64,000 nt of DNA. Source: Phycisphaerales bacterium. Its GTDB lineage: Bacteria; Planctomycetota; Phycisphaerae; Phycisphaerales; SM1A02. Positions 1-64,000 of this stretch are shown here, piece by piece. How positions within the stretch are numbered: the first letter of the stretch is position 1; every line of letters starts with the position of its first letter. Location of the stretch: contig JAQWTL010000007.1 of NCBI GenBank assembly GCA_029242715.1, forward strand, positions 248,001-312,000, read 5' to 3'. The notes beneath the pieces are model-generated. The model saw nothing but the letters and a program-made list of their open reading frames with translations. It searched no databases and was not told where the DNA came from. The position numbers were made by a program, and so were the translations under genes.

Positions 1-1621
1 TGCCGGCACCAGTGTCCCGAACGTACTGCAGCACTGGACTGAACTGGACTGAATCAGTCACATTGATGCGCCAGAACAGCTCAAACAGGGTCTGATCTCC
101 GGGAATCATCGGCAGGCCTGCGTCGAAACGTCCCAATTCCGTAAGCTTGGACCAAGAACCCGCAAAGCCAAGAGAATCCCCCTGACGGCCAAGGAAGTCT
201 TCGATGCCGAAGCCAGCCGACACGGAAAAGTTCGACGGCGTGACATCATTCTCTCCCCAGCCCACACGACAGAAAACCCCTAATCCTTCCCAGATCTGCT
301 GATCCATATTGAAGGTCGCACCCCAACCGGAAGCATCCCAGGGATTCTTCCCGGTACCGGTATCACCAATCGAGTTGTACCAGAACATGAAACGATATTT
401 ACCTTCATTGACCTGGTTCCCATAGTTCAATTCAACATCGAATGTCGACTGCACCATTGTGAACAGGTGATCGGCAGAAAGGTACTCGAATCCTGATGCC
501 TTGCCAGTGGCCTCCGAGTTCAAGGTGCCGGCTCGGAGAGACCAGCCATCCGTAACCATCCATTCAACAAGTCCGCCAAATCCATATCCTGGAAATGGAT
601 TCGTGATGCTCTGGTTGAAACCTTCGTACATGAACTGGGTCAGTGGGTTGTATGCAATGGCATTGGCATCAAAGAAGACCTGGTCCTCGAACTTGCCGAC
701 GACAACAGTCAACTTCTTCTCAAACAGCTGCTGTGCCCAGTAAAGCATCGACAGGTTGAAGTTGCTGCTGATCAGAATATTGTTCATGATCAGGGGCGAC
801 CCTACCGCCTGGCCAAGAAATGGATCGGTAGGTGTAAATGCGCCCTCTTGGGCCTGAATGTTGTAGACAATCCGACCTGAAGTGTCATCGTCATTCCACA
901 GGATGATCGCACCATTGACACCGAACCAGAGAACCGAACGCCCATGCTGGTAACCGGGTCGCACCTCCGTGGCATGTTGATAGGTCCAGGCCATGGCTGG
1001 TTCAAAGGAGATGCTCAGAGGGTCCAGTACTTCCTTGCGAAGCAGCAGTATCGACTTGTTGAGTGGATCAAATGGATCGAAATCGAACAGCGGGTTGGAA
1101 ACCTGTGCCAGCTTGTGTTCATCGGTCACCAGACGAAGGCCTTTACCTGTCCAGCCAACCCCGAGTTCTGAGGGACCTTTATCCTTTGAATCCGACTTGC
1201 TGATCTCACGAGGCGAAAACAGATATGGAATAAGCCCTCGAGCTGGCTCCGGAACAGGCATGCTTTCCCCAGGCACCTCTGTCACCATAGGAGGCATGCG
1301 CATTTGTCTATGAGCCTCTCCCGCTCGGTTGTAGACGTGCCATCCACCATGACCCTGACGAACAGGAGAACGGTTGTTTTTCAGAACAACTTCGTTCGGG
1401 CCAAGAACATGAACATGTTCCGGCAGTTCGGAGTCCTCTTCTTCAGCTGATTCCGAATCCGTTTCATCTTCTTTGGTAGGCTTGGTGTCTTCGCCATCCG
1501 AATCAGCTGTTTTTTCAGCTGCCTTATTCGCAGGTGGTGTATCGGATTCGACTTGATCTGCCCAGGCAGGGATACTGATCAGGATCGCCGCAAGCACGAT
1601 TTGCCTAGGAATGCTCCACAT
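1..1621 (-). CDS. OprB-family carbohydrate-selective porin, C-terminus cut off by window edge
   Basis: The frame is open from an ATG at 1621 to the left edge, so the 3' end is missing (about 540 residues visible). The first ~21 residues are a Sec signal peptide ending in PAWA. An acidic, low-complexity linker of about 40 residues follows, then alternating strands rich in aromatic residues and glycine. These include WFGVNGAIILWNDDD, a stretch around QLFEKKLTVVVGKFED, and GYGFGGLVEWMVTDGWSLRAG, the pattern of the OprB/carbohydrate porin beta-barrel family, which lets sugars cross the outer membrane. The family call comes from reading; the substrate cannot be told. Transcription probably starts at or next to the ATG from the -10 at 1630-1635. 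It is divergent from an MFS transporter, which would suit a joint uptake role (inference). Confidence 0.72.
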   Translation of the reverse strand, partial: MWSIPRQIVLAAILISIPAWADQVESDTPPANKAAEKTADSDGEDTKPTKEDETDSESAEEEDSELPEHVHVLGPNEVVLKNNRSPVRQGHGGWHVYNRAGEAHRQMRMPPMVTEVPGESMPVPEPARGLIPYLFSPREISKSDSKDKGPSELGVGWTGKGLRLVTDEHKLAQVSNPLFDFDPFDPLNKSILLLRKEVLDPLSISFEPAMAWTYQHATEVRPGYQHGRSVLWFGVNGAIILWNDDDTSGRIVYNIQAQEGAFTPTDPFLGQAVGSPLIMNNILISSNFNLSMLYWAQQLFEKKLTVVVGKFEDQVFFDANAIAYNPLTQFMYEGFNQSITNPFPGYGFGGLVEWMVTDGWSLRAGTLNSEATGKASGFEYLSADHLFTMVQSTFDVELNYGNQVNEGKYRFMFWYNSIGDTGTGKNPWDASGWGATFNMDQQIWEGLGVFCRVGWGENDVTPSNFSVSAGFGIEDFLGRQGDSLGFAGSWSKLTELGRFDAGLPMIPGDQTLFELFWRINVTDSVQFSPVLQYVRDTGAG

Positions 1622-1629
1622 GGGCGGCG

Positions 1630-1635
1630 AGTTTA
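1630..1635 (-). promoter_or_regulatory. -10 element of the porin gene, near-leaderless
   Basis: On the minus strand the hexamer is TAAACT, preceded by TGC (extended -10 like). Its last base is 8 bases from the ATG at 1621. No Shine-Dalgarno sequence lies between, so the mRNA would have a leader of only a base or two. Confidence 0.5.
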
Positions 1636-1639
1636 GCAG

Positions 1640-1657
1640 CCCCGTGGGCTCACGGGG
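1640..1657. promoter_or_regulatory. Perfect inverted repeat in the porin promoter, operator-like
   Basis: CCCCGTG and CACGGGG are separated by GGCT. The repeat lies in the spacer directly upstream of the porin -10 at 1630-1635, where a bound repressor would block RNA polymerase. It could also form a short RNA hairpin for a rightward transcript into the MFS gene. The regulator is not visible in the window. Confidence 0.4.
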
Positions 1658-1698
1658 ACCTGCAATGAAGGGTATCGTGCACCAGGCAGAAGACTTTC

Positions 1699-3120
1699 AT
1701 GAACAATCCCTCTCATCACCACCACCACCATTCGCTTCCGAATCCCGTCACGGGTGAGTTGCAACGAGGTGGTTGGTATTCATGGGTTTTCTGGGGGATC
1801 GTGGCCGTCTTCTATCTCTATGAGTTCTTCGTACGCGTGACGCCCAATGTCATCCTTCCGCAGATCTCCACAGAGCTTTCACTCGATCCTGGAATCGTCG
1901 GTTCTGCGATGTCGACCTATCTCTGGGTCTATGCCCCTACCCAACTGGTAGTTGGTTGGCTCTTTGATCGATTTGGAACAAAGTTTCTGGTTTCAACAGC
2001 AGCCGTAATCTGCGGAATCGGATGCATACTCTTTGCCGGTGCACACAGCCTCGGCATGGCTTCAGCAGCTCGAGGGTTCATTGGATTTGGATCGGCCTTC
2101 GCCTTCGTCGGCGCGGTATACGTGGCTACGGTGTGGTTCCCACCTGCACGTCTCGCATTGATCGCAGGCATGACGACCTCGGTAGGCATGATTGGTGAGG
2201 TTGTTGGCCAATACCCCATGGCTCGCCTGGCTGCTACCTTCGACTGGCGAACCGTCGTTTTCTGGTCTGGAATCATCGGCGGCGGACTGGGTGTATTGAT
2301 GTTCCTGGTGATTCCAAGGCGGCCGTCCTGGTTCAGTAAAACCGTTGCCAGACACGAAACAGATGAGATCGGTCTCTGGCATGGCATCGCAAAGGTGCTT
2401 GGCAATCCGCAGATGTGGATGATCGGATTTGTCAGCGCAGTGATCTACCTGCCTCTGAGCGTTCTGGCAGCGTTATGGGGAACCAGTAGTCTCGAAACCT
2501 TGAATAATCTTGATGCCAACAAAGCCAGCTTGGCGATCTCGATGCTGCCAATCGGTTGGTTGATTGGATGTCCGATCATCGGCATCCTTTCTGACCGCTT
2601 CAAGAAGCGACGCCCCTTCCTCCTGCTTGGCTGCGTGGGTGGCGGTATCACCATGTTGATCCTGCTCATCCCCAACCTCTCTTACGGAACATTGATCGTT
2701 CTTCTGCTCGTCTCGGGATTGGCTACCAGTTCGCAGGCCATTACCTTCGCATTGGCAATGGAGGTGAATGCCCGGCGTTTCAGGGCCACATCTGTTGCCA
2801 TCTGCAATTTCCTGGTCATGCTCATGGCCGCTTTTCTCCAGGTCGGGATTGGGTGGATCCTCAACTGGCGAGCCAACGAGCAGCTTCCGGCGTCGATCCC
2901 CGCGGTCAAGGCCCCCTCCGCTCAACCGATGTCCAGCCACGTTGCCCATGGGATCCATGATGCCGACAGCTTTGCATCCCTGACAGCCACGGACTGGCAG
3001 TGGGCCCTGGCGATGATTCCGATCCTGTTTGCCGTGGCCACGGTCCTGTGCTTCTTCGTCCGCGAAACCCATGCTGTGAACACGGTCGATCCCGCCCCCG
3101 CGGAACCCCGATCCAACTGA
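1699..3120 (+). CDS. MFS transporter with natural hexahistidine N-terminus
   Basis: 473 residues with about 12 hydrophobic segments. Family marks include the loop 2-3 motif GWLFDRFGTKF (the MFS motif A pattern G-x-x-x-D-R-x-G) near residue 90, and a repeat of it, GILSDRFKKRR, near residue 295. A roughly 50-residue loop rich in Ala, Pro and Ser lies before the last helix. The N-terminus reads MNNPSHHHHHHSLP, six consecutive histidines in native sequence. Only this ATG precedes the first membrane helix, so the start is firm although the ribosome site is weak (AGAAGA). The substrate is not evident; resemblance is to anion/sugar-acid type MFS proteins. Confidence 0.85.
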   Translation: MNNPSHHHHHHSLPNPVTGELQRGGWYSWVFWGIVAVFYLYEFFVRVTPNVILPQISTELSLDPGIVGSAMSTYLWVYAPTQLVVGWLFDRFGTKFLVSTAAVICGIGCILFAGAHSLGMASAARGFIGFGSAFAFVGAVYVATVWFPPARLALIAGMTTSVGMIGEVVGQYPMARLAATFDWRTVVFWSGIIGGGLGVLMFLVIPRRPSWFSKTVARHETDEIGLWHGIAKVLGNPQMWMIGFVSAVIYLPLSVLAALWGTSSLETLNNLDANKASLAISMLPIGWLIGCPIIGILSDRFKKRRPFLLLGCVGGGITMLILLIPNLSYGTLIVLLLVSGLATSSQAITFALAMEVNARRFRATSVAICNFLVMLMAAFLQVGIGWILNWRANEQLPASIPAVKAPSAQPMSSHVAHGIHDADSFASLTATDWQWALAMIPILFAVATVLCFFVRETHAVNTVDPAPAEPRSN

Positions 3121-3140
3121 ATAACCTCCTCAGAAATGGG

Positions 3141-3180
3141 CCTCAAGCCCTCTAAAGGCCCAAAGAAGGGTTTTTTGAGG
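3141..3180 (+). terminator. Imperfect hairpin and T-run after the MFS gene
   Basis: CCTCAA at 3141-3146 can pair with TTGAGG at 3175-3180 and CCCT with AGGG inside it, next to a run of six T. The stem is interrupted, so this is a weak candidate rather than a clear rho-independent terminator. Confidence 0.3.
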
Positions 3181-3186
3181 TCTTCT

Positions 3187-3214
3187 ATCTCACATTTGGC
3201 TCCACCTGTGAGAT
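3187..3214. repeat. 7-base inverted repeat in the leader of the dockerin-like gene
   Basis: ATCTCAC at 3187-3193 and GTGAGAT at 3208-3214 are perfect reverse complements 14 bases apart. They could form an mRNA stem-loop or a protein site upstream of the gene at 3298. There is no further evidence of function. Confidence 0.3.
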
Positions 3215-3297
3215 TTGGCCCTGGCCATCGCAGAACAGGTATGAGCGGCCGTTTTCAGCCGTTCATGAACCACGAACCACAAACTTGGAGCCCAACA

Positions 3298-4494
3298 ATG
3301 ACTACTTACAACAACACCATGCGTCTCACCTGCACCGGTCTCGCCCTGGCCATGAGCAGCCTTGCGCTTGCAGCCCCGACCTTTGAGGACAGGCCTGTCG
3401 GCAAGACCTATATCGTCAGCGATACTGATTCGAGTTCTGGCGTCGACTATGAGTTCTCCGACTTCGAGATGGTCCCAGGGACCTTCTCAAACAATGGCAC
3501 TGCCTACATCGATAACCTCGGTTTGGCCTGTGCGGCTGGCAATGATCTGCGTCTTTCGAACATCTTCGTGACCTTCGACCTCGCCGGTTCAACGGGATCC
3601 GTCGATGATCCATCAATACGTTTCGGCTGGTACGGCGGCGCCGTGAACCTGTCGATCAACGGCGCTCGTTACTGGGCTGCTGATCCGGGTGGCTTCCCTG
3701 CCTCCATCGGTGGCTGCACCGTGTCGCTGTCACCTCTTGGCAGTGGCTGCGGAATCCTTGAGATCACTGGCACCGTTCATCGGCTTGGCCTTGGTGGCCA
3801 GGAATTCTGGGTTGATACCTATCCCTACTGGGGATCACCCTCGGACGATTGTGATTGGGGTTACGAGGATCTCGATCCTGCACTGGTCGCTGTGACTTTC
3901 GACAGCTTCGTGACCGATGGCCTTCCTTCCAAGGTCAAGCCCATCGTTCGCATGGACGGCTCAGTCAATATGACTGGTGAAATCCGTGTGTCACACCTCA
4001 ATGCTGCCTGTAACACAGGCCAGGAAATTCGCCTGGACAACTCCGTGCTCTCCCATGACCTTCTCGGTGCCGGTAGTGCTTATGAGAACGTGATGTGGGC
4101 CTACGGTTACTACGGTGGATACATCAACTTCGAAATCAACGGCGACCATGCTGCCTACGCCTCCATGTCTGATCTGGATGGCATGACCCACGGCGGTTGC
4201 CTCATCACACTGGTACCCGTGACACCCGACTGCGGTTGGATCATGGTGGACGGCATCGTCGAGACCATCTCCATCGGCGGCCAGGAACTCTTCGTCGACT
4301 GCCTGAAGGGTGACGAGGTCGAGCCTGCCAAGACTGGTGATGTTGATGGCGACGGCGATGTGGATGTCGACGACCTGATGGCTCTCATCTCAGCCTACGG
4401 CAGCACCTGCACTGGCTGCCCCGAGGACCTGGACGGTGACGGCGACGTTGATGTTGACGACCTGATGCTCCTGCTGAGCAACTACAGTAGCTGA
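3298..4494 (+). CDS. Secreted protein with duplicated domain and C-terminal dockerin-like calcium repeats
   Basis: 398 residues. The ATG at 3298 follows a GGAG site 8 bases upstream and begins a signal peptide ending LALAA; an in-frame ATG at 3136 has no such support. The mature part is two related units. Each has a cysteine pair near a CAAGNDLRL / CNTGQEIRL motif and ends in a glycine-rich stretch (LGLGGQEFWVD; ISIGGQELFVD). The last ~55 residues hold two EF-hand-like loops, DVDGDGDVDVDDLM and DLDGDGDVDVDDLM, separated by a short CxxC segment. Dockerin-like ends of this kind are widespread on exported proteins of Phycisphaerae, possibly for attachment or sorting. The core fold is unknown to me. 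Confidence 0.8.
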   Translation: MTTYNNTMRLTCTGLALAMSSLALAAPTFEDRPVGKTYIVSDTDSSSGVDYEFSDFEMVPGTFSNNGTAYIDNLGLACAAGNDLRLSNIFVTFDLAGSTGSVDDPSIRFGWYGGAVNLSINGARYWAADPGGFPASIGGCTVSLSPLGSGCGILEITGTVHRLGLGGQEFWVDTYPYWGSPSDDCDWGYEDLDPALVAVTFDSFVTDGLPSKVKPIVRMDGSVNMTGEIRVSHLNAACNTGQEIRLDNSVLSHDLLGAGSAYENVMWAYGYYGGYINFEINGDHAAYASMSDLDGMTHGGCLITLVPVTPDCGWIMVDGIVETISIGGQELFVDCLKGDEVEPAKTGDVDGDGDVDVDDLMALISAYGSTCTGCPEDLDGDGDVDVDDLMLLLSNYSS

Positions 4495-4520
4495 TTCAAC
4501 CTTACAAGCTTGATAACCAA

Positions 4521-4550
4521 AGCGGGCCGGTCCACCAGGACCGGCCCGCT
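4521..4550. terminator. Strong bidirectional rho-independent terminator
   Basis: A perfect 13-base stem (AGCGGGCCGGTCC / GGACCGGCCCGCT) with the loop ACCA is followed by TGTTCAATTTG. It sits between the stop of the dockerin-like gene and the stop of the convergent dehydrogenase gene, so it can serve both. Confidence 0.88.
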
Positions 4551-4573
4551 TGTTCAATTTGATTTTCTACGGT

Positions 4574-5923
4574 TCAGGCCTTGATGACCCTTGCCTTGGG
4601 ATCCACGACATTCGCCATCGCATTGCGCGTATCAACTACGAGATTCGCATGCTCGCCGATCATCGCATAGTCCACTGCCGCATGATCCGTCACGATCAAT
4701 ACGCAGTTGGCTGATTGAAGTGTTGCCGGATTCATGTCAACCGAGGCCAGATCCAGATCATGCTTCTTCATCTCGGGGAAGGTCGGGCAATGCGGATCGT
4801 GATAGGACACCTCCGCGCCCTGCTCCTGCAACATCTCGATGATTGAAGCCGCCGGTGTCTCACGAATGTCGTCGATATCAGGCTTGTATGCGATACCGCT
4901 TACCAGGACCTTTGCGCCATTGAGCGCCATGCCATCTTCATTGAGGGCTTCAGCGACACGTTCCACGACAACACGTGGCATGCCGGAGTTGATCTCTCCG
5001 GCAAGTTCGATGAAACGTGTGGGGTGGCCTGCCTGCTTTGCCCGCCAGGCCAGATAGAACGGATCGATGGGTATGCAGTGGCCTCCAAGACCGGGGCCTG
5101 GATAAAACGCCTGGAAACCAAATGGCTTTGTTGCCGCTGCGGCAACCACTTCCCAGACATCGATGCCAAGGCGGTCAAAGACGACCTTCAACTCGTTGAC
5201 AAGCGCAATATTCACAGCGCGATAGACGTTCTCAAGAATCTTGGCTGCCTCAGCAACCTCGGCCGATGACACCTCATGGACCTGAGCAATGGCATTGCTG
5301 TAGAACGTCACGGCTAGGCGTGTACTTGGTTCATCCAGTCCACCGACAAGCTTGGGGATCTGTGCAGTCGTAACGCCAACCCGACCCGGATCCTCACGCT
5401 CAGGACTGAACGCAACGAAGAAATCCTTACCGGATTGCAGGCCTGACTCTTCAAGAATCGGCAACATTTCGTCGCGTGTTGTTCCGGGATACGTCGTCGA
5501 TTCCAGAACGATCAGTTGTCCAGGCCGCAGGCGTTTGGCAACCAGCCTGGTGCTGTCTATCACATAGGAAAGATCTGGCTCCTGATGCGGCCCCAATGGA
5601 GTGGGCACACACAGAATGACGACATCAGCATCGGCGATGCGCTCGGGGTCGTTTGTAGGCGAAAATCGTTCGCCCTCAGTCAACGATCGAAAGTAGTCCT
5701 GCCCGAGGTGCCCCAGATAAGACTCGCCACGTTGCATCATCTCGATCTTGCGATCGTCGATATCGAAACCAATGACCCTGTAGCCCACTTCATGGAGGGC
5801 CCGAGCCAGGGGAAATCCCACATATCCCATGCCAATGACTGCAACCGTCGCGACTGACTTTTCAATGCGATCAGCAAGAATTGCTGCGGGTGAACCAGGT
5901 TCAAGTTGAAGGGAAGTGCTCAT
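4574..5923 (-). CDS. wbpA: UDP-N-acetylglucosamine 6-dehydrogenase (WbpA-like nucleotide sugar dehydrogenase)
   Basis: 449 residues from the ATG at 5923; longer upstream frames overlap the preceding gene. The N-terminal Rossmann fold carries IGMGYVGFPLA (residues ~28-38). The catalytic cysteine lies in GPGLGGHCIPIDP near residue 270, the form seen in UDP-HexNAc 6-dehydrogenases such as WbpA, rather than the GGxCxPKD form of UDP-glucose dehydrogenase. The C-terminal domain has GIAYKPDIDDIRETPA. The family oxidises the C6 hydroxyl of UDP-GlcNAc to a carboxylate with two NAD+. It starts 25 bases after the 4,6-dehydratase gene and is probably co-transcribed with it. With the WlbA and WbpD homologues at 21572 and 22659 it would open a di-N-acetylated uronic acid pathway. 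Confidence 0.82.
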   Translation of the reverse strand: MSTSLQLEPGSPAAILADRIEKSVATVAVIGMGYVGFPLARALHEVGYRVIGFDIDDRKIEMMQRGESYLGHLGQDYFRSLTEGERFSPTNDPERIADADVVILCVPTPLGPHQEPDLSYVIDSTRLVAKRLRPGQLIVLESTTYPGTTRDEMLPILEESGLQSGKDFFVAFSPEREDPGRVGVTTAQIPKLVGGLDEPSTRLAVTFYSNAIAQVHEVSSAEVAEAAKILENVYRAVNIALVNELKVVFDRLGIDVWEVVAAAATKPFGFQAFYPGPGLGGHCIPIDPFYLAWRAKQAGHPTRFIELAGEINSGMPRVVVERVAEALNEDGMALNGAKVLVSGIAYKPDIDDIRETPAASIIEMLQEQGAEVSYHDPHCPTFPEMKKHDLDLASVDMNPATLQSANCVLIVTDHAAVDYAMIGEHANLVVDTRNAMANVVDPKARVIKA

Positions 5924-5948
5924 ACGGAGATTGTAGAGGAGAGGCCAA

Positions 5949-7925
5949 TCAACCGTGAGAGGTATCTGGCGAGTCCTGGGAATCGCCCTCCGCCAGCGGC
6001 CTGAAGGCCAAGGTGCCGCTTGCTTCACGATCCGCGCGTTCCTGCCAGACAAGATCCACGATGTCCCGTTCTGGCACATAGCCTTCTACGACCTGATGCA
6101 ATCGATTCCTGATGTCCTCTGGTGCCGGCCCGCGACAGGCTTCAACGAGAAACTCCAGATGCGTCTTGAGTTCCTCCCACGGAATTTCTGCCTCACTGGC
6201 TCTCATGATCATGGAATGCTCGGTACCCGTGACGTTATCCCCGATCAGAAGTTCCTCGTAGAGCTTCTCCCCTGGACGGAGTCCGGTGTACAGAATCTCG
6301 ATGTCACCATGAGGTTCTTCTGATGTCCGTTCCGTGAGACCCGCCAGGCGAATCATCAATCTTGCAAGATCCGCAATCTTGACTGCCTCGCCCATGTCAA
6401 GAACGAAGACGTCGCCACCAGTTCCCATCGCACCCGCCTGCAGAACCAGTTCCGCAGCTTCTGGAATCGTCATGAAGTAGCGAATGACTTCCGGATGCGT
6501 CACGGTGAGCGGACCACCTGAAGCGATCTGCTGCTTGAAACGAGGGACGACGGAACCAGATGAGTCCAGGACGTTGCCGAAACGAACCATGCAGAACCGC
6601 GTCTTGTCCTGGGATCGCTGCAGGGCCTGGAGTATCAACTCGGCCAATCGCTTCGATGCCCCCATGACATTCGTGGGACGGACAGCCTTATCCGTCGAGA
6701 TCAGTACGAATGTCTCGACGCCAGCCGCTATGGATGCCTCCGCAAATGTCCATGTCGCCAGTGAATTGTTTCCGACGCCGGCCGAGATGTTGTATTCGAC
6801 CAATGGAACATGCTTGTAAGCCGCCGCGTGGTAAACCGTCTGAACACCAAAGGTCCGAAGAACATCCTCTCCGCGGACACGATCACGTACGGAACCCAGG
6901 ATCGGTGTGATCGGTACGTCAATACTTTCTGCCTGACAGATCTCTGCCAGTTCTCTCTCGATCTCGTAGAGGGCGACCTCGGATCGCTCCAGAAGAACAA
7001 GCCGGCGTGGCTGCTGCCGAAGAATTTGTCGACAAAGCTCTGATCCAATGGAGCCACCTGCCCCACTGACAAGAACGATTCGGTCACGAATACAGCGTTC
7101 CAGCAACTCCGTACGGGGCTCGACAACGTCACGCCCAAGGAGATCCTCGATCGCGATGGGCCTGACTTCATCAAGGCTTGCCGTTCCATCAATCAGTTCC
7201 GCGAGACTGGGAACCGTTCGAACTGTCACTGGAAGTGATTTCAAACTGTCAATGATGCGGCGACGCTCAACACGATCAATCGATGGCATGGCCAGGAAGA
7301 TGTCCCGGCATCTGTTCCGAAGAACGATCTGGCGAAGATTCGAGGGTTCTCTGACGGGAACACCATTGATAACGGTTTTCCAGGCTGTCCGTTGATCGTC
7401 GACAAACGCGATGACCCTGAACCGTTCACTTCCAATCAGGGAAGCCTGCAATTGAACGCCCGCTTCACCTGCACCGTAGATGACAACTGGTTTCAAACCA
7501 CCTCTCATGCCTCCACGGAACCAACCTCGACCAAGCATTCGGATGCCGCCCACACCCACGATGGCAAGAAGCCAGTAGATCACGGCAGCAGATCGAGAAA
7601 AATCGCCTGTCTGCTGGGCAAGCAGGACCATCAGAGGCATGCATAGTGATGAAAACGTGACCCCATAGACAAGAGCCAGGCCAAACTGGGGCCCCAGGTG
7701 GCGAACCACGGTCCTGTACAACCGTGCGAATTTGAAGATGGGGATCGTGACCAGAGGCATGGCGATCAGGAGCCACCAGCGGGATGAGAGCATCTCTGGC
7801 CAGGGGCTGGCCAATCTCAGGGCAAAGGCCCCCCAGACGGCAGCAGCCACGATGCCCGCATCCATGAGCATCGCTACGGCCTGCTTGGCCGATCGTGGCA
7901 GCATTGTGAGCTTGTCCTGAATCAT
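5949..7925 (-). CDS. pglF: Membrane-bound UDP-GlcNAc 4,6-dehydratase (PglF/WbpM/CapD family)
   Basis: 658 residues. Four hydrophobic segments in the first ~140 residues precede a first nucleotide-binding fold (VVIYGAGEAGVQ) and a catalytic SDR domain starting at VLVSGAGGSIGSELC near residue 284. The active site reads STDKAVRPTNVMGASKR: Met replaces the usual SDR Tyr of YxxxK, as is normal for long FlaA1/PglF dehydratases. The length matches the family. It makes the UDP-4-keto-6-deoxy sugar used by the aminotransferase encoded divergently at 7972. A TACAAT hexamer 6 bases before the ATG suggests a leaderless mRNA. The stereochemistry (C5 retention or inversion) cannot be read; context favours the bacillosamine branch. 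Confidence 0.83.
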   Translation of the reverse strand: MIQDKLTMLPRSAKQAVAMLMDAGIVAAAVWGAFALRLASPWPEMLSSRWWLLIAMPLVTIPIFKFARLYRTVVRHLGPQFGLALVYGVTFSSLCMPLMVLLAQQTGDFSRSAAVIYWLLAIVGVGGIRMLGRGWFRGGMRGGLKPVVIYGAGEAGVQLQASLIGSERFRVIAFVDDQRTAWKTVINGVPVREPSNLRQIVLRNRCRDIFLAMPSIDRVERRRIIDSLKSLPVTVRTVPSLAELIDGTASLDEVRPIAIEDLLGRDVVEPRTELLERCIRDRIVLVSGAGGSIGSELCRQILRQQPRRLVLLERSEVALYEIERELAEICQAESIDVPITPILGSVRDRVRGEDVLRTFGVQTVYHAAAYKHVPLVEYNISAGVGNNSLATWTFAEASIAAGVETFVLISTDKAVRPTNVMGASKRLAELILQALQRSQDKTRFCMVRFGNVLDSSGSVVPRFKQQIASGGPLTVTHPEVIRYFMTIPEAAELVLQAGAMGTGGDVFVLDMGEAVKIADLARLMIRLAGLTERTSEEPHGDIEILYTGLRPGEKLYEELLIGDNVTGTEHSMIMRASEAEIPWEELKTHLEFLVEACRGPAPEDIRNRLHQVVEGYVPERDIVDLVWQERADREASGTLAFRPLAEGDSQDSPDTSHG

Positions 7926-7931
7926 GCCTGG

Positions 7932-7937
7932 ATTGTA
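7932..7937 (-). promoter_or_regulatory. -10 element of the 4,6-dehydratase gene, leaderless
   Basis: The minus-strand hexamer TACAAT ends 6 bases before the ATG at 7925. Initiation about seven bases downstream would place the RNA 5' end on the start codon. Confidence 0.55.
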
Positions 7938-7959
7938 CCGGCGACCATGCCGCCCTCCC

Positions 7960-7965
7960 TATACT
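7960..7965 (+). promoter_or_regulatory. -10 element of the aminotransferase gene, leaderless
   Basis: TATACT is separated by six C residues from the ATG at 7972. There is no Shine-Dalgarno sequence. It faces the divergent TACAAT at 7932-7937, so both promoters lie in 46 bases. Confidence 0.55.
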
Positions 7966-7971
7966 CCCCCC

Positions 7972-9138
7972 ATGTCATTGGCTTCTTGGCCCTTTTACGA
8001 GCCCGATGAGATCCAGGCCGCTTCGGATGTACTCAAATCCGGACGGGTGAACGCCTGGACCGGTGAAGACTGTGCGCATTTCGAATCGGCATTCGCGGAA
8101 GAATTCCATGCCTCTCATGGCCTGACTCTGGCCAATGGCTCCCTCGCCCTTGAAGCGGCCCTGATTGGTCTGGAGATCGGACCTGGTGATGACGTACTGG
8201 TGACACCACGATCCTTCATGGCTTCGACTTCATGTGTGGTCCTGCGAGGTGCACGTCCTGTCTTCGCCGACATTGATCGTCAGTCCCAGAACCTCAGTGT
8301 TGAAACACTTGAAGCCGCGCGTACGCCTGCAACACGTGCTGTCATCGTGGTGCACCTTGCCGGTTGGCCATGTGACATGCCTGCCATCATGGAATGGGCG
8401 AACACTCATGACATCAAGATCATCGAGGACGGTTCACAAGCACATGGCGCTCTGATCAATGGAAAGAGTGTCGGAAGCTTTGGACATGCCGCAGCGTTTT
8501 CATTCTGCCAGGACAAGATCATGACCACTGGCGGCGACGGTGGCATGATGATCACCAATGACGAACAGGTGTGGAAGCGTGCATGGTCATCGAGAGAACA
8601 TGGCAAGTCCCTTGATGCCGTAAAGAGAAGTGATCATCCACCTGGCTTTCGCTGGCTCATCGAGTCATTCGGAAGCAATTGGCGCATGACCGGTCCTCAG
8701 GCAGCCATCGGGCTCCGGCAACTGACCAAACTCAAGAAGTGGCATGAGTTGAGATTGCGCAATACTTCCATGCTTCGTGAGCGTCTGAACGGAATCGCAT
8801 GCATTCGATTTCCATGGCCTGATGAGCACATGGTCCATGCCTGCTATCGAGCCTTCTGCTTCGTAGAACCGGATCATCTTGCCCATGGCTGGTCACGAGA
8901 TCGGATCATGCAGAACATCAACGATGCCGGCTGGCCCTGCCAGGTGGGCGGATGCCCGGAAATCTACCGGGAGAAAGCTGTCGTGGATGCCGGCTTTGCG
9001 CCAAATGCGCCCCTTCCCGCTGCCCGGGAACTTGGCGAAACAGGCCTCTGCTTTCTGGTGCATCCCACCATCGAATCAAATCAGATGGCTGCCTATGCCG
9101 ATGCGGTCAGGGACATCATCCAGACAGCATCCGCTTGA
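7972..9138 (+). CDS. DegT/DnrJ/EryC1 sugar aminotransferase (PglE-like)
   Basis: 388 residues; PLP-dependent type I fold. The PLP lysine is in FCQDKIMTTGGDGG near residue 183, and the pocket Asp is in IIEDGSQAHGA near residue 157. The N-terminal GRVNAWTGEDCAHFESAFA matches enzymes that aminate UDP-4-keto-6-deoxy-GlcNAc. The start at 7972 gives the usual family beginning; the in-frame ATG at 7924 would overlap the divergent gene's start. Its position between the PglF and PglD homologues makes UDP-4-amino-4,6-dideoxy-GlcNAc the likely product (inference). The stop is one base from the convergent stop of the acetyltransferase gene, with no terminator between. Confidence 0.82.
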   Translation: MSLASWPFYEPDEIQAASDVLKSGRVNAWTGEDCAHFESAFAEEFHASHGLTLANGSLALEAALIGLEIGPGDDVLVTPRSFMASTSCVVLRGARPVFADIDRQSQNLSVETLEAARTPATRAVIVVHLAGWPCDMPAIMEWANTHDIKIIEDGSQAHGALINGKSVGSFGHAAAFSFCQDKIMTTGGDGGMMITNDEQVWKRAWSSREHGKSLDAVKRSDHPPGFRWLIESFGSNWRMTGPQAAIGLRQLTKLKKWHELRLRNTSMLRERLNGIACIRFPWPDEHMVHACYRAFCFVEPDHLAHGWSRDRIMQNINDAGWPCQVGGCPEIYREKAVVDAGFAPNAPLPAARELGETGLCFLVHPTIESNQMAAYADAVRDIIQTASA

Positions 9139-9139
9139 A

Positions 9140-9769
9140 TCACGTACGTGCTCGAGCGGGCACACCAACAGCAGTGCATTCATCGGGCAGATCGGAAATG
9201 ACTGCGGCTCCAGCACCGACCATGACATCGTTGCCAATCGTGATCCCATGGCGAACAGAGGATCCAATGCCGATCCATGTCCGATCACCAATGGCCACAT
9301 CACCCCCGACATGAGCACCTGGTGCGATGTGTACGGATTCACCCAGGAGGCAATCATGGTCCACACTGGCGCCGGTATTGATGATGCATCCTGGCCCTGT
9401 ACGAACACCGATGTTCACGGCCGCCTGTGGCATGACAACCGTTCCTGGGCCCAGGCTCGCTCGACTGCTCACCTCTGCTGATTCTGCAACGATTACAGCC
9501 ATCACAAGTTGGGATTCCTGTAGATGTGAGAGCCAGTGCGATCTCAGCTCGTTATCACCGAATGCAACAATGCCATGGGTGAAGCCGGATACATGATCAC
9601 TGAGATCGCCACATTTACCAATGATCTCCCACTGGTAATCAGCATCACTTTTTGCGGCCGCGTCGTCAAGAAACGCGATACGTGACCATTGCCCTGAACG
9701 ATCTGCCAGATCGGCAATCACATGTCCGTTGCCACCGGCTCCCAGGATGAGAAGTGTGTCCGTGCTCAT
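9140..9769 (-). CDS. pglD: PglD/NeuD-type sugar O- or N-acetyltransferase
   Basis: 209 residues in the two-part architecture of PglD. It has a small N-terminal Rossmann-like domain (LILGAGGNGHVIADL) and a C-terminal left-handed beta-helix of hexapeptide repeats ending in VAVGVPAR-like sequence (TAVGVPARAR). The family catalytic histidine is present in GASVDHDCLLGE. PglD acetylates UDP-4-amino-4,6-dideoxy-GlcNAc to UDP-di-N-acetylbacillosamine. The ATG overlaps the stop of the phosphoglycosyl transferase gene by four bases (ATGA), so the two are translationally coupled, which supports a joint pathway. Confidence 0.8.
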   Translation of the reverse strand: MSTDTLLILGAGGNGHVIADLADRSGQWSRIAFLDDAAAKSDADYQWEIIGKCGDLSDHVSGFTHGIVAFGDNELRSHWLSHLQESQLVMAVIVAESAEVSSRASLGPGTVVMPQAAVNIGVRTGPGCIINTGASVDHDCLLGESVHIAPGAHVGGDVAIGDRTWIGIGSSVRHGITIGNDVMVGAGAAVISDLPDECTAVGVPARART

Positions 9770-10356
9770 TGGTTTCCAGTAAATCTGCTCATGGTTGCCT
9801 GCCCTGATTCACTCACTTCACTTGTTCTCAATACCTGACCGATGGTCATCCACATGATCTTCAGATCGAGTGGCAGGGACTGATTGTCCACGTACCAGAC
9901 GTCCAAGTCGAATTTTTCAGGCCAGCTCAGAGCGTTTCGGCCCTTGACCTGAGCCCAACCGGTGATGCCTGGACGGATCTCATGCCTCCGTGCCTGATGC
10001 TCGTTATAGAGAGGAAGATACTCGGGCAGAAGCGGACGTGGGCCAACCAGGCTCATCTCGCCACGAATGACGTTGATCAATTCAGGCAGTTCATCCAGGC
10101 TGCTCCGCCGCAGGAAACTGCCAAGCCGACCGAGCCGCTGAGCATCTGGCAGCAGATTGCCCTCAGAATCCTTTGCGCCTGACATCGTGCGGAACTTGAG
10201 CAATGCAAAGATCTTCCCGCCACGGCCAGGCCTTCGCTGCATGAAGAACACGGGCCAGCCCATCGTGATGAGAACGCAGACCCCCACGATCACCAGGAGT
10301 GGTGACAGGAGCACGAGCAGGACCAGGCTTGCAACAAGGTCAATGAATCGCTTCAT
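9766..10356 (-). CDS. pglC: Small phosphoglycosyl transferase (PglC/WcaJ catalytic domain)
   Basis: 196 residues, the short single-domain form typical of PglC. It has one N-terminal hydrophobic segment (VASLVLLVLLSPLLVIVG), then the signature KFRTM near residue 56, the catalytic Asp-Glu pair in RRSSLDELPELINV near residue 90, and SLVGPRP. The family moves a phospho-sugar from a UDP-sugar to undecaprenyl phosphate on the inner membrane, the first membrane step of glycan assembly. With PglF-, PglE- and PglD-like genes beside it, UDP-di-N-acetylbacillosamine is the likely donor (inference). A TACACT hexamer lies 9 bases before the ATG. Confidence 0.85.
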   Translation of the reverse strand: MKRFIDLVASLVLLVLLSPLLVIVGVCVLITMGWPVFFMQRRPGRGGKIFALLKFRTMSGAKDSEGNLLPDAQRLGRLGSFLRRSSLDELPELINVIRGEMSLVGPRPLLPEYLPLYNEHQARRHEIRPGITGWAQVKGRNALSWPEKFDLDVWYVDNQSLPLDLKIMWMTIGQVLRTSEVSESGQATMSRFTGNQ

Positions 10357-10395
10357 GCGGTTTCCAGTGTACGACGAGGCTGGGGAGAGGAGGAC

Positions 10396-11499
10396 TCACA
10401 GGCCAAGAGCCTTCATGATGACTTGAGCCACTTCACGAGCATCGAATCTTGATTCAGCCATTTGACGACTTGCCTGGCCCATGGCTGCCCTGCGGACGGC
10501 ATCCTTTGTCAGGAATTCCATGGCTTCGGCAAGTGTGGCAGGATCTTTCAACGGCACGAGCAGGCCATTGACACCATCATCAACCGTTTCACGACAACCG
10601 CGGGCATTGGTCGTGATGATCGCTCGGCCGGTCGACATGGCTTCAAGAACGCTTCGAGGTGTTCCCTCATGCCACGAGGGAAGTACGTACACGCTGCATT
10701 CCCCCAGGGCTTTCTGCACATCCTGAACGTGCCCGAGATATTCGATGGTGCCCGAATCGACCATTGGCTGGATTTCATCCATTGGTATCCCGCCACTACC
10801 GGGATCCTGCATTCCACCAAGACGGATGATGGCATCAGGGCATCTGCGTTTCAGAAGACTTGCGGCTTCGAGGTATTCGCGAACACCCTTGGATTCCAAT
10901 AGTCGAGCGAGCATGAGGAAGATTGGTTGATCAGGCAGTGGTTGGACCGGAAAGGCATTCAGGTCAACACCTGAACCAGCCGTCATGACGATCTTTGATT
11001 CATCCTCGACAACGCCAGCGTTGACAAGATCATCTCGATCATCCTTGTTCTGAAAAAACACGTGGTCATGATGGCGACAGGCTCGTCGCAGCATCCGTTT
11101 GGCAATCGTGCATCGCATGCTCGGGTTCATGAACATGGTTCCGAGCCCGGTCACCATGGCAGCAGATGGAACACCCACTGAACGTGCGGCCCATCCCCCG
11201 TAGATGTTCGGCTTGATGGTGTAACACAACAGGCGATCCGGCTGAAGTTCCTTCAGCAGCTTGCCAAGACGCCAAACAAAGAGAAGATCTCGAACGGGCT
11301 GAACCCGATTTCGTTCAAATTCAATCGGATGCCACTGGACGCCAAGAGCCTCCATGGCTTGAGGAACGTCAGGATCCTCATCCGGTGCCGATGCAATCAC
11401 CTCATGTCCTGCTTGGACAAGGGCCTTGAGCAAGGGTTCCCTGAACAGAACAAGAGAAGGTGCATAGCTGCCGAGAAGGAGAACACGGCTCACGTGCAT
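10396..11499 (-). CDS. GT4 glycosyltransferase, PglA-like, tandem copy 1
   Basis: 367 residues from the ATG at 11499, which has AAGGAG only 4 bases upstream. A GTG at 11493 matches the start of the paralogue and may be the true start. It is GT-B fold: an N-terminal acceptor domain with CYTIKPNIYGGWAA and VTGLG, motifs typical of PglA/PglH-type HexNAc transferases, and a C-terminal donor domain with SWHEGTPRSVLEAM (E-x7-E type) and GCRETV. The family adds a HexNAc to a lipid-linked glycan on the cytoplasmic side. It resembles the gene at 11591-12691 at roughly 60% identity by eye. Confidence 0.8.
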   Translation of the reverse strand: MHVSRVLLLGSYAPSLVLFREPLLKALVQAGHEVIASAPDEDPDVPQAMEALGVQWHPIEFERNRVQPVRDLLFVWRLGKLLKELQPDRLLCYTIKPNIYGGWAARSVGVPSAAMVTGLGTMFMNPSMRCTIAKRMLRRACRHHDHVFFQNKDDRDDLVNAGVVEDESKIVMTAGSGVDLNAFPVQPLPDQPIFLMLARLLESKGVREYLEAASLLKRRCPDAIIRLGGMQDPGSGGIPMDEIQPMVDSGTIEYLGHVQDVQKALGECSVYVLPSWHEGTPRSVLEAMSTGRAIITTNARGCRETVDDGVNGLLVPLKDPATLAEAMEFLTKDAVRRAAMGQASRQMAESRFDAREVAQVIMKALGL

Positions 11500-11590
11500 G
11501 TCACTCCTTGGTTCGTCGGGATATGTACACGAAAAATCCTGGGGGTCCGATCCATGACTGGCAGTCTATGCCCTGCAAGCATCACAGGAC

Positions 11591-12691
11591 TCAAAGAGAC
11601 AGTGCATCCATGATCTTGCGGGCGACAACACGGGCATCGAAGCGTTCCTCGGCAAACTGCCTGGATGACTGACCCATGTTGGCCAGGCGGTCCGGATCCC
11701 TCGCCAGCCCGATCATCGCTTGTGCCAGAGCCGCTTCGTCCCGGGGTGCGATGAGCACACCGTTTCTGGAATCATTGACCGTTTCCCGGCAACCCCTGGA
11801 GTTGGTCGTGATGATCGCTCTCCCGGTTGCCATGGCTTCAAGCAGACTGTGTGGAACACCCTCGCCGTACCAGGAAGGCAATACGCCGACACTGCAGTCC
11901 GACAGGGCCTGGTGTACATCTTCGACATAGCCCAGGTATTCAATTGCACCAGACGCTTCCGCAGCCCGGATCTCGCTCAAGGGAACACCACCACTTCCAG
12001 GGTCTTCCATGCCGCCCAGGCGAATGATCGCATCGGGGCAAGCAGCCTTGACCTGTACTGCTGCCTGCAGATACTGGCGAACACCCTTGGCAGCCAGGAG
12101 CCTTGAAAGCATGAGGAACACGGGCCTCTCAGGCAGTGGTTGAACCTTGAAGGATTCCAGATCGACACCGGAGCCTGCGGTGAGCAGCGCCTTGGAGCGA
12201 TCCTCAACAACACCACCATTGACGAGATCATCCCGATCATCTGGATTCTGAAAGAAGATCCTGTCATGGTGACGACACGCTTTTCTGAGCATGCGTGATG
12301 CAAGCCATCGTCGAGGACCTGGCGTCGTGAAGACCATGCCAAGACCGGTGATCATCGCAGCAGAAGGAATACCCTCAGCAGCAGCAGCCCAACCGCCATA
12401 GATATTGGGTTTGATGGTGTAGCACAGCAGGCGATCAGGTTGAAGTTCACGAAGTGTTGCACGGATGCGACGTACCAGTGAAAGATCACTCAAAGGCCGT
12501 ATCCGATTCCGTTCGAAATTGATTGGATACCACTGCACTCCCAGGTCTTGCATCGCTCCGGGAACGCGAGGATCTTCATCTGGTGCCGCAGCGATCACTT
12601 CATGACCAGCTTCAACCAACGCACGCAACAAGGGGGCCCGGAAGAGGAACAGCGTGGGCGCAAGGCCACCGAATACCAGGACACGACTCAC
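11591..12691 (-). CDS. GT4 glycosyltransferase, PglA-like, tandem copy 2
   Basis: 366 residues with a GTG start at 12691 overlapping the preceding stop in GTGA. It has the same motifs as its neighbour: CYTIKPNIYGGWAA, ITGLG, SWYGEGVPHSLLEAM and GCRETV. Both copies have intact catalytic-site motifs, so the duplicate is probably functional and may add a second, similar sugar, as PglA and PglJ do in Campylobacter (analogy, not shown). It is transcribed with the GT4 gene at 12688-13827. The 91 bases before the next copy hold no recognisable element. Confidence 0.8.
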   Translation of the reverse strand: MSRVLVFGGLAPTLFLFRAPLLRALVEAGHEVIAAAPDEDPRVPGAMQDLGVQWYPINFERNRIRPLSDLSLVRRIRATLRELQPDRLLCYTIKPNIYGGWAAAAEGIPSAAMITGLGMVFTTPGPRRWLASRMLRKACRHHDRIFFQNPDDRDDLVNGGVVEDRSKALLTAGSGVDLESFKVQPLPERPVFLMLSRLLAAKGVRQYLQAAVQVKAACPDAIIRLGGMEDPGSGGVPLSEIRAAEASGAIEYLGYVEDVHQALSDCSVGVLPSWYGEGVPHSLLEAMATGRAIITTNSRGCRETVNDSRNGVLIAPRDEAALAQAMIGLARDPDRLANMGQSSRQFAEERFDARVVARKIMDALSL

Positions 12692-13827
12692 TTGTGCTGT
12701 CCTCGTGATGTTGCCAGATCGGACCAGAGTGATTCGTAGCGACGAACGATCTCTCCAATGCGGTATCGCTTGGCAATACGCTGGCGACCAGCGATGCCCA
12801 GGTCCCGCCGAGTGTCATTTGTCTGCTGCAACAGAACCGTAATGGCATTCGCCATGGCATCTGAATCCTTTGGCGGCACGACTCGGGCGGGATCACCCAG
12901 GATTTCAGCTGCATCGCCTACATCAGTAGTGACACATGGCACTTCGCATGCCATCGCCTCTGCCAGCACGTTCGGGAATCCCTCACCTCGAGACGACATC
13001 GCCAGGCAATCGAGCCCGGAAAGAACCGGCGACAAGGGCCGACGTTCATCGAGAAGATGCAATCGATCACCCAGTGATGGCCGCAGTGCTTCTGCCTCTC
13101 CTCCTGATTCACATCCCCGTCCAACCAGTACAAGATGCGCATCCATGCCGCTGCTTACCATCTTCGCGACGGCATCGACCAGCATGGACTGATCTTTCAG
13201 TGGGTGAAACCGGCCAGCACAACCAACGAGCAATGGCTCCGACCCCAATCCCAATTCGCTTCGCAACGTCTCCCTGGCTCCAGGCACTGGGCAGATCTGT
13301 TCCAGATCCAGGCCGTTGGGGATGACTTCATTACGCGGCGAGCGATACCCGACCGCCTCATGCTGAGCCATGCTCACGGATGAGTTGGCAATGACTGCTT
13401 CAACCTTTGATGATCGCTTGGCGCCTGCCTTGATGACCTTTCGAGTCAACCATGGTTCATCTGCAAGTTCATGCAGAGAATGTCGGATGTTCCATGCCAA
13501 TGCCGGTCGGCCGGCCAATCCCTTTCGGGCGAAGTACGCCGCCAGATTGGAGTGATACATCCAGGCCTGGATGACATCAGGCCGAAGCGCCCGCAGCTGC
13601 CTTTGAACACCCAACAGTGTCCGGACGCTGATACGCCGACGCGTTGCGCCGAGGGCCACGACCGGGATATCCAGTTCTCGAAGCTTCGGGCCAATGGTTC
13701 CCTCGCCAATCATCGCGATGACAGATGGCTGGAACCGTTCCCGATCCACTCGTTCCATGAGCCGCAGAAGCGTGGTCTCCGCCCCACCGGTCTGGAGGTT
13801 GTTGATGACGTGGGTCAGGCGAATCAT
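12688..13827 (-). CDS. GT4 glycosyltransferase
   Basis: 379 residues from the ATG at 13827; a GTG at 13845 is possible. It has the GT-B fold. The N-terminal glycine loop is HVINNLQTGGAETTLL, the usual opening of GT4 enzymes acting on lipid-linked or peptidoglycan-type acceptors. The donor side has AGRFHPLKDQSMLVDAV and SSRGEGFPNVLAEAMACEVP, with the two glutamates of the E-x7-E motif. The sugar specificity cannot be told. It lies 40 bases downstream of the membrane-protein gene and overlaps the next GT gene, so it belongs to the same transcription unit. Confidence 0.8.
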   Translation of the reverse strand: MIRLTHVINNLQTGGAETTLLRLMERVDRERFQPSVIAMIGEGTIGPKLRELDIPVVALGATRRRISVRTLLGVQRQLRALRPDVIQAWMYHSNLAAYFARKGLAGRPALAWNIRHSLHELADEPWLTRKVIKAGAKRSSKVEAVIANSSVSMAQHEAVGYRSPRNEVIPNGLDLEQICPVPGARETLRSELGLGSEPLLVGCAGRFHPLKDQSMLVDAVAKMVSSGMDAHLVLVGRGCESGGEAEALRPSLGDRLHLLDERRPLSPVLSGLDCLAMSSRGEGFPNVLAEAMACEVPCVTTDVGDAAEILGDPARVVPPKDSDAMANAITVLLQQTNDTRRDLGIAGRQRIAKRYRIGEIVRRYESLWSDLATSRGQHK

Positions 13828-13867
13828 GTCACGAGCAGCATACACCGTTCGGCAAACATTGATTCAA

Positions 13868-15499
13868 TCAAGCAGTCATGGCCCAATCGATACGATAAAG
13901 ATGAAGCGGACCCTCTGTAATCATCCCAATCATTGATACATTTTTGTCAGCCATGATCGACTCAGGCTCAGGTATTTCATTCAAGTCAATCACTAGATAA
14001 TCAATTTCATAATCCTTGGCCACTGCGTAAATCGCAAATGGAGCAAGTAATGGAAACTCACCCAGAGCTTCTGAAAAACGAATTCCAGCAATGAATTCTG
14101 GCAATGTATTGCCCCAGAAACAACTGAATCTCACATCCAAAAGTGACTTTGAATGTTGGAGATTATTGCTCAGTATCCTGATCGGCTTATCTAGATTTTC
14201 CTGCTCTACCAAGAGTACTTGGTGTATTCGATCAATTATCTTCGCGGTACTGTCACTTCTTCGATTTCGAAGAAATCTGATGTACATAAACAAGTGGGCA
14301 GATACGAATGCAACGCTGAAACCCAGGAACAAGAAATACAGAAGCGGATGGGGAAACAGAATCAATCCTGCAACTATTGACAACAAGCCACTCGTGATTT
14401 CGACATATCGTTCTGGTTCGCCAAGAAATCGTGTTTTTCTGAAAGAGGTGGCCCAGAAAATTAAGAGGGCTGCACAAATTGGAATCAATAAGAAGTTGAG
14501 CGACGCAAATGTAGGTATGAGAGAAACCGGACTATCAAAGAACCAGAAAGCCATGGCAATCAATGTCACTGTGACAGCTGGAATAGCTATCAGAACAATT
14601 ACGACAGAGTTGTAATAGATATATTGAAGACCTGATATTCCAGTTGGTGTTTTTCCAAATCTATTCCTGGCAATCAGCCAGAATTCCCAGACAAAGTCTC
14701 GCCAGATACTTGCTCTTGTTCTAAGAAGAAAATGTTCAGAAATGTAATTGCAGTAGTCACGCTTATGCTCCCACTGCGATTTGTAATAACAAATGCTGTA
14801 CCTAGGAAGGATCGCCATGAAAACCACAGCACCGGCTGCACTCACGATCAAGAACATGCCGTTCCAGAAAAAAAGCGATAGCAAAATTGAGGAAAACAAG
14901 ATGAACTGCATCGCAAAGATGTTTGACATCAGGATGATGGTGACAACACCGATTGCTGGCAGCAGAAGCCAACTGCCCTCTCCAAGAACATAGAGAATCA
15001 TCAGATATAGATACATCTCACATAGGAACAGGCCGACACTTCTGCCGCTCATTCCCTTGTTCTTGGCGTTAGAAGAACTGTAGGCATTTGGCACCAGTAC
15101 ATAGATGGCCAGAACACCTGCCACAAAGACATTACTGGGCAAAGATGTATAAGCAGAGACATGCGGATAAATGAGATACGTAAATCCCACAAGCATTCCT
15201 GCTGATAGCAGCATGAACAAAACAGATAGATAAGTGCCTATGACTTCAGCTCTGTCTTTTTTGAAGAACGACAGGCACCAGTGAATCAATTGCGGATAAA
15301 TATTTTCAGGCTTTATTAAGAGAAAATCGAGCCTTCGTACGAAGCGATGGCGATTTTGGCGTATTTGTTCAATCAATGTCAGGTGGTAACAGTGATCTGT
15401 TCCGCCGCCAGTCTTCCGAATAAGAATAAAGACAACTACTGCCGGAACTACGGTCAGCAGTATTATCAACACCAGAGACCATTGATTCAGATATTCCAC
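13868..15499 (-). CDS. AT-rich polytopic membrane protein, possible GT-C transferase or glycan polymerase
   Basis: 543 residues with a GTG start at 15499 preceded by GAGG 5 bases upstream. There are 10-12 hydrophobic segments over residues 8-400, then a soluble tail of ~130 residues. After the first helix comes TGGGTDHCYHLTLIEQIR followed by a YPQLIHWCLSF segment. An acidic residue and D-x-x-Y-H-L pattern in the first outer loop occurs in GT-C-fold enzymes that use lipid-phosphate donors, but I cannot confirm the family. The base composition is visibly more AT-rich than its neighbours, suggesting acquisition by transfer. Its place among glycosyltransferases makes a polymerase, ligase or GT-C role plausible (inference). 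Confidence 0.6.
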   Translation of the reverse strand: MEYLNQWSLVLIILLTVVPAVVVFILIRKTGGGTDHCYHLTLIEQIRQNRHRFVRRLDFLLIKPENIYPQLIHWCLSFFKKDRAEVIGTYLSVLFMLLSAGMLVGFTYLIYPHVSAYTSLPSNVFVAGVLAIYVLVPNAYSSSNAKNKGMSGRSVGLFLCEMYLYLMILYVLGEGSWLLLPAIGVVTIILMSNIFAMQFILFSSILLSLFFWNGMFLIVSAAGAVVFMAILPRYSICYYKSQWEHKRDYCNYISEHFLLRTRASIWRDFVWEFWLIARNRFGKTPTGISGLQYIYYNSVVIVLIAIPAVTVTLIAMAFWFFDSPVSLIPTFASLNFLLIPICAALLIFWATSFRKTRFLGEPERYVEITSGLLSIVAGLILFPHPLLYFLFLGFSVAFVSAHLFMYIRFLRNRRSDSTAKIIDRIHQVLLVEQENLDKPIRILSNNLQHSKSLLDVRFSCFWGNTLPEFIAGIRFSEALGEFPLLAPFAIYAVAKDYEIDYLVIDLNEIPEPESIMADKNVSMIGMITEGPLHLYRIDWAMTA

Positions 15500-15604
15500 T
15501 CAGACCTCATGATATTGAACTTCGCAGATTGCAAGCCCAATTTGGCAACAGTTAGATTTCGCTACTACGCATATGTCAATGCCAAGTAAGTCTATTGATT
15601 AAAA

Positions 15605-16255
15605 CTAAGCGATTGAATACACATTGTCAGGGCGCACGATTTCATTGTCCGCCCTGGCAATCAATGTGAACTCGTATGGCAAGAGATCGTGCCGTATCAC
15701 AAATCGACGAGTCATCGATTCGTAACAGAAATCTGCAACATCCGATATGGATATGTGCTGTGCGCCCTCTTGCTGAAAGTCGACGTAGGAAGTCAGAAAA
15801 TCACAGACAAGTGCCTTTTTTGAAATGCTGTACAACTGCTGGATGCGTGCGAATGCGTACTGTTTGGCCTCGGCAGCATCGTCACAGGATTTGATGTTGA
15901 ACACTCCTGAAGCAAAGACAATGTCATAGCGTTCCGTGACATCAGCCTCTGGATCAATCACATCAAACCTGGCTGACGCGCCATGCTTTTCAATACAATG
16001 GTCCACAAAACTGGGCACAATATCGACACCGTGATAATCAACGTCGAAACCCTGTCGAGTGAGGTATTTGAACAAATGCCCAAGGCCACACCCATAATCA
16101 AGAACACTCATACGCGATTGGCCGAGAAGATCATCCAGTGCCGAGAATCTCAGGTGCTGCCTTCCCTTGGGACATAAAAGTGATGCCGGCGAGTCGCCGT
16201 GCTCTTTGAAACTGTCCTCGTAGGCCTTCTTGATCTTGTCAAATTGATTAGACAT
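15605..16255 (-). CDS. SAM-dependent class I methyltransferase
   Basis: 216 residues. Motif I reads VLDYGCGLGHLF near residue 50, followed by the acidic residue of motif II in YHGVDIVPSF; post-motif II is YDIVFASGVFN. It begins inside the end of the GNAT-like gene (8-base overlap), so the two are coupled. In a glycan locus such enzymes usually methylate a sugar hydroxyl or a terminal residue, but nothing here fixes the substrate. About 105 bases without a gene separate it from the membrane-protein gene. Confidence 0.75.
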   Translation of the reverse strand: MSNQFDKIKKAYEDSFKEHGDSPASLLCPKGRQHLRFSALDDLLGQSRMSVLDYGCGLGHLFKYLTRQGFDVDYHGVDIVPSFVDHCIEKHGASARFDVIDPEADVTERYDIVFASGVFNIKSCDDAAEAKQYAFARIQQLYSISKKALVCDFLTSYVDFQQEGAQHISISDVADFCYESMTRRFVIRHDLLPYEFTLIARADNEIVRPDNVYSIA

Positions 16256-17321
16256 GAGACTCTAGTTCTGAAAAAGGCAGAACGTAAAAACCAGGGTACG
16301 CGTCTAGAATAGCACGAGGAGTCATTCTTCCTAGATCTGAAAGATCCTGGTGAGCCTTCACCAGATAGGAATACCGCCGATCCTCGGTGCCCCATCTTGA
16401 TTTGAAACGATATACACCTTCCTGGCTCAGCCAGGTGCCGCCCCAGTTCCACCACTCGCATCCATCATGCATTGAATCCATCATGGCCATGAGAATGAGG
16501 TGACTCAATGGCTGATCCGAGCGGCTCGCTTCGGAAACTACCGGCGTGAAGTACTCGGCGGTTAGATTCGATCTAAACACGAGCAAAGCTGCTTCAAGTT
16601 GGCCGGACCGGCGAGCTGTATAGACACGGTAATCCTGCTCGTATTCAAAGCACTCGCGAATGGCCGCAAACGCACTCCAGTTCTTGGCCTGACCTCCAAT
16701 TGCAGCCATGTTTGCAGTGTGTATTTGGTGAAGACCACGCATTGCCTCTTCACTGCCTTCATGATCCACATCAAACCCAGACCTCACGCCCTTCCGAACC
16801 ATGTTGCGTGTTTTCTGATGAAACATGGCCATCAGATTCTCAGTGTCTTCTGCCTCTGAACCGGGGCTAGGTAATGGCGTCAGTTGCCCGATACGTGAAT
16901 CTTGAAAGTCAGGCTTGTACACATCAATCATCCACTCCCGGTCGTCACGAAGAGGATTCGCCACAATCGTCGATACCACGACATCATGCTCTTGACACAT
17001 GTCATCGAAGCTATCCAGCAGACATTTCCTTACCGATTCGGTTGCGGTTTCTCCACCAATGAAGCCGCCATTACTTCCATAGAAAGGAAGGGAGTTGGCC
17101 ACAACTCCTTTCGGACCTTGCATCAGCATCGCCGGAAGAGCTCCCACCAAATTATCTCCATCGTAGGCAAGGAGATACTTGGCCGTGATTGGACTTAATT
17201 CCATCTCAAGAAAACGCCGATACGCGAGCGTGTGAAAGAGGAGACTGCTGGGATCCGAATGACACAGATCGACATAGTCAGACTCATGCATGTCACTGAG
17301 AATTTCTATACGTATTGCCAT
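16248..17321 (-). CDS. FemAB/GNAT-like acyltransferase
   Basis: 357 residues from the ATG at 17321; the TTG at 17351 would overlap the asnB leader. The arrangement resembles the FemAB-like GNAT proteins found beside exopolysaccharide and exosortase loci. It has LLFHTLAYRRFLE at the start, LPFYGSNGGFIGG in the middle, then KTRNMVRKGVRSGFDV and a C-terminal GNAT half with a WWNWGGTWLSQEGVYRFKSRWG stretch, typical of that group. Members transfer acyl or aminoacyl groups to sugars or peptides. The substrate is unknown. It lies 33 bases after the AsnB homologue, so the genes 21459-15605 look like one operon. Confidence 0.68.
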   Translation of the reverse strand: MAIRIEILSDMHESDYVDLCHSDPSSLLFHTLAYRRFLEMELSPITAKYLLAYDGDNLVGALPAMLMQGPKGVVANSLPFYGSNGGFIGGETATESVRKCLLDSFDDMCQEHDVVVSTIVANPLRDDREWMIDVYKPDFQDSRIGQLTPLPSPGSEAEDTENLMAMFHQKTRNMVRKGVRSGFDVDHEGSEEAMRGLHQIHTANMAAIGGQAKNWSAFAAIRECFEYEQDYRVYTARRSGQLEAALLVFRSNLTAEYFTPVVSEASRSDQPLSHLILMAMMDSMHDGCEWWNWGGTWLSQEGVYRFKSRWGTEDRRYSYLVKAHQDLSDLGRMTPRAILDAYPGFYVLPFSELESHV

Positions 17322-17354
17322 GGCGCAATCCGGTTCTATCGATGACTTCAATAC

Positions 17355-19280
17355 TCAGGCGTTCGTTCGCAAATTTGATTCCGTAACCAGGGCACCATCA
17401 GATGAATCAAACACGTCTTGCAACCATTGTTCAACGTTAAGAAGGGACCAGATCAAAAGCCGGCGGTTCTGCTGTCCTTCAAAGTGCGCTGAAACGAGTT
17501 CGCGGACTGGCTGAGGATCAAGGATCTCGAACAAAGCTGGCTGGCCCTCGAACAACACACGCCTAACAAAGTCGATGCTTTCACCCTTGAACCAACTCGC
17601 ATCAGGCGCGGAAAATCCCTGCTTGACAGCACTGGCAATGTCCTGGGGAATGTACTTCTCCATCACATCGCGAAGGATCTGCTTGCCATCCTTTGTTTTT
17701 TCGAAGTAGGCATGGCCTTTTTCACGCAAGTCGTTCTCATCAATTCTTACAACGTCTTCGAGATTGTTCAGCTTCAGAGCTACAGGACATGACATTGCGA
17801 AATCCACCAGGTCATTGTCCAGGAATGGAACGCGTGTCTCAAGACCATGCGACATGCTTAGTTTGTCTTCGACAACCAGCAGGCCATGAAGGAATGTCTT
17901 TGCTTCAAAGTACAGAGAGTGATTGATGAAATCCTCAGGTCTCTCAAGCTCGATATCACGTTGCTGAAAGACGTCACGAAAGATGTCACGGGTCCAGACC
18001 TGATCGACTTGACTCCAGATCGGCGAGAAGACTCTCTTGATATCTTCGTTGGCAATGAGTCGTTGCCAGTATTTGTAATACTGATCAATATAGTCCTCGA
18101 AGCCATTGCATCGAACCGCTCGGTAATACCGCCAGGGATACCCGCCGAACAACTCGTCACCCCCGGCACCGCTCAACACAACCTTGACGAACTTGCTCGC
18201 CAGTTGGGCTGCGTAGTAGTTGGGATAGCTCTGGCCGACACGAGGTTCTTCGAGGTGATGGGCCAGCCTGGGCATGGCACGTTCCATGTCACCGGCCTTG
18301 AGCACCATTTCATAATGCTCCGTCTTGTAGACAGCCGACATGGCCTCAGCCTTGACCCGTTCATCGAATGACATCTCGATACCAGAAGCTGAACTCAGAT
18401 CAAACCCACATGTAAAGGTCTTGATGTACGGCAACTCCCTGGATGCGAGCGCCGTGAGTGTCCCTGAGTCCATTCCGCCAGAAAGATAGGAACCGAGCTC
18501 GACATCACTGACCAGTTGCCGTGACACAGCCTGCTTCATGAGCCGATCCAATTCCTCGCGGTACTCGCGTGGATCAGCAGGAGCATCAGGCTCTCTGAAG
18601 TCATAGTCCCAGTACCGGTTCAACTCGGGATCTGCATCATGACCAAGCGGCATCCTGGCAATGGTTCCAGCTGGAATCAGTCGTACATTCTTCAGCAACG
18701 TTCGATCAGTGAATATGTTCTGGAATGTGAAGTATTCCAGCATCGCCTCTGGATCAACTTCTCGACGAGCGTCCGGATGCTGGAGGATCGCTTTCTGCTC
18801 GGATCCAAACAGAAACGTTGAACCCCATCGTGCCCAATAGAGCGGCTTGATGCCATAACGATCACGAACCAGGTACAAAGACTGGTCTCGCTTGTCCCAG
18901 ATGGCAAAGGCGAACATTCCATTGAAACGCTTGACACAGTCAGGTCCCCACTCCTGCCAGGCCTGAAGGACTACTTCTGAATCCGTGCGGGACTTGAACT
19001 GATGGCCCAGACCCTCCAGTTCAGCTCGCAGTTCTCGGAAGTTGTAGATCTCGCCGTTATAGACAATCGCAATCTTCTCATCAGCCGTCACCATGGGCTG
19101 GTGCCCAGCTGCGGACAGATCGATGATCGCCAGCCGCCGATGACCCAGACCAACCATGCCGTCGACGTAGAAGCCCTCTCCGTCAGGACCGCGATGGGCC
19201 AGGACATCGGCCATCTTCCGAAGAACTGCAGGAGCAGCCGGTGCGCCGTTGAGGTGGAAGATCCCCGCGATTCCACACAT
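17355..19280 (-). CDS. asnB: Asparagine synthase (glutamine-hydrolysing) type amidotransferase
   Basis: 641 residues. Cys2 of MCGIAGIFH is the N-terminal nucleophile of the class II glutaminase domain (residues ~2-215). The synthetase domain has the ATP pyrophosphatase loop YLSGGMDSGTLTAL near residue 260 and LSGAGGDELFGGYPWRY. In polysaccharide loci this family (WbpS-like) often amidates the carboxyl of a sugar uronic acid instead of aspartate, which would fit the uronic acid pathway encoded nearby (inference). The start shares one base with the stop of the aminotransferase gene (TGATG). Confidence 0.85.
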   Translation of the reverse strand: MCGIAGIFHLNGAPAAPAVLRKMADVLAHRGPDGEGFYVDGMVGLGHRRLAIIDLSAAGHQPMVTADEKIAIVYNGEIYNFRELRAELEGLGHQFKSRTDSEVVLQAWQEWGPDCVKRFNGMFAFAIWDKRDQSLYLVRDRYGIKPLYWARWGSTFLFGSEQKAILQHPDARREVDPEAMLEYFTFQNIFTDRTLLKNVRLIPAGTIARMPLGHDADPELNRYWDYDFREPDAPADPREYREELDRLMKQAVSRQLVSDVELGSYLSGGMDSGTLTALASRELPYIKTFTCGFDLSSASGIEMSFDERVKAEAMSAVYKTEHYEMVLKAGDMERAMPRLAHHLEEPRVGQSYPNYYAAQLASKFVKVVLSGAGGDELFGGYPWRYYRAVRCNGFEDYIDQYYKYWQRLIANEDIKRVFSPIWSQVDQVWTRDIFRDVFQQRDIELERPEDFINHSLYFEAKTFLHGLLVVEDKLSMSHGLETRVPFLDNDLVDFAMSCPVALKLNNLEDVVRIDENDLREKGHAYFEKTKDGKQILRDVMEKYIPQDIASAVKQGFSAPDASWFKGESIDFVRRVLFEGQPALFEILDPQPVRELVSAHFEGQQNRRLLIWSLLNVEQWLQDVFDSSDGALVTESNLRTNA

Positions 19281-20443
19281 CAGCCCAGGCTCCGTATCGC
19301 CTCGGTCACGTAGGCGTAATCATCATCGTCCATGCGATTGTGCAATGGGATGGCCATCGTATTGGCCGCACAATCACGGGCATGCGGAAAGTCATCCGGC
19401 TTCAAGTCGTATTGATCCCGGTAATAGTGAAGCTCGTGGACCGCGTGTGTTCCTGGTCGAGTCGCAACGCCCCGGTCATTCAAGATGGACATCATCTCGT
19501 TGCGAGACATCGGGGCCTTTGCAGGATCAACCCAGGTCACGAAGGCCTGCCAGGCATGGCGGCCATCGGTTGGAATCACTGGCATTCGTAACCAGGAGAG
19601 ATCGGCAAGCGCTTCACAATAGGCTTCAGCACGTTGCTGTCTCTCGACGATGAACTGCTCCAGCTTTCCAATCTGAACGAGACCCATCGCACCTTGCAGA
19701 TCAGTCATGCGATAGTTGAAACCCAGCATGTTGAAGTCCGGAAGACGCCATGGACTTGGTCCATGATGACGTTGCTCCTCGGAGATTTCGGCGCCGTGGT
19801 TACGCATCTTTTCCATTCGCTCGGCGAGATCCGCGTGCTTCGTCGTGATCATCCCTCCTTCTCCGGTCGTGATCGACTTGCGAGGATGGAATGAAAACGC
19901 CGCCACATCACCAAGTCCACCAGCTGGAGTCCCCTTGTATGACGCACCTGCGGCACAGGCCGCATCTTCGAGGATTGAAACGCCTTGAGGAAGAACAGCG
20001 CGAAGTCCATCCATGTCAGCACAGAGTCCGAAGAGATGCACAGGGATGACGGCGCGAGTTCGATCGGTCAGTTTTCGGGCCACATCGGCAACATCGATGT
20101 TATTCGTGACTGGATCAACATCTGCGAAGACCGGCGTAGCGCCGCAGTAGAGAACAACGTTGGCCGTTGCGATCCAGGTGAAGGCCGGCAGGATGACCTC
20201 ATCGCCAGGTCCGACCCCCAAGCCAGCCAGGGCCAGATGCAAGCCTGTCGTGCAACTGGTCACCGCCAGCGCATGAGGAACATCATGAAGTTCGGCAAAT
20301 GTCTGCTCAAAGGCTGCAACCTTTGGGCCTTGCGTGACCCAACCACTGAGAATGGATTCTCGAACAGCTTCACATTCTTCCTCACCGGTTGCCGGAAGCG
20401 AGATCTGAATCCGTCGTAGTTCCGTCTTGGGATCAATGGTCAT
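19280..20443 (-). CDS. DegT/DnrJ/EryC1 sugar aminotransferase, second copy
   Basis: 387 residues. The PLP lysine is in FHPRKSITTGEGGMITT near residue 190, and the cofactor aspartate in SILEDAACAAGASY near residue 165. The N-terminal SGWVTQGPKVAAFEQTFAE is typical. It is clearly different from the enzyme at 7972, so the locus makes two amino sugars. With the WlbA-type oxidase at 21572 it could aminate UDP-3-keto-GlcNAcA (the WbpE role), though a perosamine-type 4-aminotransferase is an alternative. It overlaps the upstream epimerase gene by four bases and the downstream asnB by one. Confidence 0.82.
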   Translation of the reverse strand: MTIDPKTELRRIQISLPATGEEECEAVRESILSGWVTQGPKVAAFEQTFAELHDVPHALAVTSCTTGLHLALAGLGVGPGDEVILPAFTWIATANVVLYCGATPVFADVDPVTNNIDVADVARKLTDRTRAVIPVHLFGLCADMDGLRAVLPQGVSILEDAACAAGASYKGTPAGGLGDVAAFSFHPRKSITTGEGGMITTKHADLAERMEKMRNHGAEISEEQRHHGPSPWRLPDFNMLGFNYRMTDLQGAMGLVQIGKLEQFIVERQQRAEAYCEALADLSWLRMPVIPTDGRHAWQAFVTWVDPAKAPMSRNEMMSILNDRGVATRPGTHAVHELHYYRDQYDLKPDDFPHARDCAANTMAIPLHNRMDDDDYAYVTEAIRSLG

Positions 20444-21459
20444 CCCTGGATACCAACAGCGCGTCGTCTCGCCTCAGTCTCCAGCTTGTGAGCTGATCGC
20501 CACTCGATCAACTGCTGCAGGCCGTCATCCAGTGAAACCTGTGCGGTAAAGTCGATCTCTTCTGATGCTCGCTTCGGACAGCCGATTCGGTTTCGAACGA
20601 GCGTTGCCTGGCTCCGATCCGCGTACTCGATCGGTTTGTCGCAATCCGTCAGAACCAGCAGTCTCTCTGCCAGTTCCTTGAGCGAAGTCCTGGTTCCAGT
20701 CCCGACGTTGTAGAACCGATCCGTAGCATCTGACTTCATGGCACAGACGTTTGCCAGACCACAATCCTCCACAGCCACGAAATCGAAGGCTTCCGATCCA
20801 TCACCGAAGATGACTGGCGAGAGGCCCTCATCGATTCGATCGAGCATCTTCATGATCACGGCGATGTACGCACCTCGATAGTCCTGACGAGGTCCATAGA
20901 CGTTCATGTAGCGAAGGCCGACATAGTCGAAATGCTGATCCGAATCACGATGCCGGTGGTAAAGGCTGCGGCACATGTGCTCACCAGCAATCTTGGTGGC
21001 GCCATAGAAATTCTGATTGTTGTATGGATGCGTATCCTCAACCATGGGCTCAGACACGGCATCGCCATAGACCGAAGCCGAAGAGGAGTACACCAGCCGC
21101 TTCACACCTGTTCGGATACAGGCCTGAAGAACATTGAAGGTGCCCTCGATATTGACCTTGAAGGCTGACCGCTCAAACTCATGGCAATGCAGCAACCAGA
21201 GGGCGGCAAAGTGAAAAACCCCATCCATGCCATCGCAGCCCGCCTCAAGAATGTCCTGATGCAGGACATCGCCCCCGAGTGGAAAAACATTTACACGCGG
21301 ATCTGAAAGCGCCTCTGAGAGGTTTGCCCGTGAGCCACGAGTAAAGTTGTCATAGATTCGAATTTCCTCGACATCTTCTGCGAGAAGTCGATCAACCGTA
21401 TGGGAGCCGATAAGCCCAGCTCCACCAATCGCAAGTAGCCGTTTTCCAGCGAGATCCAT
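20440..21459 (-). CDS. NAD-dependent nucleotide-sugar epimerase/dehydratase
   Basis: 339 residues from the ATG at 21459. It is an extended SDR: cofactor loop LLAIGGAGLIGSHTVD at residues ~8-23, catalytic Tyr and Lys in NFYGATKIAGEHM near residue 148, and the substrate-side motif GLRYMNVYGPRQDY. The sequence is of the UDP-glucose 4-epimerase/related group, but the exact reaction cannot be read. It is the first gene of the 21459-15605 operon. A TATACT -10 hexamer lies 6 bases from its ATG, so transcription probably begins at the start codon. Confidence 0.8.
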   Translation of the reverse strand: MDLAGKRLLAIGGAGLIGSHTVDRLLAEDVEEIRIYDNFTRGSRANLSEALSDPRVNVFPLGGDVLHQDILEAGCDGMDGVFHFAALWLLHCHEFERSAFKVNIEGTFNVLQACIRTGVKRLVYSSSASVYGDAVSEPMVEDTHPYNNQNFYGATKIAGEHMCRSLYHRHRDSDQHFDYVGLRYMNVYGPRQDYRGAYIAVIMKMLDRIDEGLSPVIFGDGSEAFDFVAVEDCGLANVCAMKSDATDRFYNVGTGTRTSLKELAERLLVLTDCDKPIEYADRSQATLVRNRIGCPKRASEEIDFTAQVSLDDGLQQLIEWRSAHKLETEARRRAVGIQG

Positions 21460-21465
21460 GGCATC

Positions 21466-21471
21466 AGTATA
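21466..21471 (-). promoter_or_regulatory. -10 element of the epimerase-asnB operon, leaderless
   Basis: The minus-strand TATACT ends 6 bases before the ATG at 21459; the bases between are GATGCC. There is no Shine-Dalgarno sequence. Confidence 0.55.
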
Positions 21472-21558
21472 CACGGGCTGTATCGACCAAAGGCGTCATT
21501 GATGATCTTGCAACGTGGATGGCCGCCCTCTGGCAGAACGACCCGGATTCCAATCCGG

Positions 21559-21564
21559 TATCCT
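21559..21564 (+). promoter_or_regulatory. -10 element of the wlbA-like gene, leaderless GTG start
   Basis: TATCCT is followed by 7 bases (TCCATTT) and then GTG at 21572. The promoter position independently supports the GTG over the ATG at 21515. Confidence 0.55.
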
Positions 21565-21571
21565 TCCATTT

Positions 21572-22624
21572 GTGACAGAAGCCCTGAAAAATCGAAAGAT
21601 CCGCATCGGCCTGATTGGCTGTGGACGCATTGCCCAGAAACATCTGGCAGCAATCGAAGCCAACTCTGCCGATTGTGAGCTGGCATCACTGTGCGACCGT
21701 GATCCGGCTGCAATGGATGCGATGGAAGTCAATCCATCTGTCCCTCGGTTCAAGTCACTCACGAAGATGATCGAGGCCGGCGGGATCGATCTTGCTGTGA
21801 TCTGCACTCCAAGCGGATTGCATTCTCGGCAGACAATCCAGTGTGCGCGGGCTGGCATACACATCATGACGGAAAAGCCAATGGCTACGCGATGGCAGGA
21901 TGGCCTGGATATGGTCCGGGCCTGTGATGATGCTGGCGTAGAACTTTTCGTTGTCAAACAGAACCGTCAAAATGCAACACTTCAATTACTGAAGCGTGCC
22001 ATTGATGGTGGTCGGTTCGGACGCATTCATCTTGTCTCTTTGAATGTCTTCTGGACAAGGCCGCAAGAGTACTACGACACCGCTTCATGGCGAGGTACCT
22101 GGGAATACGATGGCGGCGCCTTGATGAACCAGGCCAGTCACTATGTTGATTTACTGGATTGGATGATCGGCCCTGTAGAGCGCGTTTGCGCCTTCACGGA
22201 AACCCGCGCTCGTGATATTGAAGTTGAAGATACCGCTGTTGTGAATGTTCGCTGGCGTTCTGGCGCTCTTGGAACAGTCGCAACCACCATGTGCACGTAT
22301 CCGAAGAATTACGAAGGATCCATTACGATCCTCGGAGAAACGGGGACCGTCAGAATTGGTGGTGTTGCGGTCAACGAGATCCAGGAATGGAACTTTGCTG
22401 ATGAGCATCCTGATGACAAGACCATCCAGGAATCCAATTACGAAACCACCAGTGTCTATGGCTACGGACATCCCCCCTTCTACCGGAATGTCATCCAGGC
22501 ACTTCGCGGCGAAGAATCAGCGTTGACCGATGGTCGCGAGGGACTCAAGAGCCTCGAATTGCTGATTGCCTGTTATCGCTCAGCGCGTAACGGCCAACCA
22601 GAAGCGTTGCCGCTGTCCTATTGA
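21572..22624 (+). CDS. wlbA: WlbA/WbpB-type UDP-GlcNAc-uronate 3-oxidase (Gfo/Idh/MocA family)
   Basis: 350 residues from the GTG at 21572, placed 7 bases after a -10 hexamer. The cofactor fold is IRIGLIGCGRIAQKH, then TEKPMATRW with the family lysine. The catalytic side reads DGGALMNQASHYVDLLDW. Several stretches are close to WlbA enzymes: VFWTRPQEYYDTASWRGTW, EVEDTAVVNVRWRSGALG, and YPKNYEGSITILGETGTVR. WlbA oxidises C3 of UDP-GlcNAc-uronic acid with bound NAD+. It is the second enzyme of the UDP-2,3-diacetamido-2,3-dideoxy-glucuronate pathway, after WbpA. The convergent WbpD-type acetyltransferase gene ends 34 bases downstream. Confidence 0.85.
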   Translation: MTEALKNRKIRIGLIGCGRIAQKHLAAIEANSADCELASLCDRDPAAMDAMEVNPSVPRFKSLTKMIEAGGIDLAVICTPSGLHSRQTIQCARAGIHIMTEKPMATRWQDGLDMVRACDDAGVELFVVKQNRQNATLQLLKRAIDGGRFGRIHLVSLNVFWTRPQEYYDTASWRGTWEYDGGALMNQASHYVDLLDWMIGPVERVCAFTETRARDIEVEDTAVVNVRWRSGALGTVATTMCTYPKNYEGSITILGETGTVRIGGVAVNEIQEWNFADEHPDDKTIQESNYETTSVYGYGHPPFYRNVIQALRGEESALTDGREGLKSLELLIACYRSARNGQPEALPLSY

Positions 22625-22658
22625 ATCAACTGAACTCACGTCGTTTTCCGAACCAGTC

Positions 22659-23255
22659 TCAACTGCTCGGTGATCGATTCACGTGGCCGTTGTCCATGCT
22701 GTAGTGGTCACCTGTATGCGGACAGGTCGTGGAACCGCTGCCCGACAATGGTAGATCCAGCCGCTCACCATGCGAGCTCATCCAACCTGAATGACGAGCG
22801 GGAACCCCCAGCATCAGCGACCACGGCTTGACATCACTGTTCACCACAGCACCAGCACCAATGAACGCGCCTTCACCGATCTCCACGCCACAGACAACCG
22901 TGCAGTTGGCACCGAGCGTGACACCTCTCCTCACCATCGTTGGACGATATTCGTCCTTGCGAGATACCGCTGATCGTGGGTTGTACACATTCGTAAAGAC
23001 CATGCTGGGGCCACAGAAGACATCGTCTTCGAGATGAACACTGTCATAAACAGACACATTGTTCTGAATCTTGACGTTGTTGCCGATCGTGACATCGTTA
23101 CCCACGAAGACGCCCTGGCCCAATGAGCAGCCAGATCCGATGACGGCCCCGGAGCAGATATGGACAAAATGCCACACGCGACTTTCGTCGCCGATTGTCG
23201 CCCCCTCGTCCACTATGGCTGATTCATGGATCGAAACAGATGATGACACAGTCAT
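22659..23255 (-). CDS. wbpD: WbpD/WlbB-type UDP-sugar 3-N-acetyltransferase
   Basis: 198 residues from the ATG at 23255, with GGAG 10 bases upstream; longer frames lack support. It consists of left-handed beta-helix hexapeptide repeats ([19 protein letters not shown], then [19 protein letters not shown]). The loop [18 protein letters not shown] and the end [15 protein letters not shown] are typical of WbpD/WlbB. These enzymes N-acetylate UDP-GlcNAc(3NH2)A to the 2,3-diacetamido uronic acid. About 40 extra C-terminal residues (rich in Ser, His and Gly) follow the usual end. Its closeness to wlbA supports the assignment. Confidence 0.83.
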
Positions 23256-23435
23256 GACGCCCATTCTCCGATGAAATCCTGTTTGGCCAGCAGTTCCATG
23301 CCCGCCACAGGGCTTGGCAACAAGATACTGCCATGAGTGCCCTATGGTCATCCCGCTGAACTCAGCCAAAGCATTTTTCAGCTCAATAGATGACCTGATC
23401 CAGCACTCCAACCTATCATCCCCGCAGAAACCGGC

Positions 23436-25250
23436 ATGAAACAGCTCCTACGCAAATCCTATGGCCTTCTTGAGCACCACGAACGCAAGCAGCTCTTGCT
23501 GCTTGTGATTTTGATGATCGGGCAGGCTTGCCTTGAAGTTGTTTCGATCGGATCCATTCTGCCGTTCATGGGGCTTCTGGAAAGACCCGAAGCCATTCAC
23601 AGCATCTGGTTCACGCAATGGGCCTACGAAGCATTTGGATTCACAAGCGATCACAGCTTCCTGATCATGGCTGGGGTGGTCGTGCTGTCCCTGTTCCTCA
23701 TTGTCAATGCCGTGAATGCGATAAGCCTGTGGGCACAAGCTCGTTTCTCCTGGATGCGAAGCTTCTCGGTATCCCGTCGGCTACTGGAAGCCTACCTCAG
23801 CCGACCATATACCTTTTTCCTGCAACGCAACAGCTCTGATTTCACTCGTAGCATTTACCAGGAAGTCCGACAGGTTGTCGTCGGCATCATCCTTCCTATG
23901 GTGATGTTGTTGTCACGTTGTATTTCCGTTTTCCTCATTCTCCTGTTGCTCACTTACATCAACTGGGCAATTTCGCTGGGACTTGCCGCTCTGATAATTG
24001 GCACATATGGCGTGGTCTATGTCCTAAGTCGGAAAATCCTGACTCGAATTGGCGAACGAATTGTCGTTGCAAATGAAGAGTGCTATCGGGTCACGAATGA
24101 AGCCTTTGGTGGAATCAAGGAAGCCAAACTGAGTGGACTGGAATCGGCCTATGTTGAGGCTTATTCACCACCTGGCTTCATGGTTGGTCGTATGGCTACC
24201 AGACGAGCAGTCATGGCTGGCGTTCCCAGGTACATCCTCGAGTCTGTTGCCTTTGGTGGGATGCTTGCAATCGTTCTTGTCTTACTCGCTACAAGTGGTT
24301 CCATATCAGAGATCATCCCAACGGTTTCCGTCTTTGCCTTTGCAGGCTACCGCTTGATGCCTGCTCTTTCGCAGGTGTTTGTTTCCATTGCCAACATACG
24401 CTCCTCAACCGCAAGCCTGGACGTTGTCGTCAAGGATCTTGATGATGCCTACAACGAGCCTGGATTTGATCTGGAGGCCCCGGCACTCCCGCTGAAATCA
24501 TCGCTTTCCCTCCAGGGTGTTTCGTTCAACTACAGCACCAAGAGAAAGCCGATACTCGAAGATATCAATCTTGAAATCGCGAGAGGCGAATCCATTGCAA
24601 TCGTGGGCCCAACAGGTTCAGGAAAGACAACCCTGATTGATATCCTGCTTGGTCTGCTGGAACCCACCAGTGGTGTCATGGCCGTTGATGGAACAGCGGT
24701 TGACCGAAGTACCGTGCGTGGATGGCAGAAGCAGCTTGGCTATGTCCCTCAGCATATATTTTTATGTGATGACACCATCAGTCGGAATATCAGCCTTGGA
24801 ACGAATGGCGACTCCGTAGACATCGAACGCATGGAAAACGCGACGACCCTCGCAGGGCTGCACGAATTCATATCCAATGAACTGCCTGAGGGCTATCAGA
24901 CCAAAGTTGGTGAACGAGGTGTCCGCTTGAGTGGCGGCCAGATTCAGCGACTTGGAATTGCCCGGGCCATTTATCGTGATCCCAGCATGCTCTTCCTTGA
25001 TGAAGCGACCAGCGCCCTGGATGCCCATACCGAGCAAGCTGTCATGGAAGGTCTTCAGGGAGACACGAAGAAACGGACTGTAGTGATCATTGCACACCGA
25101 CTTTCAACAGTCCGGTTCTGTGACCGAATCGTGGTTCTGAATTCAGGAAAGATCGTTGATATTGGAACCTGGGACGAGTTGATGGATCGATGTGATTTGT
25201 TCAATAAACTCGCAGGCAAGCAGTCAACAACTCACCGTGCTGGCGAGTGA
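23436..25250 (+). CDS. PglK/MsbA-type ABC flippase (fused membrane and ATPase domains)
   Basis: 604 residues. The transmembrane domain has about six helices over residues 15-310. The ATPase domain runs from ~360: Walker [16 protein letters not shown]-loop YVPQHIF, signature [15 protein letters not shown], Walker [14 protein letters not shown] and H-loop IIAHRLSTV. The domain order is that of homodimeric type IV exporters. Length and context fit PglK-like proteins, which flip undecaprenyl-linked glycans; MsbA-like lipid export is the alternative. It lies 29 bases upstream of the epimerase gene, so the two are probably one unit. Confidence 0.82.
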
Positions 25251-25279
25251 TAACATCTGAGTAAATCAGGAGCTTTTCC

Positions 25280-26296
25280 ATGCGGGTTCTTGTCACCGGT
25301 GCCGCCGGTTTCATCGGTTCATTCACAACTCACCGCCTGCTTGATCGCGGCGATGAAGTTGTTGGCCTGGACAATCTCAACGACTACTACGATCCGAACC
25401 TCAAGCAGTCGAGACTGGATCGAATCCAGGCATCTCCTGGCTCGGACCGCTTTGAATTCGTCAAGGCAGATCTTGCCGACCGAAAAGCCATGGAAAAGGT
25501 CTTTGAATCGAAATCCATCGACCGGGTTGTTCATCTCGCCGCTCAGGCGGGCGTCCGATACTCCCTTGAATGCCCTCACATATATACAGAGTCGAATATC
25601 ACGGGCTTTCTTCACATCCTTGAAGGATGTCGGCACAGTGATATCAAGCACCTTGTGTACGCATCAACTTCTTCCGTATACGGAAGCGATACATCGATGC
25701 CCTTCTCAGAGCATCTGGGTGCCGATCATCCGATGACGCTCTATGCCGCTACCAAGCGTGCCAATGAACTGATGGCACATTCCTACAGCAGTTTGTTTGG
25801 ACTACCTTCTACTGGGCTGCGATTCTTTACCGTGTATGGCCCATGGGGCCGCCCAGACATGGCCCTGTTCCTGTTTGCCAAATCCATTCTGGCAGGCAAA
25901 CCAATTGACGTATTCAATCACGGAAACCATCGCCGCGACTTCACGTATGTCGGTGACATCGTCGAGGGAATCGTCCGTGTCCTGGATCAAGCCCCCAGTC
26001 CATCTCCGGACTATGACACCAATGCACCAGATCCTGCCATCAGCAATGTTCCCTGGCGTGTCTACAACATCGGGAACAGCAAGCCAGTTGAACTGATGCA
26101 TTACATCCAGGTCCTGGAAAAATGCCTGGGTAAAACTGCTGAAAAGAACATGCTGCCAATGCAGCAAGGCGATATTCCTGCCACATGGGCAGATACCTCT
26201 GATCTTGCATCGCACATGGATTACCAACCTTCAACAACTGTTGAAGAAGGTGTACGAGCATTCGTGGATTGGTATCTGGACTACTACGAATCCTGA
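25280..26296 (+). CDS. UDP-glucuronate 4-epimerase-like (LpsL type)
   Basis: 338 residues. The SDR cofactor loop is [19 protein letters not shown], followed by [17 protein letters not shown], a stretch characteristic of UDP-glucuronate epimerases. The catalytic pair is in [32 protein letters not shown] also matches that group. A CAGGAG ribosome site lies 7 bases before the ATG. It could epimerise UDP-glucuronic acid or the uronic acid made by the WbpA/WlbA route. The 3' end overlaps the convergent sixA gene by 13 bases. Confidence 0.83.
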
Positions 26297-26784
26297 TCAG
26301 GCAGTTCCTTGGGGCGCCAGAGCGCAGCCAGAGATCCCCTGCGTTCCACCAGCAAATCCGTCCAGGAACGATCAAAGTCAATCACTGCAATCACTGCTGT
26401 CGGGCAGGATTCGACCTGAGCGGTTGTCTCTTGGAGAAAATCCTCGATGCCGGGATTATGCGCCACCAACATGATGCATTCCTGATCACGACACTCGGTT
26501 GCAATCGTTTCCAACATGGTGTCGGGCGTGGAGTGATACAAGCACTTGCATAACTGGATATCAGGAGCGGGGTCCCAATTGGCCGCTACCAGTTCTGCCG
26601 TCGATCTGGCTCGCTCGGCCGTCGAGCTGAGAATCAAATCCGGGCGCAACGAACGTTCGACGAGCCACTGCCCCATCCGAGGCCCATCGCGTTTGCCGCG
26701 TCCGTTCAATGGACGATCATGATCGGACATGAGCGGATCTGACCAGCTCGATTTGGCATGACGCATGAGAAGTAAACGACCCAA
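26284..26784 (-). CDS. sixA: Phosphohistidine phosphatase SixA
   Basis: 166 residues. The N-terminal RHG-type motif is [11 protein letters not shown], with further histidine phosphatase marks [27 protein letters not shown] and [10 protein letters not shown]. The start is a TTG at 26784: GGAG lies 8 bases upstream, and the next ATG (26766) would cut into the first beta strand before the catalytic histidine. SixA removes phosphate from phosphohistidine in proteins. The gene begins 5 bases after the ppk stop, so the two are surely co-transcribed. Confidence 0.85.
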
Positions 26785-26789
26785 CTCAA

Positions 26790-29162
26790 CTACTCCGTAG
26801 ACTTCTTCTTGTTCGACTTCTTTGTCGTGACCTTCTTACCCGCAGTTTTTTTGGCAGAAGAAGCACGCCCTGATGAATCTGGTTTCTTGCTGGCCCGGGC
26901 CTTCCCGGAAGTCGTCTTCTTTGCCAGTGCAGACTTCTTCTTGCCACGGCCACTCTTTTTGCGGCGAGTCTTGGCTTTCGCCGTTCCGCCTGGCTCGCTC
27001 CGTCTGCCGGAACTGGGCTGACGAGACTTGTTCTCGGTTTCCATCGCGTCGTTGCAAAGTGTCAGGAAGGTTCCATCAGATTCTGGTGTATTGGGTGTTG
27101 GATCGCTTGGCCTGATTCGTGTGTACACGCCATCTGAATGCATGGTCCAGGCATTCTGCCGATCTGCAACGTTGACATCAAGAATTCGCTTCAGACGCCG
27201 GCGAGAAGGCATGTCCTCGATTGGAACGACGACCTCGACACGACCATCAAGATTGCGCTTCATCCAATCAGCGGATCCGATGTACCAATGTCCTTGCAAG
27301 GGGTCCTGCTGACCATTTGCAAAGTGAAAGATCCGCGAGTGTTCGAGAAACTGACCGATGATGGACACGATCCGTATGTTCTCCGTGAGCCCGGGCATTC
27401 CTGGCTTCAGACAACAGAAACCACGAACCGAAAGATCGACCTGCACACCTGCCTGCGAAGCCTGAATGAGACGCGACATGATGCCGACATCTTCCATCTG
27501 ATTCATCTTCGCGATGATTCTGGAGGGCTGCCCTTTTTTTGCCGCTTCTATTTCAGCATCAATCAACTTGTAGAAAGTTGATCGCATCGTGATCGGCGCG
27601 ACCAGCAACTCTTTGAAATCCCTGTAACGGGATCGGCCCGTCAGGAAGTTGAACAACTCGATCAGATCCCCTGTGATTTCAGGGCGAGCTGTCAACAAAC
27701 CAACATCGGAATACAGGCGGGCGGTGCCAGAGTGGTAATTGCCGGTTCCAATATGTCCATAAGCTCGTAACTTCGACCCCTCTCGCCGCACAACCAAAGA
27801 CGTCTTGGCATGTGTCTTGAGGTCCAGGATGCCGTAGGCGACGTGGATGCCATGCTTTTCAAGCAATCTCGTGAGCTGAAGATTCTTGTCCTCGTCAAAT
27901 CTGGCACGAAGTTCAACGATGCAGGAGACCTGCTTCCCGCTGTCCGCCGCTCGAATGAGATTGGCAATGAAAGATGATTCGATGTCTGTTCGATACAAAC
28001 ATTGCTTGATGGCCAGAACGTTCGGATCTACTGAGGCAGCATGGATGAATCGTTCTACCGAACTGTCAAAGGATTCATATGGATGATGAACAAGCACATC
28101 CTGTTCACGAATGACACTGAAAATGTCCGCATCAGCATCTTTCAAACTTGGTGGCGTAACAGGAGACCACCTTGGCATCCGAAGGTCGGGGCGATCGATC
28201 TCGCAGATATCATTGAGTGAGGTGTAATCAAGCAGGCCATCTCTCGCATAGTGAGACTCGGCTTCCAACTCCAGTTCCTCGAGGAGGAGTGAAACGATGT
28301 CTTCGGAAAACGCTCGGGGTGTTTCCAGCCGAACCGCCTCGGCAAATCGTCTGTGTCGAAGAGATTCCTGGACGAACTCCATGAGATCCTCGATGTCCTC
28401 GTCATCCTCTTCCAAACCCGCCCCGCGAGTCACACGAAACAGAAGTGAATCATGGATTTCCATGCCCGGGAAGATTTCATGAAGGTTGTGCCGGATGACA
28501 TCACAAGTCGAGATCACTGTTGCCGGCGTCGGCCCATCCATACCGGCCACATCGCCTTCCGAAGGCACACGAATCCAACCTGGGAGTCCATCTGGAACTT
28601 TCACACGAGCAAATCGTCGCGATGAACTTCCCGGCTCTGAAAGCAACACACCCAGACTCAAGGACAAATTTGAGATGAACGGAAATGGATGCCCTGGGTC
28701 AACCGCCAGTGGCGTCAGAATGGGAAACACCATCTCATGGAACCAGGTATCAACGCGGCCACGCTGTTCATGATCAAGTGACTTCCAGTCCGAGACCATG
28801 ATTTTTTCGGATTCGAGTGTGGGCAGAATCGATTTTTTCCATAAAGAAGCCTGCCGATCCTGCAACCCAAGAACCTCTTCGCGACACGCTTGCATTTGCT
28901 GCCGCACAGTCAACCCGTCGTGAGTCCGCTTTTCCGCCCCTGAGTCAACTCGATTTTGCAGAAGCGCGATTCGCTTCATGAAGAACTCATCGAGATTCGA
29001 ACTGCTGATGCCAAGAAATCTCATGCGATCAAACAGGGGTAGATCAAGATCCTCTGATTCAGCAATCACACGCCGATTGAATTTCAGCCATGCAAGATCT
29101 CGCCCCAGAAAATTGGAGGGATCATCCGCTGCTGTGATGTTGTCTTGTTCAAAGGGTGTCAT
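26790..29162 (-). CDS. ppk: Polyphosphate kinase 1 with lysine-rich C-terminal tail
   Basis: 790 residues; the catalytic core ends near 705. It has the PPK1 order: N-terminal FLGRDLAWLKFNRRV, head-domain residues, then two phospholipase-D-like domains with the phospho-acceptor histidine in LKTHAKTSLVVRREG and YGHIGTGNYHSGTARLY. PPK1 makes polyphosphate from ATP. The last 81 residues are not part of the family: 30 are Lys or Arg, in Ala/Ser/Thr-spaced clusters like a histone H1 tail. It sits 51 bases downstream of the NagB/PIG-L gene and just before sixA. Confidence 0.92.
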   Translation of the reverse strand: MTPFEQDNITAADDPSNFLGRDLAWLKFNRRVIAESEDLDLPLFDRMRFLGISSSNLDEFFMKRIALLQNRVDSGAEKRTHDGLTVRQQMQACREEVLGLQDRQASLWKKSILPTLESEKIMVSDWKSLDHEQRGRVDTWFHEMVFPILTPLAVDPGHPFPFISNLSLSLGVLLSEPGSSSRRFARVKVPDGLPGWIRVPSEGDVAGMDGPTPATVISTCDVIRHNLHEIFPGMEIHDSLLFRVTRGAGLEEDDEDIEDLMEFVQESLRHRRFAEAVRLETPRAFSEDIVSLLLEELELEAESHYARDGLLDYTSLNDICEIDRPDLRMPRWSPVTPPSLKDADADIFSVIREQDVLVHHPYESFDSSVERFIHAASVDPNVLAIKQCLYRTDIESSFIANLIRAADSGKQVSCIVELRARFDEDKNLQLTRLLEKHGIHVAYGILDLKTHAKTSLVVRREGSKLRAYGHIGTGNYHSGTARLYSDVGLLTARPEITGDLIELFNFLTGRSRYRDFKELLVAPITMRSTFYKLIDAEIEAAKKGQPSRIIAKMNQMEDVGIMSRLIQASQAGVQVDLSVRGFCCLKPGMPGLTENIRIVSIIGQFLEHSRIFHFANGQQDPLQGHWYIGSADWMKRNLDGRVEVVVPIEDMPSRRRLKRILDVNVADRQNAWTMHSDGVYTRIRPSDPTPNTPESDGTFLTLCNDAMETENKSRQPSSGRRSEPGGTAKAKTRRKKSGRGKKKSALAKKTTSGKARASKKPDSSGRASSAKKTAGKKVTTKKSNKKKSTE

Positions 29163-29213
29163 GTCACACTCTTCACTACCAACGCCTGCCCTGGTTGACC
29201 ACGATACATTCGC

Positions 29214-31193
29214 TCAAATCTGCCCTGATACTGTTTGTCGAGATCTCCCCGAAGCATCATGCTTCGATTTCGATGTCGAAGGATCCAAATGCCACTGCAC
29301 AAATGCCTCGATGGCTTCGTATTCAGCCAAACCAAGTTCATTGTAGACCGCCGCAGTAGACCTGTTTCTTTCTTCTGCCCTTTGCCAGAACTCCCTTGTA
29401 TCCGTTCCTGGAAACAAGGCCTTGTCCTTCTGTGATTCATGCTTGAAGATCGCATTGATCTTCTGTTGCAACTCCAGAGGACTCAACGGGACCGCCATTT
29501 CAATGTGTTCCGTCTCCCACTCCTGCCATGCGCCGCGGTAAAGCCAGGCCTCTGTGTTCTTGAACCAGTCCTGGCCACTCACACGTTGCATCGCCTCTTC
29601 CACCGCGGCAAGACAGGTTCGGTGCGTGCCATGTGGATCAGACAGGTCCCCTGCTGCGTACACCTGGTGCGGGCGGAGTTGTTGCAGGAGATCCGTGATG
29701 ATCTTGATATCAACTTCACCCAGAGAGGACTTTCTGACTCGACCGGTTTCATAGAAAGGCATGTCAAGGAAGTGCAGATGGCTGGCTTCTACTCCGCATG
29801 CTCTTGCTGCCGAACGCGCCTCGTTACGGCGAATAAGCCGCTTGATCATCTGAACTTCACGGCTGTCGATCTGGCCAGGCCGTTTTTTCCGTAGAAACGC
29901 ATCGACATGCTCATCGATCTCATCTATCCGAACATCCTCAATCCCAAATGAACGTGCATAATCCCTCACGAAATCAGCTGAACTGATGGCGTCATCATCA
30001 AACACCGCGATATTGCCGGATGTCTGATAAGCGATATGCACGTTGTGCCCCTGCTCGACAAGTCGCAGCAGGGTTCCGCCCATCGAAATGACATCATCAT
30101 CTGGGTGCGGCGAAAAGATGAGCACCGTCTTCGGAAAAATCCCATCTGCCGGTCGCGAGACATCTCCGTCCTGCTTCCGTCCCTCAGGCTTCCCGCCAGG
30201 CCAACCCGTGATCGTGCGCTGGAGTCTGCGAAAGACGTCCAGGTTGATGTCGTAAGCCGGTCCATGCTCTGCGAGCAGGTCCTGCAGTGAATTTTCGTTG
30301 TAGTCCTCGTCAGTCAGCTTCAACAATGGCTTCCCCAGCAGCTTTGCCAACCAGATCGAAGCGGAGTAGATGGTGGAGGAATCCCATTCAACCTTGCCGA
30401 GCGTCCAGGGGCAGCAAAAACGTGTCAATGACGCAGCAGCCGCTTCATCCAGAAACACTTTCGCATCTGGATGTGATTGGAGAAATGACGCCGCAACTGA
30501 TTCGGTCATCGGATCTTCAACAGCCGATCTGATGACCTCCGCCTTGCGCTCGCCAAATGCCATGAGGCAAATTTGACGAGCATCAAGAATGGTTCCGACT
30601 CCCATCGTGATCGCTCTTCTCGGCACATTCCGTTCGCCAAAGAAATCACTGGCAGCATCAATACGGGTAGTTCCATCAAGCGTGATCAAACGTGTTTGGC
30701 TCCGGCGACCAGAGCCTGGTTCATTGAAACCAATGTGCCCGGTTCGGCCAATGCCCAGAATCTGGATGTCAATCCCGCCCGCACTTTGAATGGCTTCTTC
30801 ATAAGCAAGGCAGAAATCAGCAACGTCAGCCTCTGCAACCATCCCATCTGGAATATGAACATTTGAGGGATCAATGTCTATGTGGTCAAACAGGTGCTCA
30901 TGCATGAACCGTCGATAGCTCTGAAGTGCCTCCGGATGCATCGGGAAATACTCATCCAGGTTGAAGGTCACGACGTCGGCAAATGACAGCCCCTCCTCGG
31001 CATGCCGCCGAACAAGCTCCTCATAAACGGTCATTGGTGTGGAGCCGGTTGCCAATCCCAGCACGCAGTTGCGTCCTGCTTTACGACATTCCTGAATAGT
31101 CCATTGGATCTGATCAGCAACAGCCAGCGAAACCTCATGGGGATCACTGAAGGCCTGGATCGGAATCCGCTCACGAGCAGCAATATCGTGCAT
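29214..31193 (-). CDS. nagB: Glucosamine-6-phosphate deaminase fused to a PIG-L/LmbE deacetylase domain
   Basis: 659 residues from the ATG at 31193 with AAGGG 6 bases upstream; an ATG at 31199 is the alternative. Residues ~15-275 are NagB-like: LGLATGSTPMTVYEEL, FNLDEYFPM, and GIGRTGHIGFNEPGSG, where a Thr stands in place of the Asp of classical NagB. Residues ~370-600 are a PIG-L domain with the metal site SPHPDDDVISMGG and a YAAGDLSDPHGTHR histidine motif. Such fusions are known in Bacteroidetes and Planctomycetes and could combine deacetylation with deamination of an amino sugar. A terminator candidate for another minus-strand transcript lies just upstream at 31274-31308. Confidence 0.85.
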   Translation of the reverse strand: MHDIAARERIPIQAFSDPHEVSLAVADQIQWTIQECRKAGRNCVLGLATGSTPMTVYEELVRRHAEEGLSFADVVTFNLDEYFPMHPEALQSYRRFMHEHLFDHIDIDPSNVHIPDGMVAEADVADFCLAYEEAIQSAGGIDIQILGIGRTGHIGFNEPGSGRRSQTRLITLDGTTRIDAASDFFGERNVPRRAITMGVGTILDARQICLMAFGERKAEVIRSAVEDPMTESVAASFLQSHPDAKVFLDEAAAASLTRFCCPWTLGKVEWDSSTIYSASIWLAKLLGKPLLKLTDEDYNENSLQDLLAEHGPAYDINLDVFRRLQRTITGWPGGKPEGRKQDGDVSRPADGIFPKTVLIFSPHPDDDVISMGGTLLRLVEQGHNVHIAYQTSGNIAVFDDDAISSADFVRDYARSFGIEDVRIDEIDEHVDAFLRKKRPGQIDSREVQMIKRLIRRNEARSAARACGVEASHLHFLDMPFYETGRVRKSSLGEVDIKIITDLLQQLRPHQVYAAGDLSDPHGTHRTCLAAVEEAMQRVSGQDWFKNTEAWLYRGAWQEWETEHIEMAVPLSPLELQQKINAIFKHESQKDKALFPGTDTREFWQRAEERNRSTAAVYNELGLAEYEAIEAFVQWHLDPSTSKSKHDASGRSRQTVSGQI

Positions 31194-31273
31194 TGCCATC
31201 CCTTTCAGAATCACCCAGCCTAACAGGCAGCAACGGGGGCTCTGAGTGGCCTCTTGAAGCTTGAAAAGCCTCT

Positions 31274-31308
31274 AAAAAAAACCGGCCGCGGCCTGTAGGC
31301 CGCGACCG
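31274..31308 (-). terminator. Rho-independent terminator for an unknown leftward transcript
   Basis: Read on the minus strand, a perfect 8-base stem (CGCGGCCT / AGGCCGCG, loop AC) extends by further G-C pairs beyond one mismatch. It is followed by eight T residues (31281-31274). The nearest upstream minus-strand coding stop is 447 bases away at 31755. Confidence 0.75.
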
Positions 31309-31754
31309 ACGCTCGGAAGTCCATGCTCAAATTGAGCATGATTTGTTCAAGGAAGGCTTCTCAGCAATGTGAGTGCCTCGCCTGAAGCTGGTCAACCCAA
31401 AATCCTCGACATCTCAACGAAACCTGGTGGAGGGCCAGGCTGCGAAGTATCCCCCCTCCAGAAATCCTGGATTCGGTCCCCTCGCTCCACTGTGATGCCG
31501 GTCCATGATTTGAACCGCCAACGTTACTTAATCCTAAGCCCTCCCAACCCTGCGGCAAGCACGTAATCCGATGGAACCTCAAAAGAGCTCTCTGCATCTC
31601 AAAAACCGCAATCAAAGCCCCATAAACGCGACTGTTTATCGTTGGCTACAACTGGCTTGTTCACAATTCATCCCCCGATACTCCTGGTAGGAATGGCAGG
31701 TTTGGAAATCTTGCCTTGCTAGGCAGGCCCCTGGCATGAAGATTCACCTCAAGA
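31309..31754 (-). other. Gene-free stretch with hairpins, candidate structured RNA
   Basis: No credible coding frame: an 84-residue frame at 31361-31615 has a TTG start, no ribosome site and no family look. Two features stand out. CATGCTCAA-A-TTGAGCATG is a perfect inverted repeat at 31322-31340. An 11-pair helix, with one mismatch and one G-T pair, joins 31424-31434 to 31451-31461. With the T-rich terminator at its left end, the stretch could encode a leftward non-coding RNA of up to ~450 bases, or be a long 3' leader of the peptidase mRNA. I tested it by eye against tmRNA, RNase P RNA and SRP RNA without a match. Confidence 0.3.
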
Positions 31755-32657
31755 TCACGACCAGATGTCTGCCCCGAAGCGGCCCATTGAATCTGCTGCA
31801 CCGCGATACATGCCCTCGCAATTGAAAGGCATGGCAATCGTTCCTTCTGTATCGACCGCAATCATTCCCCCGCTCCTTGCTGGCAGCCCCTCATGAACCA
31901 TCTGTTGCATGGCCACTTCGAGCTTCTCTGAACAAAATTCCAGCCGACAAGCCACTGTATGGGCTGCCACAGCTGCCATGAATGCTTCGCCATGGCCCGT
32001 ACTGGAGATCGCGCACCTTTGATCTGCCCATGTTCCCGCACCAATGGTTGGCGTATCGCCAATTCTTCCGCACGGCTTGCCTGTACGACCGCCTGTTGAG
32101 GTTGCCGCAGCCAGGTTTCCTTGCATGTCCAGGGCAACGGCCCCAACTGTGGCAGGCCCCTTTGCATCAGCCTCATCTGCGGTCGATTTCCACTTCTTCC
32201 ATTGTTCTTCTCGTAAATCAGTTCGAAACCAATCATTGGCCACCCGATCAAGGTCTTCTGCCAGTCGCTCTGCAGCATCTCCTGCAAGAAGAACATGCGG
32301 GGAGCGATCAAGAACAAATCGTGCCAGACGAATGGGATTTCGAATTGTTTCCAAGAGGCAGACCGCGCCACAGGCTCCAGAATGGCCCGCCATGATGGCC
32401 GCTTCTAGTTCATGTGTACCTGCAGCAGTCAAAACCGCTCCTTTGCCTGCATTGAACTCCGGCGCCTCTTCCAGGCCCACGACCGCCTGCTCAACGGCAT
32501 TCAGGGCCGATTCGCCTCGAGACAATTGTTCGCGAGCAGATGCCAGCACGGCCTCAAGACGACTGATGCGTACCGCCGCCGCCTTCGGATCAAGGGTGCG
32601 CTCAATGACACCAGCACCCCCGTGAATAGCCACTGCCCACTTGTTCATGCTCGCCAT
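31755..32657 (-). CDS. iaaA: Isoaspartyl peptidase/L-asparaginase (Ntn-hydrolase, plant type)
   Basis: 300 residues from the ATG at 32657, 7 bases after a TACCAT hexamer. It opens with WAVAIHGGAG, the family N-terminus. The precursor is cut before the Thr of GPATVGAVALDMQGN near residue 170, which becomes the nucleophile of the beta chain. The following ATSTGGRTGKPCGRIGDTP supplies the substrate-binding Arg and Gly residues, and SSTGHGEAFM is present near residue 220. The enzyme removes isoaspartyl residues from dipeptides and hydrolyses asparagine. An earlier ATG at 32666 overlaps the -10 hexamer and is less likely. Confidence 0.88.
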   Translation of the reverse strand: MASMNKWAVAIHGGAGVIERTLDPKAAAVRISRLEAVLASAREQLSRGESALNAVEQAVVGLEEAPEFNAGKGAVLTAAGTHELEAAIMAGHSGACGAVCLLETIRNPIRLARFVLDRSPHVLLAGDAAERLAEDLDRVANDWFRTDLREEQWKKWKSTADEADAKGPATVGAVALDMQGNLAAATSTGGRTGKPCGRIGDTPTIGAGTWADQRCAISSTGHGEAFMAAVAAHTVACRLEFCSEKLEVAMQQMVHEGLPARSGGMIAVDTEGTIAMPFNCEGMYRGAADSMGRFGADIWS

Positions 32658-32664
32658 GCCCGGC

Positions 32665-32670
32665 ATGGTA
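32665..32670 (-). promoter_or_regulatory. -10 element of the isoaspartyl peptidase gene
   Basis: The minus-strand TACCAT ends 7 bases before the ATG at 32657. This is the leaderless spacing seen for several other genes here. Confidence 0.4.
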
Positions 32671-32737
32671 GCGCAGCGAGGGCCCAGGAGCCTCCCAAAG
32701 GATCCTCTCTTGAAAAAGGTATGATCAAAGCAGCACC

Positions 32738-34168
32738 ATGAACCGTAGAACAGACTGGTTTCGCTGGATCATGATGGCCGTTCTTGCGGTCGTCGCTGTT
32801 TACTTCTTCCTGTTCGCCAATTCCGGGATTCCCCAGCCGCCTGTCCCTTCCGAAGGCACGGTCAAGGACCCGATCCTGGCATCAACGATCAGCAATCAGA
32901 TTCACAACGTCAATCAATCCCCCACGGACCTCGGGCTTCGCCTGAGGCTCTGCATGATCTACGACGCCAATGGGCTCGATACCTTGGCCATGGATTGCTA
33001 CGAGCAACTCACCGAACTGGTACCGGATCACCCGCGTGCCTGGTACCAGATTGCTCACTTGCACCAGCGTGAAGGTGACGCTGATCTGGCCATGGAAAAC
33101 ATGCAATTGGCCGCTTCAAAAGCCAAGGACGCCCAGTTGCCCAACTGGCAACTGGGGCAGATGCAGATTGCAGCCGGCAGGCCCCGGGAAGCCCTTCAAA
33201 CATTAGAACTCGCACGTGAACAACTTGGTGACATGCCTGAGTTCCTCCTGACGACCATGCAAGCACATGTTGATGTGGGCAATCATGAAAAAGTGATTGA
33301 AATCGCTGCGTCCAACGATCTTGTCAACTCCAGCGTTGCTCCTTACGTACAGCGGATTCTTGCTCAAGCTCATGAGCAACTCGGCAATGAAACTGAAGCC
33401 GCCAATGCTCGATTGCTCGCCGCCCAGGGGGCGCCTCAACTGGTCGACTCCTGGATGGTTGAAGTGGCGCAGCAACGAGCCGATCTGTCCATCTTGCAAT
33501 CTAGAATCGCCGCAACCATGCGGGCCAAGAAATGGGCCGAGGCCATGAACATGCTTGACCTGCTTCATCAGTATGAAAAGCCCAGCAGGGAAACGAAGCT
33601 GATGGAGATCACGTGCATGGCTCAGAGCGGTTCTCCTGAAGAAGCGCTGCAAAAAGTCGAAGTGATGATGGCGGACTCGCCTGGAGATCAGCAATTGATA
33701 CTCGCCAAAGCTGCGATGCAATTGCAGATCGGGGATCTCCGACAAGACCCCTCCCAGTACGAGTTCGTTATTGAAGCAGTTGAACCGATTCTTGATGATA
33801 ATCCTGGCGACCTCAGGGCCATGGCAATCTACCTGCGAGGCTTACGCCTTCTCGGGCGAACCAACGAAGCCCTGGCGGCCTGCCGTGCTGCATGGGCTTC
33901 ACAGCCTCAACAGATCGGACCCTTGCTGGTTGCGGCTGATCTGATTCGTACGAATGATGCATGGGCTGGAAATGATGACCTCCTGCGGAGCTTATGGATG
34001 GCGCAACCCAACCATCCAACTGCAGGCGCCATGCTGGCGTTGTCCCTGGCAGCAGATGGCCGTGTCGATGAAGCACGAATGATCGTTGAGGATCTGAACA
34101 ATGCTTCACTTGATGCAGAGATGTTGAACAAGGCACGTGATGCGGTGAATGCCGCCCAGGCACCCTGA
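32738..34168 (+). CDS. Membrane-anchored TPR protein
   Basis: 476 residues. One transmembrane helix (residues ~10-27, IMMAVLAVVAVYFFLFA) anchors a large soluble part of helical tetratricopeptide-like repeats, for example LAMDCYEQLTELVPDHPRAW and AWYQIAHLHQREGDADLAM. A Pro-rich linker (PQPPVPSEG) follows the anchor. No enzymatic motif is seen. TPR proteins usually hold partners together. The amidase gene begins 8 bases after the stop, so the two are co-transcribed and their products may act together in the envelope (inference). Confidence 0.75.
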   Translation: MNRRTDWFRWIMMAVLAVVAVYFFLFANSGIPQPPVPSEGTVKDPILASTISNQIHNVNQSPTDLGLRLRLCMIYDANGLDTLAMDCYEQLTELVPDHPRAWYQIAHLHQREGDADLAMENMQLAASKAKDAQLPNWQLGQMQIAAGRPREALQTLELAREQLGDMPEFLLTTMQAHVDVGNHEKVIEIAASNDLVNSSVAPYVQRILAQAHEQLGNETEAANARLLAAQGAPQLVDSWMVEVAQQRADLSILQSRIAATMRAKKWAEAMNMLDLLHQYEKPSRETKLMEITCMAQSGSPEEALQKVEVMMADSPGDQQLILAKAAMQLQIGDLRQDPSQYEFVIEAVEPILDDNPGDLRAMAIYLRGLRLLGRTNEALAACRAAWASQPQQIGPLLVAADLIRTNDAWAGNDDLLRSLWMAQPNHPTAGAMLALSLAADGRVDEARMIVEDLNNASLDAEMLNKARDAVNAAQAP

Positions 34169-34176
34169 GTAGCACC

Positions 34177-35949
34177 ATGGATCCAGCACTTGCACGCCGT
34201 AGGTTCCTAGCTTTCATGGCAGCGGCCTCGACGACCAGTTTGGCTTCATGCGCCAGAACGGCCAGCCTCACTTCTTCTTCCAATCATGATGAAGACAAAT
34301 CGGCTCTGCCTGGACAGGCTGCCGAGGTTGAATCAAGCGGATCAACTACTGGCCAGGACATCACGCCAGAAACCATCGCCCATGCAGAACGCCTGGCTGG
34401 TGTCTCCTATACACCCGCAGAAAGAGCCTTGATTGCTCAGACGATTGGCGATCAGATCGGAATGATTGAACAGCGTGTCAGGAACCTGGACATGCCTGAC
34501 ACGCTCTACCCGGCCATGATCTTCAATCCGATTCTGCCTGGACAAAGTCTTCGGCCTGTTACTACCTCGGGCAATCCAGATGATCTTCCGGCAACGAACC
34601 GGCCACTTCCCTCAGACAGTGTCGAGATTGCCCACGCTTCCATCGCCGAGCTTTCACACTGGATCAGATCCAAACAGATCACAAGCCGTGAACTCACGGC
34701 CCTCTACCTGGCGCGCCTGAAGAAACATGATCAGGATCTCAAGTGCGTTGTCACGCTCATGGAAGCAAGTGCGATGAAACAGGCTGATCGAGCAGACCGT
34801 GAACTGGGTAACGGCCGCTATCGCGGTCCACTTCATGGCATACCGTGGGGCGCGAAGGATCTCCTTGATACAGCAGGCACTCGAACGACATGGGGCGCCT
34901 CAACCAGCAAGAACCGGACTCCTCGTTCAACCGCCGCCGTCATCAAAAGGCTCGAGGATGCCGGCGCGGTCCTTGTTGCAAAGCTCTCACTTGGAGCATT
35001 GGCTTACGGCGACATCTGGTACGGAGGACGAACGAACAATCCATGGAACCTCGATGAGGGGTCAAGTGGCTCAAGCGCAGGATCAGCAGCTGCAACCGCT
35101 TCTGGCCTGGTCGGATTCTCACTGGGAACCGAAACCTGTGGATCGATCATTTCCCCATCGCTTCGCTGTGGGACCGTTGGGTTGCGCCCCACCTTCGGTC
35201 GAGTTCCTCGTGATGGCGCAATGGCACTCTGCTGGTCGCTGGACAAGATCGGCCCCATCGTGAGACATGTTGATGATGCCGCACCGATCCTTGCAGCCAT
35301 CAATGGCGCAAGCCCCGGGGATCCCTCATCCGTAACTCAGCCATTGCACTGTGATGCTTCGGCAAATGCTCGCGGCTTGCGTGTTGGCTACAACCCTGCT
35401 TGGTTCTCTGATGATGAAACCGGCAGGATTGAAATGAAAGCAGTCGCTGCTCTCCGCGCAGCAGGTGCTGAACTTGTTGAAATCACGCTCCCGGACTGGC
35501 CCTGGGACGCCTTGTTCATGATCCTTCTGTCTGAGGCTTCCGCCGCATTCGAATCCCTGACTCGAAGTAATCGCGATGATGAACTTGCCTGGCAGGAACC
35601 AGAAGCCTGGCCGAACACCTTCAGGCAGTCCTGGTTCATTCCCGGGCCCGAACTTGTCCAGGTTGATCGGTTCCGACGACAGTGCATGGAGCACTTTGCA
35701 TCAGTCTTCGATTCAATCGACGCGATCATCGCGCCATCCTTCGCCCAGGGATTGATCATCTCGATGAACTGCACTGGCCATCCATCCCTTACGGTCCCAG
35801 TTGATCTGAAGGAAAGTGGAAGTCCACACGGTGTCACCATGATCGGACGTCTCTTCGACGAAGGGACGTTGCTCAGGCTTGGTCGATCGATCGAGACGTC
35901 CTGCTGGAGAACCCGGCCACGACATCCGCTCTCAAGAAAGATGGCCTGA
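34177..35949 (+). CDS. Amidase-signature enzyme, predicted Tat-exported lipoprotein
   Basis: 590 residues. The N-terminus ARRRFLAFMAAASTTSLASC carries a twin-arginine signal and a lipobox Cys near residue 25, so the folded enzyme is probably exported and lipid-anchored. The catalytic Lys is in GIPWGAKDLLDTAGTRTT near residue 228; the cis-Ser and Ser nucleophile are in EGSSGSSAGSAAATASG near residue 300. An extra N-terminal domain of ~130 residues (ERLAGVSYTPAERALIAQ) precedes the core; it is known in some exported amidases. Although related to GatA, it has no GatB/GatC neighbours, so the substrate is probably a small amide or a cell-wall component. Confidence 0.82.
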   Translation: MDPALARRRFLAFMAAASTTSLASCARTASLTSSSNHDEDKSALPGQAAEVESSGSTTGQDITPETIAHAERLAGVSYTPAERALIAQTIGDQIGMIEQRVRNLDMPDTLYPAMIFNPILPGQSLRPVTTSGNPDDLPATNRPLPSDSVEIAHASIAELSHWIRSKQITSRELTALYLARLKKHDQDLKCVVTLMEASAMKQADRADRELGNGRYRGPLHGIPWGAKDLLDTAGTRTTWGASTSKNRTPRSTAAVIKRLEDAGAVLVAKLSLGALAYGDIWYGGRTNNPWNLDEGSSGSSAGSAAATASGLVGFSLGTETCGSIISPSLRCGTVGLRPTFGRVPRDGAMALCWSLDKIGPIVRHVDDAAPILAAINGASPGDPSSVTQPLHCDASANARGLRVGYNPAWFSDDETGRIEMKAVAALRAAGAELVEITLPDWPWDALFMILLSEASAAFESLTRSNRDDELAWQEPEAWPNTFRQSWFIPGPELVQVDRFRRQCMEHFASVFDSIDAIIAPSFAQGLIISMNCTGHPSLTVPVDLKESGSPHGVTMIGRLFDEGTLLRLGRSIETSCWRTRPRHPLSRKMA

Positions 35950-35969
35950 GCAGGACTATGCGTCTGCCA

Positions 35970-36539
35970 TCAACTGCAGGCCTTGTAGCGAAAACAATCC
36001 ACCCTGTGATCATTCACCATGCCAACAGCCTGCATGAAGGCATAGCAGACGGTCGGCCCCGTCCATTTGAAACCTTCTGATTTCAATTCTCGAGCCATGG
36101 CTTCCGATTCTGGAGTGAAACCTGGCAGCTCACATTCCTGCGTCCTGCTGTTGACCATCGTCTGCCCCCCGACGTGAGACCAGAGCAACTCTGAGAACGG
36201 TCGTCCGGCCTCGGCAAGATCCAGATAACAGCGGGCATTGTTGACAGCAGCCTCGATCTTGGCTCGATTTCGGATGATCCGATCATCACCAAGGACCTTC
36301 TCTATCCGGCTGGGCTTCCAGTGGGCCAATCGAGTGGGATCCAGCTCATCCATGACATCGAGAATGTCTGACCGTTTGCGAAGAACAACCAACCAGGAGA
36401 GCCCGGACTGAAAGGTATCCAGCGTGAGCTTCGAAAAAAGGGCGATGCTGTCCCGGACGGGTACCCCCCATTCTTCGTCGTGGTACGCCATGTACTGCGG
36501 ATCTGTGCCACACCAGGGGCAACGGATAGGTTCAGTCAT
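35970..36539 (-). CDS. tag: 3-methyladenine DNA glycosylase I (Tag)
   Basis: 189 residues, the normal Tag length. The N-terminal RCPWCGTDPQYMAYHDEEWG gives the first zinc ligands (Cys and His), and the C-terminal NDHRVDCFRYK gives the last His and Cys. DTFQSGLSWLVVLRKR and the helix region with DDRIIRNRAKIEA match the helix-hairpin-helix fold that flips out alkylated adenine. The ATG at 36539 lies 6 bases from the minus-strand hexamer TACCCT. Only 24 bases separate it from the divergent ABC ATPase gene. Confidence 0.9.
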   Translation of the reverse strand: MTEPIRCPWCGTDPQYMAYHDEEWGVPVRDSIALFSKLTLDTFQSGLSWLVVLRKRSDILDVMDELDPTRLAHWKPSRIEKVLGDDRIIRNRAKIEAAVNNARCYLDLAEAGRPFSELLWSHVGGQTMVNSRTQECELPGFTPESEAMARELKSEGFKWTGPTVCYAFMQAVGMVNDHRVDCFRYKACS

Positions 36540-36545
36540 GCTGTG

Positions 36546-36555
36546 AGGGTATCCT
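36546..36555. promoter_or_regulatory. Overlapping divergent -10 elements between tag and the ABC ATPase gene
   Basis: AGGGTATCCT contains TATCCT for the plus strand (8 bases before the ATG at 36564) and TACCCT for the minus strand (6 bases before the ATG at 36539). The two share the central TA. The ten bases are nearly symmetric, so one site could start both leaderless transcripts. Confidence 0.55.
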
Positions 36556-36563
36556 GCCCTGCC

Positions 36564-37454
36564 ATGATTCGAGCCAGGGAACTTACAAAGACCTACAGGA
36601 ATACACCCGTACTTCGTGGTGTCACACTCGATGTGAGCCAGGGCACGATTCACGGCTTCGTTGGTCCCAATGGTGCTGGCAAGTCGACTTTTCTCAAGTG
36701 CCTGGTAGGAGTGGTTCATCCGGATTCCGGTGAAATCACTGTTGATGGCCTTGATGCACGGCGTCGTTCACTGGCCGTTCGATCACGGGTCGGGTACGCA
36801 CCGGCAGAAACATCTCTGTACCACCGCATGAAGGCAGGAGAACTCCTGGACTTTGCCATCCGTTATCACCCATCTCCAGATCTTCAGCGGGGACTGCAAC
36901 TGCTGGAGCAACTCGAAGTCCCGTCTCGCAGGCGTGTCGGCGAGCTGAGTCATGGCATGAAACGCAAGGTACTTCTGGCACAGGCCATCGCAAGCAACGC
37001 ACCTGTCATGATTCTCGACGAGCCGATGGAAGCACTGGACCCTGAGGCCCGACGAATCGTCGAAGACCTGCTGAGGAAAGAAGCCTCCAGTGGTCGTACG
37101 GTTTTCCTGTCATCACATGATCTCTACAGCACCCAGAGGCTGTGTTCTCGTGTCACTTTCCTGCACCGTGGTCGGGTTCTGAGAGACGGACCCGTTCACG
37201 ATCTGCTCAAGGGCATTCCAGGCAGACTCCATATTCAGTTTCGTGAAAGCATGTCAGCAAGCCGTCTTCCTTCCTCGGAAGGACTTGAATGGTCCGGCGT
37301 AGACATCAACTGGCAAGTTCGCTTTCATTGCCCTCTCGAAAAAGTCATGGCTCAGATAGCAAGTCTGCCAATTGCCAGCGTGCGGGATGACGGTGGTCAC
37401 CTCGAGGATCTCTTTGAAGATCTCTACCAGGCAGAAGTCGGGGTGGATTCATGA
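36564..37454 (+). CDS. ABC transporter ATP-binding protein
   Basis: 296 residues from the ATG at 36564. Walker A is GFVGPNGAGKSTFLK, the signature LSHGMKRKVLLAQAI, Walker B APVMILDEPMEALDPEA, and the H-loop FLSSHDLYSTQ. The signature has H in place of the second G of LSGGQ, which is common in ABC-2 exporters. A ~75-residue C-terminal domain follows. The stop overlaps the permease start by four bases (ATGA), so a homodimer with that permease is likely. The substrate is unknown. Confidence 0.87.
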   Translation: MIRARELTKTYRNTPVLRGVTLDVSQGTIHGFVGPNGAGKSTFLKCLVGVVHPDSGEITVDGLDARRRSLAVRSRVGYAPAETSLYHRMKAGELLDFAIRYHPSPDLQRGLQLLEQLEVPSRRRVGELSHGMKRKVLLAQAIASNAPVMILDEPMEALDPEARRIVEDLLRKEASSGRTVFLSSHDLYSTQRLCSRVTFLHRGRVLRDGPVHDLLKGIPGRLHIQFRESMSASRLPSSEGLEWSGVDINWQVRFHCPLEKVMAQIASLPIASVRDDGGHLEDLFEDLYQAEVGVDS

Positions 37455-38218
37455 GTCTTCTTCGACACTGGTTGCGGGACGCCTGGTGGATCCTGCTGGG
37501 TTACTTCATCATTCTCGAAGCCGCGTTGGTTGCCGCCATTCTGTACTGGCCAAAGTTCAATGAAAACATACCGGCCATCGCGAATATGGTCCCGTTCCCT
37601 GCCCTGCAGAGGCTCGTGGAATCCGTCGAGGTCGATGGCTACTGGCCATACCTGGCTGTGCAGCAATGGTTCAAGGGATGCAGCCTCTTCGGCCTGGCCG
37701 CTGCCGCTTTTCTCACAAGCGGAGTTGTTGCCCGCGATGCTGATCAGAAAACCGCGGAATTCCTGCTGTCTCGACCGCTCTCACGCAAGCGTGTGCTGCT
37801 GACACGTTGGATGGCGGCTTCCTGCCTCGTGATCATCCCCGTCTACATCACCTCGATTACCGCCATCTGGATTTCGCCTGCCGTTGATGAAAAACTCCGA
37901 TGGAGTGATGTGCTTCTTTCCAGCACGTTCATGTCGCTCTTCCTTCTGATGCTGGTGACATTCACGGCCATGATCTCGGCCATGAGCAGCCATCAACTGA
38001 AGGCTGGCATCATCCTGATCGGCTTTATCCTCCTGAACTTCGCGTTCTATCTCATCCAGGAAATCGATGAGATCAGCCTGTTCAAGACGGTTGACGTCTG
38101 GGTGTTCATGAATATCAAGGCAGGCAACTTCCCGTGGATCACGTCTGCCTCCTATGTCGGGGCAACCATCATCATGCTTCTGATTGCACTGGGTGTCTAT
38201 TCAAGACGGGATTTCTGA
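37451..38218 (+). CDS. ABC-2 type permease
   Basis: 255 residues with six hydrophobic segments and no enzyme motif. The segment DADQKTAEFLLSRPLSRKRVLLTRW is the typical coupling region of ABC-2 permeases (a helical turn between membrane segments). It starts inside the ATPase stop codon, which marks the pair as one transporter. pepE follows 27 bases later with its own strong GAGGAG ribosome site, so it may share the transcript. Confidence 0.82.
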   Translation: MSLLRHWLRDAWWILLGYFIILEAALVAAILYWPKFNENIPAIANMVPFPALQRLVESVEVDGYWPYLAVQQWFKGCSLFGLAAAAFLTSGVVARDADQKTAEFLLSRPLSRKRVLLTRWMAASCLVIIPVYITSITAIWISPAVDEKLRWSDVLLSSTFMSLFLLMLVTFTAMISAMSSHQLKAGIILIGFILLNFAFYLIQEIDEISLFKTVDVWVFMNIKAGNFPWITSASYVGATIIMLLIALGVYSRRDF

Positions 38219-38245
38219 ACAGGATTCGTATAGAGGAGTAGCGCA

Positions 38246-38959
38246 ATGCGAGCCTTGCTTGGTAGTGGCGGTTTCAGAGGAGATGAGCGACGCGCCTTGT
38301 ACAACCAGGAAATGCGCAGACATTTCGGAGACGTGGACCGCATCCTCTTCATCCCCTATGCACTTCATGATCACGAGGCCTACACGAAACTCATGACCGA
38401 ACGTGGCCTTGACGCCGGCTACGAGATCGATGGCATACATCGCCATGAGGATCCGGTTGCTGCAGTGATGGAAGCGCCCGCGATCTCAGTTGGTGGCGGA
38501 AACACCTTTCGTCTGATTGCCGACCTTCACCGGCTCGGTCTGGTGGAGGCCATTCGAAATCGTGTTGTCAACGACGACATCCCCTACATGGGTGTCAGCG
38601 CGGGCACCAACGTCGCCTGTCCCACGATGCAGACCACAAATGACATGCCCATCACGCAACCAAGCAGTTTTCAGGCAATCGGCCTGGTTCCCTTTCAGGT
38701 CAATGCCCATTACTACGCGGGATCAATATGGGTCCGTCATGATGGGGAATTCGTCGAACACTTCGGTGAAACCCGTGACGACCGGATACGTGAATTTCAT
38801 GAGATGAACGACACGCCTGTCGTCGGTCTCTGGGAAGCCGGTTTCATTCGTGTCGAAGATGATCAGTTTGAACTGATCGGATCTTCAGCTCGCGTCTTCC
38901 GCAAAGGGTGCGATGCCTACGATGTGGAACCCGGATGCAAGCTCGTTGAACTCGCCTGA
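38246..38959 (+). CDS. pepE: Peptidase E, alpha-aspartyl dipeptidase
   Basis: 237 residues, close to the usual ~230. The nucleophile Ser is in YMGVSAGTNVACP near residue 118, and the pocket motif ISVGGGNTFRLI precedes it. Later NAHYY and VVGLWEAGF fit family S51, whose Ser-His-Glu triad cuts dipeptides with N-terminal aspartate. A GAGGAG ribosome site lies 8 bases before the ATG. Its last 43 bases overlap the 3' end of the convergent EamA gene. Confidence 0.88.
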   Translation: MRALLGSGGFRGDERRALYNQEMRRHFGDVDRILFIPYALHDHEAYTKLMTERGLDAGYEIDGIHRHEDPVAAVMEAPAISVGGGNTFRLIADLHRLGLVEAIRNRVVNDDIPYMGVSAGTNVACPTMQTTNDMPITQPSSFQAIGLVPFQVNAHYYAGSIWVRHDGEFVEHFGETRDDRIREFHEMNDTPVVGLWEAGFIRVEDDQFELIGSSARVFRKGCDAYDVEPGCKLVELA

Positions 38960-39930
38960 GGAACTTCATCAGGCTCCATGGTCATCGGGATCTCCTCGTC
39001 AGGCAGACCGAACGCCAGCACGGCGACACCGATCACTGAAATAATCGCCCCGATGATCGCTCGACCCGTGATTCGATCCTTTTCGATCCAAGCGGCAAAT
39101 GGAATGATGAACACCGGGGAAAGAGACATGAGTGTCGCGGCAATTGCAGTCTCGACATTGTCGATACCGACCAGGCTGAGCCACACGCCGAGAACAGGCC
39201 CGAAGATCGCCCCGATGAGAATCAAGGCTGGCACACGCCAGTATGTCCCCATGGGTGCACGTTCTATCTCTTCGTCTCTGGCCTGGATCCGAAGCAGAAT
39301 CAGGAGAATGAAAGCCATCACGACACCAAATACGATTCGAACCAGGGTGGCTGACCATGGATTCATCGTGGCACCGGCTTCATCCGGGATATCCATGCCG
39401 AGCTTGGCGAGAATCAGGCCGACTGCCTGAGCAATACCCGCTCCCGCACCGAGAAGAATTCCACGACGAGGATGAGGATGCCTCCCGGAGCCTGTCTGCT
39501 CACTGACTACCCAGGCGATGCCCCCAAGGGTGATGGCCATTCCAAGGATGGCAATGATGCTCAATGTTTCATCCAGCACCGGCCAGGCCAGGATCGCCGT
39601 GATGGGTGGTGCCAGCGTCAGCAGCAAGGTGGTAATGCGAGAACCCGCATCCACGAGGGCCTGGAAGAGCAGTTGATCGCCAATACCCAGGCCGATGATG
39701 CCTGAAGCAGCCAGCCAGGCAATGGATTCACCCGGAACAGATGGCCACCATGTGCCGAATACCAGCCGATGAATACCCCCCAGCAGCACTACAGCCACCA
39801 GCAATCTGGAGACATTGACCAGGGCTGAACCAACCCGTCGCCCTGCCTCAGCTATCGCCAAAGCCGTAATGACCCAGCAAGCTGCTGCCCCAGTTGCTGC
39901 CAATGAGCCTATGAGTGGATCGGAAAGCAC
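38917..39930 (-). CDS. EamA/DMT-family transporter
   Basis: 337 residues from the GTG at 39930. There are ten hydrophobic segments in two similar halves, each ending like an EamA domain (GIGDQLLFQALVDAGSRITTLLLTLAPPITAILAWPVLDE and the later ATLMSLSPVFIIPFAAWIEKD). The family exports or takes up small metabolites. The GTG follows AATACT by six bases and fits the leaderless spacing; upstream in-frame starts run into the divergent outer-membrane gene. The last residues, rich in Pro, Asp and Glu, are encoded within the pepE overlap. Confidence 0.8.
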   Translation of the reverse strand: MLSDPLIGSLAATGAAACWVITALAIAEAGRRVGSALVNVSRLLVAVVLLGGIHRLVFGTWWPSVPGESIAWLAASGIIGLGIGDQLLFQALVDAGSRITTLLLTLAPPITAILAWPVLDETLSIIAILGMAITLGGIAWVVSEQTGSGRHPHPRRGILLGAGAGIAQAVGLILAKLGMDIPDEAGATMNPWSATLVRIVFGVVMAFILLILLRIQARDEEIERAPMGTYWRVPALILIGAIFGPVLGVWLSLVGIDNVETAIAATLMSLSPVFIIPFAAWIEKDRITGRAIIGAIISVIGVAVLAFGLPDEEIPMTMEPDEVPQASSTSLHPGSTS

Positions 39931-40013
39931 CTGAGCAGTATTACAACCCTTCGAATATGCCGCTGATTCTGATTGGATTTGCACAGCCATGGCACAGCAA
40001 CGACAATCCCACG

Positions 40014-41522
40014 ATGCCCTCTGGCCCCCCATTCCTGTTACTAGCTCGGATGATTCCACTGCTACTCATTGCAGGGCTTGCATCCAGCTGCAAGGTCGGG
40101 CCGAATTACGAGCAACCTGATCTGAACATGCCTGACGCCTGGGCTGAGGCCAGGCCGCTTATTGAGACCGATGACACACCGGATCTGGAAAACTGGTGGT
40201 TGGTGTTCAATGATCCAATCCTGAATGATCTGATTCTCGAGGCGGAATCCAACAACCTCACGCTGCTGGTTGCTGTCGCTCGAATCGATGAATATCGGGC
40301 TCGCTACGGGATCGCCTCTGCTGACCTCTATCCTGATATCACTTCCTTCGGCGCCTATCGCAGAAACCGAGTCAGTGATACGGACTTCGACCAGTCCGGC
40401 TACTCGGTTGGTGGGCCGTTCAACAACTGGGGTATCGGGCTGGATGCCAGTTGGGAAATCGATCTCTTTGGCCGTATCGCAAGATCAGTCGAGGCCGCGA
40501 CAGCTGACTGGGAAGGCATCATTGATGATTGGCGCGGTGTGATGGTGACGATGCGGGCGGATGTCGCATCCAGCTACATCAACATCCGAACACTCCAGGG
40601 AAGGCGGGACGTCGTCCTGAAGAATCTGGATTCAAGCCGAAAGCTCATCAAGCTGACCAGCAGCATGGAAGACTCCGGCACAAGTTCCATGCTCCAGGTC
40701 TACCAGGCCACTGCCCAGCAACAACAGTTCGAAGCCCAGTTGCCCCGTATCGATATTCAACTGGCCAAGGAAATCAATAATCTGGCCGTCCTGCTTGGCA
40801 GGAATCAGGGAGACCTTGCTGAACTGCTTGGTGAAGGTGATGGCATCCCCGTACCGCCAGGTGCGGTTTCCGTCGGCATACCCGCTGACATCATCCGACG
40901 ACGTCCTGATCTGCGTTCATCAGAACGTGCACTCGCCGCTGCCACCGCTCGAATCGGTGTTGCAGAAGCCATGATGTACCCAAGGCTTAAACTCGCAGGA
41001 ACATTTGCATTCACGGCGTCCAATTTCTCTGATGTCTGGCAATGGTCCAGCCAGACCTACAGCGCCGGCCCAAGCATCACCTGGGATGTCTTCAACGGCG
41101 GCCGTCTTGAATCCGCCGTGAAGGAAGCCGAAGCCGTCACGAAGATCGCCCTGCTCAACTACAAGCAGCAAGCACTTGTTGCCATCGCAGAAGTGGAAGC
41201 CACATTGGCAGGATTCGCACTCTCTGCACGTGAACGTGACATTTTGACGGTCGGTGTAAATGCAGGCAACAAGGCATTGCACCTGGCCACACTGCAATAC
41301 TCAGCCGGAACACTGGACTTCATCACATTACTGACCGCCCAGCAACAGGTCCTGATGCTCGAAGATGAACTCGTTCAGGCAAAGGGCCTCTGTGCCGAGA
41401 TGCTCATTGAGCTCTACCGGGCACTTGGAGGTGGCTGGGACCCTGAACAGTTGCCTCCCAGCTTTGAATCAGATGCGAAGGAGCCCCCGGATATGACCGC
41501 TTCTGGAAAGGAATCAGCATGA
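40014..41522 (+). CDS. Outer-membrane efflux lipoprotein, OprM/TolC family (NodT type)
   Basis: 502 residues from the ATG at 40014. The lipobox is LLLIAGLASSC with the Cys at residue ~27, followed by KVGPNYEQPDLNMPDAW, a start typical of NodT/OprM proteins. Two outer-membrane-efflux repeats of coiled helices follow, e.g. GIGLDASWEIDLFGRIARS and its partner PSITWDVFNGGRLESAV. The length matches. ATGs at 39957 and 40050 are alternatives; 40014 gives a normal signal peptide. It overlaps the periplasmic adaptor gene by four bases and forms the outer channel of the RND pump. Confidence 0.83.
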   Translation: MPSGPPFLLLARMIPLLLIAGLASSCKVGPNYEQPDLNMPDAWAEARPLIETDDTPDLENWWLVFNDPILNDLILEAESNNLTLLVAVARIDEYRARYGIASADLYPDITSFGAYRRNRVSDTDFDQSGYSVGGPFNNWGIGLDASWEIDLFGRIARSVEAATADWEGIIDDWRGVMVTMRADVASSYINIRTLQGRRDVVLKNLDSSRKLIKLTSSMEDSGTSSMLQVYQATAQQQQFEAQLPRIDIQLAKEINNLAVLLGRNQGDLAELLGEGDGIPVPPGAVSVGIPADIIRRRPDLRSSERALAAATARIGVAEAMMYPRLKLAGTFAFTASNFSDVWQWSSQTYSAGPSITWDVFNGGRLESAVKEAEAVTKIALLNYKQQALVAIAEVEATLAGFALSARERDILTVGVNAGNKALHLATLQYSAGTLDFITLLTAQQQVLMLEDELVQAKGLCAEMLIELYRALGGGWDPEQLPPSFESDAKEPPDMTASGKESA

Positions 41523-42715
41523 AAACCCCGGCTGTACTCTGCGGACTTCCCGCAGTCATGGTCATGCTCCTGGTTGCATCATGCGACAACAAGCCCCAGG
41601 CGGCCTTGCCGCCGATGCCGGTCGTGATGGGCAGTGCAACAACAGAAGACGTCCCTATCCATCGTGTCTATCCCGGTAAGACAAAAGCTGTTCGTACGAT
41701 TCCTATCAACCCGCGTGTCCAAGGCATTCTGGAAAAGGTGCACTACCTTCAGGGCTCCCAGGTCACGCCAGGCCAGGTTCTCTACAGCCTGGAACGCGAG
41801 CCATTTGAATCCGATCGAAACTCCGCCATCGCTGGCGTTGCCTCTGCCTTTGCCGATCTCAATTATGCCCAATCACAATTGAAGAGAAATGAGCCACTTG
41901 TCAAAGAAGGCGCCGTCTCTGAAGATTACTTCGCCCAGCTGAAATCAAATGTCGTACGGGCCGAAGCTCAGGTTCAATCCGCTCAGGCACAGCTCGTTGA
42001 GTCCGAATTGAAACTGTCCTACTGCAATATCAAGATGCCTGATGTTCCAGAACGTCACCATTACCGCATTGGCAGGACCTTCGTAGACGAAGGCAGCCTG
42101 GTCAGCCCTGGCCCGAAGTCCGAGATGGCAGAGGTTGTGCAGATCTCTCCCATCCGCGCAATGTTTGATCCCGCTGGATCCGAATGGCCCGAGTATCTCA
42201 AGCAGAGTCGGTATGGACAAAATCCGCTTTCTGTCGAGGTCACGATTCCAACTGATGAGAACTTCAGGCAGACCGGCGTCGTCAACTTCTTCGACAACAC
42301 CGTGAACCCTCGGACGTCCACAGTTGAAATGTGGGCTGAAATCGAGAACAAGAATCTCGCGTTGATGCCGGGTCAGTACATCCTCGTGCAGGTTCTCCTG
42401 GAAACTCTGGAAGACGCAGTTGTCATTCCAACCGTTGCGATTGAATCAAGCGCTTCCAGCAAGTTCGTCTGGACCGTCAAGGATGACATGACCCCGGTAC
42501 AGGTGCCCATTGAGCTCGGTCCTGAGCACGGAGAAATGACCGTGATCACCAAGGGGCTTTCCCACGGACAGAAGCTGGTCATCGATGGTGGCAGCAAGAT
42601 ACGCCCCGGCCCTGATACGAAAGTCAGGATCGTCACCAAGGATCAACTGAAGCAACTCACACAACCTGCAGGAGGACAATCCATGTCCTCCCAGGGAAAC
42701 AAGACCGGAAACTGA
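41519..42715 (+). CDS. RND efflux periplasmic adaptor (MexE/AcrA family)
   Basis: 398 residues. The lipobox is MVMLLVASC with Cys at residue ~22. Barrel-sandwich (lipoyl) halves are near residues 60-95 (RVQGILEKVHYLQGSQVTPGQVL) and 185. An alpha-hairpin with LVKEGAVSEDYFAQL lies between, and a beta-barrel domain (FFDNTVNPRTSTVEMWAE) follows. The hairpin length suits a TolC-type docking partner. It starts within the OprM stop and is followed after 6 bases by the RND pump gene: a three-gene operon. Confidence 0.86.
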   Translation: MKTPAVLCGLPAVMVMLLVASCDNKPQAALPPMPVVMGSATTEDVPIHRVYPGKTKAVRTIPINPRVQGILEKVHYLQGSQVTPGQVLYSLEREPFESDRNSAIAGVASAFADLNYAQSQLKRNEPLVKEGAVSEDYFAQLKSNVVRAEAQVQSAQAQLVESELKLSYCNIKMPDVPERHHYRIGRTFVDEGSLVSPGPKSEMAEVVQISPIRAMFDPAGSEWPEYLKQSRYGQNPLSVEVTIPTDENFRQTGVVNFFDNTVNPRTSTVEMWAEIENKNLALMPGQYILVQVLLETLEDAVVIPTVAIESSASSKFVWTVKDDMTPVQVPIELGPEHGEMTVITKGLSHGQKLVIDGGSKIRPGPDTKVRIVTKDQLKQLTQPAGGQSMSSQGNKTGN

Positions 42716-42721
42716 TTCCAC

Positions 42722-45700
42722 ATGCTCGAGTTCTTCATTCGCCGACCAATCTTCTCGATGGTGATCTCTCTGGTGATCACCTTCGCAGGCTTGGTATGCA
42801 TCGGCATTCTGCCCATCTCCTACTTCCCAGATATCACGCCACCAACCATCACCGTGGCAACCAATTTCCCGGGTGCGGATGCCACGACCGTTTCCTCGGT
42901 CGTGACCAGGCCGATGGAGCAGGAGATCAATGGCGTCAAGGGCATGATCTACATGTCCTCCAGCAGTACCAATAATGGTGACTCATCGATCACGGTGACC
43001 TTTGACGTTGGATACGACCAGGACATCGCTGCTGTTGATGTCCAGAACCGTGTCGAACGTGCCAAGCCACGACTTCCTGAGGAAGTTCAACGGGCAGGTG
43101 TCATCGTCGACAAGCAATCCACCAGCCTCACTCTGGTTGTCACACTGCTTTCACCGAACGGTACATTCAAAAGTGGATACCTGAGCAACTACGCCGACAT
43201 CCATGTCACGGACACGCTCACCCGCGTTCCGGGCGTCGGAAAGGTTCTCAACTTCGGTCTGCAGAAATACGCCATTCGAATCTGGTTGGATCCGGATCGA
43301 ATGGCGGCCATGGATATCGGTATCCAGGAAATCAAGAAGGCGGTCTCCGGCCAGAACAAGCAGGCCATCGCCGGCAAGGTGGCAGGACCACCCACCATCG
43401 GCAACCCGGCCTTCACGCTCCAGGTCACCGCTATGGGACGGCTTGAGCAGGTCGAGCAGTTCGAGGAGATCATTGTTCGGGCCTCTGGTGATGGTCGCGT
43501 TGTTCGACTGAAAGATGTTGCCCGGGTTGAACTGGGCGCACAGACCTACGCCAGCGATTCCCGTCAGAGCGGCAAACCAGCTGCCCAGATCGGCATCTAC
43601 CAGCTTCCTGAAGCCAACGCACTCACGGTTTCAAAGAACATCGCTACTCAGATGGAAGAGCTCAAGGAGCGTTTTCCTGATGACATCGATTACAAGATCA
43701 CCTTCAACAACACGGATTTCGTCAATGCTTCCATTGACGATCTGATCAAGACGATCATCGAGGCCATCATCCTGGTGGTGCTGGTGATCTACATCTTCCT
43801 TCAGTCATTCAAGACAACGCTCATTCCGCTGCTGGCCATCCCCATTTCGCTCTTCGGGGCCTTTGCCATCATGATGGGGTTCGGATTCTCGATCAATACG
43901 CTGACCCTCCTGGGACTCGTACTGGCCATCGGTCTGGTAGTTGATGATGCCATTGTGGTTGTCGAGAACGTCGAAAGAGAAATCCACACCGGCCCCAAGG
44001 ACCGTACGATCATGGCCTCGACGATCGTTGCCATGAAGCAGGTTGTTGGACCCGTTGTCGCTACCACACTCGTCCTGCTTGCGGTCTTCATCCCGGCAGC
44101 ATTGATGCCCGGCATCACTGGCCGTCTGTACAACCAGTTTGCACTGACAATTGCTTTCTCGGTAATCATCAGCAGTATCGTCTCGCTCACGCTGACGCCG
44201 GCCCTCGCTGCACTGATGATGAAGAGGCCAGAAGAGTCGAAAAAAGAAAGCCTTCGAGAGAAGATCTTCAAACCCTTCAATCGGTTCGTTGACTGGATCA
44301 CCGAGGGGTATGGCAAGATGGTTCTCTGGGGTTCCAGAGCATGGTTGCTGTTTGTGGTGGTTTTTGGCGGTGTCATTGTCGGCATCGTTCTGCTTCTGTT
44401 TGTCACTCCGACAGCCTTCGTACCGGAAGAAGACCAGGGTTATTTCCTGATCAATGTCCAGTTGCCCTCGGCATCAACGATTGAACGGACTCAGAAAGTC
44501 GAGGATCAGATCCTCCAGCTCCTGGAAAAGGAAGATGACATCACTGATGTCGTCATGATCAGTGGCTTCAACTTCCTGACCGGCGTGAACCAGACAAACT
44601 CGGCTTTCCTCATCGCCATCCTGACGAACTGGGCAGATCGACCGGCACCCGAACAGCATGTCGAGGCGATGGTCGAACGACTGACGCCCCAACTTCTTTC
44701 CCTGCCCGACGCACTCGTCATGGCATTCAACCCGCCTGCCATTCAGGGCCTGGGTGCCGTCGGCGGTTTCCAGATGGAACTCCAGAACCTCAACTCGGTC
44801 AGCATGGAGGAGATGGAGACCGCATTGAAACGGTTCATCGGCGCCTCGATGCAGGTGCCCTACATCCAGCGCCTCAGCACGACCTTCCGAGCCAATGTCC
44901 CCCAGATCTATCTCGATATCGATCGAACCAAGGCCGAACTGTATGGCGTCGATGTCGGAACACTTCTCGACACGCTGCAGTTCTACATGGGCTCCTTCTA
45001 CATCAACGACTTCAACAAGTTCGGGAAGGTCTACCAGGTGGTCGCTCAGGCCGATTCCCAATTCCGCATGCAGCCTGATGAAATCCTGCAACTGCATGTT
45101 CAGAACCGCGAAGGCAACATGATCCCGCTCAGTGCATTCGTCAAGATCGAGCCTATCAACGGAATTGACAATCTTCCGCACTACAACATCTACGATTCAA
45201 TCAGCCTCAATGGCACACCGGGCGCTGGATACAGCAGCGGTACCGCGATCATTGCCATGGAGAAGATTGCAGACAAGGTACTGCCTGCGGGAATCGGAAC
45301 TTCGTGGACGGGCATGACCTATCAACAGATCAAGGCGGGCAATCTGGCACCGCTTGTCTTCGCATTGGCGCTCATCGCGGTCTTCCTCTTCCTGGCAGCC
45401 CAGTATGAAAGCTGGATGCTCCCTGTCCTCATCCTTCTGGCTGTTCCACCAGCCGTTCTGGGCGCTCTTGTCTTCCTCTTGATGCGAGCGATGCCACTGG
45501 ATGTCTATGGACAGATCGGACTTGTGATGTTGATCGGGCTTGCTGCCAAGAACTCCATCCTGATCGTCGAGTTTGCCAAGCAGAAGAGAGAAGCAGGCGG
45601 TGAGATCATTGAATCTGCCGTAGAAGCTGCAAGGCTTCGCCTGCGTCCGATCCTGATGACGGCCGTCTCCTTTGCCGCCGGTGTCATCCCGCTGGTCGTT

Positions 45701-45871
45701 GCCACGGGAGCAGGCGCCGTCAGTCGCCAATCACTCGGCACCGTCGTCTTTGGCGGCATCGTCATCGCCACGGTAATGACGCTGCTGATGGTCCCGGTGT
45801 TCTATGTCGTCATCGAGCGAATGAGACATCACTTCGGATTCGGCAAGCCAAGGGGCTTGTCTGAAAACTGA
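42722..45871 (+). CDS. RND multidrug efflux pump, inner membrane (AcrB/MexF, HAE1)
   Basis: 1049 residues, the normal length. The N-terminus is MLEFFIRRPIFSMVISL. TM4 has the proton-relay aspartates in LAIGLVVDDAIVVVENV near residue 400, and TM10 the lysine in LIGLAAKNSILIVEFAKQ. The central porter and docking domains are present. Uncleaved trimer, driven by the proton gradient; exports drugs, detergents or lipids. No regulator gene is adjacent. Its stop is 2 bases from the convergent oligopeptidase gene stop, with no terminator visible. Confidence 0.92.
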   Translation: MLEFFIRRPIFSMVISLVITFAGLVCIGILPISYFPDITPPTITVATNFPGADATTVSSVVTRPMEQEINGVKGMIYMSSSSTNNGDSSITVTFDVGYDQDIAAVDVQNRVERAKPRLPEEVQRAGVIVDKQSTSLTLVVTLLSPNGTFKSGYLSNYADIHVTDTLTRVPGVGKVLNFGLQKYAIRIWLDPDRMAAMDIGIQEIKKAVSGQNKQAIAGKVAGPPTIGNPAFTLQVTAMGRLEQVEQFEEIIVRASGDGRVVRLKDVARVELGAQTYASDSRQSGKPAAQIGIYQLPEANALTVSKNIATQMEELKERFPDDIDYKITFNNTDFVNASIDDLIKTIIEAIILVVLVIYIFLQSFKTTLIPLLAIPISLFGAFAIMMGFGFSINTLTLLGLVLAIGLVVDDAIVVVENVEREIHTGPKDRTIMASTIVAMKQVVGPVVATTLVLLAVFIPAALMPGITGRLYNQFALTIAFSVIISSIVSLTLTPALAALMMKRPEESKKESLREKIFKPFNRFVDWITEGYGKMVLWGSRAWLLFVVVFGGVIVGIVLLLFVTPTAFVPEEDQGYFLINVQLPSASTIERTQKVEDQILQLLEKEDDITDVVMISGFNFLTGVNQTNSAFLIAILTNWADRPAPEQHVEAMVERLTPQLLSLPDALVMAFNPPAIQGLGAVGGFQMELQNLNSVSMEEMETALKRFIGASMQVPYIQRLSTTFRANVPQIYLDIDRTKAELYGVDVGTLLDTLQFYMGSFYINDFNKFGKVYQVVAQADSQFRMQPDEILQLHVQNREGNMIPLSAFVKIEPINGIDNLPHYNIYDSISLNGTPGAGYSSGTAIIAMEKIADKVLPAGIGTSWTGMTYQQIKAGNLAPLVFALALIAVFLFLAAQYESWMLPVLILLAVPPAVLGALVFLLMRAMPLDVYGQIGLVMLIGLAAKNSILIVEFAKQKREAGGEIIESAVEAARLRLRPILMTAVSFAAGVIPLVVATGAGAVSRQSLGTVVFGGIVIATVMTLLMVPVFYVVIERMRHHFGFGKPRGLSEN

Positions 45872-45873
45872 CC

Positions 45874-47955
45874 CTACTGCGGGGCAAGTCCAAGTTGATC
45901 CAGGATGAAGGCGTACTCGAAGGCTACTTCTTCAAGCTGTCCGTATCGTCCACTTGATCCGCCGTGGCCAGCGCCCATGTTCGTTCGAAGAATGAGCAGG
46001 TTGTCATCCGTCTTGTGATCTCTCAGCATCGCGGTCCACTTGGCTGGTTCCCAGTAGTGGACTCGCGAGTCGTTGAGCCCCGCAGTCACAAGAATGGTGG
46101 GGTACTCCATCACTCGAACATTGTCATAGGGCGAGTACGCAAGCATTCGATGGAAGGCAGCGGGATTCGCAGGATTCCCCCATTCCTCATACTCGCCGAT
46201 GGTCAGAGGAATAGTTGGATCTGACATCGTGTTGATGACATCAACGAATGGAACATCAGCATGAGCGATCGTGAAGAGGTCCGGTCGCATGTTCAGAACG
46301 GCTCCAATGAGGAGTCCTCCTGCAGAACCTCCCTGGACCGCAATCCGGTCAGATGCCCCCCAGCCCTGATCGCGAAGATATTCGACAACGGCGATGAAAT
46401 CCGTGAAGGTGTTTTCCTTCAAAGCCATCTTGCCCGTGTCATACCACGGCCGTCCCATCTCGCCTCCTCCGCGGATGTGTGCAATGGCAAACACGACGCC
46501 GCGATCAAGCAGTGACAATCGATTGGAAGAGAACCAGGGGTTCATGGAAGAACCGTAGGATCCATAGCCATATACCCAGAGTGGATGTGTGCCATCCGGT
46601 TTCAGTCCACGACGATGTACGAGCGTGATCGGAATCTTCACGCCATCTGCAGCCGTCGCTTCAAGCCGGCTCACCTCATAATTGTTTCCATCGAAACCCC
46701 CGAGGATTTCGCGTTGTTTCCGGAGGGTCGCCTCACGAGTATTCATGTCATAGTCATAAACCGAAGGAGGCGTGACTGGTGACTGATAGCCATAACGAAG
46801 CGTACTCGTATCAAACTGCTCGTTGGTGCCCAGGCCTACAAGAGACACTTTCTCGGGAACCGGAACGAGATGAGAGGTGCCGTCCTTGAGATTGACGATC
46901 TGAATGGCTGTATACCCATCTCTTCTCTGAGAGATGGCCATGTGGTTCTGAAAAACATCGATTCCGGTGATGTAGGTGTCAGGGTCGTATTCAATGAACT
47001 CCGTCCAGTTTGATGGTTCAGGCGATTGAATGGGCGCCGTCATGATCCGGAAGTTCGTAGCGTTCTCATTGGTCAAGATGTAGTAACGGTCGCCATGACG
47101 GTCTACGTCATATTCAATTCCATGGCGTCTGGGCGCAATCATTCGTGGAGACTGGGCGGGATCCCGGGAGTCAATGACATGCAACTCGCTTGTGAGCTGG
47201 GATCCTGACGTGATGAATATCGATTCTCCGCTGCGACTTCGATCAACACTGACATTGAACATGCCATCGGGGTCGTGATAGATCTGCACGTCCTGCTCAG
47301 CTGGTGATCCAGTGACATGACGATAGATACGATCAGATCGCTTCGCCTCATCATGTCGTGCATAGAAGATGGTCGAGTTGTCGTCTGCCCAGGCAAGTGA
47401 AAACGGGTCGGCATTTTGAACCGATGAGTCAATGATTTCACCGGTATTGAGATCCTTGATCAACAGATCGTTTTCCTCATACCCGGTCGAGTCTGCCAGC
47501 CATGCCAGATAATTACCATCCGGGCTGGTTTCCCAGAGCGTCACGTCATAGAACTCGTGACCTTCCGCCGCCTGGTTGATGTCAAGAATGATCTGCTCGG
47601 CTTCATCTGGACCGCGCCTGCGACAGATGATGTCGTAGGGCTTGCCTTCCTCGGTCCGTGTGTAATAGGTCCAGCCGTCATTTCCCTGCCAGGGTACGGA
47701 TGTGTCATCTTCCTTGATCCTGCCAAGCATTTCGTCATACAACGACTTGCGAAAGGCCTCCAGATGCTCGGTATTTTGCTTGGTGTATTCATTTTCAGCA
47801 TCGAGATACTCGATGACCTCGGGCTTTTCCTTGCCCCGCAACCAGTTGTAAGGGTCCACCATTCGAACCCCATGAGGATGGGTAACAACGGGTTTGGATG
47901 TCGCATCAGGTGGTGTGGTCATGGTGAATACGAGCAAAGCCTCAAGGAACATCAT
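45874..47955 (-). CDS. ptrB: Oligopeptidase B (S9A prolyl oligopeptidase family)
   Basis: 693 residues from the ATG at 47955 with GGAG 9 bases upstream; E. coli PtrB has 686. A beta-propeller (residues ~70-400) precedes the hydrolase domain. The catalytic Ser is in AVQGGSAGGLLIGAVL near residue 528; the Asp lies in VTAGLNDSRVHYWEPAKW and the His in MGAGHGGSSGR near residue 665. VYGYGSYG and HIRGGGEMG are the usual oxyanion-side marks. It cuts after Arg or Lys in short peptides. The open frame extends leftward to 48555 but that part overlaps exonuclease III and is not coding. Confidence 0.9.
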   Translation of the reverse strand: MMFLEALLVFTMTTPPDATSKPVVTHPHGVRMVDPYNWLRGKEKPEVIEYLDAENEYTKQNTEHLEAFRKSLYDEMLGRIKEDDTSVPWQGNDGWTYYTRTEEGKPYDIICRRRGPDEAEQIILDINQAAEGHEFYDVTLWETSPDGNYLAWLADSTGYEENDLLIKDLNTGEIIDSSVQNADPFSLAWADDNSTIFYARHDEAKRSDRIYRHVTGSPAEQDVQIYHDPDGMFNVSVDRSRSGESIFITSGSQLTSELHVIDSRDPAQSPRMIAPRRHGIEYDVDRHGDRYYILTNENATNFRIMTAPIQSPEPSNWTEFIEYDPDTYITGIDVFQNHMAISQRRDGYTAIQIVNLKDGTSHLVPVPEKVSLVGLGTNEQFDTSTLRYGYQSPVTPPSVYDYDMNTREATLRKQREILGGFDGNNYEVSRLEATAADGVKIPITLVHRRGLKPDGTHPLWVYGYGSYGSSMNPWFSSNRLSLLDRGVVFAIAHIRGGGEMGRPWYDTGKMALKENTFTDFIAVVEYLRDQGWGASDRIAVQGGSAGGLLIGAVLNMRPDLFTIAHADVPFVDVINTMSDPTIPLTIGEYEEWGNPANPAAFHRMLAYSPYDNVRVMEYPTILVTAGLNDSRVHYWEPAKWTAMLRDHKTDDNLLILRTNMGAGHGGSSGRYGQLEEVAFEYAFILDQLGLAPQ

Positions 47956-48033
47956 GAACTGGATCTCCAATGAAGCTGGACATGCTAGCCTCCCCTGCTG
48001 AATTCGATCAGAAGATGGCTTGGAACCCTGCTC

Positions 48034-48810
48034 ATGACCACACGAGTGCTTACATGGAACGTCAACGGTATGCGAGCGGCGATCCGCAAGGGTCTTGAGA
48101 CATGGCTGCATGAACTCAAGCCAGACATCATGCTCCTGCAGGAAATCCGGGTACGACCGGATCAACTGACTCCCGAATGGGCATCGCCTGCTGGCTGGCA
48201 TGTCCACTGGCACCCCGCTCAGCGTGCGGGTTATGCCGGAACGGCGATCTGGTCGAAGCAGCCCATCGAACGTGTCGATATTGGAATCGATGGCGGTGAT
48301 GATCCTGAAGGCCGTCTCCTGCTGGCTCGTATCGGCCCCGTTGATGTTGCAAGCATCTACCTGCCTTCCGGCTCCTCCAGTGATGACGCACAGGTACGAA
48401 AAAACAAATGGATGAAGCAATTCGCCCCGTATGCAAGCAAGCTCATGCGTCGACGACGATGCGTGATCCTCGGTGGGGATCTCAATATCGCTCGCACGGA
48501 AAACGACATCTTCCATTGGCGAAGCAATCAGAAGACATCCGGCTTTCTTCCTCACGAACGTGAATGGATGGATGGTGTCGTGACTTCTGGTGCCAGAGAT
48601 CTTCTTCGGGATTCCGTTGGCGATGTCGATGGCCCCTACACATGGTGGTCAAATCGGGGACAGGCGCGCCAACTGGATCGGGGTTGGCGAATCGACTACC
48701 TCCTGGGTAATGGCCCCGCAGCAAAGCATGTCGAGCGGATCTTTGTTCACAGAGAAGCCGGCCTGGCCATTTCTGATCATGCTCCGGTCATTGCCGATCT
48801 GGACCTGTAG
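48034..48810 (+). CDS. xthA: Exodeoxyribonuclease III, AP endonuclease
   Basis: 258 residues. The fold starts [18 protein letters not shown], with the metal glutamate in LLQEIRV near residue 36. LGGDLNIAR gives the Asp/Asn pair near residue 150, and the final [10 protein letters not shown] gives the catalytic His. It belongs to the EEP family; it removes 3' blocks and cuts at abasic sites in base excision repair. It is divergent from ptrB with a 78-base gap and lies upstream of gpmA by 52 bases. Confidence 0.91.
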
Positions 48811-48862
48811 TGGCTGGTCGGGTCGGGCTGCTAGGATAGGACCGGCCCATCGGAGTTCAGCC

Positions 48863-49609
48863 ATGCCACGTCTTGTTCTCATACGCCACGGTCAAAGCCA
48901 GTGGAATCTTGAAAATCGATTCACTGGATGGGTTGATCAGGATCTCTCAGCTGCAGGTGAAGCCGAAGCGAAGGCTGCCGGAATCCTGCTGAAGGAAGAA
49001 GGCTTCATCTTTGATGCGGCCTACACAAGCCTTCTGAAAAGAGCGATCCGGACACTCTGGTTCATTCAGCATGGCATGGATCTCTGCTGGATCCCGATCA
49101 CGAAAGCCTGGCAACTCAACGAACGTCACTATGGCGCACTGCAGGGTCTGGACAAGGCTGAAACCGCTGCGAAGCATGGCGAAGAACAGGTGCATACCTG
49201 GCGGCGCTCCTATGACACCCCTCCACCATTGATGGATCCAACTGATCCTGGCGCCCCGGGAAACGACCCTCGTTACGCCCACATCCCTGCAGACAAGTTG
49301 CCATTGGGTGAGTGTCTGAAAAACACCGTAGCCCGTGTCATCCCATATTGGCTTGATGTCATCAAGCCACAGGTCGCTGAGGGGAAGCGTTTGATCATCG
49401 CCGCTCATGGCAATTCACTGCGTGCACTTGTGAAACATCTCGATGGGATCTGTGATGAGGAGATCGTCTCACTCAATATTCCCACGGGTGTTCCGATGGT
49501 CTATGACTTTGACAGCTCCATGAATGCTACGGGACGCCAATATCTTGGAGACGCCGATGCCATTGCGGCGGCAGCTCAAGCCGTTGCAAATCAGGGCAAG
49601 GTCCGTTGA
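48863..49609 (+). CDS. gpmA: 2,3-bisphosphoglycerate-dependent phosphoglycerate mutase
   Basis: 248 residues (E. coli 250). The phospho-histidine is in [20 protein letters not shown], then the Glu in [15 protein letters not shown], and the second His in [16 protein letters not shown] near residue 180. GGAG lies 7 bases before the ATG. It interconverts 2- and 3-phosphoglycerate in glycolysis. The gene ends in a strong hairpin at 49634-49668. Confidence 0.93.
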
Positions 49610-49633
49610 CCCCTCCTTCATTTCTGTAACAAG

Positions 49634-49668
49634 AACAAGGCCCGACGCTGTTAACGACGGGCCTTGTT
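49634..49668. terminator. Bidirectional terminator between gpmA and glnN
   Basis: An 11-base perfect stem (AACAAGGCCCG / CGGGCCTTGTT) with a 13-base loop lies between two convergent stops. T-rich bases follow on both sides. Confidence 0.8.
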
Positions 49669-49693
49669 GATGTGTCATGAAATGAACTGTTGA

Positions 49694-51910
<2,217 letters not shown>

Positions 51911-51916
51911 GCGGAG

Positions 51917-51922
51917 AGTTTA
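51917..51922 (-). promoter_or_regulatory. -10 element of glnN, leaderless
   Basis: The minus-strand TAAACT is followed by CTCCGC and the ATG at 51910. It is one of the cleanest cases of the 6-base spacing. Confidence 0.55.
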
Positions 51923-51986
51923 CCCCGACTGGGGTCGTCTCGATCCGGCGGTGAACTCATAGTGGATGGCTGAAAGGGGCCGGTGT

Positions 51987-52883
51987 TCAGGTAGCTGAAC
52001 GCTCAGCAGATCGCTCTTTGAGGTCCTCCCCCGGCACCATCGTGTAAGGATGCTCGCCGAGGTTGCCTGAAGCCACCCGCTTGACCCAATTCTCGCCCAG
52101 GGAGGTAATCGCTGCACCCAGATCGGCCAATGGCTTGGCGAAGGCCGGTTGCCAATCGGTAAGCCCCGCGAGGTCCTGGGTCACGACTACCTGGCCATGG
52201 CAGGCAGGACCGGCCCCGCAACCGATCACGGGAATCGACGTCCGCTGGACGATGGCCTCGGTGACCTGGGCAGGCACTGCCTCGACCAGAAGCATGGTGG
52301 CCCCGGCTTCCTCCAGGCGTCGAGCCTCCTCGACCAGGCGACTCCCCTCAGCACTTGTCCGGCCCGCTGCTCGGTATCCACCATCGTGCTTGACCTGTTG
52401 AGGCCTGGACCCGATATGCGCCACGACAGGGATACCCGCTCTGTTCAGTTGGGAAACAAGGCCAGTGAATGTGCCGTCAACCTCCAGCTTCACGCAGTCC
52501 GCTCGCCCTTCAACAAGAAATCGGCCGGCGTTTCGGATCGCCTCAGCTTCATCAGCCTGATAGGACAGGAAGGGCATGTCGGCCATGACCATGCAGTTGG
52601 GGGCACCTCGTTTGACTGCCGCGGTCAACTGGATCAAGAAATCCAGTGGTGCGTGGATCGTCCCGGGCAGACCAAGAATCATCTCGGCAGCCGTATCCCC
52701 GACCAGGAGTACCGGTACGCCCGCTCGTTGCAGCCATCGAGCCGTCGTGGCGTCGTAGCAGGTCAAAGCGGCGAAGGGGCTGCCCTCGTCCACCATCCGC
52801 CTCAGTGACCGAAGCGTAAATGGCTTTGTAAGGCCACCTGATGCGGCAGGATCATTCCCTGGATGGTTTGAATTCTTGGCCAT
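51987..52883 (-). CDS. panB: 3-methyl-2-oxobutanoate hydroxymethyltransferase
   Basis: 298 residues from the ATG at 52883 (a TTG at 52886 is just upstream). A TIM barrel with the metal Asp in LVGDTAAEMILGLPGTIHAPLD, VMADMPFLSYQ, and the Lys/Glu in DCVKLEVDGTF. HIGSRPQQVKHDGGYRAAGRT and VIGCGAGPACHGQVVV complete the active site. It adds a hydroxymethyl group to alpha-ketoisovalerate from methylene-THF in pantothenate (CoA) synthesis. TATACT lies 10 bases before the ATG. Confidence 0.93.
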   Translation of the reverse strand: MAKNSNHPGNDPAASGGLTKPFTLRSLRRMVDEGSPFAALTCYDATTARWLQRAGVPVLLVGDTAAEMILGLPGTIHAPLDFLIQLTAAVKRGAPNCMVMADMPFLSYQADEAEAIRNAGRFLVEGRADCVKLEVDGTFTGLVSQLNRAGIPVVAHIGSRPQQVKHDGGYRAAGRTSAEGSRLVEEARRLEEAGATMLLVEAVPAQVTEAIVQRTSIPVIGCGAGPACHGQVVVTQDLAGLTDWQPAFAKPLADLGAAITSLGENWVKRVASGNLGEHPYTMVPGEDLKERSAERSAT

Positions 52884-52893
52884 CAACCAGGCC

Positions 52894-52899
52894 AGTATA
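52894..52899 (-). promoter_or_regulatory. -10 element of panB
   Basis: The minus-strand TATACT is followed after 10 bases by the ATG at 52883. It implies a leader of only a few bases. Confidence 0.45.
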
Positions 52900-53044
52900 G
52901 GACTCCCATGCCCCCAAAGGTGCCCTTTCCAGCAGGCTTCCTTCCTTCTGAGGGGCTCACTTGCCTCCTGATCACCAGAATCACTTGCCAGAACGGCTTT
53001 TCGACCGAATCATGGAAGAGAGGCCTATTGGCCTGGAGGTCTGC

Positions 53045-54565
53045 ATGTCATCAAGTCCACCCCGAAATGATCCCCCTCAGAAATCCTCTATGGCTGCATT
53101 TGCCCCGGCACTGCTGGTCTGTGCCACTGCACTGCTCCTGCTCTGGGTAACACCGGACATGGTTCGGAGCTTCTCACACTCGACCACGGTGCACCAGGTT
53201 CGAGAGGCCTCGCTCAGGCTCAACACTCCAAGTGCCCCGCCTACCTCCGGCTCATTCCTGGATCATCTGAACCAGGCATCACGTGATGTCGCCTCCTTCG
53301 TTCGACCTTCGGTTGTCCATATCACTTCCGCACAGGACATCGGACCACATCGTGGGATGGGGATCTCAACCGGTAGTGGCTGGATCTGGGATGCCGATGG
53401 ACACATCCTGACCAACTCTCACGTGGTGTCACAAGCTGATCAGATTGATGTTCAGTTGCATGATGGAACCGTCCTGCAAGCTCGAATCGTCGGGCTTGAT
53501 GAACTCACGGATATTGCAGTGATCCGAATCCAGGGAGAACGACTGGTTCCTGCCACACGTGCTGATGCACGCGAAGAGCTGCACCAGGGCTCGCTTGTCT
53601 TTGCCTTCGGATCGCCGATGGATTTCCGTTTTTCCATGTCCCAGGGAATCATCTCAGGACTTGGTCGATCCGTTGGGCTTCTCTGGAGCCGCGGGATGCT
53701 CGGCTTTGAAAACTTCATTCAGGTGGATGCCGCGATCAATCCCGGAAATTCCGGTGGGCCCCTCACGAATCACCGAGGTGAAGTCATCGGGATGAACACC
53801 GCGATTGCGGTTGCTGATCTTGATGAAGACAGTGAATTCAGCGGCATCGGCCTGGCAATCCCCATGGACATGATCGAATCCGTCGCCACTCAGTTGATAC
53901 AGGGTGGTGTTGTCAGGAAGGGATTCCTTGGAGTAAACGTCGTTGACCAGAATTCGTATGTCTACGACTGGTTGCGTCGCATGGGACTGCAACGCAACAG
54001 TGGTGGCATACTTGTCTCACGTGTCCAGCAGAATGGCGTTCTTGCAGAAGCTGGCTTGAATCCCCGAGATGTCATAACGCACTATGACGATCAGGTGATC
54101 ACGTCCCCGGAGGCCTTCTGGAAAGCTGTTGAGGACGACCAGGACAATGAATCGAACCTGTCTGTCTGGCGACCTGATCCCGGACAGGACAACGAACCGG
54201 AGAATGCCTTCATCACCATTTCATGTGAAGGCCTCCAGAAAGACAGTCGTTCCAGGACAGGCCTGTTGACGTTCACCGAAAAGTTGGCCGGCTATTACCG
54301 CGCCGTCGGCTTCGATCAGAAGGGAATTCTGATTGCCAGTACAACCCCAGGCAAGCCCGCTTACAAGGGCGGATTGAAAGCTGGAGACATCATCACTCGG
54401 ATCAATGGACGTCGCATGGAGTCACTGCAACAGCTGCGATCCACCATTTCTTCCCTGCTGCCTGATTCGGTCGTCGAGATCGATTTCTGGAGGCCTGATG
54501 GAACGGTGGAAGCTGGAAGCCAACAACAGCTCAGCATCGTGTTGGATGAACGACCTCCCATGTAG
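53045..54565 (+). CDS. HtrA/DegP-type serine protease with PDZ domains
   Basis: 506 residues from the ATG at 53045, which has GGAGG 5 bases upstream; in-frame ATGs at 52961 and 53012 lack this. One hydrophobic segment (residues ~16-35, FAPALLVCATALLLLWV) anchors it in the membrane. The triad is His in HILTNSHVVS, Asp in ELTDIAVIRI and Ser in NPGNSGGPLTN near residue 235. Two PDZ domains follow (GILVSRVQQNGVLAEAGLN; ASTTPGKPAYKGGLKAGDI), separated by an acidic insert with DDQDNE. It is probably periplasmic quality-control protease. Confidence 0.88.
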   Translation: MSSSPPRNDPPQKSSMAAFAPALLVCATALLLLWVTPDMVRSFSHSTTVHQVREASLRLNTPSAPPTSGSFLDHLNQASRDVASFVRPSVVHITSAQDIGPHRGMGISTGSGWIWDADGHILTNSHVVSQADQIDVQLHDGTVLQARIVGLDELTDIAVIRIQGERLVPATRADAREELHQGSLVFAFGSPMDFRFSMSQGIISGLGRSVGLLWSRGMLGFENFIQVDAAINPGNSGGPLTNHRGEVIGMNTAIAVADLDEDSEFSGIGLAIPMDMIESVATQLIQGGVVRKGFLGVNVVDQNSYVYDWLRRMGLQRNSGGILVSRVQQNGVLAEAGLNPRDVITHYDDQVITSPEAFWKAVEDDQDNESNLSVWRPDPGQDNEPENAFITISCEGLQKDSRSRTGLLTFTEKLAGYYRAVGFDQKGILIASTTPGKPAYKGGLKAGDIITRINGRRMESLQQLRSTISSLLPDSVVEIDFWRPDGTVEAGSQQQLSIVLDERPPM

Positions 54566-54650
54566 AGGAAACATCCTGGAATTCGGTGCATATCCCGTGC
54601 AGACCACCGTCCTGCCCGCGGCGTGGTAGCGTGGCAACCACAATTCCCAC

Positions 54651-55469
54651 ATGAACACCACGGCACCCAATACGGACAACCTCAACATCCTTGAAGTTCA
54701 GGGCGCGAAGGTCGTGTTTCCCGGATCTGGACGACAACGGGACGTGGTGGCCGTCGAGGATGTCAGCCTGAGGATTCAGCGCGGTCGTACCCTTGGCATC
54801 GTCGGGGCATCGGGATGCGGCAAGACGAGCCTGGCTCGTGCCATCATGCACTTGATCCCACTCACGGCGGGACACATCCGAATCCTTGGCAAGGAACCCG
54901 CGACGATGGGCCGTGAGAGCCGCCGGCAAATGCGCCGTCACTTCCAGATGGTGTTTCAGGATCCCGGTGGCTCCCTGGATTCCAGGATGCGTGTCGTGGA
55001 TCTGGTTGCCGAACCACTGAAGGTCCATGGCATGGCTCGCGGAGAGGAACTCCGGTCCAGGGCGACAGCATGTCTGGACTCTGTTGGAATTTCTGCCGAC
55101 ATGGCGAATCGATATCCCCACCAGTTCTCCGGTGGACAGCGACAGCGAATCGCGATTGCCCGGGCAATCGTCACGGAACCTGAATTGCTGGTCTGCGACG
55201 AGCCGACCTCCGCCCTGGACGTCTCGGTACAGGCTCATGTGCTCGAACTCCTCCGTGAGATCCGATCAAGGCGGCCCATCGGGATGCTGTTCGTCACCCA
55301 CGACATGGGGGTCGTCCGCCAGATCTGTGATGAAGTTGTCGTGATGGACGGTGGCCAAATCGTGGAAGAGGGGCTTGTTGAGCAGATCCTTCAGTCGCCA
55401 AGCCATCCGGTGACACAACAGTTGCTGGAAGTTGCCATGGCTCATCACGCGATCGGCATCGATGGGTAG
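54651..55469 (+). CDS. OppF/DppF-like ABC transporter ATPase (orphan)
   Basis: 272 residues. Walker A is [15 protein letters not shown]; the Q-loop [14 protein letters not shown], signature [14 protein letters not shown], Walker [18 protein letters not shown] and H-loop FVTHDMG are all intact. The C-terminal [12 protein letters not shown] is the mark of peptide/nickel transporter ATPases. No permease, binding protein or second ATPase gene is adjacent, so its partners must lie elsewhere, or it has another use. A CACAAT hexamer is 6 bases before the ATG. Confidence 0.82.
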
Positions 55470-55472
55470 GAT
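55467..55472 (+). promoter_or_regulatory. Possible -10 element of thyA
   Basis: TAGGAT overlaps the stop codon of the ABC ATPase gene and lies 9 bases before the thyA ATG. Co-transcription with the ATPase gene is equally possible. Confidence 0.25.
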
Positions 55473-55481
55473 GGACAGACG

Positions 55482-56276
55482 ATGCAGCCATACCTCGACC
55501 TGCTGAAACACGTTCGAACCACCGGACAACCCCGAGATGACCGGACCGGCACCGGGACCCTCAGCTGTTTTGGCCAGTCGATGCGTTTCGACCTGGCCGA
55601 AGGATTCCCGTTGGTCACGACCAAGAAGGTTCACCTGAAGTCGATCATCGGGGAGCTTCTGTGGTTTCTGAAGGGTGACACGAACGTCCGATGGCTCAAT
55701 GACAATGGCATCAGCATCTGGGACGAATGGGCTGATGAGGATGGCAACCTCGGCCCCGTCTACGGACACCAGTGGCGATCATGGGCGGCAGGGGATGGCC
55801 GAACGATTGACCAGATCACCAATGTGATCGACGGCATCAGGAATGACCCCCAGTCACGTCGCTTGATTGTCAATGCATGGAACGTCGGCGAATTGAACAA
55901 GATGGCGCTGCCCCCCTGTCACATACTGTTCCAGTTCTATGTCTGTGACGGCAAACTGTCATGCCAGCTCTATCAGCGAAGCGCCGATCTCTTCCTGGGT
56001 GTTCCATTCAACATCGCCTCATACTCACTGTTGACCATGATGATTGCACAGTGCACGGGACTTGAACCAGGCGACTTCATTCACGTCATCGGTGATACGC
56101 ACATCTATACGAATCATCTTGAACAGGTTGATACCCAGTTGACACGTGAGCCTCGCTCGCTGCCGAGCATGGAACTCAACAAGCAGGTGACCTCGGTATT
56201 CGACTTCACGATGGATGATTTCACGTTGGCGGGCTACGACCCGCATCCACGGCTTTCCGCTCCGGTCGCTGTCTAG
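55482..56276 (+). CDS. thyA: Thymidylate synthase
   Basis: 264 residues, exactly the E. coli length. The Cys nucleophile is in [13 protein letters not shown] near residue 146, and [19 protein letters not shown] with the phosphate Arg follows. [16 protein letters not shown] and [18 protein letters not shown] are family stretches. It methylates dUMP to dTMP and turns methylene-THF into DHF, which the next gene (folA, 12 bases downstream) recycles. This is the classical two-gene dTMP operon. Confidence 0.96.
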
Positions 56277-56288
56277 CGGGTCGAATTC

Positions 56289-56774
56289 ATGCGAATAACG
56301 CTCATCGTCGCCGCAGCAGAGAACAATGCCATTGGTCGTGATGGCGATCTTCCCTGGCGACTGCGAGCTGACATGCTTCATTTTCGCGACTCAACGACCG
56401 GGCATCCAGTCATCATGGGACGGCGAACCTGGGATTCACTCCCCAAGCCACTCGTCGATCGAACGAACATCGTGCTGACACGCAACGCCGAGTTCGAGGC
56501 CTCAGGTGGTGTCGTTGCAACCACTGTTGATGATGCCATCAAGGCATGTGGCGATGCCGCTGATTGCTTCGTGATCGGTGGCGGAGAAATCTATCGGCTC
56601 TTTCTGGAACGAGCCGATCGCGTGTTGCTGACTCGAGTACATGCACAGATCGATGGCGATGCCACTTTTCCTGAACTTGATGAAAGCGCCTGGGCGATGA
56701 CTTCAAGTGAGGCGCACTCTGCCGACGACCGTAATGACCACGCCATGACGTTCCAGTGCTGGCAAAGACACTGA
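56289..56774 (+). CDS. folA: Dihydrofolate reductase
   Basis: 161 residues (E. coli 159). It has AAAENNAIGRDGDLPWRLRADMLHFRDST with the folate-site Asp-like residue region, VIMGRRTWDSLPKPL for the NADPH loop, and CFVIGGGEIYRLFL for the glycine pair. It reduces DHF to THF with NADPH. It follows thyA by 12 bases and is the last gene of the unit; no terminator hairpin is visible in the next 40 bases. Confidence 0.95.
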   Translation: MRITLIVAAAENNAIGRDGDLPWRLRADMLHFRDSTTGHPVIMGRRTWDSLPKPLVDRTNIVLTRNAEFEASGGVVATTVDDAIKACGDAADCFVIGGGEIYRLFLERADRVLLTRVHAQIDGDATFPELDESAWAMTSSEAHSADDRNDHAMTFQCWQRH

Positions 56775-56818
56775 GCGTTTTCGAAAATTCAAACTCTTTG
56801 GTCTGACATGCCGGATCG

Positions 56819-56834
56819 AACTCATTGATGAGTT
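56819..56834. promoter_or_regulatory. Palindrome 1 upstream of the 56886 gene, operator-like
   Basis: AACTCAT-TG-ATGAGTT is a perfect 16-base palindrome. Its centre is 29 bases from the next palindrome, close to three helical turns, so a protein could bind both on one face of the DNA. Confidence 0.4.
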
Positions 56835-56846
56835 AGATCATGTACA

Positions 56847-56864
56847 GGTGACATGGATGTCACC
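56847..56864. promoter_or_regulatory. Palindrome 2 upstream of the 56886 gene, operator-like
   Basis: GGTGACAT-GG-ATGTCACC is a perfect 18-base palindrome, 21 bases before the ATG. It overlaps the likely 5' end of the mRNA, where binding would repress. Confidence 0.45.
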
Positions 56865-56885
56865 ATTACATGAAAGGATTTCGTC

Positions 56886-57629
56886 ATGTTCGGTATCTCA
56901 TCGTGCCTTGCCATTGCCGGCCTGGTTGTCAGTCTGTTGAGCGCATCCTGTGAGGTTAGCGTCGGTGCAACGCCAGTCTCACTTCAGGTCAAGGCCAAGG
57001 GTCGTTACACCCCATCCAATCTGCAGGAACGTCCATGTGACATGGTCGTTCCGCAACCAGACGGCACCACTTTGTTGTATCGCGATATCGATTGCGATGG
57101 CGTTGCCGACTATGTCCTGATTGGGAATCGCTGGATACCTCTGGGGCATGGCGGAAACCATGGACCCTATCACCCCGGCTACGTAAAACCGCTCCCCCGT
57201 GAAATGCCGTACTTCAATCCAGGCTACGAGAATCGGAACGCTGCGGATTTCATTCGTGAAACCGGCCTGGACGATCTGTCTCCTGGAGGCGATTGCCACC
57301 AGTTGATCTGGTTGCATCAGGTGAGCACTTCCATGTGGACGATGGATGTCACGATCCCATCCACATCACGATGTCAGCGACCTGACTTCCGGCAATACGA
57401 TCTTGACTTTGATTGGTGTGTCGTGCCTTCAGACAAGGGAGACGACTTCGAAGCGTGGCGCGTTTCCGGAAACATCGATCAGGTGCTCCGGTTCCTTGTG
57501 GACTGTGGCATCACTTCATTGAGCATGGATACCTCAATGGGAAGTCTTGACGTTTCTTTTAATGAAGCGACTGGCATGATCAACGTGTTGCTTGATGGAT
57601 CAAGCGAGTACTCATTCCCGCTTGGGTAG
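56886..57629 (+). CDS. Exported protein of unknown function with a DxDxDG motif
   Basis: 247 residues. A signal peptide (SSCLAIAGLVVSLLSASC) ends near residue 22, with a weak lipobox-like SASC. AAAGGA lies 7 bases before the ATG. A calcium-type loop RDIDCDGVADYVLIG occurs near residue 75, followed by GNHGPYHPGY. The second half is rich in hydrophobic and acidic residues (SLDVSFNEATGMINVLLDG at the end). I do not recognise the family. Two palindromes upstream suggest regulated expression, and a terminator follows at 57661. Confidence 0.6.
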   Translation: MFGISSCLAIAGLVVSLLSASCEVSVGATPVSLQVKAKGRYTPSNLQERPCDMVVPQPDGTTLLYRDIDCDGVADYVLIGNRWIPLGHGGNHGPYHPGYVKPLPREMPYFNPGYENRNAADFIRETGLDDLSPGGDCHQLIWLHQVSTSMWTMDVTIPSTSRCQRPDFRQYDLDFDWCVVPSDKGDDFEAWRVSGNIDQVLRFLVDCGITSLSMDTSMGSLDVSFNEATGMINVLLDGSSEYSFPLG

Positions 57630-57660
57630 GCGGCGAAGAGATGCGTTTGATCAACACGAT

Positions 57661-57688
57661 CCCGCGGGTGCCCTTCGGCACTCGCGGG
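57661..57688 (+). terminator. Rho-independent terminator after the 56886 gene
   Basis: A 12-base stem (CCCGCGGGTGCC / GGCACTCGCGGG, one G-T pair) with the loop CTTC is followed by GTTCATT. Confidence 0.8.
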
Positions 57689-57753
57689 GTTCATTCACTA
57701 AGTAAGGCGTGAATGGGGTATCGTGGGTGACACCTAATGAAGGAGTCCCTCCG

Positions 57754-58218
57754 ATGCCTGACGACACCCGTATCGAATCACTGGAAACCCAGGTCCGCAC
57801 GCTCAAACGAATGCTCTTTGGAGTGTTTGGTTTGGTGATTGTTGGAGGACTCTTGGCGGCAACGAGTCTTCAGAGTATTCCTGATGTCGTCCAGGCGAAG
57901 AAGTTTGAGGTGGTCAATGATGCGGGGAAAGTGTGTGCAGAACTCGCAACGAATGCGAATGGTTCTCAGTTGAAAATGTTCAACAAGGATGGAAATCTGC
58001 TTGCCATTTTCGGCGCAAATGCAAATGGAGGTGAGCTGTTCCTCTCCAACACTGATGACAAGCAAGTTGCAGGGATCTTTGCCGATACACATGGAGGCGT
58101 CATGCTGATAAGCAACAAGGATGGGAAAAGAGCTGCCGTTGTCTTTGCTGACAAGAACGGGGCCGGCACCGTGGCGACATCAGACGGCAAGGGAGTCGAG
58201 ACCTCTCGGAACCCCTGA
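57754..58218 (+). CDS. Membrane-anchored protein of 22-residue repeats
   Basis: 154 residues from the ATG at 57754 with GGAG 8 bases upstream. A coiled, charged N-terminus (DTRIESLETQVRTLKRMLFG) precedes one membrane helix (VFGLVIVGGLLAATSL). From residue ~50 the chain repeats every 22 residues: an F/L-x-x-x-N-x-x-G-K core followed by a hydrophobic strand (FEVVNDAGKVCAELATNANG, LKMFNKDGNLLAIFGANANG, LFLSNTDDKQVAGIFADTHG, VMLISNKDGKRAAVVFADKNG). This regularity predicts a small beta-solenoid outside the membrane. Similar proteins occur in planctomycetes, to my knowledge without known function. Confidence 0.65.
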   Translation: MPDDTRIESLETQVRTLKRMLFGVFGLVIVGGLLAATSLQSIPDVVQAKKFEVVNDAGKVCAELATNANGSQLKMFNKDGNLLAIFGANANGGELFLSNTDDKQVAGIFADTHGGVMLISNKDGKRAAVVFADKNGAGTVATSDGKGVETSRNP

Positions 58219-58243
58219 CTTCCGCCACCAACCAAACAACACT

Positions 58244-58272
58244 CAACCCCTCTGCACATCGCAGGGGGGTTG
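58244..58272 (+). terminator. Rho-independent terminator after the repeat-protein gene
   Basis: A 12-base stem (CAACCCCTCTGC / GCAGGGGGGTTG, one T-G pair) with the loop ACATC is followed by TTCTTT. Confidence 0.82.
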
Positions 58273-58322
58273 TTCTTTGGAGGCATTACACTGCGTCCAA
58301 CACCATCAAAGGGAACACAACA

Positions 58323-58385
58323 ATGCCTACTGACACTCGTATTGAATCACTGGAAACCCAAGTTCGCACACTGACTCTGCAATGA
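58323..58385 (+). pseudogene. Truncated copy of the 22-residue-repeat protein gene (first 20 codons)
   Basis: The frame reads MPTDTRIESLETQVRTLTLQ and stops; the first 17 codons match the gene at 57754 closely. Six of the differing codons between the copies are synonymous (ACC/ACT, ATC/ATT, CAG/CAA, GTC/GTT, ACG/ACA, CTC/CTG), which means the copy diverged while still under protein-level selection. It then lost its membrane helix and repeats. AAGGG lies 9 bases upstream. Its stop is 3 bases from that of the convergent lipoprotein gene. Confidence 0.7.
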
Positions 58386-58388
58386 CTG

Positions 58389-58856
58389 CTATTGACCCTC
58401 GCCTGGCATGACTGAGATCATGCCGATCATGGGCATGCCCTCGGCTGGCTGGATCTCGATCAACTCAATCTTTGCCGCTGGCCTTGTTCGAAGAAGACCG
58501 CCTGCACGGAATTGCTCCCCGAGGTCGTCTCTGAAGTCGAACAGGTTCATCGAGACCCGCTGGCCAGGCTGGAGGGATTTGATTGAAGCTGAATACCGCT
58601 GGTTAACCCAGATGGTGGCATCGCTCCAGGAGTTGTCCGTGGAATTCACGATCTCGATATGGGTGCCATCCCGGAACACCTGGATGGGCAGGACATCGAC
58701 GGTGTGCAATTCGTAGGGATAGCTCCGGTTGGCTAGTTTGGGGTTGAAATTCGGGCTATTGCACGCTGACACCCCCATCACGACAAGCAGCAAGCCCAGC
58801 CAGTGCCACTGGCAGGGCGTCAATCTAGGGTCCAGGCATGGAAGATGTCGTTTCAT
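58389..58856 (-). CDS. Small lipoprotein of unknown function
   Basis: 155 residues from the ATG at 58856. A signal segment (LGLLLVVMGVSAC) ends in a lipobox Cys near residue 32. The mature part has a small immunoglobulin-like feel: IEIVNSTDNSWSDATIWVNQRYSASI, and a basic-hydrophobic strand pattern. I do not recognise a family. The TACAAT hexamer at 58867-58872 overlaps the in-frame ATG at 58868, so 58856 is the more likely start. Confidence 0.6.
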   Translation of the reverse strand: MKRHLPCLDPRLTPCQWHWLGLLLVVMGVSACNSPNFNPKLANRSYPYELHTVDVLPIQVFRDGTHIEIVNSTDNSWSDATIWVNQRYSASIKSLQPGQRVSMNLFDFRDDLGEQFRAGGLLRTRPAAKIELIEIQPAEGMPMIGMISVMPGEGQ

Positions 58857-58866
58857 GGTGTTGACC

Positions 58867-58872
58867 ATTGTA
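58867..58872 (-). promoter_or_regulatory. -10 element of the lipoprotein gene
   Basis: The minus-strand TACAAT ends 10 bases before the ATG at 58856. A dus transcript begins in the other direction within 48 bases. Confidence 0.4.
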
Positions 58873-58904
58873 TGACCGGGGGCGATGAGGTCACAATACG
58901 GGTG

Positions 58905-60056
58905 ATGTCCGTCGAGATGAATCCACCAGAACTGACTCGCCCGGCACTGGATCGGCCCCTGGCCGAGGTTGCACGCTGCCTGGAGGTCGATCCCCGTGTT
59001 CCAGAGCTGGTTCCCGGATTTGATGCCCCCTTCTTCCAGGCAGGGCTGGCAGGCTATTCCGATGGTGCCATGCGATTAGTCGCTCGAACTCACGGCTGCC
59101 CATTCTGTGTCACCGAAGCGCTTCTGGATGTCACGCTGATTAATGGGGGCAAAGGTCGAGCAAGAGAAGATCCTGATCTCCTCCAGGAGTCATGCGGGAC
59201 CGGTGATATCAAGGACAACCTGGCGGCAGGTGGTAGTGACCATCCGCTGGCCGGACAGGTCATGGGAACCGAACCCGAAACGATGGCGAAGGCTGCAAGC
59301 CTCCTGGTCAAGATGAATTACGACGTCATCGACGTGAATCTTGCCTGCCCGGTCAAGAAGATTCGCAAACGACATCGTGGCGGACACCTGCTGACCGTTC
59401 CGAATGAGGCCATTGCCATTCTGGAAGCGGTCCGTGAAGTCGTCCCCGATTCCATACCCGTGACCGTCAAGATGAGGCGTGCCTTCGATGAGTCCGATGA
59501 GATGGCGGACAACTTCGAACGCATCTTCACCGCCGCCTACGATCTTGGATGCGCCTGGACAACCGTGCACTGCCGAACCGTTCAGCAGAAATACAAGGGA
59601 CCAGGACGCTGGCCATTCCTGAAGGAACTCGTTGAGCGGCATCCTGACAAGTTGATATTTGGAAGCGGTGATGTCTGGACCGTTGAGGACATCTTCCTGA
59701 TGCTTGAACACACGGGTGTACAAGGGGTCTCGGTCGCACGAGGCTGTATTGGAAACCCCTGGATCTTTCGCCAAGCGCGGTCCCTGATGGCCGGTGAAGA
59801 ACCTCAGGCCCCACTGCTCTCAGAGCAGCGCAAGGCGCTGCTGGAACATTTTCATCTCTCTGCACGGCTGCATGGTGAACAATCCGCTTCGCGGCAAATG
59901 CGAAAGTTCGGAATCAAGTTCGCGCACCACCATCCCGATCCCGAGGCGGTTCGATTGAAATTCATATCCGTTCGGTCAATCGCCGAATGGCATGCGGTCC
60001 TGGATGAGTTCTACCCAGTAGAACCTGCTGGCCATTCCGACTCAGATGCCCAGTAG
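58905..60056 (+). CDS. dus: tRNA-dihydrouridine synthase
   Basis: 383 residues from the ATG at 58905 (58917 and 58803 are alternatives). A TIM-barrel FMN enzyme: APFFQAGLAGYSDGAMRLV at the N-terminus, catalytic Cys in VIDVNLACPVKKIRKR near residue 150, and FMN phosphate region GVSVARGCIGNPWIFRQA near residue 290. It reduces uridines in the tRNA D-loop. The exact Dus subclass (A, B or C) is not clear. The last 15 bases overlap the convergent 60042 gene. A CACAAT hexamer lies 7 bases before the ATG. Confidence 0.85.
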   Translation: MSVEMNPPELTRPALDRPLAEVARCLEVDPRVPELVPGFDAPFFQAGLAGYSDGAMRLVARTHGCPFCVTEALLDVTLINGGKGRAREDPDLLQESCGTGDIKDNLAAGGSDHPLAGQVMGTEPETMAKAASLLVKMNYDVIDVNLACPVKKIRKRHRGGHLLTVPNEAIAILEAVREVVPDSIPVTVKMRRAFDESDEMADNFERIFTAAYDLGCAWTTVHCRTVQQKYKGPGRWPFLKELVERHPDKLIFGSGDVWTVEDIFLMLEHTGVQGVSVARGCIGNPWIFRQARSLMAGEEPQAPLLSEQRKALLEHFHLSARLHGEQSASRQMRKFGIKFAHHHPDPEAVRLKFISVRSIAEWHAVLDEFYPVEPAGHSDSDAQ

Positions 60057-61250
60057 GACTCTCGCCACTGCTGAACGTTGGCCACTCGTCAGTGGTTGCT
60101 CCAGTTCGGCTTTGGCCTGCTTGAGAAGTACCGTGCGTTGGCCGGAGTTCCGCATCAACTGCCCGATCAGATCCTGAGCGGATTCGTACTTCATTGCAGC
60201 GTCATCACAGAGATTTGCACCACTTCGTCTCCCCTCTGACAGGAGCGCCTCGGCTTCAAGCCGAAGTTCTTCGCGACGTGCAAGATAGTCTGGCAACACC
60301 TCATTGACGATCTGCATCTGTTCGGGTTTTCCGTTTTCGATGATCCAGGTCGCAATGCGTTCAACTTCGTCATCCTGCTCCCACAACCAGGGATAGTTCG
60401 CCTGGCGGTATCGAGCAATCCACATGCTGGCTTCATCCGTTGTTGGACAGAGTCCATAGATGGAAACGAACGTGTCATAATCGATGAGCTGTCGTTCGCC
60501 CCATCGCTTTGAACGTTCAATCATCACATTGATGCGTGCTGCACTATCCTTATTGAGGATGGCAATGCGTTCGGCCATTTCGGAGGCTCGCTCCGCTTCG
60601 GCATAACTTCGAATTGTGGACTGCATCGCCTTCCGCCATCCATCCAGAGACTCCTGAACAGCCTGGGGAGGAACGTCCTTCAATTCTTCCTTGGCCGCAG
60701 CCTTGGCAAGCTCGAAGAAATCAAGGCCTTCGCCTGCATAGGTGTTATCTGATGATTCCATCCTGAGAGGCATCAGGTAGATTCTTCGATGCAGTTCAAA
60801 CCTTCCACGATCAAGCGTTTCACTTTCCACGGGTGAACCGATGGCGACAATGTCCTCGACAAGCGAGTTGAACTGAGTGTCAGCAATTGGCCAGTTGGAT
60901 GCCTTCGATTCAACCAACTGCACTCGAAGTGAAGAAATCTCACCTGGCCCTGATCGATATCGCCCTTTCAGAATGCCATCAAGTCGATCCCGGATGGCCT
61001 GCTCCCGGAGGAGTGATTTCTCAACCGCATCTTCGAGGGAAGCAACGTATGACTGGTATCGCACATCCGCGATGTCCCTCTGGGCTTCATTCAAGTCCAT
61101 GATGATGATGAAAGCCCGCATGTCATCGGGCAGTACCAGCGGCTGAAACTGGTGATCCTGAAAACTGGCAAGAGTTTCACGCGACGTCGGCGCCGCGGTC
61201 ACTGGCTGGATCAGAAACAGACATATCGGGATTATCCAGGCAAAATGCAT
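60042..61250 (-). CDS. Exported helical protein of unknown function
   Basis: 402 residues from the ATG at 61250. A signal peptide (MHFAWIIPICLFLIQPVTAA) is followed by a long, mostly alpha-helical, highly charged chain (VRYQSYVASLEDAVEKSLLREQAIRDRLDG) without cysteine clusters or enzyme motifs. I do not recognise it. The TACAAT hexamer 6 bases before the ATG gives it its own leaderless transcript, although it lies 49 bases downstream of flgH. It overlaps the convergent dus gene end by 15 bases. Confidence 0.65.
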   Translation of the reverse strand: MHFAWIIPICLFLIQPVTAAPTSRETLASFQDHQFQPLVLPDDMRAFIIIMDLNEAQRDIADVRYQSYVASLEDAVEKSLLREQAIRDRLDGILKGRYRSGPGEISSLRVQLVESKASNWPIADTQFNSLVEDIVAIGSPVESETLDRGRFELHRRIYLMPLRMESSDNTYAGEGLDFFELAKAAAKEELKDVPPQAVQESLDGWRKAMQSTIRSYAEAERASEMAERIAILNKDSAARINVMIERSKRWGERQLIDYDTFVSIYGLCPTTDEASMWIARYRQANYPWLWEQDDEVERIATWIIENGKPEQMQIVNEVLPDYLARREELRLEAEALLSEGRRSGANLCDDAAMKYESAQDLIGQLMRNSGQRTVLLKQAKAELEQPLTSGQRSAVARVLLGI

Positions 61251-61256
61251 GGGGCT

Positions 61257-61262
61257 ATTGTA
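61257..61262 (-). promoter_or_regulatory. -10 element of the 60042 gene, leaderless
   Basis: The minus-strand TACAAT is followed by AGCCCC and the ATG at 61250. A TTGATC lies 19 bases upstream as a poor -35. Confidence 0.55.
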
Positions 61263-61299
61263 GTCCAACTACCCAGGAGCAGATCAATGCCGTTCCGGA

Positions 61300-62388
61300 T
61301 CAGAAGGCAAAAATCACGTCGAGGGCCTGAGCCAGGATGCCCTTGCTGGCTGCCTGTGGAACGTCGCCCTTGTGACGTTTCTCAACCTGAAGATCGAAGA
61401 TCTGGTTGGAGAGAATCGTATTGGCGGCTGTAATGTCCTCTGGCCGGCATATCCCGGTCAACTGGGTATACCACTCTTCATCATCTGTTCGAATACGAGT
61501 CCTGGCCTCCAGTACAAGGCTTCCATTGGGGCGGATCTCGATGATCTCGGCAGACAATCTGGTCACCAGTTCGTCTTCTCTGACGTACTCCCCTTCTCCA
61601 TCAAACTCTTTTTCACCAACGACATCAAACTCGGTGTAGTACAGAGGATTCTGGCCATTGACCCCTGGGAAGGATTCGACTCCGCCAGCAAGCCCGTATT
61701 CCTTTTCAGTCTCCAGTCCCTGGAATGACGCCGCCACGCTGGATTCCCGAACAATGATCTGGACCAGATCATGTATATGAAACAGCCTTGGTTCTACAGG
61801 AGTGACGGCAAACATGCTGACGGATTGAAGCTCTGTCATTCCTGCTGAAACCGGAGACCAGACACCCATTGCCTGTGCCATGATCGAGGTTGACTGCATC
61901 GGGATAGGAACGGAAACAAGAGGCTCGGCTGCAATCAATGGCATACCGGTCAAAGGGGGCATCTCGCTGGCAATGACAGGCGCCATGACGCCCGGTTGCA
62001 ATCCCATCCCACCCATGTCCATCGGCATCATCATCGATGGCATGGATCCCCAGGCCATTGGCTGCGTCATCGGCATGAGATCCATCGTTCCGAAACCACT
62101 CATTCCGCCTGCCATCTGCGGGAACAGTGGCGTGCCTCCCATTCCTGGCATGCCCCCCCACCCGGGAAAACTCCCAGGGAGCGCAGAAGTCGTAGGAACG
62201 TGCGTCATGGTTGGATAGAAACCGTTGACGCCGGAATTCAGATGGTGTCCTGTTGAAGGATGATGCCCGACCAACTGATGCGTGACTGACGGTGTCGTTT
62301 CGACAGAACGAGTATGAACAACGATTTCCTCGCCACTCGCCAGAACCGTGATGGATAGAAATGCAAGGAAGAACACACCAGACTTCAT
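61300..62388 (-). CDS. flgH: Flagellar L-ring protein FlgH with Met-rich N-terminal insertion
   Basis: 362 residues from the ATG at 62388 with GGAGG 8 bases upstream; E. coli FlgH has 232. The conserved half begins at residue ~203: HIHDLVQIIVRESSVAASF, the ELVTRLSAEIIEIRPNGSL stretch, TQLTGICRPEDITAANTIL and a final FAF-like end. Between the signal peptide (residues 1-18) and this lies ~180 residues; residues 80-174 hold 21 Met with Gly and Pro. No Cys follows the signal peptide, so the lipid anchor of classical FlgH is missing. Its place after flgA agrees with the flgG-flgA-flgH order. Confidence 0.88.
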   Translation of the reverse strand: MKSGVFFLAFLSITVLASGEEIVVHTRSVETTPSVTHQLVGHHPSTGHHLNSGVNGFYPTMTHVPTTSALPGSFPGWGGMPGMGGTPLFPQMAGGMSGFGTMDLMPMTQPMAWGSMPSMMMPMDMGGMGLQPGVMAPVIASEMPPLTGMPLIAAEPLVSVPIPMQSTSIMAQAMGVWSPVSAGMTELQSVSMFAVTPVEPRLFHIHDLVQIIVRESSVAASFQGLETEKEYGLAGGVESFPGVNGQNPLYYTEFDVVGEKEFDGEGEYVREDELVTRLSAEIIEIRPNGSLVLEARTRIRTDDEEWYTQLTGICRPEDITAANTILSNQIFDLQVEKRHKGDVPQAASKGILAQALDVIFAF

Positions 62389-62432
62389 GGTCAAAACCTC
62401 CGTCAATTCGTCAATGCAGATGGATCAGGGGA

Positions 62433-63512
62433 TCATGTGCCGCGGACGGGATCAGCTACATCAATGAGCGCTTCTCCGGGACCGGTCACGATTGCCGTGA
62501 AGGTCTCACGTTCACGTCCCTTTCTAAGCTCGATCGATTCACCAAGTCCGCCGGATGATTCCGCCTTCGCTCTCAATGAAATAGCAGCACCGCCAACAAG
62601 GCAGCGGACAATGACCTGATCTCCACGATCAACAAGCTGTACCGAGCGGATGTCACGGGACCGGAACATCGTTCCTCGACGCAGTGGTGCAACGGGAACG
62701 CGACCAACGACATCCACCGGGTGAAGTCGTATGGTCCGTTGTGACGGCGTCAGCCAGGCCTCTACCGGCGTGATCTGATTGGCCTGAATAGCCGAGTGGC
62801 GAGGCAGGTTGACTGCTGCCTGAGCAACCGTACATCTGATCAGAGGCTTCACCTTCAGAAGCCGCCGTTCACCAGGACGACCGTCGCTCCACCGGCGAAG
62901 TTCCAGATCAATTCGATCACTCATGGCGAGATCGTTCATCGCCTTAATTTCATACCGCGCGTCCTTGAGTGTCGCATCAAGCCAGCGATCGTCGCCGGAA
63001 TCAAAGATGACCTTCATGTTTTCTGGTGTCGTATCAAGTGATGTCACCAGATATCGGATCACGGCACCTCTCAACGAATTGGAGTCCGTCGATTCACTCG
63101 CGGGACGTGGTTGCTCAACTCGATCAGCTGCTGAACGTCCACGCCCTATGGACATCGCTCGCATGGCAGTGGGCGGCTTGGCGGATGCCTTTCCTTCAGG
63201 GCGGACAACAACAACCTGTCCATGCAGATCGACACGACCCCAGTGGACGCCGGAATCTTCCAACCGGCGTCGCACGTCCGCAACCGTGATGCGGATGGGG
63301 TCCTGCCCATCAACTTCCGTAATGCCAAGCGATCCCCAGCCTTGGGCTTCCGAACCTTCAAGAATGGCAATATCTGCCAGTGTTATGAGGTTGGCATCGA
63401 GGGATCTTTGAGCAGATGAGCGCAGGGTGATGCTGTCAGCCATGGCTGTTGTCGCCATCACGAACAAGCCGGCACCAATCACGCTTCCGATCTTCCTGGT
63501 CGTTGTGTTCAT
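62433..63512 (-). CDS. flgA: Flagellar P-ring assembly chaperone FlgA
   Basis: 359 residues, longer than the ~220 of E. coli. A signal peptide ending TTAMA precedes an N-terminal domain with DANLITLADIAILEGSEAQ. A second domain (SRGSV-like, LRGAVIRYLVTSLDTTPENM) follows, and a SAF-type domain closes the chain (RTIRLHPVDVVGRVPVAPL and RGTMFRSRDIRSVQLVDRG). FlgA chaperones the P-ring protein FlgI in the periplasm. The gene starts 23 bases after flgG and 44 bases before flgH. Confidence 0.85.
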   Translation of the reverse strand: MNTTTRKIGSVIGAGLFVMATTAMADSITLRSSAQRSLDANLITLADIAILEGSEAQGWGSLGITEVDGQDPIRITVADVRRRLEDSGVHWGRVDLHGQVVVVRPEGKASAKPPTAMRAMSIGRGRSAADRVEQPRPASESTDSNSLRGAVIRYLVTSLDTTPENMKVIFDSGDDRWLDATLKDARYEIKAMNDLAMSDRIDLELRRWSDGRPGERRLLKVKPLIRCTVAQAAVNLPRHSAIQANQITPVEAWLTPSQRTIRLHPVDVVGRVPVAPLRRGTMFRSRDIRSVQLVDRGDQVIVRCLVGGAAISLRAKAESSGGLGESIELRKGRERETFTAIVTGPGEALIDVADPVRGT

Positions 63513-63535
63513 ATCAATCAAACGTCCCTATTGGA

Positions 63536-64000
63536 TCAACCGTATCGCCGCAGGTTGGCAACGATCTGGAGGACTTCATCCGCAGCCTTCAAGGCCTGGG
63601 AGTTGAACTCGAAGGCTCTTTGTGTATTGATCAGATCGACAAGTTCCGTAACCGGATCGACATTCGAGGCTTCCAGAAAATTCTGGATGATCGTGCCACG
63701 CCCGTTCTCGGTTGGAAGTCCAATGCCAACTTCCCCCGAAGCAATGGATTCCGTATAGAGGTTGCCACCAATGGGTGTCAGTCCTGCAGGGTTGGCGAAT
63801 ACTGCAAGTTCCAGCTGTCCGATTTCTTCGAACAACTCTCCGTAGGAGATCTGAACATTGCCATCATTCGTAATGTTGATTGCGTACTCGGGAACCCCCC
63901 ACGGCACCTCGATTGCAGGCACAAGTCTCCGGCCCTGATCGTTGGCCAGTACGAGTTCACGTTCCGCATTCAGTGCAAAGTTTCCAGCCCGTGTGTATGC
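63536..64000 (-). CDS. flgG: Flagellar distal rod protein FlgG, C-terminal part
   Basis: 154 residues are visible; the N-terminus lies beyond the right edge. It opens in the AYTRAGNFALNAERELV hook/rod stretch, then RRLVPAIEVP and a segment rich in Gly. The C-terminus, VDPVTELVDLINTQRAFEFNSQ and the final ADEVLQIVANLRR, is the FlgG/FlgF helix that packs in the rod. This is the first gene in the window of a flgG-flgA-flgH order seen in many bacteria. Confidence 0.92.
   Translation of the reverse strand, partial: AYTRAGNFALNAERELVLANDQGRRLVPAIEVPWGVPEYAINITNDGNVQISYGELFEEIGQLELAVFANPAGLTPIGGNLYTESIASGEVGIGLPTENGRGTIIQNFLEASNVDPVTELVDLINTQRAFEFNSQALKAADEVLQIVANLRRYG

Follow-up and report, generated by a model that had tools for sequence, protein, structure and literature searches.

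The 24-nucleotide gap between two divergent genes of a Phycisphaerales bacterium probably serves as a single sigma70-type bidirectional promoter, and both of the mRNAs made from it would be leaderless. The gap lies in the window, the stretch of 64,000 nucleotides analysed here, which belongs to contig C41 of genome G000 (an assembly of 3.2 Mb in 46 contigs). To its left, on the minus strand, is tag (35970–36539), an open reading frame of 189 amino acids for DNA-3-methyladenine glycosylase I that matches PF03352 (2.5e-65) and scores 227.8 bits against TIGR00624, slightly below the cut-off of 232.5. To its right, on the plus strand, an open reading frame for an ABC transporter ATPase of 296 amino acids (36564–37454; PF00005, 5e-29) begins a presumed rightward operon. 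The next gene on this strand encodes an ABC-2 type permease (255 amino acids, 37451–38218; PF12679, 8.1e-13) and shares its first 4 nucleotides with the end of the ATPase gene. After a gap of 27 nucleotides comes a plus-strand gene for a peptidase family S51 protein (237 amino acids, 38246–38959; PF03575, 1.3e-49) that possibly belongs to the same operon.

The ATG of tag occupies 36539–36537 on the minus strand and that of the ATPase gene 36564–36566 on the plus strand, leaving 36540–36563 common to the two genes. Within this gap, AGGGTATCCT (36546–36555) reads TATCCT on the plus strand (36550–36555) and TACCCT on the minus strand (36551–36546), with the two hexamers overlapping at TA (36550–36551). 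The sequence-only reading had placed the starts 24 nucleotides apart and both hexamers at these positions, and its coordinates proved exact. The site thus has the opposite-strand −10 overlap of a bidirectional promoter, in the TA that TATCCT and TACCCT share. Each side also carries TANNNT about 12 bp ahead of the start codon, the mark by which leaderless bacterial genes are recognised (Zheng et al. 2011, PMC3160421): the first T of the proposed tag −10 is at −12, which is the modal position in the genus, and that of the proposed ABC operon −10 is at −14. The latter hexamer lies inside TATCCTGC (36550–36557, plus strand), a run of eight consecutive invariant columns 5′ of the ATPase gene.

Of all the window's 24-mers, 0.105% have TANNNT at −12 to −16 on both strands, as do 0.114% of shuffles of the gap. 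The sigma70 −10 consensus has A at the fourth position of the hexamer, which both TACCCT and TATCCT lack, and the 8-nucleotide spacer between hexamer and start codon on the ABC side is slightly long. A two-hexamer sigma70 scan of positions 36200–37000 returned no promoter-like site (0.3 expected), which is weak evidence because no −35 signal was found in the leaderless class of this genus, made up of 224 TANNNT sites. As a separate observation, the symmetric pattern ANNNTANNNT is under-represented in the window, with 17 matches against 62 (s.d. 8.7) in dinucleotide shuffles, a scarcity that perhaps stems from codon constraints or from avoidance of stray promoters.

The focal genus, g1, comprises G000 and the five other genomes compared with it, G001 to G005. 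TANNNT was counted in samples of each genome, with starts picked from nothing but coding score and start-codon type, and hence blind to the signal; the starts came from a simple purpose-made gene finder that failed to call tag in G000 and G002. In all five genus genomes sampled, the motif peaks at −12 and drops to 0–2 matches at −11. Between −16 and −12 there are 72 matches against 15.4 expected in G000 (543 genes), 42 against 7.8 in G001 (302 genes), 36 against 4.5 in G002 (247 genes), 38 against 7.8 in G003 (252 genes) and 36 against 3.8 in G004 (246 genes). By this measure, about a tenth of the genes in the genus appear to be leaderless. A genome from another genus of the same family (G014, GC 67%; C1:1–200000, L167–L176) likewise peaks at −12, with 20 matches in 156 genes where 2.5 were expected; leaderless use therefore probably extends beyond the focal genus. 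In a genome from another family of the order (G145) the peak is weak (14 against 7.5; 135 genes). Among the 224 genus sites, G is preferred just ahead of the hexamer and C or A within it, and the focal hexamers are ordinary members of this set, at the 49th (ABC) and 71st (tag) percentiles. A strong leaderless signal in a lineage of Planctomycetota known here only from metagenome assemblies bears on how gene starts are called there.

Leaderless genes are not the only class in the genus. Shine-Dalgarno-like 5-mers at −15 to −9 number 156 in G000 against 26.3 expected, a count in which one gene may have more than one match, and their outnumbering of TANNNT (72 at −16 to −12) indicates that both modes of initiation coexist. 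This abundance lends something to the idea that both focal genes have distant promoters and Shine-Dalgarno leaders, AGGGTATCCT being a pair of overlapping ribosome-binding sites, since GAGGG does lie upstream of the ABC gene and AGGA upstream of tag. However, contig C41 has its Shine-Dalgarno peak at −14 to −10, whereas the closest runs of purines start farther out, at −19 for ABC and −16 for tag, and no Shine-Dalgarno sequence was found at a usable distance before either gene. GAGGG, moreover, is not conserved, whereas TATCCTGC is. We therefore consider this explanation very improbable.

Orthologs of both proteins are present in G001 to G005 (70–77% identity for tag, 68–79% for ABC), and in every member of the genus except G001 the genes lie side by side in divergent orientation. 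The closest named relatives with the ABC gene are Phycisphaerae or Phycisphaerales metagenome assemblies (isolates NAT149, SP4365 and ALOHA_ZT_39), whose names suggest a marine origin. Gap lengths are 24 nucleotides in G000 and G002, 44 in G005, 48 in G004 and 49 in G003. When the sequences are aligned on the hexamer, TATCCTGC before the ABC gene is invariant in all six members, compared with 1 of the 16 other columns. It recurs in a more distant ABC relative (L092), and G012 has TATCGT at the equivalent place. TANNNT also precedes tag in all six, at −12 (G000, G002), −13 (G005), −14 (G001), −16 (G004) and −17 (G003). Gaps of 44–49 nucleotides contain two separate −10 elements, and those of 24 nucleotides contain overlapping ones. 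The overlapping form of the tag half-site is common to only two genomes, G000 and G002, and the four additional bases conserved in it are weak evidence.

For the ABC gene, the start used is the sole start codon up to an in-frame stop in G001, G002 and G005; upstream GTG or ATG alternatives occur in G000, G003 and G004. For tag, there is one candidate within 90 nucleotides (or up to an in-frame stop) in every member other than G004, which has several. The tag frame of G000 stays open into the ABC gene, where it offers GTG 36653 and ATG 36719 as further starts, and the alignable portion of the protein starts at 36539.

The invariance of TATCCTGC, the constant presence of TANNNT before tag and the genus-wide peak together lend comparative support to the earlier proposal, made from the letters alone, of a double −10 from which both genes would be transcribed without leaders. 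The ABC hexamer is conserved far better than the tag hexamer, as might be expected if the ABC operon alone used the site. The minus-strand TACCCT would then come from TATCCT and chance, and the tag mRNA would have a leader and start from a promoter within the coding sequence of ABC. AGCG before TATCCT also generates ANNNTANNNT around the ABC −10 in G001 and G005, where the minus-strand reading is not at the tag start. Set against this, TANNNT is found at −12 to −17 before tag throughout the genus, even in G001 despite a 1-kb insertion, it stands at exactly the modal −12 in G000 and G002, and tag has no Shine-Dalgarno sequence at normal spacing.

The neighbouring genus g36 bears on the same question. 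Its three genomes (G040/L015, G068/L011, G089/L012) have gaps of 19–21 nucleotides and an ABC −10, TAGGCT, at −13; two have a GTG start for the ABC gene. No TANNNT was found at −18 to −11 before tag in these genomes, whereas G000 and G002 keep both −10 elements in a short gap. Tag must then be expressed otherwise in g36 despite an equally short gap, and the same could hold at the focal site. Overall, we regard use of the site by the ABC operon alone as unlikely. In the further genus g35, G039 (gap of 41 nucleotides) has TANNNT at −12 before both genes.

The near symmetry of AGGGTATCCT and the shortness of the common gap would also suit an operator, bound by a regulator common to the two genes, in place of two promoters. 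Relatives, however, keep only the TATCCTGC half while the other half varies, which is how a directional −10 behaves, and the ABC element persists in G001, where tag is not its neighbour. An operator is accordingly the least probable of the explanations considered, and we retain a promoter for both genes as the preferred reading.

In G001, the tag and ABC genes are about 1 kb apart, with an open reading frame of 307 amino acids without a Pfam match between them (L034, 440–1500). GAAAAGAATCCTA occurs on both sides of this insert, which means that one identical −10-like sequence precedes tag and another precedes the insert.

Tag loci were examined in 30 cases, of 130 genomes with a tag match, using a script with a gap limit of 200 nucleotides. 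A divergent P-loop gene adjoins tag in 10 of the 30, namely five of the six g1 genomes, two of three in g35 and three in g36, and in none outside those genera. G001 does not count here because its ABC gene is beyond the limit. One of the g35 cases (G103) was counted with a gap of 98 nucleotides, or 44 from an upstream start that has no support, and G007 has a P-loop open reading frame beside tag but no qualifying start.

The 24-nucleotide pair, G000 and G002, forms a single branch in both the tag tree (support 94/92) and the ABC tree (97/96), the other branches of the genus being poorly resolved. A single shortening in their common ancestor is therefore the simplest account. Because the sister species with gaps of 44–49 nucleotides have separate −10 elements, the fused site probably arose by shortening, and we infer a loss of about 20–25 bp between two once-separate elements as its probable origin. 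ANNNTANNNT is already present at the ABC −10 in G001 and G005, so a deletion could have brought a pre-existing minus-strand −10 to the tag start.

Divergent pairs with TANNNT on both sides were also counted across the genus. The 251 pairs are a sum over five genomes in which orthologs are counted separately, and among G000, G002, G003 and G004 the focal pair enters the counts for G003 only: the finder missed tag in two of these genomes, and in G004 its far-upstream tag start swallows the ABC gene. With signal-blind starts, 11 of the 251 pairs are doubly marked (TANNNT at −17 to −12 on both sides, any gap), compared with 0–3 of 251 for 13 controls, six of them off-position and seven off-motif. 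With signal-aware starts the number is 30 of 251, and eight control motifs give 0–12, the highest being TNNANT (12) and ATNNNA (11); TNNANT is itself part of the −10 consensus. A third count, which admitted alternative start codons, was dropped as biased, since the control ATNNNA reached 48 of 251 against 47 for TANNNT, probably because that motif overlaps start codons.

With signal-blind starts, no doubly marked pair is separated by 35 nucleotides or less (0 of 251), which indicates that very compact pairs are rare. At this gap length, alternative starts give 10 pairs against 0–5 for controls, and signal-aware starts give 3 against 0–2. With no clear excess over controls, the case for compact pairs is that of conservation alone. 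Two leaderless genes in one such site had been called unusual in the sequence-only reading. For doubly leaderless divergent pairs in general this was overstated, given the 11 doubly marked pairs and, as described below, three conserved compact pairs and an example from Mycobacterium tuberculosis; for gaps of 35 nucleotides or less, the rarity stands.

Conservation of the core between species was seen in three compact pairs besides the focal one. A pseudouridine synthase gene and a gene judged by eye to be lipoprotein-like diverge across a gap of 25 nucleotides in both G000 (L054 of contig C41, about 427–457) and G002 (C8, 37397–37427), with TANNNT at −17 and −15 and a conserved symmetric core, TATGCTA, that represents the 18-bp type of bidirectional arrangement. 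An alpha-amylase gene and a solute-binding-permease fusion gene are 31–32 nucleotides apart around ATCGTATAGGGT in G000, G001, G002 and G004 (L054, 12692–12729). Genes for a Dabb protein and a SAM methyltransferase share the core CGACTATACTCG in gaps of 24 nucleotides (G001 C22 near 380074, L166) and 21 nucleotides (G003 C39 near 31288, L130). The amylase and Dabb pairs are less certain because their start codons differ between genomes. Two further candidates were dropped, one (G002, 40130) because its left start lacks support from the G000 ortholog and the other (G000 C30, 145272) because its ortholog was not found in the sampled contigs. A pair with TTG and GTG starts (G003, 112660) was left out.

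Leaderless initiation would permit compact intergenic regions that serve two leaderless mRNAs. A broader reading can be assembled on this basis, in which roughly a tenth of genes are leaderless in this marine genus and in one or more further genera of its family, this allows a recurring intergenic architecture of 21–32 bp with overlapping or abutting −10 elements, and the tag/ABC site came about from two separate leaderless promoters through a deletion of about 20–25 bp that fused their −10 elements. Taken jointly, these propositions are tentative, with prospects slightly short of even. If they are true, the genus displays successive stages by which a bidirectional promoter comes into being.

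At the focal site itself, RNA polymerase would bind AGGGTATCCT in either of two orientations, TATCCT directing synthesis of the ABC ATPase-permease mRNA to the right and TACCCT that of the tag mRNA to the left. Because the two −10 elements have the T−12/A−11 base pairs in common, their start sites should be about 23 bp apart. From geometry only, the tag transcript is predicted to begin at 36539 (minus strand), the A of its ATG, 7 nucleotides past the hexamer. The ABC operon transcript is predicted to begin within 36561–36564 (plus strand; nominally 36562), where 36561 and 36564 are purines, with a leader of 0–3 nucleotides. The predicted spacing is 23 bp by the 7-nucleotide rule (36562 versus 36539), or 22–25 bp if transcription starts at purines. 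Both mRNAs would then be translated by direct recognition of a 5′-terminal AUG. If this is right, the site is near the minimum length for a divergent pair in which neither gene gives up its −10, and the species compared here suggest a way in which separate promoters turn into a shared one.

The overlap leads us to expect one polymerase at a time at AGGGTATCCT, and the cost at ordinary low activity is probably small. The sequence-only reading held that the two genes should compete, and findings from E. coli do not support obligate competition: at bidirectional promoters there, one side can be repressed when its partner is strongly activated (PMC12825309). By extension, tag and the ABC operon would be expected to compete only under strong activation of either.

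TANNNT-type leaderless genes have been described in Deinococcus-Thermus (PMC12340547). The term 'Planctomyc' has no match in the main text of that paper or of PMC3160421, and Phycisphaerae appear in a table of anti-Shine-Dalgarno types in PMC10783764, where they are not given as leaderless. In the part of the open-licence literature searched, we found no earlier statement of a leaderless signal in Planctomycetes or Planctomycetota, and no direct report of a divergent, doubly leaderless pair on a shared −10; the phrase 'both leaderless' is used in another sense where it occurs in PMC6742748 and PMC3616915. The focal site is like the leaderless genes of PMC3160421 and PMC12340547 in the distance of TANNNT from the start codon, and no −35 element and no Shine-Dalgarno sequence was found at it. 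It differs from them in that two signals overlap on opposite strands.

That overlap is what the site shares with bidirectional promoters known from E. coli and from other prokaryotes (Warman et al. 2021, via PMC10268837 and PMC12825309). Such promoters are defined by divergent starts 7–25 bp apart (PMC10268837), with spacings of 18 bp commonest and 10 and 23 bp also common (PMC12825309). The predicted focal spacing of 23 bp therefore falls in a named common class and not in the 18-bp TANNNTA type. Occupancy by one polymerase at a time, a property of the known promoters (PMC10268837, PMC12825309), is at the focal site expected from the overlap. The starts of the focal site are predicted, as is the leaderless state of both products; 'leaderless' has no match in the main text of either paper.

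The EcoRV restriction-modification promoter pair (PMC5333194) is likewise divergent, with overlapping polymerase sites and no joint occupancy. It differs in being controlled by a C protein, and the leaderless transcript described in that paper is that of AhdI, whose features the EcoRV system lacks. Another parallel is Rv1130 (prpD)/Rv1129c of M. tuberculosis, adjacent divergent genes whose transcripts are both leaderless, with starts mapped to the start codons, in a report that terms closely juxtaposed divergent promoters common (PMC3898074). The tag/ABC pair resembles it as a predicted divergent leaderless pair and differs in genes and phylum. The focal site is thus probably a 23-bp-type bidirectional promoter for two leaderless genes, an arrangement of known kind whose value is comparative and not categorical.
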